Positions 1 through 55,169 of a DNA stretch of 55,169 nucleotides are shown in pieces. Origin of the DNA: Bacteroidales bacterium (GTDB taxonomy: Bacteria; Bacteroidota; Bacteroidia; Bacteroidales; UBA932). A model generated the notes under the pieces. That model made no database searches. It saw nothing but the letters and a program-made list of their open reading frames with translations, and was not told the origin of the DNA. Within the stretch, counting starts at the first letter, position 1. Each line of letters opens with the position of its first letter. Both the position numbers and the translations under genes were made by a program. The stretch lies in contig JAFSPG010000011.1 in NCBI GenBank assembly GCA_017443025.1, positions 1 through 55,169 of the forward strand, given 5' to 3'.

Positions 1-24
1 ATGCGATCTCTCAAGAAATATATT

Positions 25-134
<110 letters not shown>

Positions 135-141
135 TTTTCGG

Positions 142-179
142 GACTCCGGTTGACGAAAGTCAATCGGAGTCTTTTTTTT
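142..179 (+). terminator. Rho-independent terminator of the rRNA operon
   Basis: A 13-bp stem with a GAAA tetraloop (GACTCCGGTTGAC / GTCAATCGGAGTC, one G-U pair) is followed directly by eight T residues. It lies just after the 5S rRNA and would end rRNA operon transcription. Confidence 0.92.
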
Positions 180-345
180 GTGTCCGACGGACACAAAAAC
201 CGAAGAACAGGCAGCTACGCTTATACGTCACCCATCCCCTAAATCCCCTTCCTCGGGAAGGGGACTTGCTATCGACCTTCGGTCTCAAAACAGAGGAATA
301 TTCAGTTTGAAAAAGCGAATAGTTCCCCCGGTAATGGACAAAATG
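180..345. other. Non-coding spacer between 5S rRNA and glycosyltransferase gene
   Basis: No gene is supported here. The stretch holds several short palindromes: GTCCGACGGAC near 182-192, a 9-bp stem TCCCCTTCC/GGAAGGGGA near 243-264 and GACCTTCGGTC near 275-285. These resemble the GC-rich inserts of the intergenic element at 8334-8451. They may be an intergenic repeat remnant or unrecognised RNA structure. Confidence 0.5.
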
Positions 346-386
346 ATAATATAAAGGAGAGGGTTAAAACCTCTCCTTTATATTAT
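346..386 (-). terminator. Strong hairpin overlapping the 3' end of the GT2 gene
   Basis: Positions 346-362 and 370-386 form a perfect 17-bp inverted repeat with a 7-nt loop. On the minus strand the 5' arm is the last codons of the glycosyltransferase gene and the stop codon sits in the loop. Only a weak T-run (TCATTTTG) follows, so this may end transcription or protect the mRNA 3' end. Confidence 0.6.
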
Positions 387-1326
387 AGTGGTTGCGGTCG
401 TGGGCGTTGCGGGAAATGAGCTCGCAGATGAAGCCGGCGAGGAAGAGCAGCGTGCCGAGTACTACGGCCAGAAGGGCCAGGTAGAAGAGCGGCTGCTCGG
501 TGACGGCGCGGTAGGGAATGCCCTGGCTCTGGTGAATCAGCTTTGCCGCGATAATCCAGACAGTCATGATGAAACCTGCAAGGAACATCAGGATTCCACT
601 AAAGCCGAAGAAGTGCATCGGTTTCTTGCTGAAGCGGCTTGTGAATGAAAGACTCATCAGGTCGAGAAGACCGTTGACGAAGCGGTTCATTCCGAATTTG
701 CTCTTGCCGAATTTGCGTTTGCTGTGTGCTACGGGTTTCTCGGTGATTCTGCTGAAGCCTGCATTCTTTGCGAGATAAGGGATATAGCGGTGCATCTCTC
801 CGTAAACTTCTATGTTCTTTACGACTTCGCCGTCATATACCTTGATGCCGCAGTTCATGTCGTGAATCTTGATTCCCGTAACCTTGCGGGCAGTGAAGTT
901 GTATAACTTCGAGGGAATATTCTTGGTGAAGGCGTTATCCTTGCGCTTTTTCTTCCAGCCCGAAACTACCTCAAATCCATCTTCGGTAATCATCTTTGCC
1001 ATTTCGGGGAGCTCCTCTGGAGCATCCTGAAGGTCGGCGTCGAGCGTCGCGACGACGCGACCGCAAGCCTGCTCAAATCCGCACTGAAGGGCGGCGGATT
1101 TGCCGTAATTGCGGCGGAAGCGGATTCCGTGCACGTCGGGGTTGGATTCCGAGAGGCCCTTTACCACACTCCAGGAAGAGTCAGTGCTGCCGTCATCGAC
1201 AAGGATAATCTCGTAAGTCCACTTCTGCGAAGCGGCAACGTTGACGATTCTCTCTACAAGTTCAGTCAGTGATTCGGCCTCATTCAGAAGAGGCACGACT
1301 ACCGATATATCTTTTTTGTATTCCAT
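364..1326 (-). CDS. Family 2 glycosyltransferase (polyprenyl-phosphate sugar transferase type)
   Basis: This 320-residue protein belongs to the DPM1/GtrB/ArnC-like GT2 group, which moves a sugar from a nucleotide donor to a polyprenyl-phosphate on the inner face of the cytoplasmic membrane. The GT-A domain begins at about residue 6 with ISVVVPLLNEAESL. Nucleotide and metal sites are seen as VDDGSTDSSW near 43 and TLDADLQD near 95. Two hydrophobic segments near 235-265 and 280-305 anchor the C-terminus, as is typical of the group. It lies 10 nt after the DUF4199 gene on the same strand, so the two are probably cotranscribed. The sugar and its final acceptor cannot be read from the sequence. 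Confidence 0.9.
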   Translation of the reverse strand: MEYKKDISVVVPLLNEAESLTELVERIVNVAASQKWTYEIILVDDGSTDSSWSVVKGLSESNPDVHGIRFRRNYGKSAALQCGFEQACGRVVATLDADLQDAPEELPEMAKMITEDGFEVVSGWKKKRKDNAFTKNIPSKLYNFTARKVTGIKIHDMNCGIKVYDGEVVKNIEVYGEMHRYIPYLAKNAGFSRITEKPVAHSKRKFGKSKFGMNRFVNGLLDLMSLSFTSRFSKKPMHFFGFSGILMFLAGFIMTVWIIAAKLIHQSQGIPYRAVTEQPLFYLALLAVVLGTLLFLAGFICELISRNAHDRNHYNIKERF

Positions 1327-1336
1327 TGCTACAGAA

Positions 1337-1912
1337 TTAATTGCTTCCGAATGGATTGTCGCTCACACCCTTGATTGAACGCGAAATTACAAGGGCTGCG
1401 ATGATACCTATTACGAAGCAGATAAGGAATTTGAAAATGAACATCAACAATGGGAGTGATGGCATAATGGAATTGATTACCGCCTCCGCCTGAGCGGCGT
1501 TTGCCTGAGGCATCGAAGCGAGGGCTTCTTCCATTGCTTCTTCTATCTTGGCGGCCGCAATCAGCTTGATCTGGACCAGTTGCCAGGCACCAACGATCAG
1601 TGAAGAGAACAATGATGTGCAAGTGCCAAAACGGAATACGTGATTACGCATGACTCCGGTAAAGCCGTTTATCAACCTGCGGGCGAAAACCACCATCAGA
1701 TATATAAAGAGGACAGTCTTTCCTATATTAAGGGAGAAAGCCGGTATGGTGCCCATAAGGTTAAGGGAGCCGGGGTGAATCAAGAGCGACTGTATTTGTC
1801 CTATCAGGAGTTCAGCTATGATTGTAACAGCACCAAGAATGGCTCCATATTTCATGGCCTCCTGCCAGATCTGCTTGTTGGAAACTTCCAATTTTTCCTG
1901 TTGATAATCCAT
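1337..1912 (-). CDS. DUF4199-family membrane protein
   Basis: This is a roughly 191-residue integral membrane protein with hydrophobic segments near 20-45, 60-80, 95-120 and 150-180. It resembles DUF4199, a Bacteroidetes family without an assigned function that often sits beside a GT2 gene as here. The ATG at 1912 (protein starts MDYQQEKLEV) is chosen over an in-frame upstream start at 1945. A consensus minus-strand -7 box (TATATTTG) occupies 1950 to 1943 and would overlap that longer start. It is the first gene of a two-gene operon with the glycosyltransferase. Confidence 0.75.
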   Translation of the reverse strand: MDYQQEKLEVSNKQIWQEAMKYGAILGAVTIIAELLIGQIQSLLIHPGSLNLMGTIPAFSLNIGKTVLFIYLMVVFARRLINGFTGVMRNHVFRFGTCTSLFSSLIVGAWQLVQIKLIAAAKIEEAMEEALASMPQANAAQAEAVINSIMPSLPLLMFIFKFLICFVIGIIAALVISRSIKGVSDNPFGSN

Positions 1913-1939
1913 TGTTTGTTGAATTACGTGATTCTTCAA

Positions 1940-1973
1940 CTGCAAATATATGAAAAAAATCGTATCTTTGCAG
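1940..1973. promoter_or_regulatory. Overlapping divergent promoters for DUF4199/GT2 and thrS
   Basis: A minus-strand -7 box TATATTTG (1950 to 1943) and a plus-strand -7 box TATCTTTG (1963-1970) lie only 12 nt apart. They point away from each other's genes across the same DNA, so each promoter's expected -33 position falls on or beside the other's -7 box. Neither -33 is a clear TTG. This fixes the thrS start at 1998 and the DUF4199 start at 1912. Confidence 0.7.
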
Positions 1974-1997
1974 GTTAGACAACATTTGAAAGCTTAT

Positions 1998-3929
1998 ATG
2001 ATCAACATCACTTTTCCTAACGGCGACGTAAAATCCTTCAACGAAGGAATTTCAGCCATCGAGATTGCACGCAGCATCAGCCCAAGGCTGGCCGCAGAAG
2101 TACTTGCAGCCAAAGTTAACGGTGAGGTAACTGATTTGACCAGGCCAATAACAGCCGATGCTACCGTTACCCTTCTCAAGTGGGACGATGACGATGCCAA
2201 GCACGTATTCTGGCACTCTTCATCTCACCTTATGGCCGAAGCCCTCGAAGCCCTTTATCCCGGAATCAAGTTCGGTATCGGCCCTGCAGTTGAAAGCGGG
2301 TTCTACTATGACGTTGACTTCGGTGGCAGGACATTCACCGACGCCGACCTCGAAAAGGTTGAAAAGAAGATGCTCGAACTCGCCCGCGAAGGTCAGGAAT
2401 TCAAGCGTATAGAGGTCTCCAAGGCCGATGCGATGAAGTATTTCGAGACCAAGGGCGACCCTTACAAGTGTGAGCTTATCAGCGAGCTCGAAGACGGCTC
2501 CATCACATATTACGAGAACGGTGCATTCACCGACCTCTGCCGCGGACCTCACCTTATGAACACCGACGTTATCAAGGCCGTGAAGCTCACCGCAATTGCC
2601 GGCGCATATTGGAGGGGCGACGAAAAACGTCAGCAGCTTACCCGTATCTACGGCATCACCTTCCCCAAGAAGTCGATGCTCGACGAATATCTGGTAGTGC
2701 TCGAAGAGGCCAAGAAGCGCGATCACCGCAAGCTCGGCAAGGAGATGGAACTCTTCATGTTCTCACAGAAAGTCGGCCTCGGCCTGCCTATGTGGCTTCC
2801 CAGAGGTGCTTTCATGCGCCAGCAACTCGAGAAGTTCCTCAGCCGCAAGCTCAAGGAGTACGGATATCTTCCGGTAGTTACTCCCCATATCGGCGGCAAG
2901 CAGCTCTACGTGACATCCGGCCACTATGCCAAATACGGCAAGGATTCCTTCCAGCCTATTCATACCCCGCAGGAGGGTGAGGAATATATGCTCAAACCTA
3001 TGAACTGCCCTCATCACTGCGAGATTTTCCGTTCAGCTCCCCGTTCTTACAGGGACCTCCCTCTGAGATTTTCGGAATTCGGAACGGTGTATCGTTACGA
3101 GCAGAGCGGCGAGCTCCACGGACTTACCCGCGTGCGCTGCTTCACCCAGGACGATGCCCATATGTACGTACGTCCGGAGCAGCTCAAAGACGAGTTCAAG
3201 AAGGTCATAGACCTTATAATGTATGTATTCAAGGTTTTCAAGTTCGATAACTTCACCGCCCAGATTTCCCTCCGCGACAAAGTCAACCGCGACAAATACA
3301 TCGGAAGCGAGGAGAACTGGGACCGCGCAGAGCAGGCTATCATCGAGTCTGCTGCCGAAAAAGGCCTTCCTACCGTTACAGAATACGGTGAGGCTGCCTT
3401 CTATGGCCCTAAGCTCGACTTTATGGTAAAGGATGCTCTTGGCCGTAAATGGCAGCTCGGAACCATCCAGGTCGACTACAACCTGCCTGAGCGCTTTGAA
3501 CTTGAGTACACCGATGCTGACGGCAGCAAGAAGCGCCCTGTGATGATTCACCGCGCTCCTTTCGGCTCCATCGAGAGATTCACCGCAGTGCTCCTTGAGC
3601 ATACGGCCGGACACCTTCCCGTCTGGCTCTCGCCGGATCAGGTTAAAGTGCTGCCTGTCAGTGAAAAATATGCAGATTATGCAAAAAAAGTTTGTGAATT
3701 CTTAAATAATTCCGATATTCGCGCTTCCGTGGATGATCGTAACGAAACGCTCGGAAAGAGAATCCGCGAAATAGCCCTTCTCAGGGTACCGGTTCTGGTT
3801 ATCGTCGGCGAGAAAGAAGTAGCCGAAGGTACGGTATCGGTGCGCCGAGAAGGTGTTGACCAGGGCTCAATGCCTCTGGCAGAGTTCGAAAAGTGGCTGC
3901 AGGATGTGATGGCCGCCGAGCTCGCTTAA
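1998..3929 (+). CDS. thrS: Threonyl-tRNA synthetase
   Basis: This 643-residue protein charges tRNA-Thr with threonine in the cytoplasm. The N-terminal TGS domain starts at [14 protein letters not shown]. The editing domain has the zinc-type motif [10 protein letters not shown] near 73 (HxxxH). The class II catalytic core carries [10 protein letters not shown] and motif-2 [15 protein letters not shown], and the C-terminal anticodon domain runs from about 540. Length matches the family. An in-frame ATG at 1950 is rejected because it lies upstream of the -7 box at 1963-1970. The gene opens a translation cluster with infC, rpmI and rplT, a standard order. Confidence 0.97.
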
Positions 3930-3948
3930 TTATTAATGTTTTATTTTT

Positions 3949-3965
3949 AGGAGGACAGTTTTATC
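3949..3965 (+). promoter_or_regulatory. Strong Shine-Dalgarno and ATC start codon of infC
   Basis: AGGAGG at 3949-3954 is followed after 8 nt by ATC at 3963. The ATC opens a frame that continues without stop into the conserved IF3 sequence. Rare AUU/AUC starts are known for infC in other bacteria, where IF3 rejects the non-standard codon and so limits its own synthesis. Most other genes of this window have no Shine-Dalgarno sequence, so the site is probably regulatory. Confidence 0.8.
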
Positions 3966-4589
3966 GCAGCGCCTTTCAAACCCAACGGGGCCTTCAGGCC
4001 CTCCGGTCCCAGACCAGCCGGTCCGAGGCCCGGTTTCTCGCGTCCCGGAACGGGCGGTCATCCCGCTCAGAAGGGAGAGAATGAACTCTATATCAATGAG
4101 GAGATTATGTTTCCTCAGGTTCGTCTTGTCGGCGACAATATAGAGAATCCCGGTATCTTCTCCATCGATGCAGCTCTTCGTATGGCGCAGGACCAGGAAC
4201 TTGACCTGGTGATGATCAGCGATAAGGCCGATCCGCCCGTGTGCAAGATTCTGGACTACCAGAAGTATCTCTATCAGCAGAAGAAGAAAGCCAAGGAGAT
4301 GAAGGCCAACTCCACCAAAATCGTCATCAAGGAAATCCGTTTCGGGCCCAACACCGACGAGCACGACTTCCAGTTCAAGCTCAAGCACGCCCAGGAATTC
4401 CTTCAGGAGGGCTCCAAGGTCAAGGCATCCGTCTTTTTCCGCGGCAGGTCAATCCAGTTCTCCGACCAGGGCGAGAAACTTCTCCTCCGTTTTGCAGTTG
4501 AACTCGAGGCGTTCGGACGCGCCGAGAGCATGCCGAAACTTGAAGGCAAGCGCATGATCATGATGATTGCGCCCCTTAAGAAAAAATAA
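3963..4589 (+). CDS. infC: Translation initiation factor IF-3, likely ATC start
   Basis: IF-3 binds the 30S subunit, keeps subunits apart and checks start codons. With the ATC at 3963 the product has 208 residues. It begins with a low-complexity Pro/Gly/Arg-rich tail of about 40 residues (IAAPFKPNGPF..., initiator read as Met). The IF3-N domain follows at NELYINEEIMFPQVRLV and the IF3-C domain at KANSTKIVIKEIRF, ending in the family-typical MMIAPLKKK. The first ATG (4107) would remove NELYINEEI, part of the conserved N domain, so it is not credible. The gene lies 33 nt after thrS and before rpmI-rplT. Confidence 0.93.
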   Translation: MAAPFKPNGAFRPSGPRPAGPRPGFSRPGTGGHPAQKGENELYINEEIMFPQVRLVGDNIENPGIFSIDAALRMAQDQELDLVMISDKADPPVCKILDYQKYLYQQKKKAKEMKANSTKIVIKEIRFGPNTDEHDFQFKLKHAQEFLQEGSKVKASVFFRGRSIQFSDQGEKLLLRFAVELEAFGRAESMPKLEGKRMIMMIAPLKKK

Positions 4590-4614
4590 TTATTAACCGT
4601 TAACTTTTTGTAAA

Positions 4615-4809
4615 ATGCCAAAGCTTAAAACGAACTCCGGTGCCAAAAAGCGCTTCACGCTTACCGGAACGGGCAAAATCAAGAGAAAACACGCTTATCA
4701 CAGCCACATTCTCACCAAGAAGACCAAGAAGCAGAAACGCAATCTTGACCATTTCGCCATCCTTAAGGATGTTGACGTAAAGAGGGTTAAAGAGCTTCTT
4801 GTAATGTAA
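4615..4809 (+). CDS. rpmI: 50S ribosomal protein bL35
   Basis: A 64-residue basic protein of the large subunit. The N-terminus [14 protein letters not shown] and the Lys/Arg-rich centre ([15 protein letters not shown]) are typical of bL35, as is the length. It sits 25 nt after infC and before rplT, the usual infC-rpmI-rplT order. The start has an A/T-rich leader and no Shine-Dalgarno sequence, unlike infC. Confidence 0.96.
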
Positions 4810-4891
4810 TTATCACATTTTTGTTTAACACCGCAAACAGTCGCAAAAGAACCTTCACGAAAGGTCACTGTTTCAGGAAAAAATCAAAATT

Positions 4892-5236
4892 ATGCCAAGA
4901 TCAGTCAATTCAGTTGCCTCAAGGGCACGCCGCAAAAAGATTCTCAAGAGAACCCGCGGTAATTTCCTCTCCAGGAAAAACGTTTGGACGGTAGCAAAGA
5001 ACACTTATGAGAAAGGTCTCACCTATGCCTACCGCGACCGTAAAGCTAAAAAGCGCGAATTCCGCGCCCTCTGGATTCAGAGAATCAACGCAGCCGCACG
5101 TCAGTACGGTATGTCATATTCCCAGTTCATGGGCAAGCTCTCAAAGCAGAACGTAGGTCTCAACCGTAAAGTTCTCGCCGACCTCGCCATGAACAATCCC
5201 CAGGCTTTTGAAGCTATCATCAACTCTGTGAAATAG
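4892..5236 (+). CDS. rplT: 50S ribosomal protein bL20
   Basis: This 114-residue protein binds 23S rRNA and is needed early in 50S assembly. Family features are the N-terminus [19 protein letters not shown], the [24 protein letters not shown] block and the C-terminal globular part ending near [10 protein letters not shown]. The 82-nt gap after rpmI contains no gene. No Shine-Dalgarno sequence precedes the ATG. lepB starts 14 nt later, so ribosome synthesis and secretion genes are probably in one transcript. Confidence 0.97.
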
Positions 5237-5250
5237 TTCGGTCTTGAGGG

Positions 5251-6594
5251 ATGGGCTTTAAGGAAATCTACCACGACAAGCGGGTAAGGGCGGCATTTTG
5301 GAGCGTTCTATACCTCTTGTGGGTCATCTGGCTCGGTAACTGGTGGTGGATTCTCGGCCTTGCAGTCATCTTCGATCACAACATCACCCACAAGGTGAAA
5401 TGGACGTTCTGGAAGAAGACTTACAAGGAGGGTGAGAAGAAAATTTGGTACTGGGAGTGGCTGGACGCCATTGTGTTTGCCGTCATCGTAGTCACATTCA
5501 TCCAGATATTTTTCCTTCAGGCTTTTGTAATTCCCTCATCATCGATGGAAGGAACTCTGCTGACCGGAGACCACGTCTTCGTAAGCAAGTTGACTTTCGG
5601 CCCGAAACTGCCCGAAACTCCCCTTACGGTTCCTTTTACGCACAACGTCATTTTCGGAAAGGAGTCTTACTCCACACTGATAAAGAACGATTACAGGCGT
5701 CTTAAAGGATTCCGCAGGGTAGAAAGAGGCGACATCGTGGTTTTCAACTTCCCTAACGGGGACACAGTCCTCGTCAAAGACCCTTCTGCAGATTACCACA
5801 GCCTTTGCAGGCTTCTGGGAAAAGAGCAGACCATCGCGACCTTCGGCCCGATCAAGGTCCGCCCCTCCGACAAGAAGGATCACTACGTAAAGCGCTGCGT
5901 CGGCCTGCCAGGCGACACCCTCACAATCACTGACGGCCAGGTTTATATCGGCTCTGAGCCCCAGGAGGTATGGAAGGAGGTCCAGACGACCTACCGCGTA
6001 AAGACTGTAAGCGACAAAGGAATCAACCGCCGCACTCTCGAAAAAATGGGCATTGCGAATGCATGGTTCAACGCCTCTCTTCCGGGTTATCCGGAGATGG
6101 ATTTGACCGCCGCCGCCCTCGAGCAGATAAAGGCCAACCCGGCAGTGGCGGAAGTGGAGCAGATTGTGGATGTATATCCCCCGGACGCCCCGGATTCCTA
6201 CAAGACGATTTTTCCTTTCTCGGTGGATTACCGCTGGACGAAAGATAATTTCGGACCTATATGGATTCCCCAGGCAGGAGCTACGGTTCCCCTTTCAAAG
6301 GAAAATCTTCCGCTTTACGAACGTATCATAAGGGATTATGAACATCACAGCCTTGTAGTTTCAGCAGATGGTACAATTGCCATCGACGGTGCTCAGGCCA
6401 CGAGTTACACCTTCTCGCAGAATTATTATTTCACGATGGGCGATAATCGGCACAATTCGCTCGATTCGAGATACTGGGGATTTGTCCCTGAAGACCATAT
6501 AGTTGGGAAGCCTCTATTTATCTGGCTTTCAACTGACCCAGAAAAAGGGTTCCCTGGCAATATTCGCTGGGAAAGGTTCTTCAAAATTCTTTAG
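5251..6594 (+). CDS. lepB: Signal peptidase I
   Basis: Signal peptidase I removes signal peptides from exported proteins at the outer face of the inner membrane. The 447-residue protein has two N-terminal membrane segments (about 18-42 and 71-94). The nucleophile Ser98 lies in IPSSSMEGT. The general-base Lys lies in HYVKRCVGLPGD (about 212). The box-E motif is MGDNRHNSLDSRYWG near the C-terminus. It is longer than the E. coli enzyme because of an insert between the Lys region and box E, which is usual in Bacteroidales. Confidence 0.95.
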   Translation: MGFKEIYHDKRVRAAFWSVLYLLWVIWLGNWWWILGLAVIFDHNITHKVKWTFWKKTYKEGEKKIWYWEWLDAIVFAVIVVTFIQIFFLQAFVIPSSSMEGTLLTGDHVFVSKLTFGPKLPETPLTVPFTHNVIFGKESYSTLIKNDYRRLKGFRRVERGDIVVFNFPNGDTVLVKDPSADYHSLCRLLGKEQTIATFGPIKVRPSDKKDHYVKRCVGLPGDTLTITDGQVYIGSEPQEVWKEVQTTYRVKTVSDKGINRRTLEKMGIANAWFNASLPGYPEMDLTAAALEQIKANPAVAEVEQIVDVYPPDAPDSYKTIFPFSVDYRWTKDNFGPIWIPQAGATVPLSKENLPLYERIIRDYEHHSLVVSADGTIAIDGAQATSYTFSQNYYFTMGDNRHNSLDSRYWGFVPEDHIVGKPLFIWLSTDPEKGFPGNIRWERFFKIL

Positions 6595-6673
6595 TTTTCT
6601 TGGATTTGCGATATTTTTAACCGAAATTTGCAGCCCGCGTAGAATTTTTGGAAAATAATAAAAAATAAACGAT

Positions 6674-6919
6674 ATGGCAAAGGTATGCGAAATCACCGGC
6701 AGAAAGAGGATGAAAGGCAATAATGTTGCCCATTCCAAACTGCGCACAAAACGTGACTTCTCCCTCAACCTCCGCAGTAAGAGGTTCTGGAGCGAGGAGG
6801 AACAGAGATTCATCACCCTCAAAGTTTCCTGCAAGGGCATGAGGACCATCGCTAAGAACGGTCTCGAGGCTACTGTCAAGGATGCTCAGAAAAAAGGATA
6901 TCTCAAGAACCTTGTTTAA
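6674..6919 (+). CDS. rpmB: 50S ribosomal protein bL28
   Basis: An 81-residue large-subunit protein, recognised by MAKVCEITGRKRMKGNNVAHS and the C-terminal half (RRFW-like SKRFWSEEEQRFITLKVS). It follows lepB after 79 nt, which contain TTTG near 6605 and a GAAATTTG near 6623-6630 that could be part of a promoter, though it is not a clean consensus. It heads the rpmB-rpmG-DUF4295 block conserved in Bacteroidetes. Confidence 0.96.
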   Translation: MAKVCEITGRKRMKGNNVAHSKLRTKRDFSLNLRSKRFWSEEEQRFITLKVSCKGMRTIAKNGLEATVKDAQKKGYLKNLV

Positions 6920-6930
6920 TTTAAATCATT

Positions 6931-7119
6931 ATGGCAAAGAAAGCTAAAGGAAACAGGGTGCAGGTCATCCTGGAGTGCACCGAGCAGAAAGAGAGCGGTG
7001 TGCCTGGAATGTCAAGGTACATTACCACAAAGAACAAGAAGAATACCCCTGAACGTCTTGAGCGTAAGAAATACAATCCTTATCTCAAGAAGGTAACTCT
7101 TCATCGCGAAATCAAGTAA
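6931..7119 (+). CDS. rpmG: 50S ribosomal protein bL33
   Basis: A 62-residue large-subunit protein with the bL33 features [36 protein letters not shown] and [17 protein letters not shown]. Only one cysteine remains of the zinc-ribbon cysteines found in some bL33 forms, so this is the zinc-free type. The gene starts 11 nt after rpmB and lacks a Shine-Dalgarno sequence. Confidence 0.95.
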
Positions 7120-7124
7120 GTTTT

Positions 7125-7130
7125 AGGAGG
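7125..7130 (+). promoter_or_regulatory. Strong Shine-Dalgarno of the DUF4295 gene
   Basis: AGGAGG lies 8 nt before the ATG at 7139. The neighbouring rpmB, rpmG, rpmI, rplT and rpmF genes have no such site. Bacteroidetes ribosomes are reported to hide the anti-Shine-Dalgarno sequence, so a perfect site is more likely a control element than a routine one. Confidence 0.75.
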
Positions 7131-7138
7131 ATAGATAT

Positions 7139-7297
7139 ATGGCAAAGAAAGCTGTTGCAACATTCGCCGCAAAGGCCGGCTCAAGAAGCATGGTCAAGTG
7201 CATCCGCATGGACAAATCCCCCAAGACCGGCGCTTACGTTTTCACGGAGCAGCTCGTTGAGTCCGGTAAGGAGAAGGAATTCTTCAACAAGAAGTAA
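7139..7297 (+). CDS. DUF4295 small basic protein, probable ribosomal component
   Basis: A 52-residue basic protein beginning MAKKAVATFAAKAGSRSM and ending KEKEFFNKK. DUF4295 proteins occur next to rpmG and ftsY in Bacteroidetes. This may be the large-subunit protein described in Flavobacterium ribosomes as bL38; I recall that link but cannot confirm it. A strong Shine-Dalgarno AGGAGG (7125-7130) lies 8 nt before the ATG, which is exceptional in this window and suggests translational control. It is the last gene before the terminator at 7319. Confidence 0.85.
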   Translation: MAKKAVATFAAKAGSRSMVKCIRMDKSPKTGAYVFTEQLVESGKEKEFFNKK

Positions 7298-7318
7298 TAA
7301 TTACTCCGAACAATACTT

Positions 7319-7345
7319 TAAACCGCCTTTCGGGGCGGTTTTTTG
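7319..7345 (+). terminator. Rho-independent terminator after the ribosomal block
   Basis: AACCGCC/GGCGGTT stem with a TTTCG-type loop followed by a T-run. It lies 22 nt after the DUF4295 stop and before the ftsY promoter. Confidence 0.9.
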
Positions 7346-7368
7346 TTTTTATCTTCGATGGGATTTTG

Positions 7369-7376
7369 TATATTTG
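7369..7376 (+). promoter_or_regulatory. Promoter -7 box of ftsY
   Basis: TATATTTG matches the Bacteroidetes TAnnTTTG element, 24 nt before the ftsY ATG. A TTTTG at 7341-7345 could act as -33, but its 23-nt spacing is longer than usual. Confidence 0.6.
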
Positions 7377-7399
7377 TAGGATTATAGGAATTAAGTACT

Positions 7400-8326
7400 A
7401 TGGGAATTTTCAGTAAAGGTGTTAAAAAGACCAACGAGGGCTTCTTTCAGAGGATTGCGAGGGCCGTCGTCGGAAAGTCTCGCGTTAGCGATGATGTTCT
7501 TGATGCCATTGAAGAGGCTTTGATTGCTTCGGATATGGGCGTAGATACCACGCTGAAAATTATCGATAACCTGGAAGACCGTATCGAGCGCGACAAATTC
7601 ATGTCGGAAGATGAACTTGTGGATATCCTCCGCGAGGAAATCGGCAAGATGCTCGACGTGGATGGCGCAGAGGCCGTGCAGCCTTTCGATTTCAGCAAAA
7701 AACCTTATGTGGTCATGGTCGTAGGCGTCAACGGAGTGGGGAAGACCACTACCATCGGCAAGCTTGCGTCTTCGCTGAGGGCTCAGGGGAAAAAGGTCGT
7801 TCTCGGGGCTGCTGATACCTTCAGGGCTGCGGCGGTCGAGCAGCTTACAATCTGGGCTGAGCGTGCGGGTGTCGATATCGTCAAGCAGCAGATGGGGTCC
7901 GACCCGGCTTCCGTGGCTTTCGATTCCGTCAAGTCGGCCGTTGCAAAGGGCGCCGATGTTGTGCTGATTGATACCGCCGGAAGGCTTCACAACCGTGTCG
8001 ATTTGATGAACGAGCTCACCAAAATCCGCAATGTCATCCGCAAGGTCGTGCCGGATGGGCCTCACGAGGTTCTGCTGGTGCTGGATGCGTCTACCGGACA
8101 GAATGCCTTCCAGCAGGCGAAGGAGTTTGCCCGTGCTACCGATATTTCGGCACTGGCCATTACTAAACTGGATGGGACGGCCAAGGGGGGTGTCGTGATT
8201 GGGATTGTGGACCAGATGAAGGTGCCGGTGAAGTTTATCGGAATTGGTGAGGGTATCGACGACCTGAAAGTTTTCGACCGCAAAGAATTCGTAAATTCAT
8301 TGTTCAATAAAGAGGATATAGTATGA
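7400..8326 (+). CDS. ftsY: Signal recognition particle receptor FtsY
   Basis: FtsY is the membrane-docking GTPase that accepts SRP-bound ribosomes. The 308-residue protein has the NG domain only: the helical N part (about 10-85), the P-loop GVNGVGKTTTIGKLA near 111, GAADTFRAAAVEQL near 137, DTAGRLHN near 194, TKLDGTAKGG near 257 and the closing GIGEGIDDLKVFD. The acidic A domain of E. coli FtsY is absent, as in many bacteria. The gene has its own promoter after the ribosomal terminator. Confidence 0.97.
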   Translation: MGIFSKGVKKTNEGFFQRIARAVVGKSRVSDDVLDAIEEALIASDMGVDTTLKIIDNLEDRIERDKFMSEDELVDILREEIGKMLDVDGAEAVQPFDFSKKPYVVMVVGVNGVGKTTTIGKLASSLRAQGKKVVLGAADTFRAAAVEQLTIWAERAGVDIVKQQMGSDPASVAFDSVKSAVAKGADVVLIDTAGRLHNRVDLMNELTKIRNVIRKVVPDGPHEVLLVLDASTGQNAFQQAKEFARATDISALAITKLDGTAKGGVVIGIVDQMKVPVKFIGIGEGIDDLKVFDRKEFVNSLFNKEDIV

Positions 8327-8333
8327 TATTTAT

Positions 8334-8451
8334 GATTTCTATCATTTCAAAATCCTCGGTCCTTCGGACCTCGTCCCTCCCAACCTAAAGGTTGGGCCCC
8401 TCCCTCTAATGTGGCCGAGGGTGGCCACAGATTTTGAAAACGATAGAAATC
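8334..8451. repeat. Palindromic intergenic element with 21-bp inverted ends
   Basis: Positions 8334-8354 and 8430-8451 are near-perfect inverted repeats (20 of 21 pair, one bulged base; ends GATTTCTATC and GATAGAAATC). Between them are CCTCGG/CCGAGG pairing inwards and smaller hairpins: GGTCCTTCGGACC, CCAACCTAAAGGTTGG and TGTGGCC/GGCCACA. The whole could fold as one branched hairpin in the ftsY-pheT transcript. It looks like a MITE or a Bacteroidales intergenic repeat; no transposase is present. Confidence 0.7.
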
Positions 8452-8489
8452 AATAATAAACAAATAGAAGAAATAGAAACAATAATCAT

Positions 8490-10931
8490 ATGAAACTATC
8501 GTACAGTTGGTTAAAGCAGTATCTGGAGTGTGAGCTCACTCCCGCGCAGGTTGCAGAGGCAATGACTTCTATCGGCATCGAGGTGGATGCCGTGGAGGAG
8601 ACTGAAGAGATTCCCGGCGGACTGGCGGGAGTTGTGGTAGCCAAGGTGGAGGAGTGCGTCGAGCACCCCGACTCCGACCATCTCCACATAACGAAGGTGG
8701 ATGCCGGGACGGGCGAACTCCTGACGGTAGTCTGCGGCGCTCCTAACGTGGCTGCAGGTCAGAAAGTGCTGCTGGCTACCATTGGCACGGTGCTTCCGGG
8801 TGATTTCAAGATCAAGAAATCGAAGATTCGCGGAGTCGAATCCTTCGGTATGATTTGCGCGCAGGACGAGCTTGGTATCGGCAGCGACCACGCAGGCATC
8901 ATGGTCCTCCCGGACGATGCCGTGATCGGCACTCCTGCCAAGGAGTTCCTGGGCCTTAAGAGTGATGCGGTTATCGAGTACGAGATTACCGCAAACCGAG
9001 TCGATGCCGCTTCTCACTGGGGCGTGGCCCGCGACCTGTATGCTTACCTCAAACTTAATGATATCCCATGTGAATTGCATAAGCCTTCTGACAGCGGCTT
9101 TAAGTCCGGCGAGGGCAAGTGCATTCCTTTCGAGGTGAAGACTCTCGACGGCGCTCCCCGCTACAGCGGCATCACGATGAAGGGCGTAAAGGTTGGCCCT
9201 TCACCGGAATGGCTGCAGAAGGATTTGCGTGCCATCGGCCTGAATCCTATCAACAATGTCGTGGATATTTCCAACTTCATCCTCTTTGAACTTGGTCAGC
9301 CGCTTCATATTTTCGACGCCGCAAAAATCGGCGGCGGAAAGGTGATTGTACGCAGGGCCGCCGAGGGCGAGCAGATTCGCACGCTTGACGGAGTGGAGCG
9401 CAAGCTGAAGGCTACTGATATCGTGATTGCCGATACCGAGCGCCCGATGTGCATTGCCGGAGTCTTCGGCGGCGAGGATTCCGGAGTTTCCGATTCCACT
9501 ACCGAAATCTTCATCGAGGGCGCATATTTCGATCCTGCTTCAATTCGCCGTACTTCCAAGGCTCACGGCCTTCAGACCGATGCTTCCTTCCGTTACGAGA
9601 GGGGAGCGGATCCTGAGGCCGCGGCATTTGCCGGCAGGCGCGCAGCCGCCCTGGTGGCAGAAATCGCGGGTGGCACGGTTGTGGGCACCCAGGTAGATAA
9701 CTATCCCGAGCCGATTGCGAAGAAGGTAATCGAACTGGATTATCCGAGAATTGAAAAATTCGTAGGCAAGGACATCGGACACGATACCATCGAGAAGATT
9801 CTTACCTATCTCCAGTATGATTTCATCTCAAAGAGCAAGAATCGAGCAGTCGTCGCTGCCCCTACGTATATGATTGATGTTTACCGTGAGTGCGACGTAG
9901 TCGAGGAAATTCTCCGCGTTTACGGATATAACAACATCGAGCTTCCTCATGGCGTCCGTTCATCGGTGAATCCCACGCCGTCGCCGGATCCGGAGCAGGT
10001 TCGCAACTATATCTCCAATTTCCTTGCGGCCAACGGCTTCAACGAGACGATGAACAATTCCCTCACCAAGGCTGCTTATTACGAGGGCCTTCAGACCTTC
10101 CCGGCCGAGCGTTGCGTGAGCATAGTCAATCCGCTGTCCTCCGACCTTGCGGTGATGCGTCAGTCGCTGATTCCCAATGCCCTGGAGGTAGCTGCGTACA
10201 ACATCAACCGACAGATTTATTCCCTCAGGGTATTTGAATACGGCTCAGTTTATCAGAGGCTTCCCGAGGGCGACGGCAAGACCCTTGATTCCTACGAGGA
10301 GCATCAGTGCTTCACACTTATGATGACAGGCCCGAGCGAAAAAGCCTGGAATTCCGAGGCCCGCAAAGGCAATTATTTCCAGCTTAAGGGCTACGTGGAG
10401 CTTCTTCTGGCCCGCTATGGCGTGGATGTCTATTCACTCGAAGCAGAGGCCGCTCCTTCCGATATCTTCTCCGAAGGCCAGACATATTGCCTGCCCGGCT
10501 CTCATAAGCAGCTTGCCGTGATGGGCACGGTAAATCCCGCCTATGCCAAAAAGTTCGACGTAAAGCAGCCGGTATTCGTTGCCGAGATTTCCTGGCCGGT
10601 ACTTCTTACCCTTGTAGGCCGCGTAAAGGTTATATTCTCGGAACTTCCCAAGTTCCCCGAAGTTCGTCGCGACCTTGCCCTGCTCTTTAACGAGGGCGTC
10701 GATTACGCATCCGTGCGCAGGGCAGCCTTCAAAGCCGCCAAGAAACTTCTCAAGCAGGTTACCCTCTTTGACGTATATCGCGGCGAGAAGATTGCCGAAG
10801 GCAAGAAACAGTATGCCCTTGGCTTCGTGTTCCAGGATCCCGAGAAGACCCTCACCGACGCCGAGATTGAAAATGTAATGGGACGGCTGATGGCAGCGTT
10901 CCAGAATGAATTCGGAGCTGTACTGCGTTAA
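8490..10931 (+). CDS. pheT: Phenylalanyl-tRNA synthetase beta subunit
   Basis: This 813-residue protein is the beta chain of the alpha2-beta2 enzyme that charges tRNA-Phe. It starts with MKLSYSWLKQYLECELTP. The tRNA-binding (OB-fold) domain spans about 40-150 (HPDSDHLHITKVDAG), the B3/B4 editing domain about 205-390 (PRYSGITMKGVKVGPSPEW), B5 about 400-475, the inactive class II core about 490-690, and the ferredoxin-like anticodon domain ends the protein (FSELPKFPEVRRDLALLF). The alpha-subunit gene pheS is not adjacent. No Shine-Dalgarno sequence is seen. Confidence 0.97.
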   Translation: MKLSYSWLKQYLECELTPAQVAEAMTSIGIEVDAVEETEEIPGGLAGVVVAKVEECVEHPDSDHLHITKVDAGTGELLTVVCGAPNVAAGQKVLLATIGTVLPGDFKIKKSKIRGVESFGMICAQDELGIGSDHAGIMVLPDDAVIGTPAKEFLGLKSDAVIEYEITANRVDAASHWGVARDLYAYLKLNDIPCELHKPSDSGFKSGEGKCIPFEVKTLDGAPRYSGITMKGVKVGPSPEWLQKDLRAIGLNPINNVVDISNFILFELGQPLHIFDAAKIGGGKVIVRRAAEGEQIRTLDGVERKLKATDIVIADTERPMCIAGVFGGEDSGVSDSTTEIFIEGAYFDPASIRRTSKAHGLQTDASFRYERGADPEAAAFAGRRAAALVAEIAGGTVVGTQVDNYPEPIAKKVIELDYPRIEKFVGKDIGHDTIEKILTYLQYDFISKSKNRAVVAAPTYMIDVYRECDVVEEILRVYGYNNIELPHGVRSSVNPTPSPDPEQVRNYISNFLAANGFNETMNNSLTKAAYYEGLQTFPAERCVSIVNPLSSDLAVMRQSLIPNALEVAAYNINRQIYSLRVFEYGSVYQRLPEGDGKTLDSYEEHQCFTLMMTGPSEKAWNSEARKGNYFQLKGYVELLLARYGVDVYSLEAEAAPSDIFSEGQTYCLPGSHKQLAVMGTVNPAYAKKFDVKQPVFVAEISWPVLLTLVGRVKVIFSELPKFPEVRRDLALLFNEGVDYASVRRAAFKAAKKLLKQVTLFDVYRGEKIAEGKKQYALGFVFQDPEKTLTDAEIENVMGRLMAAFQNEFGAVLR

Positions 10932-11452
10932 TGTTCAGAAGGATTTCATATCTGATTGTGGTGGTCGGTTCGCTGCTGGCTTCATGCCGCGGCGAGACTG
11001 TCATTCCCAAGTCAGAGCTTAAGGATATCTACGTGGATATGCTTCTGGCCGACCAGTGGATTATTGAGAACCGCCGCCAGCAGAGAATCGCAGATACGTC
11101 TTATGTGTACCGTCCTTTCCTCGAGAGCCGCGGATATACCGAAGAGGACTTTATCCGGACGGTCAATCTCTATATGGAGAATCCGGCTGATTTCTCGAAG
11201 TTCTTCGATGATGTGGCCGAGGCGCTCCGTGCCCGTAAAAAGGATGTGGAGATGCTCGAGAGGGGAGAGTTTATCCGCGACAGTCTCGAGCGTGAGCGTA
11301 AGAACACGCCTTTCCGCAGGCCGGATTTCCTGATTCCGGCGGCACTTCCCGATTCACTTTATCTCCGCCATCTCCTTATCTTGGGGGATTCCACTGGCGT
11401 TTATCGCTTCTATCCGGACTCGACAGCACTTAAAGATGAGAGTTTACGCTAA
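10931..11452 (+). CDS. DUF4296 lipoprotein
   Basis: A 173-residue predicted lipoprotein of the Bacteroidetes family DUF4296, function unknown. A signal sequence (MFRRISYLIVVVGSLLASC) ends in the lipobox LLASC, so Cys18 would be lipidated. The conserved family part is LKDIYVDMLLADQWI and the SYVYRPFLESRGYTEEDF block, which is largely helical. Its ATG overlaps the pheT stop (TAATG), so it is translationally coupled. It overlaps the next gene by 17 bp. Confidence 0.85.
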   Translation: MFRRISYLIVVVGSLLASCRGETVIPKSELKDIYVDMLLADQWIIENRRQQRIADTSYVYRPFLESRGYTEEDFIRTVNLYMENPADFSKFFDDVAEALRARKKDVEMLERGEFIRDSLERERKNTPFRRPDFLIPAALPDSLYLRHLLILGDSTGVYRFYPDSTALKDESLR

Positions 11453-12611
11453 ATACATTTATCCTCTCGGCGGGGCTGCCCCTATTCGTAACGGATATGT
11501 GGATTATGATCCCGCAGACGGAACGATATTGGGTTTTGGTGGCGGTGAATCAATTCCGGAGGATGCAACTGTCCTTGACGGAGCCGTCACTCCGGGCTTT
11601 GTAAACGCTCACTGCCACGTCGAACTTTCCTATATGAAGAGCCTCTTCAAAAGGGGGACCGGTATGGCCGGATTTATCGACCAGATAAATGCTCTCCGCG
11701 ATACTGCTCCTCTTCAGGAGAAACTCTCCGACATTCAGGAGCAGATGGATTCAATGTGGCGAAGCGGGGTCTCGGCGATGGCTGATATCAGCAACTGCGA
11801 AGACTCTTTCGCCATCAAGGCGGCTTCTCCCATGTACACCCGAACCTTCCTGGAGGTATTCGGCACTGAGCCGGAAGATTGTGCCGGCGTGATGGCTTCG
11901 GCGCGGGAGCTCTGCCGCAAGGCTGCCGCCTGCGGCCTCGACGCCGCTCCCACGCCTCACGCCTGCTACACTATGAGCCCCGAGCTCCTGAAGGCTTCTT
12001 CCGAGGATGCAATCAGGGCCGGCTTCCTTTCATATCATAGCGAGGAAACTCCCGAGGAAGAGGAAATGATCTCCTCTGGAAGCGGCCGGCTTTGGAACAA
12101 CCGCAAAGCGGCCGGGATGAGTACTCCTCCGGTTACCGGGGGCTCATCTCTTGATTATTTCCTCGATACTATTGGCCCGGTCAAGGATGCCAATGTACTG
12201 CTGGTGCACGAAGTGTGTATGACGGCAGAAGGCGCAGCCAGGGCACAAGAGATGATACCCAATGTGTTCGTGGCGCTTTGCCCGCGTTCCAACATTTATA
12301 TCCACAACGCTCTGCCTCCAGTTGAAATGCTTCGCCGAAGCGGCATACGCCTCGCTCTCGGCACGGATTCCCTTTCCAGCAACGACAGCCTCGACATGGT
12401 GTCGGAGATGCTCTGCCTGCAGGAAAACTTCGAAGGGCTTTCCCTTGGAGAAATCCTGTCGTGGAGCTGCGAGGGCGGTGCGGATTTTCTCGGGAAAGGC
12501 GACATCCTCGGCTCAATCGCTCCCGGAAAGCGCCCTGGACTTGTCCTTATAGACCATCTTGACGCAAGCGGCCGCCTTACAACGGCATCGTCATCATATA
12601 GAATCGTATAG
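11436..12611 (+). CDS. Amidohydrolase-superfamily deaminase-like enzyme
   Basis: This 391-residue cytosolic enzyme resembles the ATZ/TRZ and cytosine/guanine deaminase branch of the amidohydrolase superfamily. Metal ligands are seen as NAHCHVELS (HxH, near 55), a later His in SYHSEETPEEEEM, a third in LLVHEV and the Asp in LALGTDSLSSNDSLDM. A small beta domain made of both ends carries TPGF and KRPGLVLID. The substrate is unknown; nucleoside or aminofutalosine-type deaminases are possible relatives. It overlaps the DUF4296 gene and is followed after 2 nt by the radical SAM gene. Confidence 0.8.
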   Translation: MRVYAKYIYPLGGAAPIRNGYVDYDPADGTILGFGGGESIPEDATVLDGAVTPGFVNAHCHVELSYMKSLFKRGTGMAGFIDQINALRDTAPLQEKLSDIQEQMDSMWRSGVSAMADISNCEDSFAIKAASPMYTRTFLEVFGTEPEDCAGVMASARELCRKAAACGLDAAPTPHACYTMSPELLKASSEDAIRAGFLSYHSEETPEEEEMISSGSGRLWNNRKAAGMSTPPVTGGSSLDYFLDTIGPVKDANVLLVHEVCMTAEGAARAQEMIPNVFVALCPRSNIYIHNALPPVEMLRRSGIRLALGTDSLSSNDSLDMVSEMLCLQENFEGLSLGEILSWSCEGGADFLGKGDILGSIAPGKRPGLVLIDHLDASGRLTTASSSYRIV

Positions 12612-12613
12612 CT

Positions 12614-13372
12614 ATGGCAATGCGGGAAGATACAGTTTTCGGCCCCATCTTCAGTCGCAGGCTGGGCAGTTCGCTCGGTATCAACCTGCTTCCGCAGAAG
12701 GGTAAGATATGTAACTTCGACTGTATCTACTGCGAATGTGGCTGGAACCGCGACGGCCGCGGCGACAGCCGCCTTCCTTCCGTGAAGGAAGTCGAGGTAG
12801 CGCTTGCAGCGAAGCTGCGCGCCTGCCTCGATGCCGGCGCGGGGATAGATTCCATCACCTTTTCCGGCGACGGCGAGCCTACTCTGAACCCTGAATTCCC
12901 GCAGATTATCGATGTAACCATAAGACTTCGCAACGAGTGGTACCCCGAGGCGAAAATCTCTGTCCTGAGCAATGCCACGCGCCTTTTCGACGATGGAGTA
13001 TTCGAGGCATTGAGAAAGGTTGACAATCCCATTCTCAAGTTGGATGCCCCCACAGACGAAGCTGTGGCTATGATTAATCAGCCTCAGGGGCATTACAAGG
13101 TGGCGGAGGTCGTTGAGGGAATGCGCCGCTTCAAGGGCGAGTTCATCCTCCAGACCATGTTCCTTAAAGGAGAAGGCTTCGACTCTTCGGAACCGACGCA
13201 GCTCAAGGCCTGGATGGATATAGTCAGGGAACTCCGTCCGAGGGAAATAATGGTATATACCATCGACAGGGAAACCCCGGCAAAGGGCCTTGTTAAGTTT
13301 ACCGAAGGGCAGATGCGCGAGCTTGTCGCTCCTCTGACAGAGGAAGGATTCCGCATACAGATAAAGGGATAA
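12614..13372 (+). CDS. Radical SAM protein
   Basis: A 252-residue radical SAM enzyme. The cluster motif CNFDCIYC (Cx3Cx2C) near 34-41 binds the 4Fe-4S cluster that cleaves S-adenosylmethionine. The glycine-rich TFSGDGEPTLNPEF near 78 fits the SAM site. The sequence resembles the COG0731-type oxidoreductase group, whose substrates are mostly unknown. It follows the amidohydrolase with a 2-nt gap, so it shares the pheT-DUF4296 transcript. Confidence 0.85.
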   Translation: MAMREDTVFGPIFSRRLGSSLGINLLPQKGKICNFDCIYCECGWNRDGRGDSRLPSVKEVEVALAAKLRACLDAGAGIDSITFSGDGEPTLNPEFPQIIDVTIRLRNEWYPEAKISVLSNATRLFDDGVFEALRKVDNPILKLDAPTDEAVAMINQPQGHYKVAEVVEGMRRFKGEFILQTMFLKGEGFDSSEPTQLKAWMDIVRELRPREIMVYTIDRETPAKGLVKFTEGQMRELVAPLTEEGFRIQIKG

Positions 13373-13383
13373 TTAATTTTTAC

Positions 13384-13391
13384 TATATTTG
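13384..13391 (+). promoter_or_regulatory. Promoter -7 box of deoC
   Basis: TATATTTG, 21 nt before the deoC ATG at 13413. No clear -33 TTG is found at the usual distance. The box rules out the in-frame TTG at 13389 as a start. Confidence 0.6.
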
Positions 13392-13412
13392 CATACAACT
13401 AGTTACAACAAT

Positions 13413-14306
13413 ATGAGTACACTTTCTTCCAAGTACGGTTACATTCCGGACAAAGATGCCATTGACAGGAGCCTTCAGACTATCTCTGCAAGCCTTGAAT
13501 CTCTTTCGTCGAATGAAGTACTGATGCAGTGCTTTTCCATGATGGATTTAACCTCATTGAGCAATAAGGACACTGACACCAGTATCACCAAACTGCTCGA
13601 AAAGGTTAACGTTTTCCGCAAGGAGTATCCGCAGTATCCGCTGCCGGCGTCCGTGTGTGTCTATTCCAATTTTGCACACATAGTAAAGAAACTCCGTCCT
13701 ACTCCCGAGCTTCACGTCACCTGCGTGTCGGCCTGTTTCCCCACATCCCAGAGTTTTCTCGAAGTCAAGCTCAAGGAGTGTGAAATGGCAGTACTCGGCG
13801 GCGCCGACGAAATCGACATCGTTCTTGCCCTCAATTCATTCCTCGACGGCAAGTTCGACAAAGCCCGTGAGGAAATCAGTGAGGTCCGCCGCGTCATAGA
13901 TGAGGCAGCGGCTTATCAGAACCGCAAGGTGGTGCTCAAGGTCATCCTCGAGACCGGCCTTCTGGTTACTCCCGAGTTGATTGCAGATGCTTCATTCCTG
14001 GCAATGGAAGAAGGTGCTGATTTCATCAAGACTTCCACAGGCAAGGTAGAAGTAAATGCCACCCCTATGGCTGCCTACATCATGTGCGAATGCATCAAGG
14101 CCTTCTATCAGAAGACCGGCCGCAAGGTAGGCTTCAAGCCTGCTGGCGGTATTTCCTCCGCAATGGATGCCGTATGCTACTACTCGATAGTCAGCACCAT
14201 CCTCGGAAAAGAGTGGCTTAACAAGAATCTTCTGCGTTTCGGCGTAAGCCGCCTGGCTAACAATCTTGTTTCCGCCATTGAACAGAAGACAGTCAGCATA
14301 TTTTAA
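13413..14306 (+). CDS. deoC: Deoxyribose-phosphate aldolase
   Basis: DeoC splits 2-deoxyribose-5-phosphate into acetaldehyde and glyceraldehyde-3-phosphate in deoxynucleoside breakdown. The 297-residue protein has the TIM-barrel motifs: Asp in MMDLTSL, GADEIDIVL near 130, the Lys in KVVLKVILETGLL, the Schiff-base Lys in GADFIKTSTGK near 210 and GFKPAGGI near 245. It is longer than the short bacterial form (about 220) through an N-terminal extension. The ATG at 13413 follows the -7 box at 13384. Confidence 0.93.
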   Translation: MSTLSSKYGYIPDKDAIDRSLQTISASLESLSSNEVLMQCFSMMDLTSLSNKDTDTSITKLLEKVNVFRKEYPQYPLPASVCVYSNFAHIVKKLRPTPELHVTCVSACFPTSQSFLEVKLKECEMAVLGGADEIDIVLALNSFLDGKFDKAREEISEVRRVIDEAAAYQNRKVVLKVILETGLLVTPELIADASFLAMEEGADFIKTSTGKVEVNATPMAAYIMCECIKAFYQKTGRKVGFKPAGGISSAMDAVCYYSIVSTILGKEWLNKNLLRFGVSRLANNLVSAIEQKTVSIF

Positions 14307-14333
14307 TTAAGTTGAACCTATAACCTATTCATT

Positions 14334-14792
14334 ATGATTGAAAAAATTAAGCAGAACATCCTTCCTGCACTTATCCACGTTGGATATTCCATCCTTTATC
14401 TCCTTGTCATCCTTCCTTTTGACATGTGGGTGAAGGCAATCGAGCGCCTTGCCGCTCAGAAAGAGAACGGAGCACTCAGTCTTTCCAAGATAGGCGGCCC
14501 CTGGCCCTATCTTACCTTCCTGAAGAATCTCTTTTTCGAATTCCTCTTCGATTTCTTTATCCTTATCTGCTGGGCTGTCGGCCTTGTCGATGCTATTAGT
14601 GATCTCATCGACGGTATCCCTGCCAAGTACTTCCTTCTTGATCTGGTAATGGTATATTATCTGCCGATCTGGATTACCCTCTTCCGTGATCTTTGCCAGT
14701 TCGGCCTCCTTCCTCTCCGTAAACTCATCTCCTGGCTGCGCAAACCTGCCCAGTACATGGATCTCAAGGTCGAGAAGAAAGACATTTCATAG
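14334..14792 (+). CDS. Uncharacterised small membrane protein
   Basis: I do not recognise this 152-residue protein. It has three hydrophobic stretches, near 10-32 (ALIHVGYSILYLLVILPF), 62-88 and 95-120, and a basic C-terminus ending MDLKVEKKDIS. The codon pattern and even hydrophobic spacing support a real gene. It lies 27 nt after deoC and may be cotranscribed. Its 3' end overlaps the convergent Mfa2-like gene by 6 bp. Confidence 0.7.
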   Translation: MIEKIKQNILPALIHVGYSILYLLVILPFDMWVKAIERLAAQKENGALSLSKIGGPWPYLTFLKNLFFEFLFDFFILICWAVGLVDAISDLIDGIPAKYFLLDLVMVYYLPIWITLFRDLCQFGLLPLRKLISWLRKPAQYMDLKVEKKDIS

Positions 14793-15551
14793 AAGGATAT
14801 CAATCGGAATGGCTGTCGTCCAGAAGTCTGTAGCAATTATGGCTTCGCTTCGGACGTAATCCAGAAAGATGCTCACATCGTCGAGATTCTCTTTCTCCCA
14901 GTCATATCCGGCTATTCTGAGATATTCCCCCAGGGCGAAGGTTCTTACGATTCCTTCGCCCTGGTTTTCTATATCCAGCAGCAGCGACGAATCACCCTGC
15001 CGCGGGATGCAAACATCCTCTCCCTGCTTGAATGGACTGAGAAACATCCCTTCAAGCAGATTCCCTTCCAGGTTGGAGCCGCAGAACCGTCCTCTAATCC
15101 GTAAAGAAAGTCCATCCGGGGGCGAGGAGAACTCTATTCTCATTCTGCAGAATTCTTTTTGCAGCACCGTTTTCATAAGTGCGCAGTCATTTCGAATCGT
15201 CACTCTCCTTCGGCATATATAAGTTTCCCGGCAGGGACTTCCTTCAGGAATCAACCATCTTCCGTCTTCCAGCGGGATATTGGCTGCTACGACGATAAAG
15301 GTGCTCCGGGGCACTGCAAGCCTGATCTCGGATTCTTCCGGGGCAAGTTCAGCTTCGGTCTCCCGTGCAGCTCCTTCGGGCGTAAGATGTCGAATGTACA
15401 ATTTATCAGCGGCTGTATCCTCTGCCGGCAGACTTACGATAAGGGTAGCAGGGCATAGTTCCCTGTCCTCCTTGACAGAACAACCGGCCAGAGAGACAAG
15501 ATGTGCTGCGGCAAGGAGGAAAGGGACTGCGGAGATTGCTTTCCTTTGCAT
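14787..15551 (-). CDS. Mfa2/FimB-like lipoprotein (fimbrial anchor family)
   Basis: A 254-residue predicted lipoprotein with lipobox SLAGC near 20-24. The region after it (EDRELCPATLIVSL) and the beta-rich body resemble the Mfa2/FimB (DUF1812) family. Those proteins anchor or cap type V fimbriae on the Bacteroidales outer membrane. It is the last gene of an operon with a DUF3575 protein and a zincin-like lipoprotein. No fimbrillin gene lies next to it, so its partner is unknown. The family assignment rests on recall of the pattern. Confidence 0.7.
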   Translation of the reverse strand: MQRKAISAVPFLLAAAHLVSLAGCSVKEDRELCPATLIVSLPAEDTAADKLYIRHLTPEGAARETEAELAPEESEIRLAVPRSTFIVVAANIPLEDGRWLIPEGSPCRETYICRRRVTIRNDCALMKTVLQKEFCRMRIEFSSPPDGLSLRIRGRFCGSNLEGNLLEGMFLSPFKQGEDVCIPRQGDSSLLLDIENQGEGIVRTFALGEYLRIAGYDWEKENLDDVSIFLDYVRSEAIIATDFWTTAIPIDILL

Positions 15552-16126
15552 CAGAATATTATGCTTAGGGCCAGAATTATGTCTTCCCCTTTTATGAAGA
15601 ATCGGGAGCCTTTCTCCACCGTGAGTCCGCAGGTGGGGCAGTCATAGCTTCGAAAGGCGTCATATCCTCCCCAGAAGCCGAAGCCAAGCTCTACATTCAG
15701 CCATTTGGATATCATATATGAATATCCTGCCCCGAGCAGGGCGCCTACTCTGTCGCCTTCAGTAGAGCCCGGGCCGTCGAAGCCGGCGTAGTTGTATTCC
15801 TGATACTGCAACTTGGAGGCTACCCACCATCCTGAGTAAACGTGCCAGGGCCAGTAGCGGACTCCTGCCGAAACACTGCGCTGGCGCTTTCTCAGGGCAC
15901 CTTCTTCTCCGTTCTTGTCGAAAGAAAAAGGATTGTATTTGGCACCTGCGGATATGTTCCAGTGCTTTCCTACGGCGAGGGCGGCGTCGATGTTGAGAGT
16001 ACCATAGTTTGCGGCGCCGGCGAGGTTGGTCGTGAGGGCCCAGTTCTGGGCCCTCAGGGCCTTGACCGGCAGCAAAGCGCCGAGGAGCACGGCTGCCAGA
16101 ACAATTCTACTTCGCATATCTTTCAA
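15551..16126 (-). CDS. DUF3575 outer-membrane beta-barrel protein
   Basis: A 191-residue exported protein with a cleavable signal (to about LRAQ, residue 27). Next come alternating beta strands rich in Tyr/Trp/Gly (WALTTNLAGAANYGTLNIDAAL, SAGAKYNPFSF, GVRYWPWHVYSGWWVAS). These fit DUF3575, which often accompanies Mfa/Fim-type genes in Bacteroidales. The protein ends in ILALSIIF with a C-terminal Phe, typical of outer-membrane barrels. It overlaps the upstream zincin gene by 20 bp and its stop meets the next ATG, showing tight coupling. Confidence 0.8.
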   Translation of the reverse strand: MKDMRSRIVLAAVLLGALLPVKALRAQNWALTTNLAGAANYGTLNIDAALAVGKHWNISAGAKYNPFSFDKNGEEGALRKRQRSVSAGVRYWPWHVYSGWWVASKLQYQEYNYAGFDGPGSTEGDRVGALLGAGYSYMISKWLNVELGFGFWGGYDAFRSYDCPTCGLTVEKGSRFFIKGEDIILALSIIF

Positions 16127-17702
16127 ATACTTGGGTGATGATATCTGACTTTTCGGGATAGAGGCTCAGCAGCTTCGTACGAAGCTTATCACGGGTGATG
16201 ACGTCGCCGTCCAGCGCCTTGAAAATCATTCCGCGGCTGATGCCCCTTTCGTCAAGGTAAGAGAAAATCTGCGGGTGGAACCAGAACGACGAGCCAGCTA
16301 CCGGCATCGCTCCGCCGTATCTTTCGTTGTGCATCTTGTTCTGGATATAATAGGCCCACATTTCCCCGACTTCGCAGTAGCCGGCATCTTCGCCTGTACC
16401 GTCGCCGTAGGCCTCGAATCCCCGGAATACAAAGGACTGGATTACATATTTGACGTACTTGTCCCAGAATGTCGTGCCGACCTTGGCAAAATGGCTCGCG
16501 TGGGCAAGTTCGTGGATGGTCTCGAGGTAGAGGTCCTTGAAAGTCTGGCTGCCCTTCGTACCGATTGTCACGTCGGGAAGGAAGGCTTTGACAAGGGACG
16601 CGAAGAGGCCGAGGTATTTCCCGATGAGACTGTTGTCGATGCAGGCTCCGTGCTTTAGCATAGGTGCGCTGGAGGCCGACAGCCCGCCAATCAGCCAGAT
16701 TCTCAGGCCTTTGGTCGGACGGGTGATATCCATATCGTCTTCGTTGCAGCGGGAATAATACTCATAGGCCGCATTGCTGACGACGCTGCGACGGAATAGA
16801 TTCTTGTCGGAATTCTGGTCGATTGTTATATCCATTCCTTCCGCAGGGCCTTTGCCGAGAGTGGACATCGAAGCAGGAATGAGAATGAGGTTAAAGCCGA
16901 TGTCAAAACCTATTTTGTTCCGGAAGATGATACGATAGCGTGGCCTGGAGCCGTACTTGCGCGACATCTTGTAATATCCGTCGCGGTCGGTGTATGTGGT
17001 GGCGATTTTGACGAAGGAATTGCAGACGACCTTGACTTCTGCAAGGCCTACGGGCTTGCCTCCGGCATATTCCTCGTCGATTACGGTAATTCTGCCCTCG
17101 GGCGTGGCTGAACTGCCTTTCGTAGGCGGGCAGTAAAGGTCTTCGTTGCCGGTAATTCTGAAGGCTTCGGCTTCTACTGCATCCCAGTCGATGTCATCCA
17201 TCCCTGCCCTTGTGGAAGGGGAGTTTTCGGCAATGTAGCAGCGGTCGAGGATTTCGTAGCGGATTCCGGGAGGAAAGACGAAATTGTCGGGGACTACGCA
17301 GTACTGCCAGGTGATTTTTTCTTCGTCGATTTCAGGGTCGTGGTAATAGTCGCCTTCTTTGACGATACGGTAATCGACCGGATGGTCGATAAGCTCGAAA
17401 TCGAGGCCAGCGAGGGCGTCGTACTGCTCTTCAGTCTCTGGAAGGAATCTTACGTAGAGATTTGTGGGCTGGATGTCGACTCGGCCGGCCTTGGTCGGGT
17501 AGAGGTTGAACAGGGCCTTGGTGACATTGTCAACTGAATAGGGGTCTTCAAGCTTTTCGCCCAGCTCTATCATTCCGTGCGAGAGCTGTTCCACGGGGGT
17601 TTCATCGCCGGGATAGGGATCGTCCGGCGAGGCGCTCTTTTCGCAGCCGCCCAGCATCAGCAGGAAGGGGATTACAGATAAAAACGGAGTAAACTTTTTC
17701 AT
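16107..17702 (-). CDS. Zincin-like lipoprotein with HELAH motif
   Basis: This 531-residue lipoprotein (lipobox LMLGGC, Cys20) leads the envelope operon. A carboxypeptidase-regulatory-like beta domain spans about 210-260 (ITVIDEEYAGGKPVGLAEV to TYTDRDGYYKM). Near residue 395 is ETIHELAHASHF, an HExxH zinc-protease motif. The later Glu-rich GYCEVGEMWAYY near 447 could supply the third ligand, as in gluzincins. I infer a cell-surface metalloprotease. It may act on its own operon partners; that is inference. I know no named family for the whole chain. Confidence 0.7.
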   Translation of the reverse strand: MKKFTPFLSVIPFLLMLGGCEKSASPDDPYPGDETPVEQLSHGMIELGEKLEDPYSVDNVTKALFNLYPTKAGRVDIQPTNLYVRFLPETEEQYDALAGLDFELIDHPVDYRIVKEGDYYHDPEIDEEKITWQYCVVPDNFVFPPGIRYEILDRCYIAENSPSTRAGMDDIDWDAVEAEAFRITGNEDLYCPPTKGSSATPEGRITVIDEEYAGGKPVGLAEVKVVCNSFVKIATTYTDRDGYYKMSRKYGSRPRYRIIFRNKIGFDIGFNLILIPASMSTLGKGPAEGMDITIDQNSDKNLFRRSVVSNAAYEYYSRCNEDDMDITRPTKGLRIWLIGGLSASSAPMLKHGACIDNSLIGKYLGLFASLVKAFLPDVTIGTKGSQTFKDLYLETIHELAHASHFAKVGTTFWDKYVKYVIQSFVFRGFEAYGDGTGEDAGYCEVGEMWAYYIQNKMHNERYGGAMPVAGSSFWFHPQIFSYLDERGISRGMIFKALDGDVITRDKLRTKLLSLYPEKSDIITQVFERYAK

Positions 17703-17743
17703 ACGCGCAAGTTTTTAAAATACCTTCGGTCACCATTCCGTCG

Positions 17744-17786
17744 CAAAGGTATGACAGCGTAACCGTTTACTGAAAAATGTAAACGG
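17744..17786 (-). promoter_or_regulatory. Promoter of the zincin operon with overlapping palindrome
   Basis: A -7 box TACCTTTG lies at 17751 to 17744 on the minus strand, 42 nt before the ATG. At the -33 position is an 8-bp perfect inverted repeat, CCGTTTAC (17763-17770) and GTAAACGG (17779-17786) with an 8-nt spacer. It is placed where a repressor or activator dimer would control the promoter. Confidence 0.6.
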
Positions 17787-17873
17787 ATAATCTTGAAAAT
17801 CGCTGCTCTACGCCGATGTGGCTGCGAAAAAAGTTAAATCAACTCCGAGATAATGCGTCGTTTTCAGAAAAGC

Positions 17874-17904
17874 AAAAGCGAATGGCCGAAAGGTCATCCG
17901 CTTT
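17874..17904 (-). terminator. Terminator of tRNA-Leu
   Basis: On the minus strand, a stem of about 11 bp with one mismatch (AGCGGATGACC/GGCCATTCGCT around a TTTC loop) ends in TTTT, directly 3' of the tRNA gene. Confidence 0.75.
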
Positions 17905-17907
17905 GTG

Positions 17908-17992
17908 TGCGCGAGATCAGACTCGAACTGACACGCCAGTAATAGGCACTACCTCCTGAGAGTAGCGCGTCTACCAATTTCGCCACTCGCGC
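17908..17992 (-). tRNA. tRNA-Leu (anticodon CAG)
   Basis: The minus strand folds as a class II tRNA of 84 nt plus a discriminator A. The acceptor stem is GCGCGAG/CTCGCGC and the anticodon stem CTACT/GGTAG (one G-U pair) holds the loop CTCAGGA, giving anticodon CAG. There is a variable arm and the T-loop TTCGAGT. The CCA end is not encoded, as is usual in Bacteroidetes. Confidence 0.95.
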
Positions 17993-18005
17993 TCAGAATG
18001 GACTG

Positions 18006-18013
18006 CAAATATA
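18006..18013 (-). promoter_or_regulatory. Promoter -7 box of tRNA-Leu
   Basis: TATATTTG on the minus strand ends 13 nt before the tRNA 5' end, a sensible spacing for a tRNA promoter. Confidence 0.65.
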
Positions 18014-18022
18014 CAGATATTT

Positions 18023-18054
18023 TTTGAATTGCAATAGAATCATTTTTATATTTG
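18023..18054 (+). promoter_or_regulatory. Consensus promoter of the hydroxyacid dehydrogenase gene
   Basis: TTTG (18023-18026), a 20-nt spacer and TATATTTG (18047-18054) form a full Bacteroidetes consensus. The ATG lies 16 nt downstream, so the leader is very short. Confidence 0.8.
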
Positions 18055-18070
18055 CATAAAATCCAGCCGT

Positions 18071-19009
18071 ATGAAACAGCCTCTTGATATCGTCTTCCTG
18101 GACGCCCTTACGATGGGCGATACGCCGCTTACCGAAATAGAAAAGCTGGGCAATCTGACCTGTTATTCTTCATCTACCCGCGAGGAGGCTCTCGCCCGTG
18201 TGAAGGACTGCGATGTAGCCATCGTCAACAAAATCATCGTTGATGATGAGTTCCTCGATGCGGCGCCGAAGTTAAGGCTTGTCTGCGAGGCCGGCACTGG
18301 CATCAACAATATTGATACGGATGCCTGTGCGCGCAGGGGTGTCATAGTAAGGAACGTGGCCGGGTATTCAACCGATTCCGTGGCCCAGACTACCTGGATG
18401 CATATTCTTATGTTGTCTGGCCATTCAGCCTTTTACCGTAGCAGGGTATTGGACGGATCATATGCCAAAGGAGGCATCCATACGGAGCCGGAGAACCCTT
18501 TCTCCGAACTTGCCGGTAAGACCATCGGTATAGTAGGGATGGGCGCAATCGGACAAAAGGTCGCAAAGGTGGCCGTGGCCTTCGGAATGAAGGTTATATA
18601 TTACTCAACGTCAGGCACTTCGCACTGCACGGATTACCCGAGCGTATCCATTGAAGAATTGCTGAAGGAATCAGATGTCGTTAGTATAAACGCCCCACTG
18701 AACGAGCGTACAGCAGGGCTTATCAACTACGATAAGATGCGTCTTATGAAACCTACTGCCATCATTGTCAATACTGGTCGTGGCGGCATCGCGGTGGAGG
18801 CGGATATGGCCAGGGCCATTAACGACGAAATGATTGCCGGCGTGGGCCTGGATGTTTACGAGAAGGAACCTCTTCCTTCCGACAGCCCTTTGATGCATAC
18901 CCGTTTCCCGGACAGAGTAAGCCTTACTCCGCACATGGCCTGGCAGAGCGTCGAGGCACGCGGACGCCTTGCCGCTGAAATGGCGGCTAATATCGCAAAA
19001 GGCTGGTAA
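18071..19009 (+). CDS. D-2-hydroxyacid dehydrogenase (NAD-dependent)
   Basis: This 312-residue cytosolic enzyme interconverts a D-2-hydroxy acid and its 2-oxo acid. Features are EAGTGINNID near 77, the Rossmann motif GIVGMGAIGQKVA near 152-164, the substrate Arg in VNTGRGGIAVE near 236, the Glu in DVYEKEPLP near 265 and the catalytic His in LTPHMAWQS near 290. The TPHMAWQS form is common in glycerate/hydroxypyruvate reductases, so hydroxypyruvate reductase is a fair guess. It is monocistronic, converging on guaA with a 5-nt gap. Confidence 0.88.
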   Translation: MKQPLDIVFLDALTMGDTPLTEIEKLGNLTCYSSSTREEALARVKDCDVAIVNKIIVDDEFLDAAPKLRLVCEAGTGINNIDTDACARRGVIVRNVAGYSTDSVAQTTWMHILMLSGHSAFYRSRVLDGSYAKGGIHTEPENPFSELAGKTIGIVGMGAIGQKVAKVAVAFGMKVIYYSTSGTSHCTDYPSVSIEELLKESDVVSINAPLNERTAGLINYDKMRLMKPTAIIVNTGRGGIAVEADMARAINDEMIAGVGLDVYEKEPLPSDSPLMHTRFPDRVSLTPHMAWQSVEARGRLAAEMAANIAKGW

Positions 19010-19014
19010 TCAGA

Positions 19015-20592
19015 TTATTCCCACTCTATTGTTGCCGGGGGTTTCGATGAAATGTCGTAAACTACCCGGTTGATTCCCTTGACTTTCCGGATGATTTCAT
19101 TGCTGACTGAAGCCAGGAAATCGTAGGGGAAGCGGAACCAGTCGGCCGTCATTGCGTCGGTCGATACTACGGCTCTCAAGGCTACTGCACTCTCGTAGGT
19201 GCGTTCGTCGCCCATGACTCCCACGCTTTGAACGGGCAGCAGAATTACGCCGGCCTGCCAGATGGCATCGTAGAGGGTTTTGGCCTGCTGCCTGGGGTCG
19301 GATGCCGAGGGGAAGCCGGCTCCTGGAGCTTCTTTCAGGCTGCGGATGAAAATATCGTCGGCCTCGCGGAGGATATCCAGCTTCTCGCGGGTGACTTCAC
19401 CTATTACGCGGATTGCCAGGGAAGGCCCGGGGAAGGGATGTCGGCCGATAAGTTCTTCGCTTATTCCGAGCGAACGGCCTACCCGGCGGACTTCGTCCTT
19501 GAACAGAGTTCGCAGCGGCTCGACTATCTTGAGATGCATCTTCTCGGGAAGGCCGCCTACGTTATGATGGGATTTGATTTTCTGTGCTACTCCTGCCACT
19601 CCGGCCGATTCGATTACGTCGGGGTAGATGGTTCCCTGGGCAAGGAACTGCGCTCCGTCAACCTTTGCGGCATATTTTTCAAAAGTTTCTACGAATACCC
19701 TCCCGATGGCCTTGCGCTTGGCTTCGGGGTCGGTGACGCCTGCCAGGGCTGAAAGAAAATCTTCTGATGCGTCGGCTCCGATGACGTTGAGGCCCATATC
19801 CTTGTATGAAGCCATTACCTTTTCAAATTCATTCTTGCGGAGCAGACCGTTATCTACGAATATGCAGGTGAGACGTTTGCCGATGGCTTTATCGAGAAGA
19901 ACGGCCGCCACCGTTGAATCGACGCCGCCGCTCAGCCCGAGAATGACTTTTCCCTCGCCAATCTGCTCCTTGAGGGCTGCTACGGAGCTCTGGATGAAAC
20001 TTTCTGCCGTCCAGCCGCCTAAGCAGCCGCATACCTTGTAGCAGAAGTTCGAAAGCATCTTCGAGCCTTCTTCGGAGTGATATACCTCGGGGTGGAACTG
20101 GAGCCCGTAAATCTGCCGGCCGTCCAGACGGAAAGCAGCGTTTCTTACGTCTTCAGTGCTGCCGAGAAGGGTGCAACCCGAGGGAAGGGAAGTGATACTG
20201 TCGCCGTGCGACATCCAGACGGTGGATTCCTTGCTGATTCCTTCGAAAAGTGGTTCGTCCTGAGAGTGAATCTTAAACTGAGCACGCCCGTATTCCCTTG
20301 ACTGAGAGTGTTCTACGGAGCCTCCGTAATACTTTGATATGAACTGGGCTCCATAGCAGATTCCTAGCACTGGGCGGCTGGCCTCTATGGCTCCAAGATT
20401 GATGCTCGGGGCATTCTCTTCGAGTACGGAACAGGGGCTTCCGGAGATGATGAAGCCTTTGATATCATCGCTGATTGCAGGAATTTTGTTGTAGGGGACA
20501 ATCTCGCAGTAAATTCCTGCTTCCCTGAGGCGGCGGCCTATCAGCATGGTGACCTGGGAGCCGCAGTCGAGTATGATAATCTTTTCAGTCAT
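19015..20592 (-). CDS. guaA: GMP synthase (glutamine-hydrolysing)
   Basis: GuaA turns XMP into GMP with ATP and glutamine. The N-terminal class I amidotransferase has the nucleophile Cys in LGICYGAQF near 82 and His/Glu in [13 protein letters not shown] near 168. The ATP-pyrophosphatase domain has [13 protein letters not shown] near 225. The C-terminal dimer domain ends in the conserved PPATIEWE. Length is 525 residues with the ATG at 20592. The earlier in-frame start at 20616 falls in the promoter -7 box and is rejected. Confidence 0.97.
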
Positions 20593-20684
20593 CGGAATCC
20601 GGGTTTGCAAGTGCAAAAATACAACAAATAGTTTATTATCTCCCCGAAAATCCCTACTTTTGCAAGTTTTTATAGGAAAAAGAT
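20593..20684. promoter_or_regulatory. Divergent promoter region of guaA and typA
   Basis: A minus-strand -7 box TATTTTTG (20621 to 20614) serves guaA and a plus-strand TACTTTTG (20655-20662) serves typA. Neither has a clear TTG -33. No coding sequence is seen between the two genes. Confidence 0.6.
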
Positions 20685-22490
20685 ATGGACGTAAGAAATA
20701 TCGCCATCATTGCCCACGTCGACCACGGCAAAACTACTCTGGTCGACAGGATGATTTATCAGGCCGACCTTGTACGCAGGCCGGAGAATCTTGGCGAACT
20801 TATCCTCGACAACAACGACCTTGAGCGCGAGAGAGGTATCACCATTCTCGCAAAGAATGTATCTGTTGTTTATAAAGGGGTAAAAATCAACATTATAGAT
20901 ACTCCAGGGCATAGCGATTTCGGCGGTGAAGTCGAAAGGGTGCTCAATATGGCCGATGGCGTTCTCCTTCTCGTTGACGCCTTCGAAGGCTGTATGCCCC
21001 AGACCAGATTCGTCCTTAACAAAGCTATCGAGATGGGTAAGAAACCCGTTGTCGTGGTCAATAAGGTGGATAAGCCCAACTGCCGCCCGGACGAGGTTCA
21101 GGAAGAGGTCTTCGACCTTATGTTCGCCCTCGGAGCTACTGAAGAACAGCTTGATTTCAAGACGATTTTCGGCAGCGCAAAGCAGGGCTGGATGGACAAC
21201 GACTGGAAGGAGCACGGCAGCGACATCACTCCTCTTCTGGATGCAATTCTCGAAGAGATTCCCGCGCCGGAGCAGAAGGAGGGAACGCCTCAGCTGCTGA
21301 TTTCCTCCCTCGAATATTCTCCCTATCTCGGACGTATCGCTGTCGGCCGCGTAACCCGCGGAACCCTTCGTACCGGCATGGGTATCAGCCTTTGCAAACG
21401 ATACGATATCGTTGAAAAACAGAAGATCAAGCAACTGATGGTCTTCGACGGCCTCGGCAAGAAGAACGTCGATGAGGTGCAGTGCGGCGACATCTGCGCC
21501 ATCGTGGGAATAGAAGGTTTCGAAATCGGAGATACCGTTGCCGACCTCGAGAATCCGGAGGCCCTTCCGCCTATCGCCGTTGATGAGCCTACGATGAGCA
21601 TGCTCTTCATGATCAACAATTCTCCTTTCTTCGGCAAGGATGGCAAATTCGTTACCTCCCGCCATATCAAGGAACGTCTCGACAAGGAACTTGAGAAGAA
21701 TCTCGCCCTCCGCGTAAAACCCGGTTTGAACGCTGATTCTTTCGTGGTTTACGGCAGGGGAGTGCTCCATCTTTCCGTTCTTATCGAGACTATGCGCCGA
21801 GAAGGATTTGAACTTCAGGTCGGCCAGCCCAAGGTACTTGACAAGACCATCGGAGGCCAGAGGTGCGAGCCTATAGAGGAGCTCTCCATCGAGGTTCCCG
21901 AGGAGTTCGTAGGCACGGCAATCGAGCTTTCTACCCGCCGCAAGGGCGCCCTCACGCATATGGAGCCACGCGGCGACCGCACCCTCCTCGAGTTTGATAT
22001 TCCTACCCGCGGAATGATGGGCCTTCGCAGCAATATGCTTACGGCTACCCAGGGTGAGGCTGTGATTGCCCACCGTTTCAAGGAGTATCAGCCCTACAAG
22101 GGCGAGATTGACCGCCGCAACAACGGCTCTCTCGTATCGCTCGAGACCGGCGACGCCATTGCTTATTCGATGAACAAGCTCCTCGACCGCGGACGCTTCT
22201 TTGTGGAGCCCGGAGAGGAAATCTACGGCGGACAGGTTGTCGGAGAGCATACCCGCGAGAGGGACCTCAACGTCAATATCTGCAAGACCAAGAAGCTGAC
22301 CAACGTGCGTGCGGCCGGAAGCGACGAGAAGATTATTCTTCCTCCCGCCATCAAATTCTCTCTCGAAGAGGCCCTGGAATACATCCAGGAGGATGAACTG
22401 GTGGAAGTTACGCCTCACTTCATGCGAATCCGCAAGACGATGCTCGACCCCCTCGAGCGCAAGCGTCACGGCGACTCGATTGACGAATAG
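20685..22490 (+). CDS. typA: Ribosome-associated GTPase TypA/BipA
   Basis: TypA is an EF-G-like translational GTPase involved in ribosome assembly and stress growth. The 601-residue protein has G1 [10 protein letters not shown] near 11, switch [12 protein letters not shown] near 47, G3 [16 protein letters not shown] near 73, G4 [13 protein letters not shown] near 127, a beta-barrel domain II, EF-G-like domains III and V and the BipA-specific C-terminus. Length fits the family. A large ORF on the opposite strand is an antisense shadow. Confidence 0.97.
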
Positions 22491-22544
22491 TCGCTCCCGC
22501 CGAAAAGTTTTTGCTTAAAGTGGCGATATTTTAAAAGAATTTTG

Positions 22545-22552
22545 TATCTTTG
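22545..22552 (+). promoter_or_regulatory. Promoter -7 box of the DUF177-rpmF operon
   Basis: TATCTTTG matches TAnnTTTG and ends 27 nt before the ATG at 22580. An in-frame TTG at 22550 lies inside it and is not used. No good -33 was found. Confidence 0.6.
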
Positions 22553-22579
22553 CAGCCCTTAAAATCTGTTTATTTGGGA

Positions 22580-23107
22580 ATGGACGAGAATTTGCTCATT
22601 GAGATAAATGGATTGTCCGATGGAAGCATCAGCCGCCATTGGAGTTTGGGAAAAGAGTTCTTTGCATTATTTGGCAATGGCGATATCCGCGACGGAAAGG
22701 TCGAGGCGGATGCAAAGCTGACCAGGTCTTCGGGCAAAATCTCAGTTGATTTGAGGCTCCGCGGGTCTGTCACCGTTCTTTGCGACAGATGCCTCTCTCC
22801 GCTGCAGGTGCCGGTAAAGGAAGAGATTCCGATAGTTGTCAAGTTTGGAGAGGCTCCCTCGGGTGAGGGAAGCGACAATCTTGATGATGATGTCGAAGAA
22901 GTTTTCCTTCCGGAGGAAGCTGGAGCGCTGGACCTTGGGCAGATAGCTTACGACTATGTCTGTCTGGCAATCCCCCTCAGAAGGGTTCATCCCAAGGGAG
23001 GCTGCGACGAGTCGGTTGCGATGTATATCGCTGATGAAGCGGCATCTGCGCCGGTGTCTGAAAGTCCCTTTGCCGGGCTCAAGGATTTGCTGGATGCAAA
23101 AAAGTAG
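22580..23107 (+). CDS. DUF177 (YceD-like) protein
   Basis: A 175-residue protein of the DUF177/YceD family, found directly before rpmF in most bacteria and linked to 23S rRNA or ribosome assembly. The motif CDRCLSPLQVPV near 72 and the acidic stretch DNLDDDVEEVFLPEE near 102 are typical, and PLRRVHPKGGC carries the late Cys. It lies 60 nt before rpmF and should share its transcript. The ATG at 22580 was chosen because it follows the -7 box. Confidence 0.87.
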   Translation: MDENLLIEINGLSDGSISRHWSLGKEFFALFGNGDIRDGKVEADAKLTRSSGKISVDLRLRGSVTVLCDRCLSPLQVPVKEEIPIVVKFGEAPSGEGSDNLDDDVEEVFLPEEAGALDLGQIAYDYVCLAIPLRRVHPKGGCDESVAMYIADEAASAPVSESPFAGLKDLLDAKK

Positions 23108-23167
23108 CGGCGAGCCAAGTATGCGAAGAATTTTGATTTGAATAAGTAAATATAAAAATTATAAGAA

Positions 23168-23350
23168 ATGGCACATCCTAAACACAAAATCTCCAAGCAG
23201 AGAAGAGATAAGAGAAGAACTCACGATCACGCTGCAGTTCCCACTCTGACAACATGTTCCAATTGCGGCGCTACCGTTATTTTCCACCGTGTATGCCCTG
23301 AATGCGGCTACTATCGCGGTCGTCAGATTATCGTAAAGAACGCCGAATAA
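23168..23350 (+). CDS. rpmF: 50S ribosomal protein bL32
   Basis: A 60-residue large-subunit protein starting MAHPKHKISKQRRDKRRTHD. A zinc ribbon of the CxxC type is present (CSNCGATVIFHRVCPECG), so this is the zinc-binding form. The gene follows DUF177 in the common yceD-rpmF pair. The leader is A/T-rich with no Shine-Dalgarno sequence. tRNA-Arg begins 5 nt after the stop codon. Confidence 0.97.
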   Translation: MAHPKHKISKQRRDKRRTHDHAAVPTLTTCSNCGATVIFHRVCPECGYYRGRQIIVKNAE

Positions 23351-23355
23351 TACGC

Positions 23356-23427
23356 GGCTCGATAGTTCAACGGATAGAACGGAAGTTTCCTAAACTTTAA
23401 ATCGTGGTTCGATTCCACGTCGGGCTA
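23356..23427 (+). tRNA. tRNA-Arg (anticodon CCT)
   Basis: The acceptor stem GGCTCGA/TCGGGCT includes G-U pairs. The anticodon stem GAAGT/ACTTT holds the loop TTCCTAA, giving anticodon CCT. The T-arm is CGTGG TTCGATT CCACG. No CCA is encoded. It lies 5 nt after rpmF and may be processed from that transcript. Confidence 0.93.
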
Positions 23428-23461
23428 CAAGAAAGACCTGCCAGCCGGCAGGTCTTTCTCG
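23428..23461 (+). terminator. Terminator after tRNA-Arg
   Basis: A perfect 13-bp stem (AGAAAGACCTGCC / GGCAGGTCTTTCT) with an AGCC loop starts within 3 nt of the tRNA end. The T-run is contained in the stem's 3' arm (TCTTTCTC) and is short. Confidence 0.75.
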
Positions 23462-23606
23462 TACCCCGTTTTCCTATACTAGGGGACGTGATATAATTAC
23501 CATTTTTAGTTGGAGACAGATAATCAAAAGCGGACATTGTTTTACCCAAATTATGAATAAAATTTGGAGTCTGATAGAATGAACGTTGAAATTCAAAAAG
23601 CGATAA

Positions 23607-23762
23607 ATGATGAAAAAGATTATCTGTGTAGCCCTGGCGGCGGGTGTGGCGATTGCCCTGGCCTCCTGTAACAGCAATTCCGCTCCGGCGCTCGACGGGC
23701 GGGGGAACGAAATCAATGATTCGAAAGGGAATCCCATCCGTCCTGTCTATTGCGGGCAGTAA
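23607..23762 (+). CDS. Small lipoprotein, 51 residues
   Basis: An ORF of 51 residues starts MMKKIICVALAAGVAIALAS and has the lipobox ALASC with Cys near 20. The mature part is only about 32 residues, hydrophilic (NSNSAPALDGRGNEINDSKG) and ends PVYCGQ. The basic-hydrophobic-lipobox layout supports a real gene; function is unknown. It stands alone between the tRNA-Arg terminator and the rhamnose operon promoter. A second ATG at 23610 is equally possible as start. Stretches 23462-23606 and 23763-23818 hold no other gene. Confidence 0.7.
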   Translation: MMKKIICVALAAGVAIALASCNSNSAPALDGRGNEINDSKGNPIRPVYCGQ

Positions 23763-23765
23763 GTA

Positions 23766-23796
23766 TTGTTTTTTTCGATGGGAATGCGTAACTTTA
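23766..23796 (+). promoter_or_regulatory. Promoter of the rhamnose operon
   Basis: TTG (23766-23768), a 20-nt spacer and TAACTTTA (23789-23796). The -7 box has A in place of the last G, consistent with a weak promoter that needs an activator. The ATG is 22 nt downstream. Confidence 0.5.
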
Positions 23797-23818
23797 CAAG
23801 AACTATTAACCATTAAAA

Positions 23819-24895
23819 ATGATGCGAAAAGTTCTTGTTGTTATCGCAACGGCTCTTGCCCTGTTTTCCTGTAAAAATGATGAGTATAAACAGTATTGTC
23901 TGATGGCCGGTGATGTCGCTATGGTCGTAACCAATTATGGCGCCCGCGTGATGTCGCTCACTACCCCCGACAAAGACGGCAATCTCGAAAATATCGTTGT
24001 CGGTCACAAGACCGTTCAGGAATATGTAACCCCTCCAGGGGAGCGGTTCCTGGGCGCCTGCGTAGGCCCTGTTGCAAACCGTATCGGCGGAGCATCCTTT
24101 ACCCTTGACGGGGTGGAGTATCATACCCCTGTAAATGACAACGGCTGCAATACCCTCCACGGCGGCTTCAAGGGCGTCGACCATCTCGTATGGGATGTGG
24201 TCTCCGCCTGCGACACAGCCATCGTCTTCCATCTCCTTCACCCCGACGGCTTTGAAGGCTATCCCGGCAATCTGGATATGACGATGACTTATTCCCTCAA
24301 CCCTAATAACGAGTTCAAGATTACTTATCTGGCTACCACCGACAAACCTACGCCTGTAAGTTTCAGCCATCATCCCTTCTTCTGCCTTCGCGGCGAAGGC
24401 AATGGCAGCGTCGAAGAGTATCTGATGCAAATCAATGCTTCGCATTATACCCCCATTGATGCCAAGAGCATCCCTACCGGAGAAATAGCCCCCGTAGAGG
24501 GTACGCCCTTCGATTTCAGGGAGCCTCATCTGATTGGGGAACGCATCGGCCAGGATAACGAGCAGCTTGTCAATGCCCGCGGGTATGACCATAACTGGTG
24601 CGTCGACAAAACTACCGACGGCGTTGAGCTCGTCTGCCGCTTTGAGGACCCTCTGTCAGGCAGATACGTCGAAGTTCTCTCCGACCAGCCGGGTCTTCAG
24701 TTCTACAGCGGAAACTTCTTCTTCGGCACCGAGAACGGCTCCAACGGTAAGCCTCTCGATTTCCGCAGCTCGCTTGTCATAGAAACTCAGAAATATCCCG
24801 ATGCGGTCAATCACCCGAACTTCACTCCAGTGATTCTCCGCCCCGGTGAGCAGTACACCCATACTTGTATATTCCGTTTCGGAGTAACTAAGTAA
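23819..24895 (+). CDS. Aldose 1-epimerase (GalM family), lipoprotein
   Basis: GalM enzymes interconvert the alpha and beta anomers of sugars. The 358-residue protein has a lipobox (ALFSC, Cys18), so it is probably periplasmic or on the cell surface. The body has VANRIGGASFTLDG near 82, the His in CNTLHGGFKG near 114, FSHHPFFCLRG near 182 (second catalytic His) and the general-base Glu in SSLVIETQKYPDAVNHPNF near 324. It starts the operon with rhaB, rhaA and rhaT, so it may supply the L-rhamnose anomer that RhaT or RhaA prefers. That link is inferred from position. Confidence 0.88.
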   Translation: MMRKVLVVIATALALFSCKNDEYKQYCLMAGDVAMVVTNYGARVMSLTTPDKDGNLENIVVGHKTVQEYVTPPGERFLGACVGPVANRIGGASFTLDGVEYHTPVNDNGCNTLHGGFKGVDHLVWDVVSACDTAIVFHLLHPDGFEGYPGNLDMTMTYSLNPNNEFKITYLATTDKPTPVSFSHHPFFCLRGEGNGSVEEYLMQINASHYTPIDAKSIPTGEIAPVEGTPFDFREPHLIGERIGQDNEQLVNARGYDHNWCVDKTTDGVELVCRFEDPLSGRYVEVLSDQPGLQFYSGNFFFGTENGSNGKPLDFRSSLVIETQKYPDAVNHPNFTPVILRPGEQYTHTCIFRFGVTK

Positions 24896-24903
24896 TAAGT
24901 CGT

Positions 24904-26301
24904 ATGGCTGAAAAACACTTTATCGCAGTTGATTTGGGAGCCACAAGCGGCAGGCTTATCCTTGCAACGCTTGGCGCCGGCTCTCTTGGTCTTGAAACCC
25001 TTCACCGTTTTCCTACTCCTCTTGTAGAGAAAGAAGGAAAATTTTTCTGGGATTACGAATCCCTTTGCGCATCGATTGTAGAAGGCCTGGCTATTGCCGG
25101 CAAAAAGGGCGTAAAGATAGAATCCATAGGTATAGATACCTGGGGCGTTGATTTCGTGAGGTTCGATGCCTCCGGAAAGATGATAGAAGCTCCGCGCTCA
25201 TACCGCGACCCTTATACCAACGGCATGCCGGATAAATTCTTTGCCGAAATGTCACGGGAGGTGCTGTTTGCCAAGACCGGCATTCAGGTGATGAATTTCA
25301 ATTCGGTATTCCAGATGTATGCCCAGAAAGGGCAGTATCCCCAGACGGCCAATATCCTTTTCCTCCCCGATGCACTTGGCTATTTCCTTACGGGAAAGAT
25401 GGTCACGGAATCCACCATTCTTTCTACATCAGCCCTGACGGATGCCTCTACCGCTCTTCCCGATGCTGAAATATGCGCCGTGGCCGGAGTAAGCCCGGAG
25501 ATGTTCGGCAAAGTTGTCAGGCCGGGTTCGGTTCTTGGCGTCCTGAAAGAGGAAATCGCTGCGAAGTGCGGCCTTGGCCCCGTGCCGGTAATTACCGTTG
25601 CCGGCCACGACACGGCTTCAGCCGTTGCCGCGGTGCCTGCCGCGGATACCAATTTCGCATATCTTTCGAGCGGGACCTGGAGCCTGATGGGAATTGAGGT
25701 TCCGCATCCTATTATAAATAAAGAATCGGCAAAGCTCAATTATACCAATGAGGGCGGCATCGAAGGTACCACCCGTTTTCTGAAGAATATTACCGGAATG
25801 TGGCTTCTGGAGCAGTGCCGTAAGGTATGGAAGGAGCAGGGTAAGGATTATGCTTACGATGAGCTTCACGCCATGGCCCGCAAAGAAAAGGATTTTGCAG
25901 GGCGCATCGACCCTGACGCTCCCTGCTTCGCCAGCCCCGGGAATATGCCCGCTGAAATCCGGAAGGCTCTCGGAAAAGACGATGTCAGCGACGCTCAGAT
26001 AGTCAGTTGTATATATCATTCGCTGGCCGACAAGTATGCGCAGGTACTCGAGAACCTCAGGAGCTTTGCTCCCTTCCCGATTGACTGCCTGCACGTTATC
26101 GGAGGCGGGAGCGTGAATGAAACCCTCAACCAGTGGACGGCCGATGCGGTCGGAATTCCGGTCCTGGCTGGCCCCGCTGAGGCGACTGCCATCGGCAACG
26201 TGATGATGCAGGCCGCTGCCGCCGGCCTTTCGGACGGCCGACAGGCCATGCGCCGCCTCATCGCCACCGCCTTCCCTCCCAAATTATTTGAATCGACATA
26301 A
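24904..26301 (+). CDS. rhaB: Rhamnulokinase (FGGY family)
   Basis: RhaB phosphorylates L-rhamnulose to L-rhamnulose-1-phosphate with ATP. The 465-residue FGGY kinase has VDLGATSGRLI near 8, GIDTWGVDFVRFD near 76, the hinge AGHDTASAVAAVP near 233, LSSGTWSLMG near 256 and HVIGGGSVNE near 398. VDLGATSGR and DTWGVD are typical of rhamnulokinases. Its position between a mutarotase gene and rhaA supports the substrate. It starts 8 nt after galM. Confidence 0.93.
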   Translation: MAEKHFIAVDLGATSGRLILATLGAGSLGLETLHRFPTPLVEKEGKFFWDYESLCASIVEGLAIAGKKGVKIESIGIDTWGVDFVRFDASGKMIEAPRSYRDPYTNGMPDKFFAEMSREVLFAKTGIQVMNFNSVFQMYAQKGQYPQTANILFLPDALGYFLTGKMVTESTILSTSALTDASTALPDAEICAVAGVSPEMFGKVVRPGSVLGVLKEEIAAKCGLGPVPVITVAGHDTASAVAAVPAADTNFAYLSSGTWSLMGIEVPHPIINKESAKLNYTNEGGIEGTTRFLKNITGMWLLEQCRKVWKEQGKDYAYDELHAMARKEKDFAGRIDPDAPCFASPGNMPAEIRKALGKDDVSDAQIVSCIYHSLADKYAQVLENLRSFAPFPIDCLHVIGGGSVNETLNQWTADAVGIPVLAGPAEATAIGNVMMQAAAAGLSDGRQAMRRLIATAFPPKLFEST

Positions 26302-26316
26302 TTAAATAAAAACGAT

Positions 26317-27570
26317 ATGAAAGAAGCTGAAATTGTCAAGGCTTATGAGATTGCGCGCGAACGCTATGCCGCAATCGGCGTCGACACCGACAAAGCCATC
26401 GCCACCCTCGAGAAAACCCCTATCTCCCTGCATTGCTGGCAGACCGACGACGTAGTCGGCTTCGAGCGTAACCAGGCCCTCTCCGGCGGCATCCAGACCA
26501 CCGGCAACTATCCCGGCCGCGCCCGCAACATCGACGAAGTCCGCGCCGACGTAAAATTTGCAAAAAGCCTCATCGCAGGTAGCCACAGGCTTAATCTTCA
26601 CGAAATATACGGCGACTTCGGCGGTAAATTCGTAGACCGCGACCAGGTTGACGTAACATATTTCCAGAGCTGGATACAGTGGGCCAAGGAGAATGGCCTC
26701 AAGCTTGACTTCAACTCCACTTCCTTCTCCCACCCCAAGAGCGGCAACCTCAGCCTCTCCAGCCCCGACCCCGCAATCCGCGAGTTCTGGATCGAACATA
26801 CCAAGAGATGCCGCCGCATAGCCGACGCTATGGGCAAGGCCCAGGGCGACCCCTGTATAATGAATATCTGGGTACACGACGGCTCCAAGGACCAGACTGT
26901 AGAGCGCAAGCGCTACCGCGAGATTTTCGCCCAGTCGCTCGATGAAATCCTCAAGGAAGATCTCCCCGGCATGAAGACCTGCCTGGAGGCGAAGCTCTTC
27001 GGTATCGGCCTCGAAAGCTATACCGTAGGCTCCCACGACTTTGTGGCCGGCTACTGCGCTACCCGCAAGCTTATGTATACCCTTGATACCGGACATTACG
27101 AGATGACGGAGAACGTTGCCGATATGGTAGCTTCGCTGCTTCTCTTCGTGCCTGAACTGATGCTGCACGTGAGCCGCCCGATTCGCTGGGACTCCGACCA
27201 CGTCACCATCATGAACGACCAGACTCTCGACCTCTTCAAGGAGATTGTCCGCGCCGACGCCCTGAACCGCAGCCACATCGGCCTCGATTACTTCGACGCC
27301 GCCATCAACCGCATCGGTGCCTACGTCATCGGCACAAGGGCTACCCAGAAGTGCGTCCTCAGCGCCCTGCTTGAGCCTCTTGCCAAGCTTCGTGAGTACG
27401 AAGACGCCGACAAGGGCTTCCAGAGGCTTGCTCTCCTGGAAGAAGCCAAGACACTTCCTTTCGGAGCCGTATTCGATTACTTCAATCTCAAGAACGGAGT
27501 TCCCGTGGGTGAGGCCTTCATCCCCGAAATCGAGAAATACGAACGTGAAGTCACATCCAAAAGACAGTAA
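26317..27570 (+). CDS. rhaA: L-rhamnose isomerase
   Basis: RhaA converts L-rhamnose to L-rhamnulose, the first cytosolic step of the pathway. The 417-residue protein matches the family in length and motifs: PISLHCWQTDDVVGFE near 29, NLHEIYGDF near 93, WVHDGSKD near 187, LDTGHYEMTENVADM near 256 and RWDSDHVTI near 289, which include metal-binding Glu, Asp and His residues. It starts 15 nt after rhaB and 3 nt before rhaT. Confidence 0.97.
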   Translation: MKEAEIVKAYEIARERYAAIGVDTDKAIATLEKTPISLHCWQTDDVVGFERNQALSGGIQTTGNYPGRARNIDEVRADVKFAKSLIAGSHRLNLHEIYGDFGGKFVDRDQVDVTYFQSWIQWAKENGLKLDFNSTSFSHPKSGNLSLSSPDPAIREFWIEHTKRCRRIADAMGKAQGDPCIMNIWVHDGSKDQTVERKRYREIFAQSLDEILKEDLPGMKTCLEAKLFGIGLESYTVGSHDFVAGYCATRKLMYTLDTGHYEMTENVADMVASLLLFVPELMLHVSRPIRWDSDHVTIMNDQTLDLFKEIVRADALNRSHIGLDYFDAAINRIGAYVIGTRATQKCVLSALLEPLAKLREYEDADKGFQRLALLEEAKTLPFGAVFDYFNLKNGVPVGEAFIPEIEKYEREVTSKRQ

Positions 27571-27573
27571 ACC

Positions 27574-28584
27574 ATGTATTTGATATTAGGACTGTTGATT
27601 ATAGCGATCGGCGCGTTCTGCCAGTCGAGCAGCTACGTGCCTATCAACAAGATAAAGCAGTGGAGCTGGGAGAGTTTCTGGCTTGTCCAGGGACTCTTCG
27701 CCTGGCTCGTCTTTCCTCTTCTCGGCGCGCTGCTTGCCGTCCCGGCAGGGGAATCACTCTGGACCCTTTTTGCTGCCCATCCCCGCGAGAGCCTTCTTAC
27801 CATGCTCTTCGGTGCACTCTGGGGAGTAGGTGGCCTGACCTTCGGCCTTAGCATGCGCTATCTTGGCGTAGCCATGGGGCAGAGCATAGCTCTTGGTACC
27901 TGCTCTGGTCTTGGAGCCATCCTCGGTCCGGTCCTTACCGGTCATGCCAATGACATTACCGCTGCCATCATCATCGGAGTCGTCGTAACCCTCATAGGCA
28001 TCGGAATAATCGGTGTCGCGGGAGCCATGAAAGCCTCCGCGCTCCCGGAAGAAGAAAAGAAGAAGGCCGTCAAGGACTTCAATTTCGGCAAGGGACTCTT
28101 CGTGGCCTTGCTCGCCGGCCTTATGAGCGCCTGCTTTGCAATCGGACTCAGCTTCGGCGCACCTCTTTCCTGGGCCGGAACAAAGCCGATTTTTGCACAG
28201 CTCCCCGCCACATTGCTGATTACCATAGGAGGTCTCCTTACCAACGCCTGCTATTGCTTCTTCCAGAATTCCAGGAACAAGACCTGGGGCGACTATAGGC
28301 AAAAGAGCCTTTGGGGTAACAATATCATGTTCTGCTGCCTTGCCGGCCTGCTGTGGTACAGCCAGTTCTTCGGACTTTCCCTCGGCAAAGGTTTCCTTGG
28401 CGATTACCCCGTGCTCATTACCTTCAGCTGGTGCATACTGATGGCCTTGAACGTAGTGTTCTCGAACGTATGGGGCATTCTCCTGAAGGAGTGGAAAGGC
28501 TGCCCGAAGAAGACTATAACCGTGCTTGTGTGCGGTTTGGCGGTACTGATTTTCAGCACCTTCCTCCCGCAGCTGCTTGCGTAA
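27574..28584 (+). CDS. rhaT: L-rhamnose/proton symporter
   Basis: A 336-residue inner-membrane carrier of the RhaT/DMT group with about ten hydrophobic segments. Family marks are FCQSSSYVPINKIKQWSWESFW near 16, GALWGVGGLTFGLSMRYLGVAMGQ near 82 and SIALGTCSGLGAILGP near 110. It imports L-rhamnose with a proton. It ends the operon; no rhaD aldolase, lactaldehyde reductase or AraC-type rhaR lies next to it. Confidence 0.95.
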   Translation: MYLILGLLIIAIGAFCQSSSYVPINKIKQWSWESFWLVQGLFAWLVFPLLGALLAVPAGESLWTLFAAHPRESLLTMLFGALWGVGGLTFGLSMRYLGVAMGQSIALGTCSGLGAILGPVLTGHANDITAAIIIGVVVTLIGIGIIGVAGAMKASALPEEEKKKAVKDFNFGKGLFVALLAGLMSACFAIGLSFGAPLSWAGTKPIFAQLPATLLITIGGLLTNACYCFFQNSRNKTWGDYRQKSLWGNNIMFCCLAGLLWYSQFFGLSLGKGFLGDYPVLITFSWCILMALNVVFSNVWGILLKEWKGCPKKTITVLVCGLAVLIFSTFLPQLLA

Positions 28585-28606
28585 TCAACTGACAGCATGA
28601 GCGCTA

Positions 28607-28638
28607 TTTTGTTTTAACTCCGATGTTGAGTAAATTTG
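28607..28638 (+). promoter_or_regulatory. Consensus promoter of the 684-residue protein gene
   Basis: TTTTG (28607-28611), a 19-nt spacer and TAAATTTG (28631-28638), 23 nt before the ATG at 28662. Confidence 0.8.
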
Positions 28639-28661
28639 CAGTTTCGGGTTAAACTGATAAG

Positions 28662-30716
28662 ATGGTTAAAAAGGGAATCATAGTTCAGATTCTGGTCCTG
28701 TGCCTGCTCCTCGCCGGTATCGGCGTGGGTATAATCGTCTTGTATTCAAACGATTCCAAGTCGTCTGACACGTCGGTTCCCGTAAAGGCAACTCTTTCTC
28801 CGGAACTTGCACAATATCCTTTGTTCCAGGCCGTTCCGGCCGACGCAGCCGCAGTGATGTCGGTCTCGTCGCTCCGAGACGGCCTGCGCATTCTCGGCGA
28901 TACCACATCGATGCTTCCTTCGTTCTTCAGCGGAACAGGGAAGCGTAGCGTCGAGAAGTTCCTGAAGGGCTTGGCAGAGTCTTCTCTCAAGGAACATCTC
29001 GGCGCAATGGCGGTCTCACTTCACTACGACCGCGACCTCGTGCCGCTTGTCCTGATTGAAGCATCTGATGTCTCATCCACGCTCATCCTTTCCAAAGCCT
29101 CGGCCCTCTCGCTTTACGCCAAGGCTCTCGGCGAAGGAGAAATCGTGGCGGTGAGCCCTTCCAGCGCGGTTCTAACTTCAGCATCCAGGCACTATGAAGT
29201 AGGGGCGAGCATTCTCGACCTCCCCGCATTCGGCCGCTCGGTATCAGGCATGAAGGGCAAGGATGCCATTTTCGTAGTGGGGAAGTACTGGTCGAAACTG
29301 GTGGCGAAAGTAATACGTTCTCCCTTCAGGGCGGCGTCATCCTTCCTTACCGAATACTCAGATGTGATGGTTTTCACGATGTCGCCGGAGAAGGATAATG
29401 CAAGGTGTTTCAGAATCGGAGACGGCAACAATGTCAATCCCGCCGGAGCATCCAGGTATCTCGACCGCTCGAAGATATCGGCCACAGAGGTACTTCCTTC
29501 AACTACTGTATTCGCTATTGGACAGACTACCGGCGACATGTCGTCGTTCATCAAGGCCAGAAAGCAGTTCCTTGACGCCAACGGGCGCCTTTCGCGCTAC
29601 GACGATTTCGCTGAAAAGTGGGCTGCCGGTTTGGATATCAAAGAGATAGTCAAGGCGGTAATCTTTGAGAAGGACGAGTGGCAGGAGATTCTGTGCCTCA
29701 GGCTCGGGAAACCTTCAGCTTCAGTAATACTCAAGGATTCAGGCATCGCCTCACTTAAGGAGTATAAACCGGCGGTCATTCCATACGCATATTCAGGATA
29801 TGCATCAATCCAGTTCGGTGCGGCTTATGCCATCCCGGATGAAGGATTCTTTTATTATAATGAAGGCTGGATGGTTGTCGGCGGCTGCGATGTCCTCACA
29901 TCGCTTCTTACCGACAAGCGCCAGAGCCTCGAAGATTTCATGAACAGGAACGGGATTCCGCACAAGGGAGAGTCTCCTTTCTTCTGGTTTGACGCCTCAG
30001 CTTACGCCACCCGTGCCACCGAAATCTTCACTGCCGATTATGTCCCGCACTTTGCAGCTACGCTCAAGGGCCTTGCCCGCGAGTGTGTGAGCATCTTCGG
30101 CTCGGAATGCCGTGTCAACCGCCTTACCACCATCAAGGCCGCCGCTGATGATTCGTCTTCTGAATTCGTAGAGACGGTTGTAATCGAGGTTCCAGGCGGA
30201 CCATTCACTGTTACCAATTTCAAGACGAACAAGAAGAATAAACTGGTCCAGAATCCGAACAAGTCCGTGTCGCTCCTCGACGAGAAGGGCAAGTCCCAGT
30301 GGACGATTCCGTTCTCCGAGCCGCTTTGCGGATATGTTTCCGACGTTGATCTGTTCGGCAACGGTAAAATCCAGTTCCTCTTTGCCGCAGGCTCGAAGTT
30401 CTATGTCCTCGACCGTCTGGGCCGTTTCGTAAGGGATTATCCAGCCGAGACAGGCAAGGAGATACTTCTCGGCCCCGTAGTATTTGACGGATATACGGCC
30501 ATGGTCCTTCACAAGGACAATACACTTGGAATGTATAACCTTCACGGGGTGATAAAGGAAGGCTGGAAGGGGATTGCCCCCGAAGAGCAGATTGCAGGCC
30601 TGCCAGAGCAGGTGCTCGAAAAGGGCAAGAAGGCCTGGAAAGTGCCTATCCCTTCAGGCTATATCATTTATCCCTACCTCGGAGGCGAAGCGATAAGAAA
30701 AGAAAAACTGAAATAA
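28662..30716 (+). CDS. Uncharacterised membrane-anchored extracytoplasmic protein
   Basis: A 684-residue protein with one N-terminal membrane segment (about 5-28) and a large part outside the cytoplasm. Residues 50-510 contain DUF3352-like features (FQAVPADAAAVMSVSSL, repeated SLKEYKP/SLKEHLG units), reminiscent of Bacteroidales proteins of unknown role. From about 515 a second domain has beta-propeller-like strands (SVSLLDEKGKSQWTIPF, DLFGNGKIQFLFAAGSKFY). I cannot give a function. It opens a probable operon with an acyl-CoA synthetase (13-nt gap), dCMP deaminase and CtpA. Confidence 0.75.
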   Translation: MVKKGIIVQILVLCLLLAGIGVGIIVLYSNDSKSSDTSVPVKATLSPELAQYPLFQAVPADAAAVMSVSSLRDGLRILGDTTSMLPSFFSGTGKRSVEKFLKGLAESSLKEHLGAMAVSLHYDRDLVPLVLIEASDVSSTLILSKASALSLYAKALGEGEIVAVSPSSAVLTSASRHYEVGASILDLPAFGRSVSGMKGKDAIFVVGKYWSKLVAKVIRSPFRAASSFLTEYSDVMVFTMSPEKDNARCFRIGDGNNVNPAGASRYLDRSKISATEVLPSTTVFAIGQTTGDMSSFIKARKQFLDANGRLSRYDDFAEKWAAGLDIKEIVKAVIFEKDEWQEILCLRLGKPSASVILKDSGIASLKEYKPAVIPYAYSGYASIQFGAAYAIPDEGFFYYNEGWMVVGGCDVLTSLLTDKRQSLEDFMNRNGIPHKGESPFFWFDASAYATRATEIFTADYVPHFAATLKGLARECVSIFGSECRVNRLTTIKAAADDSSSEFVETVVIEVPGGPFTVTNFKTNKKNKLVQNPNKSVSLLDEKGKSQWTIPFSEPLCGYVSDVDLFGNGKIQFLFAAGSKFYVLDRLGRFVRDYPAETGKEILLGPVVFDGYTAMVLHKDNTLGMYNLHGVIKEGWKGIAPEEQIAGLPEQVLEKGKKAWKVPIPSGYIIYPYLGGEAIRKEKLK

Positions 30717-30729
30717 AACCAGACCTTAT

Positions 30730-32382
30730 ATGGAATTCACATCTTTAAACAAGATTATTGAGCAGAGTTTCAAGAAAAACTGGGACCGTCCGGCCCTGTC
30801 CAACTATCAAGGTATCACGCTCAGGTACTCCGATGTTGCCAGGCGCATTGCCAAGCTTCATATCGCCTTCGAGCAGTGCGGGCTCGTCAAGGGCGACAAA
30901 GTTGCGATTTGTTCCCGTAACCAGGCCAACTGGGGCGTGAGCTTCCTTGCTGCGCTTACCTACGGAGCAGTTCCGGTTCCCATTCTTCACGAGTTCAAGC
31001 CCGGTAACATCCACTATCTCGTCAACCATTCCGAGGCCAAGGTCCTTTTTGTCGACGATGTCATATGGGAGGGACTCTCATCAGACGAAATGCCCGATCT
31101 GCAGGTTATCGTCCAGATAAATACCTTCAAGTTCCTCTATGCCAGGAGCGAAGAACTCTCCAATGTAAGGGAGCATCTGAACGAGAGCTTCGGCCGCAAG
31201 TACCCCAACTTCTTCGGCCCAGATGACCTCGACTACTATACAGACAGCGCCGACGAGCTGGCCCTCATCAATTATACATCAGGTACTTCCGGCTTCTCCA
31301 AGGGCGTAATGATTCCCTACAGGGCCCTCTACTCGAACGTTATGTTCGCGAGGAAGGTCGAGCCTCAGATGACGGCAAATTCCAACGTCGTGGCAATGCT
31401 TCCGTCCGCCCATATGTACGGAATGATGTTCGAGTTCCTCTTCGAGATGACTCTCGGCGCTCACGTCCACTTCCTTACCAGGGTACCCAGTCCGAAAATC
31501 ATCATGCAGGCCTTCTCGGAAATCAAGCCCGAGGTTATCATCGCCGTGCCTCTGATTATCGAGAAGATATACAAGTCAAAGCTCAAACCGGTTCTCGACA
31601 AGAACAAGATATTCTTCCGTATTCCAATACTCGACAAGGTAATTCTCAAAAGGATACGTACAGAACTTATCAATACCTTCGGAGGCAACTTCGAGGAGGT
31701 TATCCTCGGTGGAGCGGCATTCAACCCTGAGGTTGAGGCTTTCTTCAAGAAAATCAGTTTCCCTTATACCGTCGGCTATGGAATGACCGAATGCGCCCCT
31801 ATCATCGGCTATGTGCACTGGGACAAGACCAGACTTGGCTCCTGCGGCCAGGTAGCTCCCAACATGGAGCTCAGGATTGATTCCGACGACCCTGAAAACA
31901 TCCCCGGAGAAGTACAGGTACGCGGAGCGAATGTCTTCCTCGGATATTATAAGAATGAAGATGCCACAGCCAAGTCCTTTACAGACGACGGATGGTTCCG
32001 CACCGGCGATATGGGCATCATCGATGAGGATGGTTACCTCTACCTGCGCGGTCGTTCCAAGTGCATGATACTCGGCCCTTCCGGTCAGAATATCTATCCT
32101 GAGGAACTCGAGGCCGTCATTAACAACGTCACATATGTGGTCGATTCCCTCGTGGTCGAGGAAGACGGCGGACTTACCGCCATCATCTACCCCGATTACC
32201 ATCAGGGCGAACTCGACGGAATGAGCCGCCGCCAGCTTGAGGAGCGTCTTAACAAGGCTCTTCCCGAGATTAACAAGGAGATACCCAACTACGCTAAAAT
32301 CAAGAAGCTGGAATTCCTTCCCGAGGACTTTGAGCGTACTCCCAAGCGCAGTATCAAACGTTACTTATACCAGAGAAACTAA
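30730..32382 (+). CDS. Long-chain acyl-CoA synthetase family protein (AMP-binding)
   Basis: A 550-residue adenylate-forming enzyme that should activate a fatty acid with ATP and CoA. Motifs are INYTSGTSGFSKGVMIPY near 178 (P-loop), GYGMTECAPIIGY near 346, WFRTGDMGIIDEDGYLYLRGR near 418 and the C-terminal Lys in RTPKRSIKRYLYQ. It is a paralogue of the gene at 38377, with similar N-termini and gene length. Chain length of the substrate is unknown. Its stop overlaps the next gene's ATG (TAATG). Confidence 0.9.
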   Translation: MEFTSLNKIIEQSFKKNWDRPALSNYQGITLRYSDVARRIAKLHIAFEQCGLVKGDKVAICSRNQANWGVSFLAALTYGAVPVPILHEFKPGNIHYLVNHSEAKVLFVDDVIWEGLSSDEMPDLQVIVQINTFKFLYARSEELSNVREHLNESFGRKYPNFFGPDDLDYYTDSADELALINYTSGTSGFSKGVMIPYRALYSNVMFARKVEPQMTANSNVVAMLPSAHMYGMMFEFLFEMTLGAHVHFLTRVPSPKIIMQAFSEIKPEVIIAVPLIIEKIYKSKLKPVLDKNKIFFRIPILDKVILKRIRTELINTFGGNFEEVILGGAAFNPEVEAFFKKISFPYTVGYGMTECAPIIGYVHWDKTRLGSCGQVAPNMELRIDSDDPENIPGEVQVRGANVFLGYYKNEDATAKSFTDDGWFRTGDMGIIDEDGYLYLRGRSKCMILGPSGQNIYPEELEAVINNVTYVVDSLVVEEDGGLTAIIYPDYHQGELDGMSRRQLEERLNKALPEINKEIPNYAKIKKLEFLPEDFERTPKRSIKRYLYQRN

Positions 32383-32786
32383 TGCAGAAGTTCGATTGCA
32401 GTTATCTTGAAATGGCCGCTGTATGGGCCAGGAACTCATATTGCAAACGCCGTCAGGTCGGAGCCCTCATCGTCAAGGACAAGATGATTATCTCCGACGG
32501 CTACAACGGCACCCCCTCAGGCTTTGAAAATATCTGTGAAGATGAGAACGGAGTCACCAAGCCTTATGTGCTCCACGCCGAGGCAAATGCCATTTCAAAA
32601 GTGGCTAAATCGGGCAACAGCAGCTTAGGAGCAACGCTTTATGTCACTGCTTCTCCCTGCCTTGAATGTGCTAAACTTATTATTCAGGCCGGTATCAAGA
32701 GGGTAGTGTACCGCGACGAATACCGTATCACCGACGGCATCGACCTTCTCAAGAGAGCCGGTGTCGAAGTCGAACAGATTGATTAG
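32382..32786 (+). CDS. dCMP/cytidine deaminase family protein
   Basis: A 134-residue zinc enzyme likely to deaminate dCMP to dUMP for thymidylate synthesis. The zinc site is VLHAEANAIS (HxE, near 66) with SPCLECAKLI (PCxxC, near 91). The N-terminal WARNSYCKRRQVGALIVKD fits the ComEB/dCMP-deaminase group. Its ATG overlaps the stop of the acyl-CoA synthetase gene, so the two are translated together. CtpA begins 7 nt later. Confidence 0.9.
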   Translation: MQKFDCSYLEMAAVWARNSYCKRRQVGALIVKDKMIISDGYNGTPSGFENICEDENGVTKPYVLHAEANAISKVAKSGNSSLGATLYVTASPCLECAKLIIQAGIKRVVYRDEYRITDGIDLLKRAGVEVEQID

Positions 32787-32793
32787 TTGATAT

Positions 32794-34416
32794 ATGTCAG
32801 CAGGCCGTTCATCCATCATCACCACTTCTCTGGGCGTTGTCATAGGCGTCCTGCTCGTGCTCGTCATATCTTCCATCACCCGCAGCAACAAAATCAATGT
32901 TTCTTCTGGCGACTGGGCCAAGCTGAACGTCGTGTTGAATGCTGTCCGCGGGAACTATGTCGATGAGGTCAATACTCCGGAACTGACTGAAGCAGCTCTG
33001 GTAGCGGCTCTCGCCAAGCTGGACCCTCATTCGGTGTATCTGCCCCCGATGGATACCGAAGAGTCTGAAAGTGAGCTTGCGGGGCGTTTTGACGGCATAG
33101 GCATACAGTTCAACGTCCCGAACGACACTGCAATCGTCCTTGAAATCATCCCGGGTGGTCCGGCCGAAAAAGCAGGTCTCCTGCCGGGTGACCGTCTCCT
33201 GAAGGTCGACGATAAAGTCATCGCCGGCGTCAAGTTTCCCCAGGACAGTATGGTTCGGCGAATCAAGGGCCCTTCTGGAACGAAAGTACATATAGATGTG
33301 CTCCGCGATGGCGAGAAGATTTTCTTCGACCTTGTCCGTGCTCCCATCCCCCTCCACAGCGTGGATGCTTATCTGATGGCCGACGATACTACCGGTTATA
33401 TCCGTCTGACGAAGTTTGCAGCCACTACATTCCAGGAAGTCACTAAGGCAAGCGCTGACCTCCTGTCGAAGGGGATGAAACGCCTGATTCTCGATTTGAG
33501 AGGAAATTCCGGAGGATATTTCAACCAGGCCCTGCTGCTGTCGAACCTTTTCCTCGACAAGGGCCGGACCATTGTTTATCTTCAGGGCCTTCACCGCAAG
33601 AAGGAAATTTATACCAGCGACGGCCGTGGTATTCTCCGCTCGGTGCCGCTGACTATAATGATAGACGAGAGCAGCGCTTCTTCCAGCGAGATTCTTGCAG
33701 GAGCCATTCAGGATAATGACAGGGGAGTGGTAGTAGGCCGTCGCTCTTATGGAAAGGGACTTGTGCAGGAACCGCTGTTCTTCACCGACGGTTCGGCCGT
33801 CCGCATCTCAGTTGCCAGGTATTATACGCCTTCCGGCAGATGCATCCAGAGGCCATATCGCGGCGACGACGAATACAACTACGATTTTTATCGCCGTTAT
33901 GCAGCCGGTGAACTTTTCTCCCGCGACAGCATCAAGGCCGATACCAGCGAGGTTTACAGGACTCTTTCCGGACGAACAGTTTACGGCGGAGGCGGAATCA
34001 TCCCCGACATTTACGTGCCGATGGATACCACCCACGCCACTCAGTTCCACGTTAAAGTCAACCGCAGGGCTCTTCAGATGAGGTTTGCATCCCGAACATT
34101 CGACCTTCACAAACACAGACTTTCGGCAATCGACAATTATTCGTCGCTGGAATCATTCTTAGAGAATATCGATCTCTCCGCATCCTTCCTCAAGTTTGCG
34201 GCATCCGACGGAGTAGTTCCGAAAGGCGACGAATGGAAGCGCAGCCGCGAGTTCATCCTTCCTCTGCTCAAGGCTCTCATAGCCAGATATTCCAAGATGG
34301 GACAGGAGGCATATTACAAGATGCTCCTTCCTATCGACGATACCTTTGAAGTCGCCCTCTCGGCAACTTCACGGGTGTCTGAACTCTCGGAAGACGGGAC
34401 TTCTACTGGTGGATAA
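32794..34416 (+). CDS. C-terminal processing protease (S41 family)
   Basis: A 540-residue CtpA-type serine protease that trims or degrades envelope proteins. One N-terminal membrane segment (about 8-30) places the rest in the periplasm. The PDZ domain spans about 85-180 (FDGIGIQFNVP, GLLPGDRLLKVDDK). The catalytic Ser lies in IDESSASSSEILAGA near 290 and the Lys in RRSYGKGLVQEP near 316, forming the Ser-Lys dyad. The last 100 residues are helical. Its 3' end overlaps the convergent TonB-like gene by 14 bp. Confidence 0.93.
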   Translation: MSAGRSSIITTSLGVVIGVLLVLVISSITRSNKINVSSGDWAKLNVVLNAVRGNYVDEVNTPELTEAALVAALAKLDPHSVYLPPMDTEESESELAGRFDGIGIQFNVPNDTAIVLEIIPGGPAEKAGLLPGDRLLKVDDKVIAGVKFPQDSMVRRIKGPSGTKVHIDVLRDGEKIFFDLVRAPIPLHSVDAYLMADDTTGYIRLTKFAATTFQEVTKASADLLSKGMKRLILDLRGNSGGYFNQALLLSNLFLDKGRTIVYLQGLHRKKEIYTSDGRGILRSVPLTIMIDESSASSSEILAGAIQDNDRGVVVGRRSYGKGLVQEPLFFTDGSAVRISVARYYTPSGRCIQRPYRGDDEYNYDFYRRYAAGELFSRDSIKADTSEVYRTLSGRTVYGGGGIIPDIYVPMDTTHATQFHVKVNRRALQMRFASRTFDLHKHRLSAIDNYSSLESFLENIDLSASFLKFAASDGVVPKGDEWKRSREFILPLLKALIARYSKMGQEAYYKMLLPIDDTFEVALSATSRVSELSEDGTSTGG

Positions 34417-35122
34417 ACTGATAGATGATGTCGCCCATCTGGGGTGACGGGGCCTTCGGATTGGCCGAGAATCTGGATTTCAGCGCTGCTTCAAGCGCTT
34501 TTTCCCTCATGCAGTTGTCGGGCGAGGACGTGGCGTCCTGAACCTTGGCCTTTACTACGTTTCCGGCGTTGTCGACGGCAATAAGAACAGTTACCATCCC
34601 GCCTTCGAAGCAGCCGTAGGCAGGATTGCGCAGCCTTGAAGCTTTGCGTCCCGGAAGATTGTAGGAGAGTACGGACGGGCCTTTGTATTCCACCGTCTTT
34701 TCTTCTTCCTTTCCTGGTGCTGAAGCGTAGCCGTCGTCGGACTCATCTACCTGTACGCCGTCGCGGAGCTGTTTGGCGAGCCTCTCGTGCTCGCGGTAGA
34801 GGTCGTCGGCATTCGTGCCGCGGTCGTCTTTAAGATGAGCGTTGCGGTCGGTTGCTATGTTCTTGAAGGATTCGTTCCCTTTTCCGGAGAGAAGTGCGTC
34901 GATTCTGCGGTTGATTTCCGCGTCGAAGGCCTCCTGGGCGGCTACTGCCCGCTGCTCGGCCTTTACCCTCTCGGATTCTTCGTAGGCGGTGAAATCGAGC
35001 AGGAACTCCTCGCTCTTTTTGATTGATTTGCTTATCTGAAAAATCAGCAGGAGTATAACCACCACCAGATGTACGGAAATGGTGATGTATAATCCTGCCT
35101 TATCTTCCTCTTTCAGCTTCAT
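34403..35122 (-). CDS. TonB-like energy-transducer family protein
   Basis: A 239-residue protein with one membrane segment (about 11-30), a charged helical linker (RVKAEQRAVAAQEAFDAEINRR) and a C-terminal domain near 150-239. The end (EGGMVTVLIAVDNAGNVVKAKV, LEAALKSRFSANPKA) is TonB-C-like. It would couple the inner-membrane proton gradient to outer-membrane transport, but no TonB-dependent receptor lies nearby. The ATG at 35122 abuts the stop of udk at 35123. Confidence 0.75.
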   Translation of the reverse strand: MKLKEEDKAGLYITISVHLVVVILLLIFQISKSIKKSEEFLLDFTAYEESERVKAEQRAVAAQEAFDAEINRRIDALLSGKGNESFKNIATDRNAHLKDDRGTNADDLYREHERLAKQLRDGVQVDESDDGYASAPGKEEEKTVEYKGPSVLSYNLPGRKASRLRNPAYGCFEGGMVTVLIAVDNAGNVVKAKVQDATSSPDNCMREKALEAALKSRFSANPKAPSPQMGDIIYQFIHQ

Positions 35123-35746
35123 TTACCTCTTGGCGATACGGTGCATTGCGCGTTCTACCGTAGCTGAAATGACATCGATGGCCACTTTATTATGTCCGCC
35201 CTGAGGAATGATGATATCTGCGTAGCGCTTGCTGGGTTCAATGAACTGCAGGTGCATCGGCTTGACTGTGTCTGTGTAGTGGCTGATGGCAGTCTCAACG
35301 GTACGGCCGCGCTCTGCGATGTCTCGGACTATGATGCGCATAAGGCGGTCATCGTCGTCGGCGTCTACGAATATCTTGATATTCATTTGGTCGCGGAGCT
35401 CCTTGCAGGTAAAGATGAGGATTCCTTCCACTATTATGACTTCAGCCGGCTCTACGGTCACGGTTTCGGTCTTGGACCGGGAGCAGGTGATGTAGGAGTA
35501 TACCGGCTGCTCGATCGTCTTGCCTTGCTTGAGTTCACGTATCTGCTGGCACAGAAGTTTCCAGTCGATGGCATCGGGGTGGTCGAAGTTGATTTTCTGC
35601 CTTTCTTCCGGGGGAAGATGGCTGGAGTCCTTGTAATAGGAGTCCTGGGGAATTACAACGACCCGGCCTTCAAGCTGCCTGGTGATGGCTTTTACAACGG
35701 TGGTCTTTCCTGAACCTGAACCGCCTGCGATTCCAATGACTAACAT
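35123..35746 (-). CDS. udk: Uridine kinase
   Basis: Udk phosphorylates uridine and cytidine to UMP and CMP in pyrimidine salvage. The 207-residue enzyme has the P-loop GIAGGSGSGKTTV near 5-17, the DSYYKDSSHLPPEERQKINFDHPDAID block near 36-62 and VIIVEGILIFTCKELRD near 103. Length and motifs match the family. It lies 5 nt after asnS and just before the TonB-like gene. Confidence 0.96.
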   Translation of the reverse strand: MLVIGIAGGSGSGKTTVVKAITRQLEGRVVVIPQDSYYKDSSHLPPEERQKINFDHPDAIDWKLLCQQIRELKQGKTIEQPVYSYITCSRSKTETVTVEPAEVIIVEGILIFTCKELRDQMNIKIFVDADDDDRLMRIIVRDIAERGRTVETAISHYTDTVKPMHLQFIEPSKRYADIIIPQGGHNKVAIDVISATVERAMHRIAKR

Positions 35747-35751
35747 ATGTG

Positions 35752-37152
35752 CTAAAATTCAGCGTTTTTGGGAGTTCTCGGGAAGGGGATGACGTCGCGG
35801 ATATTGGCCATACCCGTAACGAAGAGGAGCAATCTCTCGAAGCCAAGGCCGAAGCCACTGTGAGGAACAGTTCCGTAGCGGCGTGTGTCGACGTACCACT
35901 CGAGGTTCTTGCGGCTCATTCCGAGCTCGTCGATGCGGGCTTCGAGTTTCTGGAGAGATGCCTCACGCTCGCTGCCTCCGATGATTTCGCCAATCTTCGG
36001 GAAGAGTACGTCCATTCCGCGGACGGTGCGGCCGTCTTCGTTCTGCTTCATATAGAAGGCCTTGATATCCTTGGGAAAGTCAATCAGGATAACAGGCTTG
36101 CCGAAGTGAGTCTCGACTAGATATCTCTCGTGCTCGCTCTGGAAATCGGTGCCCCAGTGGACAGGATACTCGAACTGCTTTCCGTTGCGGACGGCTTCTT
36201 CGAGAATCTCCACAGCCTCTGTATAGGTGACCTTCTGGAAGGGAATGCCGAGAACGCTGTGAAGGCGGTCGATAAGACCGTCGTCGTACTTGTCGTTCAG
36301 GAACTGAAGGTCGTCCTTGCAGTTGTCGAGGGCATACTGAACGAGGTATTTCACGAATTCCTCGGCCAGAGCCATGTTGTCGTTAATGTCATAGAAGGCC
36401 ATTTCGGGCTCGATCATCCAGAACTCCGCAAGATGGCGGGGAGTATTGGAATTCTCGGCACGGAAGGTGGGACCGAAGGTATAGATTTCACCTACTGCAG
36501 TGGCACCGAGCTCGCCTTCAAGCTGTCCGCTCACGGTAAGGGAGGTCTTCTTGCCGAAGAAATCCTTGCTGAAATCTACCTTGCCGTTGTGTACGGGAAC
36601 GTTTGCGAGGTCCATTGTGGTGACCTGGAACATATCGCCAGCGCCCTCGGCGTCGGATTCGGTGATAAGCGGAGTATGAAGATATACGAAACCTTTGTCG
36701 TTGAAGAACTTATGTATGGCGAAAGCCATTGCGTGACGTATGCGGAGTACTGCACCGAAGGTGTTGGTACGGAGACGCATGTGCGCTACGCTGCGAAGGT
36801 ATTCGAGGGTTGTGTCTTTTTTCTGCAGGGGGAACCTCATAGGGTCGCATTCTCCAAGAACCTCAATTTCGGAGGCCTGGATTTCAACTGCCTGTCCGCT
36901 GCCGATAGATTCCACCAGCTTGCCTTTTACTGCCAGGCTCGCGCCGGTGGTGACAATTTTCAGAATCTCTTCATCGATAACTGACGTATCGGCTACAACC
37001 TGAATGTTGCGTACGGTAGAGCCGTCGTTGAGGGCGATGAATTTAACCTGTTTGTTGCCTCGTTTCGTGCGGACCCAACCCTTCGCCAGCACTTCCGCTC
37101 CCGGAGCGCTGCTGAGCAGGTCTTTAACTTTGGTTCTCTTAAGAATTGCCAT
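35752..37152 (-). CDS. asnS: Asparaginyl-tRNA synthetase
   Basis: This 466-residue class IIb enzyme charges tRNA-Asn. The N-terminal OB-fold anticodon domain (about 10-110) begins [25 protein letters not shown]. The catalytic core has [20 protein letters not shown] near 158, the long [17 protein letters not shown], motif 2 [21 protein letters not shown] near 229 and motif 3 [16 protein letters not shown] near 438. The Asn-type features favour AsnS over AspS. It follows the SGNH hydrolase gene after 23 nt. Confidence 0.97.
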
Positions 37153-37175
37153 AATCTGGATTATCTGATTGGAAT

Positions 37176-38261
37176 TTATTTGATTCCGTATTTCTTGAGG
37201 ATTCTGAGGATGGGTTTGCGGACAGAGTCTGCCCAGAGGTAGTAACCCCAGTCGCCAGGATGAACACCATCCTGTGAAGTATCGTGCATCTCGGAAGTGG
37301 CGTTGGATTCGATGAAATATACGTCCTTATACTTCTTGACCGCCTCTTTCATAAGCTTGCAGGCCATTTCGTCGCGCTCTCTTTCGTGCTTGTCGTGCTT
37401 GAGGTCGAAATTACGGCGCTCCCTCCAGATCGTGCGCATGAAAATCATGGGTACGCCTGGTTTGGCGGCCTGAATTGTCTCAATAAAGTTGAAGAGATTC
37501 CTTTCGACGCTCTTGGCCGAACCGTTGGAGAAGGCGTCAAAGACGAAAGCTTCTACGTCGGCGTCCTTAAGGGCATCGGCGAACTGAGGCTGCATCTTGC
37601 AGTCGCCGCTCACTCCGAGGCTGAGGAAGCCGAGGCCTGTCATTCTGGAAAGGTAGCCGGGAACGGTCTGTCCGGCCCTGCCGGTGTTGGCTCCGTGCAT
37701 GAAGCTCGAGCCGTGGAGGCAAATCCTATGGCGGAAAGGTTCTTCTCCTTTTTCAATAACGGAACCTTCTTTAACACCGATCTTTACTGATTTTTCCTTG
37801 CTGAAGGTAGGGAAATATACGATGCATTCCTTCATGCTTTCGTCCATGTTCTCAACGAGTTTGCGCTCTTTGCCGTTCTCTTTTTCAAGGCTGCGGCTGT
37901 AGGAGCAGGAACCTGCCCAGAGCCATCTTCCGTCCTTCTTGATATAGAGGTCGAAGCCGCGGGCCGCATATCCGGATGCGTTGGTCTGGTTGATTTTCTC
38001 AAACTCGGGCTTTACGTAAATCTCTGGGGAATTGGTCTTGAATGAAACGATGATTCCCGAAGACATCTCCAGAAGGTCGATATCTTTGTCGGTCCAGCTC
38101 CCATATTTGGTAAAATCCATCCTCTGATAGGGATTGGGAGTGTTCTGGAAAACTTTACCGGTAAGTGTGAGTTCTGAAGCTTCAGTGTAAAAGCGGTCGT
38201 CGGCGAAGGATGCGACACTTGAGAAAAGCAGAGCTGCTGCAATTAACAGAACCTTCTTCAT
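37176..38261 (-). CDS. Secreted SGNH/GDSL-family hydrolase
   Basis: A 361-residue exported protein with a signal peptide ([20 protein letters not shown]). The first 160 residues form a beta-rich domain ([18 protein letters not shown]). The hydrolase domain follows from about 180, with the candidate nucleophile Ser in [12 protein letters not shown], the Gly block [12 protein letters not shown] and the Asp/His pair in [15 protein letters not shown] near 335. This suggests an esterase, perhaps a carbohydrate deacetylase. The divergent gene at 38377 shares its 115-bp upstream region, where no clean consensus promoter is seen. Confidence 0.85.
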
Positions 38262-38376
38262 AAGTGTATTGATTATAGTTTATGTAAGGTCATTATCTGG
38301 GCGAAGTTACAAAAAAAATATGTTTTTATCAGGTTTTTTTACGAAATTTGCACAATATAGAAAATCTGAACCGAGT

Positions 38377-39996
38377 ATGAAACATTATCTGACAACGCTT
38401 GAAGAGTCCGTCAAACGCAGATGGAATTATGAGTCCCTTTGCGATTTCGGAGGCGAATCCTTCACTTATGCATATCTCGCGGAAACCATAGAGAAATTCC
38501 GCCTTTTCAGTGTAGAGGCCGGAATTTCCAAAGGAGAGAAAATTGCAATTTGCGCCCGTAACTCCGCCCGCTGGGCCCTGTCATTCTGGAGCATTAACGT
38601 CAATGAATTCGTAGCTGTGCCTCTTCTTTCCGAGTTCCACCCCGACAGCGTAGTTTCGCTCGTTAATCACTCCGAGAGCGTGCTTCTTTTTGTCGACTCC
38701 GATATATGGGAGAAGATGGACCACAGCGCTTTGACCGGGCTTAAGGCCGCCATAAACGTCAAAGATTTCGGCCTTCTGTGGAGTAGCGACCAAAAGGTAG
38801 CCAAGGCCTGGGAAGACCGCGATTCATTATTTTCAAAGGCCCATCCCGATGGCCTGAAGCCAGAGGATATCTCCTATACCAAGGATAATTTCAAGGATCT
38901 GGCAATCATCAACTATACTTCCGGTACAACCGGCAATCCCAAGGGCGTGATGCTGACCTATGAGGCTATCGCGGACACTGATAATTTCTCGAATGCCCAT
39001 TTCCCCAATCATCCGGGAGATACCATCGTGTCGATGCTTCCTATGGCCCATATGTATGGCCTTATGATCGAGTTCGTTCATCCGAACGTGGATGGTGTGC
39101 CGATTTATTTCCTTGGCAAGACTCCTTCGCCAACCACTCTTCTGAAGGCCATGAAGGAGGTCAAGCCGTATATGGTTGTGACCGTTCCTCTCGTAATGGA
39201 AAAAGTATATGCCAACTCTATCAAGCCAGCCCTTGCAAAACTTAGGATTCCGCTTGCTATTCCTGGGCTCAACCGCTTGATATACAATGCTATTCGCAAA
39301 AAGGTCATTGAGGCCTTCGGAGGCAAGGTGCTCTGCTTTATAATGGGCGGAGCCGCTCTCAACCCCGAGGTCGAGCGTTGCTTCAGCAAGATGCGTCTGC
39401 CCTACGTGGTAGGATACGGAATGACCGAAGCCTGCCCTCTCCTCGCTTATGAGTGGTGGACTGATTTCGCTCCCGGTTCCTGCGGCAAGCCCGTACACGA
39501 AATCCGTATAGATTCAGAAGACCCCGTGCATATCCCCGGCGAGATTCAGTCTCGCGGCCCGAATATCACTATCGGTTATTTCAAGAATCCCGAGGCCAAC
39601 GAAGCTGCCTTCACCCGTGACGGCTGGCTACGTACCGGCGACCTCGGAACCATGGACGAAAAGGGCAATGTCTTTATCCGCGGCCGTATCAAATCCATGA
39701 TTCTTACTTCTTCCGGCCAGAATATCTATCCTGAAGAGATTGAGGCCGTGCTCGCCAACTGCCCTTACGTATCCGAATCTATCGCAGTTGACAGGGGCGG
39801 AAAGATAGTAGCTCTGGTTTACGCCGAGATTCCCGACGACATCGAGGCTGAAAACCGTTATGGCATCCCAGAAGAGATTCGCCGACTGGCCAACAAGTCT
39901 CTCCCGTCCTACAGCCAGATAGCCAAAGTCGAACTGATGGACGCTCCCTTCGAGAAGACGCCTAAGATGAGTATCAAGAGATACCTCTACAAATAA
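38377..39996 (+). CDS. Second acyl-CoA synthetase family protein (AMP-binding)
   Basis: A 539-residue adenylate-forming enzyme paralogous to the one at 30730. Motifs are INYTSGTTGNPKGVMLTYEA near 177, YGMTEACPLLAYEWW near 344, WLRTGDLGTMDEKGNVFIRGR near 415 and TPKMSIKRYLYK at the end. The ATG at 38377 (MKHYLTTLEESVKRRW) is preferred to an in-frame start at 38269 because alignment with the paralogue begins here and the longer leader is A/T-rich, promoter-like DNA. It is monocistronic and ends at a bidirectional terminator. Confidence 0.9.
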   Translation: MKHYLTTLEESVKRRWNYESLCDFGGESFTYAYLAETIEKFRLFSVEAGISKGEKIAICARNSARWALSFWSINVNEFVAVPLLSEFHPDSVVSLVNHSESVLLFVDSDIWEKMDHSALTGLKAAINVKDFGLLWSSDQKVAKAWEDRDSLFSKAHPDGLKPEDISYTKDNFKDLAIINYTSGTTGNPKGVMLTYEAIADTDNFSNAHFPNHPGDTIVSMLPMAHMYGLMIEFVHPNVDGVPIYFLGKTPSPTTLLKAMKEVKPYMVVTVPLVMEKVYANSIKPALAKLRIPLAIPGLNRLIYNAIRKKVIEAFGGKVLCFIMGGAALNPEVERCFSKMRLPYVVGYGMTEACPLLAYEWWTDFAPGSCGKPVHEIRIDSEDPVHIPGEIQSRGPNITIGYFKNPEANEAAFTRDGWLRTGDLGTMDEKGNVFIRGRIKSMILTSSGQNIYPEEIEAVLANCPYVSESIAVDRGGKIVALVYAEIPDDIEAENRYGIPEEIRRLANKSLPSYSQIAKVELMDAPFEKTPKMSIKRYLYK

Positions 39997-40030
39997 AAAG
40001 AATGACGGCCATGAGGTCGTCATTCTTTTT
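39995..40030. terminator. Bidirectional terminator
   Basis: A perfect 13-bp stem (39995-40007 with 40018-40030) with A-run on the left arm and T-run on the right serves the acyl-CoA synthetase on the plus strand and the EEP gene on the minus strand. Confidence 0.85.
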
Positions 40031-40044
40031 ATGTTCAAACTCTA

Positions 40045-40875
40045 TTAATAGTCGATAGTAGCGACGATAGGGTAGTGGTCGGAGATGAAGGGCTTGCCGT
40101 CAAAAGGCTGGTTCAAGACCTTGAACGATTCTGCTCCGCTGAATCCCTTGTAATAGATGTAGTCGATAGTCTTGTGCCCCTCGGATTCCTTGAATCCGTT
40201 GAATGAAGGAGTGTCTTCGGTGACTTTCGCCGAGCTTCTTGCGTTGCACATGAGGGCTTCTACGTCGGTGAGGCATTCGTCGCCGGGCTCAACGTTGAAG
40301 TCGCCCATCAGAATCAGCGGGGTATCAGGGTTCATCTGACGAATCAAATCCATTACCATTGCGAGGCCGTAGCGGCGTGCCAGTACTCCGCGGTGGTCGA
40401 GGTGAGTGTTGACCAGATAAAACTCACGTCCGCAGCGGAGGTCCTTCAGCAGGGCCCAGGTGGCGGTGCGGGGATATTTGGCGTCCCAGCCTACCGAGGG
40501 GATATCGGGAGTTTCAGAAAGCCACCACGTACCGCATTCCAGCATCTGAAGAGTCTCAGTATTATAGACTACAGACATTCTCTCGCCTTCGATTCCGTCG
40601 TTGCGGCCAATGCCGTAGGCTACGTATTTAGGCCTTTCGGAGGTAATGTATTCCTCCTGCTCGGGGTAGGCTTCCTGGAGTCCGAAGACATCGGGCTGCA
40701 CCTCATCGAGCATGGCAATAGTGGCGCTGCGCCTGAGCTCCCAGGCATTGTCACCGTCCGCCGCCTTGGCGTTGCGGACGTTGAAGGACATCACTTTCAG
40801 GCTGTCCTTCGCCTGCTGGCAGCAGCTCGACAGCGCTATCGCTGCTGCTAATAGTGCGAATAATAACTTTCTCAT
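40045..40875 (-). CDS. Endonuclease/exonuclease/phosphatase family lipoprotein
   Basis: A 276-residue exported phosphodiesterase-like enzyme of the EEP (DNase I-like) superfamily. The lipobox is ALSSC near 18. Family motifs are LKVMSFNVRN near 26, FGLQEAY near 64, VNTHLDHRG near 155, LILMGDFNVEPGDE near 188, HKTIDYIYYKG near 234 and the final ISDHYPIVATIDY, which contain the Asn, Glu, Asp and His active-site residues. It follows the calcineurin-type gene by 10 nt, so two surface phosphoesterases share an operon. Its substrate is unknown. Confidence 0.9.
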   Translation of the reverse strand: MRKLLFALLAAAIALSSCCQQAKDSLKVMSFNVRNAKAADGDNAWELRRSATIAMLDEVQPDVFGLQEAYPEQEEYITSERPKYVAYGIGRNDGIEGERMSVVYNTETLQMLECGTWWLSETPDIPSVGWDAKYPRTATWALLKDLRCGREFYLVNTHLDHRGVLARRYGLAMVMDLIRQMNPDTPLILMGDFNVEPGDECLTDVEALMCNARSSAKVTEDTPSFNGFKESEGHKTIDYIYYKGFSGAESFKVLNQPFDGKPFISDHYPIVATIDY

Positions 40876-40885
40876 ACGATATTAT

Positions 40886-43417
40886 TTACCAGCTGACGGT
40901 GCGGCTGTAAGTATTGCCGAAGCGGTCTTTTACGCTGATTGTACCGCTTGAAGGCGATGCGGTCGCAGGGGCGCGGAAGATGGTTACGATGTAACCGTCA
41001 CTTGCATCATTCTTGGCCTTGTAACCGGAGAGACCCTTAAGGCTGGCACCTGATTTGTCGGCGTGAGCTTTATACCAGCTGCGGAACTCTGTATCGGCCA
41101 GGTCGTAAATCTTATCCACGTCTTCAATCTGGGGAGTGCCGGCTGTGCAGATACGGGTCATTTCGACCGGAGTGCCTCCGGTAGGAGTCCATACAGGATT
41201 CTCCCATTTTTCGTCCCATAGGAAGACATTTGCATATACGTAGTTGTCGCCGTAGGCGCCACGAGGGTATGCGTGGAGCTGATAGTCCTCGGTGAGCGGG
41301 CCTCCGCCGACCTTCATGACTGCAACCTTGGAACTGTTATAATTCCATTCGCGATAGTTATATGCCGGTGCTCCTGCTGAGCAATAGCCTGTGCTAGCAC
41401 CCTGAAAACTGCCACGCTGACGTGTGGTGGGGTGGAATTTCCATGTAATTACGCCGTTATCAATCTCAATGACTGTAAATCCACGAGGGGTGCCGCATGA
41501 AAGATATTCGTTGGTCCAGAGCTCTCCGGTAGAGCGCGCGAGAGTGTGTACCTGAATGTTCTTGTGGCGATGGGTATTGGAATAAATAAAGTTGAATCCT
41601 ACGTGAGTATGGCCGGCCCAGGCGTGTACTTCGTCGTATTCGTCGAAGAGGTCGCCGTAACCGTATGCCGGGCCGTCAACTGAACTTGTGTGGCCGCCAT
41701 GCTTGGCAGAGTTGGTGCGCTCGCTTCCTGTAATTTGTTTGAACATGGGGGAGTGGGCGCATACCATAATCTTGGTATCTTTGGCGATATATCCCATATC
41801 AGCCTGGAGCCAGGTCCAGATGCCGTCGGTCAGGCCCTGGTCGTAGGCTGTAAGAGTACCTTCTCCGTCAGCTTTCATAATAAGGTTATCCAGCATCACG
41901 AAGTGTATGCCACCTATGTTGAAGGAATAGTTGCGGGGGCCAAAGTTTTCTTCGAAAGTGGCTGCCGCCGCATCGTCATCGGCCGCATTCGTAATATTGT
42001 CGTGGTTGCCTATGATGTTGTATGTCGGGAATCCTACCCTGGCGAGGCCTGTTTTGTAATTTGTATACAGGCTCATAGTCTCGTGAACTACGTCGCCAAG
42101 GCAAATGCCAAAGACATAGCGTCCGGAGATACCGTTCGCTACATCTGCAAGTTCGTCATACATATCTTCGCACATATCCAGTGACTTGTATGCAATCTGA
42201 TCAAGGCCCCATTTATTTGAACGCGGCTGAGGATCGGCTGTCATCAGTATAGTGGTATGGTCAGGGTTGGCAACGGGGGTAATTACATAGTTGCCGAAGT
42301 TGTAGATGCCGCCCTGAGGTGTGATGCTGGATTTGGTTTTATAGAACTTGGGGATACCGTTCTGAACCTGAGGCATATATCCCGAAGGAGTACTGATATG
42401 GACGAATTTTATATTGTCAATGTCGCTGTTCATGTAGAATCTGCCGTCAATCATTGTCTGTACGCACTTTGTTCCGTCTGTAACTACAACTCCGGCGATG
42501 CCGTTGCCGCTGTTGTCCACCACGCGGCCGGTTACATTGTAATTGTCGGGAACGAGCACCTCTTCGATGATTTCTTCAAGTTCGAACTCCGTAGCAACGT
42601 CGCTGGGAACGAAGGTGAAGGCTTTCATCTTCATGAGTTTGCCGGGGGTGACAGTCTTGGCATCGGTGGTGGTCTTGGTCATCTTGCGATGCAGGGCATC
42701 TTCCATTTCCACTGTAAAACCTCCGGTATATTCCATCGACGGAACAACAAGGAAGAGCTCCAGGGCATCTGTTTCGTCGAGAGGCTGTGAAAGAGTCATC
42801 GAGACGGATTTGTCTGCCTCTGCAGATGAAGTTCCTGTCAAGGTTGCATTCTGATAGTCAATGGTAAAATCGCCGCAGACCTGCTCGCCGGAATTGCCGG
42901 TGAAGGTGATTTTTATGATATTGCTTGCCGAAACGCCGGAGTCTTTCTTGAGCTGAATCATCATAAGTCCGCAAAGGCGATTAAGCGAGATGGCCTCGTT
43001 CTCCGATGTGGTATATCCGACCAGAGGCTCTGAACCTGAAGCAAAGGAGCCGGAGGCAAAAGTCTGCTCTGCTGGCAGGGTAATCGTGCTGGCGTCCTTG
43101 TGGAACGATGCCGGATAAATAATATTGTACGGAGTGTCCAGTGTGCTTGGGAACACGAAGTCAGCTTTCTGAGACTCTGCCGGGATGCCTGACAGAGGGT
43201 AGGAGGCAGTGCCGTTCACGGCAATGCAGTCGCCGTCTACCCAGTAAGTATTCCTGATGCCTGCTACGGAAGGTCCGAGGATGGTCTTGGCGTCGGGGAT
43301 ATTGATACTCAGCGTGGTGCCTTCAGCACGGAGTTCTGTTTCCTTTTCAGCTGTGCAGCTGGCTGCCATCATTGCGAGAACCGGCAGGGCCAGCCAAAGA
43401 AAATGTGATTTTGCCAT
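40886..43417 (-). CDS. Fimbrillin-like domain fused to calcineurin-type phosphoesterase, lipoprotein
   Basis: An 843-residue surface lipoprotein (lipobox MAASC, Cys21 from the ATG at 43417). Residues about 30-290 form a fimbrillin-like domain with YWVDGDCIAVNG, TPYNIIYPASFH, LCGLMMIQLK and GEQVCGDFTIDYQN, which match the same segments in both GLUG proteins of this window. A calcineurin-type N-terminal beta domain follows (NVTGRVVDNSGNGIAGVVV). The metallophosphoesterase core has GDVVHE, IIGNHDN, MVCAHSP and AGHTHVGF, then a C-terminal beta domain. The in-frame GTG at 43444 overlaps the -7 box and is rejected. Confidence 0.88.
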   Translation of the reverse strand: MAKSHFLWLALPVLAMMAASCTAEKETELRAEGTTLSINIPDAKTILGPSVAGIRNTYWVDGDCIAVNGTASYPLSGIPAESQKADFVFPSTLDTPYNIIYPASFHKDASTITLPAEQTFASGSFASGSEPLVGYTTSENEAISLNRLCGLMMIQLKKDSGVSASNIIKITFTGNSGEQVCGDFTIDYQNATLTGTSSAEADKSVSMTLSQPLDETDALELFLVVPSMEYTGGFTVEMEDALHRKMTKTTTDAKTVTPGKLMKMKAFTFVPSDVATEFELEEIIEEVLVPDNYNVTGRVVDNSGNGIAGVVVTDGTKCVQTMIDGRFYMNSDIDNIKFVHISTPSGYMPQVQNGIPKFYKTKSSITPQGGIYNFGNYVITPVANPDHTTILMTADPQPRSNKWGLDQIAYKSLDMCEDMYDELADVANGISGRYVFGICLGDVVHETMSLYTNYKTGLARVGFPTYNIIGNHDNITNAADDDAAAATFEENFGPRNYSFNIGGIHFVMLDNLIMKADGEGTLTAYDQGLTDGIWTWLQADMGYIAKDTKIMVCAHSPMFKQITGSERTNSAKHGGHTSSVDGPAYGYGDLFDEYDEVHAWAGHTHVGFNFIYSNTHRHKNIQVHTLARSTGELWTNEYLSCGTPRGFTVIEIDNGVITWKFHPTTRQRGSFQGASTGYCSAGAPAYNYREWNYNSSKVAVMKVGGGPLTEDYQLHAYPRGAYGDNYVYANVFLWDEKWENPVWTPTGGTPVEMTRICTAGTPQIEDVDKIYDLADTEFRSWYKAHADKSGASLKGLSGYKAKNDASDGYIVTIFRAPATASPSSGTISVKDRFGNTYSRTVSW

Positions 43418-43443
43418 TGTCAAGTGTTCTAAAATAGAATTCA

Positions 43444-43474
43444 CAAATCTACGTATTTTTACCCCAAATTACAA
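43444..43474 (-). promoter_or_regulatory. Promoter of the phosphoesterase operon
   Basis: On the minus strand TTG (43474 to 43472), a 20-nt spacer and TAGATTTG (43451 to 43444), 26 nt before the ATG at 43417. Confidence 0.75.
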
Positions 43475-43486
43475 CGTTTTTAGCAC

Positions 43487-43513
43487 AAAAAAAGGCTGCA
43501 CCGTGGTGCAGCC
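43487..43513 (-). terminator. Terminator of the first GLUG gene
   Basis: An 8-bp stem GGCTGCAC/GTGCAGCC with a CGTG loop is followed on the minus strand by seven T residues. The same stem ends the other GLUG gene (50923-50947). Confidence 0.85.
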
Positions 43514-43525
43514 TAATTAATAGTT

Positions 43526-43579
43526 ATTTCGACTCGCTCCTCTTTGTCATTTCGACCGAGCTAAGCGAGTGGAGAAATC
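43526..43579. repeat. Intergenic repeat 3' of the first GLUG gene
   Basis: Contains two TTTCGAC units (ATTTCGACTCGCTCC, GTCATTTCGACCGAG) and then AGCGAGTGGAGAAAT, directly beside the stop codon. A related copy lies at 50955-51013 beside the second GLUG gene. This looks like the common Bacteroidales intergenic GTCATTTCGAC/GGAGAAAT repeat, recalled rather than searched. Confidence 0.7.
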
Positions 43580-46500
43580 TTACAGGTCAGCGACGTTGCC
43601 GCCACCATTGGTGAAATTGCTGTCGGAGCAAAGACCGTAAGTGTCGGTGTAGTGGCAATTCTTAATCGTACTGCCGGCAACTGACTTGGCAGCTACGTCA
43701 CCGTCTACACAAGCGTTGGCGCCGTGTGTAATCGTGGTCAGATAACTATAGCAACCGTCCAGGACGGTTCCGGCATCCAGGGTGCAAACTATACCGCCGA
43801 CTCCTTGTACCTGTGAACTCTCGATGGATGTTCCGCTAAAAGTACAATTGGTGGCTGTAGAATTGACAAGCCATCCTGCAATACCTCCAATATAATAACC
43901 GGAACCTCCGCCGTAACCGTTGGCATTGGAAGCATTTGTGATATCCACATACTCGCCATAGCCTACAGCACCTCCGTTATATCCGCGGCGACCGCCTGTA
44001 ATAGTTGCTCCGCTGTCATGGTTATTAGTTACATTGGAAATGGAAATCCTGTTGTCTGCGGTACCAAGAACGAAACCTGCTATACCGCCCTCGAAGGTCG
44101 AACCGACTTTGGTGACGGTATTGTTAAACTGATTGTTCCAAAGGACACCGGTATTAGTGCAACCCTCAATGCTGGAAGCACCGTCAAGATAAGCTACGAT
44201 GCCGCCTACAAACATGGTTTTACCATTCTGCTTGGTAGGATTGCCGCCATGGATATAGCCTGAGTTAGAGCAATCGCTGATAGTTACGTCACTTTCAAAA
44301 GTTTTTCCAAGGATACCACCGGTGTAGTTATCAGTGTGAGCAGCATTGTTGGCGGCATAAAAATAGACTTCACCCTCATTCTCACAGCCGCTGATAGTAG
44401 CAGAACCTGCACTTCTAACTTCGCCTACAATACCACCCATGTACAGGAAACTAACGACATTAGTACTGCTAGTCTGGAACGTTACTTTACCGGTATTCGT
44501 CACGTTTTGAACAGAAGCTTGAGCGCTACCAACAACACCGCCGAAACGAAGACCGGCAGTGGTGACTGTAGTACCGTTATAACTGTCCAGAATATTGCCG
44601 CTATTTGAGATACTCTTACCTGCACCGCCGTTGATGGCTTTAGTCGTCAGGCCTATAACACCACCAAACTTAAGCTCAACGCCTGCAGCGTTTTCAGTGC
44701 GGCTCAGAGCGATGTTACCGGAATTGCTGATTTCGCTGACAGTACCATCGTTATTGCCGATGACTCCGCCGACTTCACCGACGCGCATATTGTACGGTGA
44801 AATGCCTGTTGCTGAGGCAAAAGTAAGGTTGCCTGAATTTGAACAGGAAGAAACCGTTCCGAGATTGTATCCGACAACACCACCTACTTTCTGGATTCGG
44901 GGCGTGGACCTGGATTCAATTAAGCCTTCATTTATACAACCAGATACCGTTGCGCTGGCCTTGTTGAGACCTACGATGCCTCCAAGGTCATAGTAACGGG
45001 AATTGGCATCTGCTGCAGTTCCGCTGGTGCCGGTAGTGAGAACGAAGTTCTGCGTGGTTGCGAGGTTGGTGCAATTCTCTACCGTTCCGGCGTTCTGCCC
45101 TGCAACACCACCCTGTGCCATATGGTAGGCGAGAGTCGTGTGGTTGAAGAGTGTACCTGTATAAGCAGTTTCATTTGCCATGGTAACTTCCTTGGTAGAG
45201 GTGGCGGTAACATTGCAATTGCTGACTGTGCCGGCAGCAACGCTACCGACGATACCGCCGACAAACAAGTAAGGATTGTTCTTGTCTGTGCTGGAAACGC
45301 GTGCTTCCGTTTCAAGAGTTCCGTTGAAATCGGAGTCTTTGATAACGCCGGCAGCATTTGTAATTTCTCCAACGAGGCCACCGATATGAGTTAACTTTCC
45401 GGTAACGCTGAATTCAGCGGGAACTACAAGATCTCCTGCATAAATACAGTCTTCAACGGAGCCAATGGTAATACGTCCTACAAGACCGCCCAATGCTGTA
45501 ACCTGAGTTATGTCTCCGGCAGCAATGCTGACATCGGCGTTTGAGGTAACGCCTTTCAGAAGCCCCTTGTGGTATCCAACCACAGAACCGAGATCAGCTT
45601 CTGCGGCATTTCCGTGAGTAAAGGAGAAAACGCAGGAATTATCTACAGTGAGATTACGAACTACGCCGCCATCACCAGTTGCAGTGAAGATAGGAACAGT
45701 GGCTTCAAGCCCGCTGATAGTGTGGTTGTCACCCTCGAAAACACCATTGAAGTAATAATCCTCGGTATCTCCTGCGGCTATTTTCAAGCCGATACCACCA
45801 GTAGCGTTAAATGCTGCGGAAGAGGTTGCGTCGAAGTTGATGTCACTTGTAAGAGTTGCGACGAGGTCTGAATCAAATACCTTGTTATTGTAAGCCGTTG
45901 CGAAGTCGATGAGGTCCTGGGCGCTGTTGATTTCGACGCCGAGTTCAGTGGCGGTAGGAACGAATTCGAACTCAGGCATGGTGTACATATGGCCGGCCTC
46001 GAGTGTGATGGAAGCGGTCTTGCTCTTAGTCATGACGTGGCCGTTGACATCCTGGACGATGACATCGAAGCCCTGGGAGTAAGTTCTTGCAGGGACTACA
46101 ACGTGGTAGACGCAAGGAGCACCGGTAGAGGTTGCGAGGTTCTTGACTGCGCGGACTACTTCGTCAGCGGCACCGTACTGACCGGAGGTCAGTGTACCGT
46201 TCTGGTAGTCGATGGTGAACTCACCGGAGACCTGTTCGCCGTTGCGGCCTTGGAACCTGACGGCGACGAGATTATCTTCGTCGGGGGAGGTAGCAGCCCT
46301 CTTGACCTGAATCTTCACGATGGCGCAGAGGCTCGAAACTGTAATCGAGCTGCCGTCGGCTGAATAACCTGCCATAGGGAGCACTCCGTCAGCGATTCCG
46401 CCTTCTTTGTATTTCTGACTTGCAGGAAGGGTTACGTGATTTTCATCTGTGTAGATGCTGGCGGGATATAGTACGTTGTAAGGAGTAGTGAGCGGATCGT

Positions 46501-46774
46501 CAAAAGTGAAGTCTACGCTTGTGCATTCTGCTTCAACGTTCTCAAGAGCAGCAGATGTTACGCCGTTGACTGCAATCTGATCGCCGTCCGACCAGAAAAG
46601 CTGCCTGTGACCCTGAGCGTCGGCGGGGCCCATGGAAACCATGGTCTGAGGAGCGACGCCTACGGTGAGGACGGTTTTGCCTGTAGTGATTTCAGGCTTT
46701 TCGGTGAGCGCTTCCTTTGCGCAGCTTGCGAGCAGCACTGCCACTGCAAGGATGGAGAAATAACGTGCTTTCAT
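43580..46774 (-). CDS. GLUG-repeat surface lipoprotein with fimbrillin-like N-terminus
   Basis: A 1064-residue lipoprotein (MKARYFSILAVAVLLASC, Cys18). Residues about 30-290 are the fimbrillin-like module (LFWSDGDQIAVNG, TPYNVLYPASIY, GEQVSGEFTIDYQN). From about 330 some 17 units of GLUG type follow, each near GGIVG...GTVSNCTNTG. GLUG units build a beta-solenoid seen in adhesin-like surface proteins. The C-terminus is NGGGNVADL. The ATG at 46774 lies 1 nt after the stop of a 46-residue peptide gene, and a longer in-frame start is rejected. It is a paralogue of the gene at 51014. I infer adhesion or host/glycan contact. Confidence 0.9.
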   Translation of the reverse strand: MKARYFSILAVAVLLASCAKEALTEKPEITTGKTVLTVGVAPQTMVSMGPADAQGHRQLFWSDGDQIAVNGVTSAALENVEAECTSVDFTFDDPLTTPYNVLYPASIYTDENHVTLPASQKYKEGGIADGVLPMAGYSADGSSITVSSLCAIVKIQVKRAATSPDEDNLVAVRFQGRNGEQVSGEFTIDYQNGTLTSGQYGAADEVVRAVKNLATSTGAPCVYHVVVPARTYSQGFDVIVQDVNGHVMTKSKTASITLEAGHMYTMPEFEFVPTATELGVEINSAQDLIDFATAYNNKVFDSDLVATLTSDINFDATSSAAFNATGGIGLKIAAGDTEDYYFNGVFEGDNHTISGLEATVPIFTATGDGGVVRNLTVDNSCVFSFTHGNAAEADLGSVVGYHKGLLKGVTSNADVSIAAGDITQVTALGGLVGRITIGSVEDCIYAGDLVVPAEFSVTGKLTHIGGLVGEITNAAGVIKDSDFNGTLETEARVSSTDKNNPYLFVGGIVGSVAAGTVSNCNVTATSTKEVTMANETAYTGTLFNHTTLAYHMAQGGVAGQNAGTVENCTNLATTQNFVLTTGTSGTAADANSRYYDLGGIVGLNKASATVSGCINEGLIESRSTPRIQKVGGVVGYNLGTVSSCSNSGNLTFASATGISPYNMRVGEVGGVIGNNDGTVSEISNSGNIALSRTENAAGVELKFGGVIGLTTKAINGGAGKSISNSGNILDSYNGTTVTTAGLRFGGVVGSAQASVQNVTNTGKVTFQTSSTNVVSFLYMGGIVGEVRSAGSATISGCENEGEVYFYAANNAAHTDNYTGGILGKTFESDVTISDCSNSGYIHGGNPTKQNGKTMFVGGIVAYLDGASSIEGCTNTGVLWNNQFNNTVTKVGSTFEGGIAGFVLGTADNRISISNVTNNHDSGATITGGRRGYNGGAVGYGEYVDITNASNANGYGGGSGYYIGGIAGWLVNSTATNCTFSGTSIESSQVQGVGGIVCTLDAGTVLDGCYSYLTTITHGANACVDGDVAAKSVAGSTIKNCHYTDTYGLCSDSNFTNGGGNVADL

Positions 46775-46775
46775 A

Positions 46776-46916
46776 TTACCATTCCTCCTCTTCTTCTTCA
46801 ACATAAGGAAGCTGGAAACTGAGGAAGGAATCCTCTGTGAGGACATCCTCTACCCATACATCGGGAGCTTCGTACCCGACGCGATGGTCATGAATTCGTG
46901 AATTGATTGTCTTCAT
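46776..46916 (-). CDS. Small acidic-tail peptide preceding the first GLUG gene
   Basis: A 46-residue ORF, starting MKTINSRIHDHRVGYEAPDV and ending in a run of Glu then Trp. It has no signal peptide. The GLUG ORF starts 1 nt after its stop, a sign of translational coupling. It matches the peptide gene before the second GLUG gene in layout (GYE motif near residue 15, Glu-rich end with Trp). The GAG-GAG codons create AGGAGG 9 nt before the GLUG ATG. Similar short ORFs sit before surface genes in other Bacteroidales as far as I recall; function unknown. Confidence 0.7.
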   Translation of the reverse strand: MKTINSRIHDHRVGYEAPDVWVEDVLTEDSFLSFQLPYVEEEEEEW

Positions 46917-46977
46917 GTGTTATAGTAGTTGTTTTTTTATGTTTAAAAATTAGCGTCTTACAACGTTTTACAACTGA

Positions 46978-47007
46978 CAAATGTAAATATTTTTTATTGA
47001 TTGACAA
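46978..47007 (-). promoter_or_regulatory. Promoter of the first peptide-GLUG operon
   Basis: On the minus strand TTG (47007 to 47005), a 19-nt spacer and TACATTTG (46985 to 46978). The leader to the peptide ATG at 46916 is about 55 nt and A/T-rich. Confidence 0.75.
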
Positions 47008-47029
47008 TGCTTATGCATAAGATTTTAAC

Positions 47030-47037
47030 TATATTTG
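47030..47037 (+). promoter_or_regulatory. Promoter -7 box of the murK operon
   Basis: TATATTTG on the plus strand, 55 nt before the ATG at 47093. No TTG lies at the usual distance. It is divergent from the GLUG promoter, with about 20 nt between them. Confidence 0.6.
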
Positions 47038-47092
47038 CTAACAGATAGTTCAAAATCTGTAAATTATAGGGTCTTAGTAAGTTGTTTTATTA

Positions 47093-47950
47093 ATGAAAAT
47101 AGTCTGTGAAAGCGGCGCCACCAAAGCCGACTGGCGCGTCATTGAGGGCTCAGGACAGGCTGGGGAAGCGAAGCAACTCGCAAGGGTACTGACCGGAGGA
47201 ATGAACGTCTCTACGATGGAACGTAGTGTAGTCGAGGCTATTATCCTGGAAGCAGCAGGGAAGTTGCCCGCAGGCCCTTATGAGAGCGTCCACTTTTATA
47301 CGGCCGGCGTCATAACAGATGACATCAGGATATGGCTTGAAGCGGCTTTAAAAGATTCGTTTGGTATGCCGGAGGTGGAAGTTCAAACCGACCTCGTGGC
47401 AGCCGCCCGCGCTGCCTGCGGCCATGCGCCTGGCATAGCAATCATCTTGGGCACAGGCTCAAATTCCTGCCAGTTCGACGGAAAGCATATGGTCAGGCAG
47501 ATCAAATCCGGCGGATTCATCCTCGGCGACGAAGGCAGTGCTTCATATATCGGGAAACTCTTTATCTCTGACTATATCAAAGGCCTTGTCCCTGAGGAAA
47601 TTGAGAAAGAATTTGATGCTCAGTTCCCCGGGATGGACTATCCGACAGTAGTGGCCAATGTCTATCATCCCACAGGCTCGCCTTCGGGATGGCTGGGGAG
47701 TTTCTGCCCATTCATTATTGCACATTACAGCCATCCTTACATCAAGGCCCTCGTAGATGGAAGCCTGCAGGCACTTATTGACCGCAGCCTGAGGCAGTAC
47801 GATATCGACAAATATCCGGTCGGGATTATCGGAGGCTTCGCCCTTGCCATAAAGGATATCCTCACTCCTCTTTTGGAGAAAAGAGGCATCAGAATCCGTG
47901 CTTTCATTCCTGCTCCCATCGAGGAGCTTGTAAAATATCATTCCTGCTGA
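47093..47950 (+). CDS. BadF/BadG-type sugar kinase, probable MurNAc/GlcNAc kinase
   Basis: A 285-residue ASKHA-fold kinase. Motifs are VCESGATKADWRV near 3 (phosphate 1), AIILGTGSNSCQFDG near 115 (phosphate 2), GFILGDEGSASYIGK near 138 and VGIIGGFALAI near 243 (adenosine). The family includes GlcNAc kinases and the MurNAc kinase MurK. murQ lies two genes downstream, so phosphorylation of N-acetylmuramic acid from peptidoglycan turnover is the best guess. It is 5 nt before the phosphatase gene in the same operon. Confidence 0.8.
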   Translation: MKIVCESGATKADWRVIEGSGQAGEAKQLARVLTGGMNVSTMERSVVEAIILEAAGKLPAGPYESVHFYTAGVITDDIRIWLEAALKDSFGMPEVEVQTDLVAAARAACGHAPGIAIILGTGSNSCQFDGKHMVRQIKSGGFILGDEGSASYIGKLFISDYIKGLVPEEIEKEFDAQFPGMDYPTVVANVYHPTGSPSGWLGSFCPFIIAHYSHPYIKALVDGSLQALIDRSLRQYDIDKYPVGIIGGFALAIKDILTPLLEKRGIRIRAFIPAPIEELVKYHSC

Positions 47951-47955
47951 AAGAT

Positions 47956-49338
47956 ATGATGGTCAATACTTTATATAAGTGGGGAATCGCCCTTCTGTGT
48001 GCTGTTATGGCTGCCGGATGTGCTTCTTCCGGCACCACGGCTGCCACGGCGCCGCCTGCCGATACAAGGCCTGTATCTGAAATCGTCCTCGCCAATCCCT
48101 CCCTTACCGGAAGCCTTATGTACGTGTATGACTATAAGGCCGACAAGTATACTGCACCCGCGCCTAAGGGTTACAAGCCGTTTTATGTAAGTACCTTCGG
48201 GCGCCACGGGGCCAGATATGCCGTGAAGGTTCAGTACGAGATGATTAAGACTGTTCTCGACTATGCTTCACAGGCGGGGCTTCTTACTGAGCGTGGCAAG
48301 CGGCTTCGCGAAGATTATAATGCATTTTACAAGGATGCGATTTACTGCGAAGGCGAGCTTACCGACATCGGCAGGGAACAGCTCCGTACAATAGCAGGAC
48401 GGCTCTTCGAGCGTTTCCCTGAGGTATTTGAAGGAGATACAAAGATAGCTGCGATATCTTCTCCTGTCCCAAGAGTAATAATGAGCATGGTTTCGTTTAT
48501 CGACGAGCTTCAGGAGCGCGACAAAACCCTCACTGTCGATGAAAACGGCTCCGACTCATATTCCCCTCTTGTAAGGCCCAATTGGGGCCCGCTGGATTTC
48601 GAGCGCCCTAAGTCGATTGAAGAAATCGTCGCTCCGTACATTCCTTACTTCAGGAGCACGGTCGATATAGCCGGCATCCTCGGAAGAATCTTTACCAAGC
48701 CAGAGAAGGTCCTGGCAGGAACAAAAACAGACGATGTCGTGCTTGTCCGCTATATGTTCGAAGTGTCCAACGGCTTCGGCTGCATCTCCGGGCAGGACAG
48801 CCCGTTTGAAGACCTTTTTACCCCCGAAGACAGATTCGCTATTTTCCGTGCCGCTTGGTCTCGTGTCATGCGCTTCCTCGGCAGGTATGATGGCGCCGAA
48901 TCGCTGTATCCTGACTTCCTTGCATATACCTTGAAGGATATCATAGAAAAGGCCAATGCCGATATAGCAGAAGGCGACGTCCAGCTTCGCCTGCGCTTCA
49001 GCCACGATTCGTCAGTGATGCCTCTTGCCGTGCTGATGAACCTTGACGGAAAGGGCAGGACTGCCACTTCGCCCGACGAGGCTCTGGAGATTTTCCATCC
49101 CTGGGATATGCCTATGGGAGGAGGCTTCCAGTTTATCTTCTACAGGAAGGGCAAAAACGAAGATATCCTCGTAAAAGTACTTTGGAACGAAGAAGATGCC
49201 ACACTCCCTATCGGCGACGGACCATATTACAAGTGGGAGGACTTCAAGACATTCTATGCACCTATTATAAATAATACGCTTTCCATGCTGGATGTATTGA
49301 GAGGGGAGAGCAGGGCACGACAAAAGGCCATAAATTAA
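47956..49338 (+). CDS. Histidine-type phosphatase lipoprotein
   Basis: A 460-residue exported protein with lipobox VMAAGC near 17-22. The branch-2 histidine phosphatase motif STFGRHGARY near 77 supplies the nucleophile His, and RFSHDSSVMPL near 350 supplies the HD proton donor. These fit the acid phosphatase/phytase/MINPP group, which release phosphate from phosphorylated sugars or inositols. In this operon it might dephosphorylate substrates before uptake. It starts 5 nt after the kinase and its stop is 1 nt before murQ. Confidence 0.85.
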   Translation: MMVNTLYKWGIALLCAVMAAGCASSGTTAATAPPADTRPVSEIVLANPSLTGSLMYVYDYKADKYTAPAPKGYKPFYVSTFGRHGARYAVKVQYEMIKTVLDYASQAGLLTERGKRLREDYNAFYKDAIYCEGELTDIGREQLRTIAGRLFERFPEVFEGDTKIAAISSPVPRVIMSMVSFIDELQERDKTLTVDENGSDSYSPLVRPNWGPLDFERPKSIEEIVAPYIPYFRSTVDIAGILGRIFTKPEKVLAGTKTDDVVLVRYMFEVSNGFGCISGQDSPFEDLFTPEDRFAIFRAAWSRVMRFLGRYDGAESLYPDFLAYTLKDIIEKANADIAEGDVQLRLRFSHDSSVMPLAVLMNLDGKGRTATSPDEALEIFHPWDMPMGGGFQFIFYRKGKNEDILVKVLWNEEDATLPIGDGPYYKWEDFKTFYAPIINNTLSMLDVLRGESRARQKAIN

Positions 49339-49339
49339 T

Positions 49340-50152
49340 ATGCGTACGACAGAATCGGCATCCCTGTATGACGGTCTCGATAAAATGACCACGTTCGAGA
49401 TTCTGCAGGATATCAACAACGAAGACAAGATGGTCCCGGAGGCTATCACCGGGAGTATTCCCCAGATTGAAAAACTGGTGGATGCCATCGTTGAGAGAAA
49501 GGGAAGAGTTTTCTATATGGGCGCCGGAACCAGCGGCCGCATCGGCATCACTGACGCCTCTGAAATTCTTCCCACCTACGGTGTGGGCGACAAATTCATC
49601 GGCATCATCGCCGGCGGCGACGGCGCCATCCGTACTCCCGTCGAGGGCGCCGAAGATGACCCTGTACAGGGCTGGGAAGACCTTAAGGCCTTCGACCCTA
49701 CCCCGGCAGACACTTTAATCGGTATTTCCGCCTCCGGTGGAGCGCCTTATGTACTTGGCGCCATCAAGGAGGCCCGGGCACACGGCCTCCTGACATCTTG
49801 CATCACCTGCAACGAAGGCTCTCCCATGGAAGAAGCCAGCGAAATCCCCATCGTTACCGTCGTCGGCCCCGAGTTCGTAACCGGAAGCACCCGAATGAAG
49901 AGCGGCACCGCAGCCAAGCTCATCCTGAACATGATTTCCACCGCCGTAATGATTCGCCTCGGGCACGTAAAGGGCAACAAGATGGTCGACATGCAACTGT
50001 CCAACAGCAAGCTCGTCGACCGTGGCACCCGCATGATCATGCAGGAAACCGGCCTCTCCGACTATGCCGCCGCCAAATCCCTCCTCCTCGCCCACGGCTC
50101 CGTCCGAATGGCCGTTCAGACATACAAGAACAAGGGAACAGATAAGGCTTGA
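49340..50152 (+). CDS. murQ: N-acetylmuramic acid 6-phosphate etherase
   Basis: MurQ cleaves the lactyl ether of MurNAc-6-phosphate to give GlcNAc-6-phosphate and D-lactate. The 270-residue SIS-domain protein has YMGAGTSGRIGITDASEILP, in which Glu75 matches the catalytic Glu83 of E. coli, plus GISASGGAPYV near 137 and GSTRMKSGTAAKLILNM near 181. It is shorter than E. coli MurQ (298) because it lacks part of the C-terminal helices. No dedicated MurNAc transporter is in view, so the substrate may enter by another carrier. Confidence 0.96.
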   Translation: MRTTESASLYDGLDKMTTFEILQDINNEDKMVPEAITGSIPQIEKLVDAIVERKGRVFYMGAGTSGRIGITDASEILPTYGVGDKFIGIIAGGDGAIRTPVEGAEDDPVQGWEDLKAFDPTPADTLIGISASGGAPYVLGAIKEARAHGLLTSCITCNEGSPMEEASEIPIVTVVGPEFVTGSTRMKSGTAAKLILNMISTAVMIRLGHVKGNKMVDMQLSNSKLVDRGTRMIMQETGLSDYAAAKSLLLAHGSVRMAVQTYKNKGTDKA

Positions 50153-50157
50153 TCGGT

Positions 50158-50240
50158 GCAGACGTCCCAAAATCTGGGACGACGGCGCCGAAATAGGGCA
50201 AAAACAGAGCAGACGTCCCAAAAACCGGGACGTCTGCGCC
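50158..50240. repeat. Two 32-bp direct repeats, each a hairpin
   Basis: Copies at 50158-50189 and 50209-50240 share GCAGACGTCCCAAAA, then CTGGGACG or CCGGGACGTCTGC, then GCGCC. Each copy folds (GTCCC/GGGAC; the second extends to a 10-bp stem). They lie between the convergent murQ and recombinase genes and may act as a bidirectional terminator or be a mobile intergenic repeat. Confidence 0.75.
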
Positions 50241-50242
50241 GC

Positions 50243-50878
50243 TTATAGAGTATTTGTCAAGTCTAGTTTACAGAATCGGTAATGATTGGATTCGATATAG
50301 CGAGCCAGGGTGTTCCGGTTGACTTTACAAAGCCGGGCTATTTTGCTTAAAGGCAGGCCTTCCTGCAATTTCTTCGAAATTAAGTCTATTTTTGGATAGA
50401 GCTTGCTCTTGCGGGGGTCGTTCTTGCTTCCTTTGGGTCTTCCCAATTTCATGCCCTCGGCCTTTTTGCGCTGCAGCGCTTCTTTTGTCCTCTGGCTTAT
50501 TAGATTACGTTCGATTTCGGCCGACAGCCCGAAGGCGAATGCCAGTACCTTGCTTTGAATCTCATCGCCAAGGCGATACGCCTCCTTTATGGTCCATACC
50601 GTACACTGCTTTGTCATACAGAGGTTGAGTATCTCCATAATCATAAAAAGATTGCGCCCCAGCCGGGAAAGCTCCGAACATATTATAAGATCTCCCTTCC
50701 TGACTCGCTTCAGTAGATTCCCAAGTTCCCGCTTGTCGTAATTCCTGGTGCCGCTGATGGTCTCTTCAATCCAGTCGTCGATATGCATCGCCCTCCCGGA
50801 GCAAAAATTCTTGATTTCAAATCGCTGATTCTCGACAGTCTGCCTGTCGCTGCTGACTCTGATATACCCGTAAATCAT
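50243..50878 (-). CDS. Serine site-specific recombinase (Hin/Mpi-like DNA invertase)
   Basis: A 211-residue serine recombinase. The catalytic N domain has YIRVSSDRQT with the nucleophile Ser near 9-10, SELSRLGRN (Arg pair) near 69-77 and the E-helix ending ERNLISQRTKEALQRKKAEG near 132-151. A short C-terminal HTH begins LGRPKGSKN and has LPLSKIARLCKVNRNTLARYI. This is the layout of Hin, Gin and the Bacteroides Mpi invertase that flips surface-gene promoters. The size suits an invertase or resolvase, not a large serine integrase. It stands 64 nt from the GLUG gene terminator and shares its strand. Confidence 0.9.
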   Translation of the reverse strand: MIYGYIRVSSDRQTVENQRFEIKNFCSGRAMHIDDWIEETISGTRNYDKRELGNLLKRVRKGDLIICSELSRLGRNLFMIMEILNLCMTKQCTVWTIKEAYRLGDEIQSKVLAFAFGLSAEIERNLISQRTKEALQRKKAEGMKLGRPKGSKNDPRKSKLYPKIDLISKKLQEGLPLSKIARLCKVNRNTLARYIESNHYRFCKLDLTNTL

Positions 50879-50885
50879 TTTTCAG

Positions 50886-50893
50886 CAAAGATA
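50886..50893 (-). promoter_or_regulatory. Promoter -7 box of the recombinase gene, near-leaderless
   Basis: TATCTTTG on the minus strand ends 7 nt before the ATG at 50878. Transcription would then start 0-3 nt before the start codon. No good -33 TTG at 19-20 nt is seen. Confidence 0.6.
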
Positions 50894-50922
50894 ACACCTT
50901 GCCAGCAACCCCCATTGACGAT

Positions 50923-50947
50923 AAAAAAGGCTGCACACCGTGCAGCC
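50923..50947 (-). terminator. Terminator of the second GLUG gene
   Basis: An 8-bp stem GGCTGCAC/GTGCAGCC followed on the minus strand by six T residues. It shares its stem with the terminator of the first GLUG gene. Confidence 0.85.
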
Positions 50948-50954
50948 TAAAATC

Positions 50955-51013
50955 ATGTCATTTCGACCGACTCCTCTTTGTCATTTCGACCGGGCGAAGC
51001 GAACGGAGAAATA
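50955..51013. repeat. Intergenic repeat 3' of the second GLUG gene
   Basis: Two GTCATTTCGACCG units, CTCCTCTTT between them, then GCGAAGCG and GGAGAAAT up to the stop codon. It matches 43526-43579, so the paralogous GLUG genes share 3' flanks as well as coding ends. Confidence 0.7.
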
Positions 51014-54000
51014 TTACAGGTCAGCAGCGTTGCCGCCACCGTCGGTATAGGATCCGGAGCCGATGATAGTAGCCGTTACGGTAGTTCCTGCAGTTGGCGT
51101 ATCTACTGAAGGTTTGTAGTGGCAATTCTGAATCGTGTTGTTTGAGCCCGATACGCCAACAATGCCACCGACTGGTCTCCCACTATTGCTTAAGGTGAAC
51201 TGCGTTGCATAACAGGAACAGCCATCAACCATACTGTTGGACATATTGCCCACAATCCCACCTAGTCCGGTACTATTCTGTATCTGGTTCGCCTTAATTT
51301 GGCTTCCGTTGTATAGGCTGCCGTTGATAGTGCAGTACTCAGCTTTACCCACAATGCCTCCTGCACCGCGGGCTGCGCATCCACCGCCAATAATACTTTC
51401 GATAGTACAATTACTTATCTGGGCATATTTGGCATAGCCGGCAACACCACCAATCCAGCCGCGTGTGGCGCTCATTGCTGCAGAGGTATTGACAGTGCAG
51501 CCAATAGTTCCGCCGATTTCAATCTGAGCCTCATTTGTGCCTTCTATATAGCCGGCGATACCACCGGTTAGTGTAGTGCTGCCAATGCTATCATTATTGC
51601 CACTCTGAGTACTGGCAGTACTGCCGGTATTTGAGCAGTTCAGTATTTTGCAAGCTCCCTTCATATAAGCCGCAATACCACCAATGTAGAACGAATTGCC
51701 AGCGGCAGAGCTGCTGTTTCCACCTGATATTGCACCAGTATTGGAGCATCCCGTAATTGTGATATCCTGCTCAGTTTTACCGAGGATACCGCCAACATAA
51801 AGATCATTCATAGCAACAGCTGCTGCGGTTATGGCCATATTGATGGCACCGCCATTGTTCTTGCAGTTCGAGATTGTTCCAGGAGCGTCCATGCGCCCAA
51901 CGACACCAGAAACAATCAAATCATGTATGAGACCTTTGTTGTTGGAAACATCCACGTTGCCGCTATTGTCGCAACCTGTAACGGTGACATCAGACTCATT
52001 GATGACATACCCCACGATGCCACCGAGGTAGTTGCCACTATGGCTGTCGGTGCTTTCGGTGCATGCGATGAAATTAATACGTACACGTCCGCTGTTATCT
52101 GCATTATCGACCGTTCCTGAGCCTGTCATCTTACCGATGATACCCCCAATCTTTATATCCGTGACGGGAACCGTGCTGGCACCCGCGGCGGTACGTACTT
52201 CACCGCCATTAGTGCAGTCCTTGACCGGATTGGTGGCGTCAGTGAGGCCCACGATACCGCCAATGTAGTTGCCGCTATAGGATATATTGGCTGGAAGGTA
52301 GAAGTAAACCTGTGCGGAGTATTCAACACCTGCATCCACTACATTTTCGCAGTTTTCGATGGTGCTCAAAGCGCCCGACGCCCTGCCTGCTATACCGCCC
52401 AAATATACTTTACTGGCTCCCAAGGTAGGGCTCCCATTCCAGCGGAAATAAGTTCGGCCGGTATTCTTTGCATTTTTGACGGCAGCCTCAGTAAGACCAA
52501 CGATACCGCCGAGATTATAACCTTGAAATTGCTGCGTAAAAGTGGGAGAATGATAGACCTGGCCAGAGTTGGTAATATCTTTGGATGCTCCGCCAACAAC
52601 AATTCCTTTATTGTAACCGATAACGCCTCCAATACATTCTAATGAATGTTCATCATCTTCCATGGATGAAATCTGAAGATCCGCCGTATTATGTACGTCT
52701 GAAACTTTATTGTTTGCGATGTTTTCTCCTATAACACCACCAAGATAAACATATCGCCCTGCTCTTGCGCTTTGCCCGGTTGTCATTTGGTTAACGGCAG
52801 CATTGTTGGTGCAATTGGAAATTGTGCCGGCATTATAGCCTGCAATGCCGCCAAGATCCTGATTCTTGGGATTGGAACGATGCTGCACTGTTCCATTGTT
52901 CGTACATCCGGTGACAGTTCCGGTTGCATTGACTTTGCCTACAATACCGCCAGACTTCATATAGCAGCAATTATCGTCAGTCCTATAAACAGAGCAAGCA
53001 ATGGTCGCGGCATTGGTGCAGGAAGACACTGTTCCGTTGTTCAGCTCGCCGACTATGCCGCCTACGGCCGAATTATATGCAACAGTTGTCTTATTAACAA
53101 TTTTTCCATTGAAACCGCTATACGCGCTAGCCTCATCTGCGTGGTCTGCTGTAGAGTTTGAGGAGGAAACGCTGGCTCCACCATCAACAAATCCAACCAC
53201 ACCGCCAATTATCAAATAGGGATTAGCAGTATCTGTAGAAGTTATTTCAGCTGCGTTACTTATGGCACCCTTGAAATATGAACCGGTTATATTGGATGAG
53301 GAAGTCTTTATTCTGCCCGCCAAGCCACCAATGATGAGTTTCTTGGTAGACTCGAATCCGTCCGGAGTAGAAATAAGGCCTGAATACTCACTGCCATTCT
53401 GGATAACGCCACCATTGGCGTATCCAACAAGCCCGCCCAACGACGTCATATTAGTTACACCTGTTTTGTTGGCCAGACTGACATCAGCTGCTACTTTGAC
53501 ATTGTCGATTGTGCCTTTGTGATACCCGACAATGGCGCCAAACATACCCTCGGCATCGTTTTTATGGGTAAATGTAAAAGAGCAGTCATCGTTCAAAGTG
53601 AAATTCTTTACATCACCATTGGTCCCAGTATATGCAAATAGTGGAACAATAGCTTCGAGGCCGGAGATGGTATGATTGCCTCCGTCGAAAATGCCATTGA
53701 AATAGTTAGTGTCGTCGTGTCCATTGTCAGCGGTACCTATACCGCCGGTTTCATTGAATTGAGCACTTGTGGTGGCATCGAAAGTGATGTCAGCAGTGAC
53801 GGTAGCGACGAGGCTGCTTCCGAGTTCAGCATACTCATTATTGTTGTATGCGGTGGCGAACTGGATGAGTGTTTCTGCGCTATTGATTTCAACTCCGATT
53901 TCTGTGGCAGTCGGGACGAATTCAAATTCCGGCATTTTGTACAGTTTGCCGGCCTCTCCCTTCCATGAGGAAGCCTTGCTCTTTGTCATTATATGGCCGT

Positions 54001-54757
54001 TGACGTCCTGGACAATGATATCGAAACCATTCTCATATGTTTTTGCGGGAACAACCAGATAATATTCGATAGCGGTAGAGGTCGAGGTTGCCTGGCTCTT
54101 TACTACACGGACTTCCTGTTCAGCAGTGCTACCAGTCGCCGTGGCAAGGGTGATAGGGTCTTTTGTGTAATCAATGCTGAACGTCCCGTTCACCTTTTCG
54201 CTATTTTTACCTTTGAAACGAACAGCTATGATATTATCTTCGTCAACAGTACCACTTCTTTCCTCAGCATGAGCTGCAGTTTCGCGTTTAATCTTAATCT
54301 GCAAAATGGCGCAGAGGTGATTGATTGTTGCGCTTGACCCATCTTCGCTGTAACCGGCCATAGGTAACATGCCGTCAGCGACGTTGCCTGATTTGTAGGA
54401 CTGAATGGCAGGAAGGGTAACGTTCATAGCATCATTCCATATCGATGCCGGATATGCCAAAAGATATGGTGTATTGAGGAGCCCTTCAAACGTAAAAGTG
54501 GCGCTGGTCTCTCCGGGTTCCAGCCCGCTGAGCGCCACTGACGCTACGCCATTTGCGGCAATCTGATCGCCGTTAGACCAATAAACTGTGCGGACACCTT
54601 CTACAGCATCACTCATATAGGTTTTACCTTCGTTAGGAAGACCGACGGTAAGGACGGTTTTGCCCGTAGATACTTCAGGCTTTTCTGTGAGCGATTCCTT
54701 TGCGCAACTTGCCAGCAGCACCGCCGCCGCAAGCATTGAGAAATAACGTGCTTTCAT
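51014..54757 (-). CDS. Large GLUG-repeat surface lipoprotein with fimbrillin-like N-terminus
   Basis: A 1247-residue lipoprotein (MKARYFSMLAAAVLLASC, Cys18). The first 40 residues are almost identical to those of the protein at 43580. The fimbrillin-like module (about 30-300) has YWSNGDQIAANG, TPYLLAYPASIW and KVNGTFSIDYT. By eye about 22 GLUG-type units follow from about 350 (GGIVGELNNGTVSSCTN and variants). The C-terminus DGGGNAADL matches its paralogue. The ATG at 54757 is 1 nt after the stop of a 49-residue peptide gene. Its promoter sits in an inverted repeat, so its expression may switch. I infer a phase-variable adhesin-like protein. Confidence 0.9.
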   Translation of the reverse strand: MKARYFSMLAAAVLLASCAKESLTEKPEVSTGKTVLTVGLPNEGKTYMSDAVEGVRTVYWSNGDQIAANGVASVALSGLEPGETSATFTFEGLLNTPYLLAYPASIWNDAMNVTLPAIQSYKSGNVADGMLPMAGYSEDGSSATINHLCAILQIKIKRETAAHAEERSGTVDEDNIIAVRFKGKNSEKVNGTFSIDYTKDPITLATATGSTAEQEVRVVKSQATSTSTAIEYYLVVPAKTYENGFDIIVQDVNGHIMTKSKASSWKGEAGKLYKMPEFEFVPTATEIGVEINSAETLIQFATAYNNNEYAELGSSLVATVTADITFDATTSAQFNETGGIGTADNGHDDTNYFNGIFDGGNHTISGLEAIVPLFAYTGTNGDVKNFTLNDDCSFTFTHKNDAEGMFGAIVGYHKGTIDNVKVAADVSLANKTGVTNMTSLGGLVGYANGGVIQNGSEYSGLISTPDGFESTKKLIIGGLAGRIKTSSSNITGSYFKGAISNAAEITSTDTANPYLIIGGVVGFVDGGASVSSSNSTADHADEASAYSGFNGKIVNKTTVAYNSAVGGIVGELNNGTVSSCTNAATIACSVYRTDDNCCYMKSGGIVGKVNATGTVTGCTNNGTVQHRSNPKNQDLGGIAGYNAGTISNCTNNAAVNQMTTGQSARAGRYVYLGGVIGENIANNKVSDVHNTADLQISSMEDDEHSLECIGGVIGYNKGIVVGGASKDITNSGQVYHSPTFTQQFQGYNLGGIVGLTEAAVKNAKNTGRTYFRWNGSPTLGASKVYLGGIAGRASGALSTIENCENVVDAGVEYSAQVYFYLPANISYSGNYIGGIVGLTDATNPVKDCTNGGEVRTAAGASTVPVTDIKIGGIIGKMTGSGTVDNADNSGRVRINFIACTESTDSHSGNYLGGIVGYVINESDVTVTGCDNSGNVDVSNNKGLIHDLIVSGVVGRMDAPGTISNCKNNGGAINMAITAAAVAMNDLYVGGILGKTEQDITITGCSNTGAISGGNSSSAAGNSFYIGGIAAYMKGACKILNCSNTGSTASTQSGNNDSIGSTTLTGGIAGYIEGTNEAQIEIGGTIGCTVNTSAAMSATRGWIGGVAGYAKYAQISNCTIESIIGGGCAARGAGGIVGKAEYCTINGSLYNGSQIKANQIQNSTGLGGIVGNMSNSMVDGCSCYATQFTLSNSGRPVGGIVGVSGSNNTIQNCHYKPSVDTPTAGTTVTATIIGSGSYTDGGGNAADL

Positions 54758-54758
54758 A

Positions 54759-54908
54759 TTAATCCCAGTCCTCCTCTTCATCTTTGATTTCAGGTGGAAC
54801 GACACTAAGTAAAACAAAACGAGCCAATTTTAGCTCCAATACCCTGCTGGAAGGCGTTTCGTACCCCTTCCTACAGCCTAAATCATTGATTACTAATTTA
54901 TTTTTCAT
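54759..54908 (-). CDS. Small acidic-tail peptide preceding the second GLUG gene
   Basis: A 49-residue ORF starting MKNKLVINDLGCRKGYETPS and ending KDEEEDWD. It has no clear signal peptide; the middle is hydrophobic (LARFVLLSVVPP). It shares with the peptide at 46776 the GYE(A/T)P motif and the acidic, Trp-containing tail, and also stops 1 nt before its GLUG gene. Its first 17 codons lie in the 100-bp inverted repeat and recur on the other strand at 55117. Function unknown. Confidence 0.7.
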   Translation of the reverse strand: MKNKLVINDLGCRKGYETPSSRVLELKLARFVLLSVVPPEIKDEEEDWD

Positions 54909-54955
54909 TTTGTGCAATATTGAATTAATCGTACTAATTAGTCCGTCAAAGGTAC
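54856..54955. repeat. Left arm of a perfect 100-bp inverted repeat
   Basis: The reverse complement of this arm equals 55070-55169 base for base. The arm holds the -7 box, the ~30-nt leader with the palindrome ACTAATTAGT, and the first 17 codons of the peptide gene. The match stops at 54956, while the outer end is unknown because the window ends there. Confidence 0.95.
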
Positions 54956-54976
54956 TAATTTTTTTTCAAATAACAA
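54947..54976 (-). promoter_or_regulatory. Promoter of the second peptide-GLUG operon, split between arm and spacer
   Basis: On the minus strand TTG (54976 to 54974), a 19-nt spacer and TACCTTTG (54954 to 54947). The -7 box is inside the repeat arm and the -33 element is inside the unique spacer. Confidence 0.75.
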
Positions 54977-55069
54977 GATTTCAGCAACAGAGTGCAAATA
55001 TTTAGTAATCAACAGGTAATAGAAGGCGCTGTGAGGCCAAAAAATAGCCCTGTACTGCTGCAATTTAAG
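54956..55069. other. 114-bp spacer between the inverted repeat arms
   Basis: No ORF is supported. The left end supplies the -33 TTG used leftwards. The right end has CCCTG and nothing like TTG at the distance expected for the rightward -7 box at 55071-55078. Inversion of this segment would place the -33 element before the other arm. Confidence 0.65.
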
Positions 55070-55169
55070 GTACCTTTGACGGACTAATTAGTACGATTAA
55101 TTCAATATTGCACAAAATGAAAAATAAATTAGTAATCAATGATTTAGGCTGTAGGAAGGGGTACGAAAC
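55070..55169. repeat. Right arm of the 100-bp inverted repeat, reaching the window edge
   Basis: Mirror copy of 54856-54955. It contains TACCTTTG at 55071-55078 and the start of a plus-strand peptide gene. The window stops within or at the end of the arm. Confidence 0.95.
55117..55169 (+). CDS. Start of a divergent acidic-tail peptide gene (partial)
   Basis: ATG at 55117 opens the same 17 codons as the peptide at 54759 (MKNKLVINDLGCRKGYE) and runs off the edge. By analogy a third GLUG-type lipoprotein gene would follow, transcribed rightwards. Its -7 box is present but no good -33 element is in place, so in this orientation it is probably silent. Confidence 0.5.
   Translation, partial: MKNKLVINDLGCRKGYE

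Follow-up and report, generated by a model that had tools for sequence, protein, structure and literature searches.

A candidate Mpi-type invertible promoter upstream of a peptide-GLUG lipoprotein unit in a Bacteroidales genome

Inverted arms and promoter elements at a contig end

The window analysed here (55,169 nt) makes up contig C10 in full; the Bacteroidales genome to which this contig belongs is 1.66 Mb in size, assembled into 19 contigs and 93.5% complete. Its last 314 nt consist of two inverted arms of 100 nt, 100% complementary to each other and separated by a spacer of 114 nt. An ATG, a leader and the box TACCTTTG are present in each arm. The leftward box lies ahead of a short peptide ORF that precedes a gene for a large GLUG-repeat lipoprotein, and the gene for a DNA invertase lies just beyond. 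The features of the locus, with the basis for each, are as follows.

50243-50878, minus strand: 211-aa serine recombinase assigned to the master DNA invertase Mpi family (NF009949, PF00239)
51014-54757, minus strand: gene for a 1247-aa GLUG-repeat lipoprotein, which the switch would probably control (PF07581 Glug; lipoprotein-like N-terminus by eye)
54759-54908, minus strand: ORF for a 49-aa peptide, preceding the GLUG gene (ORF list; similar ORFs in relatives)
54856-54955, no strand: left arm, with leader, -7 box and peptide ORF start (inverted-repeat search)
54925-54934, minus strand: left candidate Mpi-type site GTACGATTAA (sequence resemblance, relatives)
54947-54954, minus strand: -7 box TACCTTTG of the leftward promoter (sequence)
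54956-55069, no strand: 114-nt spacer between the arms (inverted-repeat search)
54974-54976, minus strand: TTG of the -33 element, at 19 nt from the leftward -7 box (sequence; the block recurs in the genus)
55070-55169, no strand: right arm, reaching the contig end (inverted-repeat search, toy assembly graph, relatives)
55071-55078, plus strand: rightward -7 box TACCTTTG, with no TTG at 19-21 nt (sequence)
55091-55100, plus strand: right candidate Mpi-type site GTACGATTAA (sequence resemblance, relatives)
55117-55169, plus strand: peptide ORF start that mirrors the left peptide start and is cut by the contig end (sequence)

A previous, sequence-only reading of this DNA had described the arms as perfect inverted copies, each carrying a -7 box, a leader and the start of a peptide ORF, with a TTG at 19 nt for the leftward box only. 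The inverted-repeat search and a recheck of the sequence confirm all of this, including the spacing of the leftward element (box 54954-54947, TTG 54976-54974). As the right arm runs out to the contig end, the arm length holds only as assembled. In the window, no other inverted repeat scores 13 or more (exact seed of 11, 60-500 nt between arms), and the best in seven other stretches of the same genome (about 103 kb) scores 16; the exact seed of 11 leaves the scan of the genome blind to short sites such as those of the relative G349 described below. No other copies of the arm were detected in the genome or in 60 relatives beyond the window itself. Arm DNA occurs in the genome only at this place.

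The one-sided arrangement of the -33 element arises in 10% of 20,000 mononucleotide shuffles of the spacer (TTG at 19-21 nt), and the spacing asymmetry alone is therefore weak evidence. A query with the arm region yields a match at E ≤ 0.01 in 74 of 400 genus genomes, including the window's own. Leaving the window's own genome aside, 73 genomes have a match; by our count it covers the stretch from -33 to -7 (near 54947-54978) in 45 of them, and in 36 of those 45 the identity is at least 87%. Most of these matches have E-values of 0.001-0.01 and are individually weak; the pile-up on a single 30-nt stretch is strong. Its surroundings were inspected in eight loci, where it stands upstream of different genes. 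Given this pile-up before different genes, the left promoter, which spans the edge between arm and spacer, looks real and typical of the genus.

The recurrent block of about 30 nt (TTG, A-tract, TACCTTTG; window 54947-54978 and 45 other genomes) also bears on a crossover point that was considered and dropped, the GTAC at the inner arm edge. The idea came from the relative G113, in which TTCGGTACTAAGG is repeated ahead of a peptide-GLUG unit, and it was abandoned once TTAGTACC proved to belong to the promoter block shared across the genus. The outer arm edge was likewise set aside as a recombination site, since it offers only a short resemblance by eye. Overall, the query of the 400 genus genomes, longer than the one used to look for arm copies, returned mainly matches to signal-peptide regions and promoters. 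Weak leader-like matches lie in L213-L217 and L219, except L215, which gave no match in that search. In L213 a 20-nt, 80% AT-rich pair overlaps the match; the AT-rich stretch there holds 23 pairs, this one included, and a scan of five loci (L213-L216 and L218) detected no inverted repeat at the leader-like match in L214-L216.

Short ORFs with an acidic, W-containing end precede related lipoprotein genes in 22 of 27 upstream regions judged by eye, the exceptions being L173, L176 (cut by its contig), L180, L024 and L025. These regions were drawn from 32 loci (L022-L025 and L165-L192), with L186-L190 left out. A second peptide-GLUG unit lies on the same strand of the window at 43580-46916; its N-terminus is 61% identical to that of the first unit, and no such repeat stands upstream of it. 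In G113 (L218:1380-1575, G113:C10), an 18-nt, 89% inverted repeat with a TTCGGTACTAAGG core stands upstream of a peptide-GLUG unit and encloses a seemingly complete TTTG-N20-TAACTTTG promoter by eye, making it a possible second type of inverton.

A neighbouring Mpi-family invertase and candidate recombination sites

The product of the gene at 50243-50878, which was aligned with solved serine recombinases, scores 328 bits against NCBIfam NF009949 (cut-off 272) and 113.5 bits against the Resolvase domain PF00239, over its cut-off. The C-terminal helix-turn-helix PF02796 falls just below its cut-off of 23.8 (21.4 bits, E 0.00028). This is the sole PF00239 match in the genome, and the three tyrosine-recombinase matches are all on other contigs. 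The gene is located just downstream of the GLUG gene, 4 kb from the arms; the chance of a given spot lying within 4 kb of one gene in 1.66 Mb is about 0.5%, a figure calculated after the fact. Relatives of the invertase (E ≤ 1e-40) occur in 82 of 300 genus genomes, including this one. It is the likely candidate enzyme for an inversion. Just after the gene, two imperfect 49-nt direct repeats (50142-50241) contain inverted GGGACGT/ACGTCCC stretches that appear terminator-like by eye.

The two candidate sites, each reading GTACGATTAA, span 176 bp from outer end to outer end. Passages of PMC8375218 describe a 10-bp repeat, GTTCGTTTAA, that flanks invertible capsular polysaccharide (CPS) promoters of 183-186 bp in Bacteroides intestinalis (PVR7-12) and within which transcription begins. 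The window resembles that system in three respects: the sites agree at 8 of 10 positions, the segment is of similar length, and the repeat would lie about where transcription should start. It differs in that the B. intestinalis promoters serve capsule loci, whereas the window has longer identical arms and a copy of the -7 box on both sides. Of 5,000 shuffles of the arm, 23% contain an equally good match to GTTCGTTTAA, so this resemblance alone is not significant. Moreover, matches to GTTCGTTTAA within two mismatches show no enrichment in the window (24 observed, 42 expected), and a third copy of GTACGATTAA sits within a gene at 43662-43671. The form GTWCGWTTAA, which was picked after seeing the arm, arises in 0.34% of arm shuffles.

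We then searched 400 genus genomes for paired half-sites, TTAAWCGWAC-N146..176-GTWCGWTTAA. Only three carry the pattern, namely the window's own and those of the relatives G349 and G414, while a control with the pattern written backwards gave 0 in all 400 rows. In the window's own genome the pattern occurs only here, with no further site pair detected by this search. The inner half of the window's site differs from the near-palindromes (like TTAAACGTACGTTTAA) of G349 and G414.

Both candidate sites are outside both -7 boxes, the arm edge falls between -33 and -7, and by its sequence the complete promoter TTG-N19-TACCTTTG sits between the two sites. The earlier reading had placed the inversion boundary within the promoter, cutting it in two. 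A crossover at the candidate sites would instead keep the -33 element and both -7 boxes inside the flipping segment, so that the whole left promoter would flip uncut, in the manner of known invertons. The unusual feature, if crossover occurs at these sites, would then be the second -7 box at the other end of the segment. With identical arms, a flip yields the same product wherever the crossover falls, and sequence alone cannot place it.

Our preferred explanation, to which we assign a probability of roughly 0.65, is that the locus carries an Mpi-type phase-variable promoter before the peptide-GLUG lipoprotein unit. The segment at 54925-55100 (176 bp) would carry one complete promoter, which in the assembled orientation points leftward to the peptide-GLUG unit (ON). 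The Mpi-family invertase encoded beyond the lipoprotein gene would recombine the two sites containing GTACGATTAA and flip the segment. After the flip, the left unit would keep a -7 box without a -33 element (OFF), and the complete promoter would face whatever lies to the right. We infer all of these steps: the action of Mpi here, the sites as crossover points, the flipping and the content to the right.

One could instead regard the arms as a fixed inverted duplication of the gene start that never flips, given that flipping at this locus is itself deduced from sequence. The neighbouring Mpi-family gene and the site-like pair argue against a static duplication, which we consider highly improbable.

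Related elements and known invertible promoters

The elements of G349 and G414 are both exactly 183 bp long, intergenic, and located before DUF3575 operons. The second, recovered like the first by the site-pattern search, lies as follows.

L239:3989-4171 (G414:C15:21988-22170): G414 element, 183 bp

These elements share with the window the half-site pattern, a -7 box inside the segment, a position upstream of surface-type operons, and an Mpi-like gene on the contig of the element. Specifically, the segment of each relative contains a TAACTTTG box at a distance of 31-32 nt from the segment end, compared with 22 nt in the window. The G414 box has a TTG at 19 nt, and the G349 box has none at 16-24 nt. 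The G349 segment ends 1 nt before its DUF3575 gene, and the G414 segment lies between leftward and rightward DUF3575-domain genes with its promoter pointing left. Both relatives differ from the window in serving DUF3575/DUF3868 operons and in having repeats of only about 15-27 nt by eye, with different outer flanks; like the window, they are known from sequence alone. The Mpi-like match of G349 is distant and short (38% over 109 residues), and the segments tested from both genomes fall below the NCBIfam cut-off. With its single promoter between divergent DUF3575-type operons, the G414 element is a cleaner candidate for a two-way switch than that of the window.

Thus, the central proposal of the sequence-only reading, an invertible promoter switch, appears likely in light of the Mpi-family invertase 4 kb away and the Mpi-like sites in both arms, and it gains from the similar elements in two relatives, one of which has its promoter between divergent surface operons. 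The design that it attached to the switch fares less well. It envisaged two divergent peptide-GLUG units, of which the right-hand one was not found in the genome as assembled; a gap in the metagenome-assembled genome (MAG), in which such a unit may be missing, could explain this. None of the 14 places in the genome with an N-terminal homologue is where the cut right-hand unit would lie.

Invertible promoters of the Mpi kind are already known in gut Bacteroidales. Those of B. fragilis (Coyne et al., 2003), as described in papers citing that work, likewise involve an Mpi-family serine invertase, inverted repeats, a promoter within the flipping segment, and surface structures as targets. They differ in their repeat, ARACGTTCGTN as quoted in PMC8375218, whose core ARACGTTCGT is absent from the window arms within two mismatches, and in their target, which is a capsule operon rather than a GLUG lipoprotein unit; a further difference is the 100-nt length of the window arms as assembled. 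A passage of PMC11892184 gives inverton repeats as usually 10-40 nt, compared with the 100-nt arms of the window. Excerpts of PMC4747536, PMC5903667, PMC3090145 and PMC10939037 were also drawn on. Our literature search returned no description of this type of locus. In the sapA inversion switch of Campylobacter fetus, whose repeats include gene starts, a single promoter stands between divergent genes with common 5' ends; this switch uses a different recombination system and a much larger segment than the window would.

No related GLUG gene lies at any of 109 Mpi loci (some representing the same place twice, with flanks of 1.5-8 kb), and the link between Mpi and GLUG therefore rests on the window locus. 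Among the inverted repeats of 80 named Mpi loci, no promoter inverton was recognised. Repeats near the invertase in L084, L096, L101 and L130 read like coding sequence by eye, and L121 has AT-rich repeats after its invertase gene.

If the preferred explanation is true, Mpi-type phase variation extends beyond capsules to GLUG lipoprotein units and DUF3575-type surface operons. Its reach would be a large Bacteroidales genus, in which a simple site pattern would find such switches by sequence.

The contig end and the right arm

For 55101-55169, the last 69 nt of the right arm, three origins are considered: a genuine second unit, a composite of the two orientations, and an artefact. In three cases two contig ends of the genome have exactly 141 nt in common, and other pairs share 139, 135, 132 or less; the final assembly k was therefore probably 141, which exceeds the arm length. 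A toy unitig graph was built with k = 141. With a single orientation the contig runs on, whereas a mixture of both orientations, or a complete fold-back molecule, stops it at 54955. A stop at 55169 takes either two right flanks that differ or a dead end; placed after 100 nt, a dead end gives back the observed contig. The earlier reading had attributed the contig end to an assembler undecided between orientations; given that such a mixture should end the contig at 54955 rather than 55169, the end by itself is no sign of mixed orientation.

These results weigh on the full form of the earlier reading, a design in which the arms are real over at least 100 nt, two divergent peptide units exist, and the one -33 element in the spacer is passed between their -7 boxes. 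This design has flipping in common with the preferred explanation but departs from it on two points, the right flank and the crossover. The perfect arms and the single TTG at 19 nt agree with it, G414 offers a precedent of one promoter between two divergent DUF3575 operons, and the toy contig does stop at 55169 when two alternative flanks follow the right arm. Nevertheless, the second unit was not found in the genome, the repeats of the relatives are far shorter, the candidate sites lie outside the -7 boxes, and mixed orientation ends the toy contig too early. We therefore regard this design as unlikely. The same holds, slightly more so, for a strict either/or switch of two surface units in which long arms each bring a -7 box, a leader and the first codons and the losing side keeps an idle half-promoter.

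A variant of the preferred explanation holds that the inverton is real and has a shorter repeat, and that the outer right arm is left flank contributed by flipped molecules. Such a composite accounts for the 100% identity, coding sequence included, and it accords with the short repeats and different outer flanks of the relatives and with the right flank not having been found. The unitig model would end this contig at 54955, so pruning or low coverage must be assumed. We entertain the composite tentatively, at less than even odds.

Alternatively, the arm might be a technical fold-back, produced by chimeric reads or a local assembly error at the contig end, with no inversion at all. The arm does end exactly at the contig end, the toy dead end reproduces the contig, and the right flank was not found. 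However, one of 38 contig ends in the genome folds back (at least 12 nt within 600-1000 nt), and it lies 4 kb from the only Resolvase-domain gene, and its arms carry an Mpi-like site pair whose 176-bp span is near the 183 bp of the relatives. A purely technical origin thus seems rather improbable. The contig end is compatible with either the composite or the artefact only with an added assumption.

Contigs can end at the far arm of Mpi-linked repeats, as two of 60 contig ends at Mpi loci elsewhere do (59 plus L091). Both fold-back ends (the right ends of L098 and L135) lie in a TaqI_C specificity-domain gene, at the far repeat copy. A gene like that of L098 adjoins Mpi relatives in 48 of the 80 named Mpi loci. 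A contig end within a peptide ORF in G166 was considered and rejected, as G166 has no good second copy (best other E 0.23). The locus also cautions that where a contig ends in a perfect inverted repeat next to an invertase, part of that repeat can stem from assembly, and its length is not to be taken as biology without reads. At the opposite end of the contig, the start of the window (1-200) has 135 nt in common with one end of contig C6 and resembles a 5S rRNA gene by eye.
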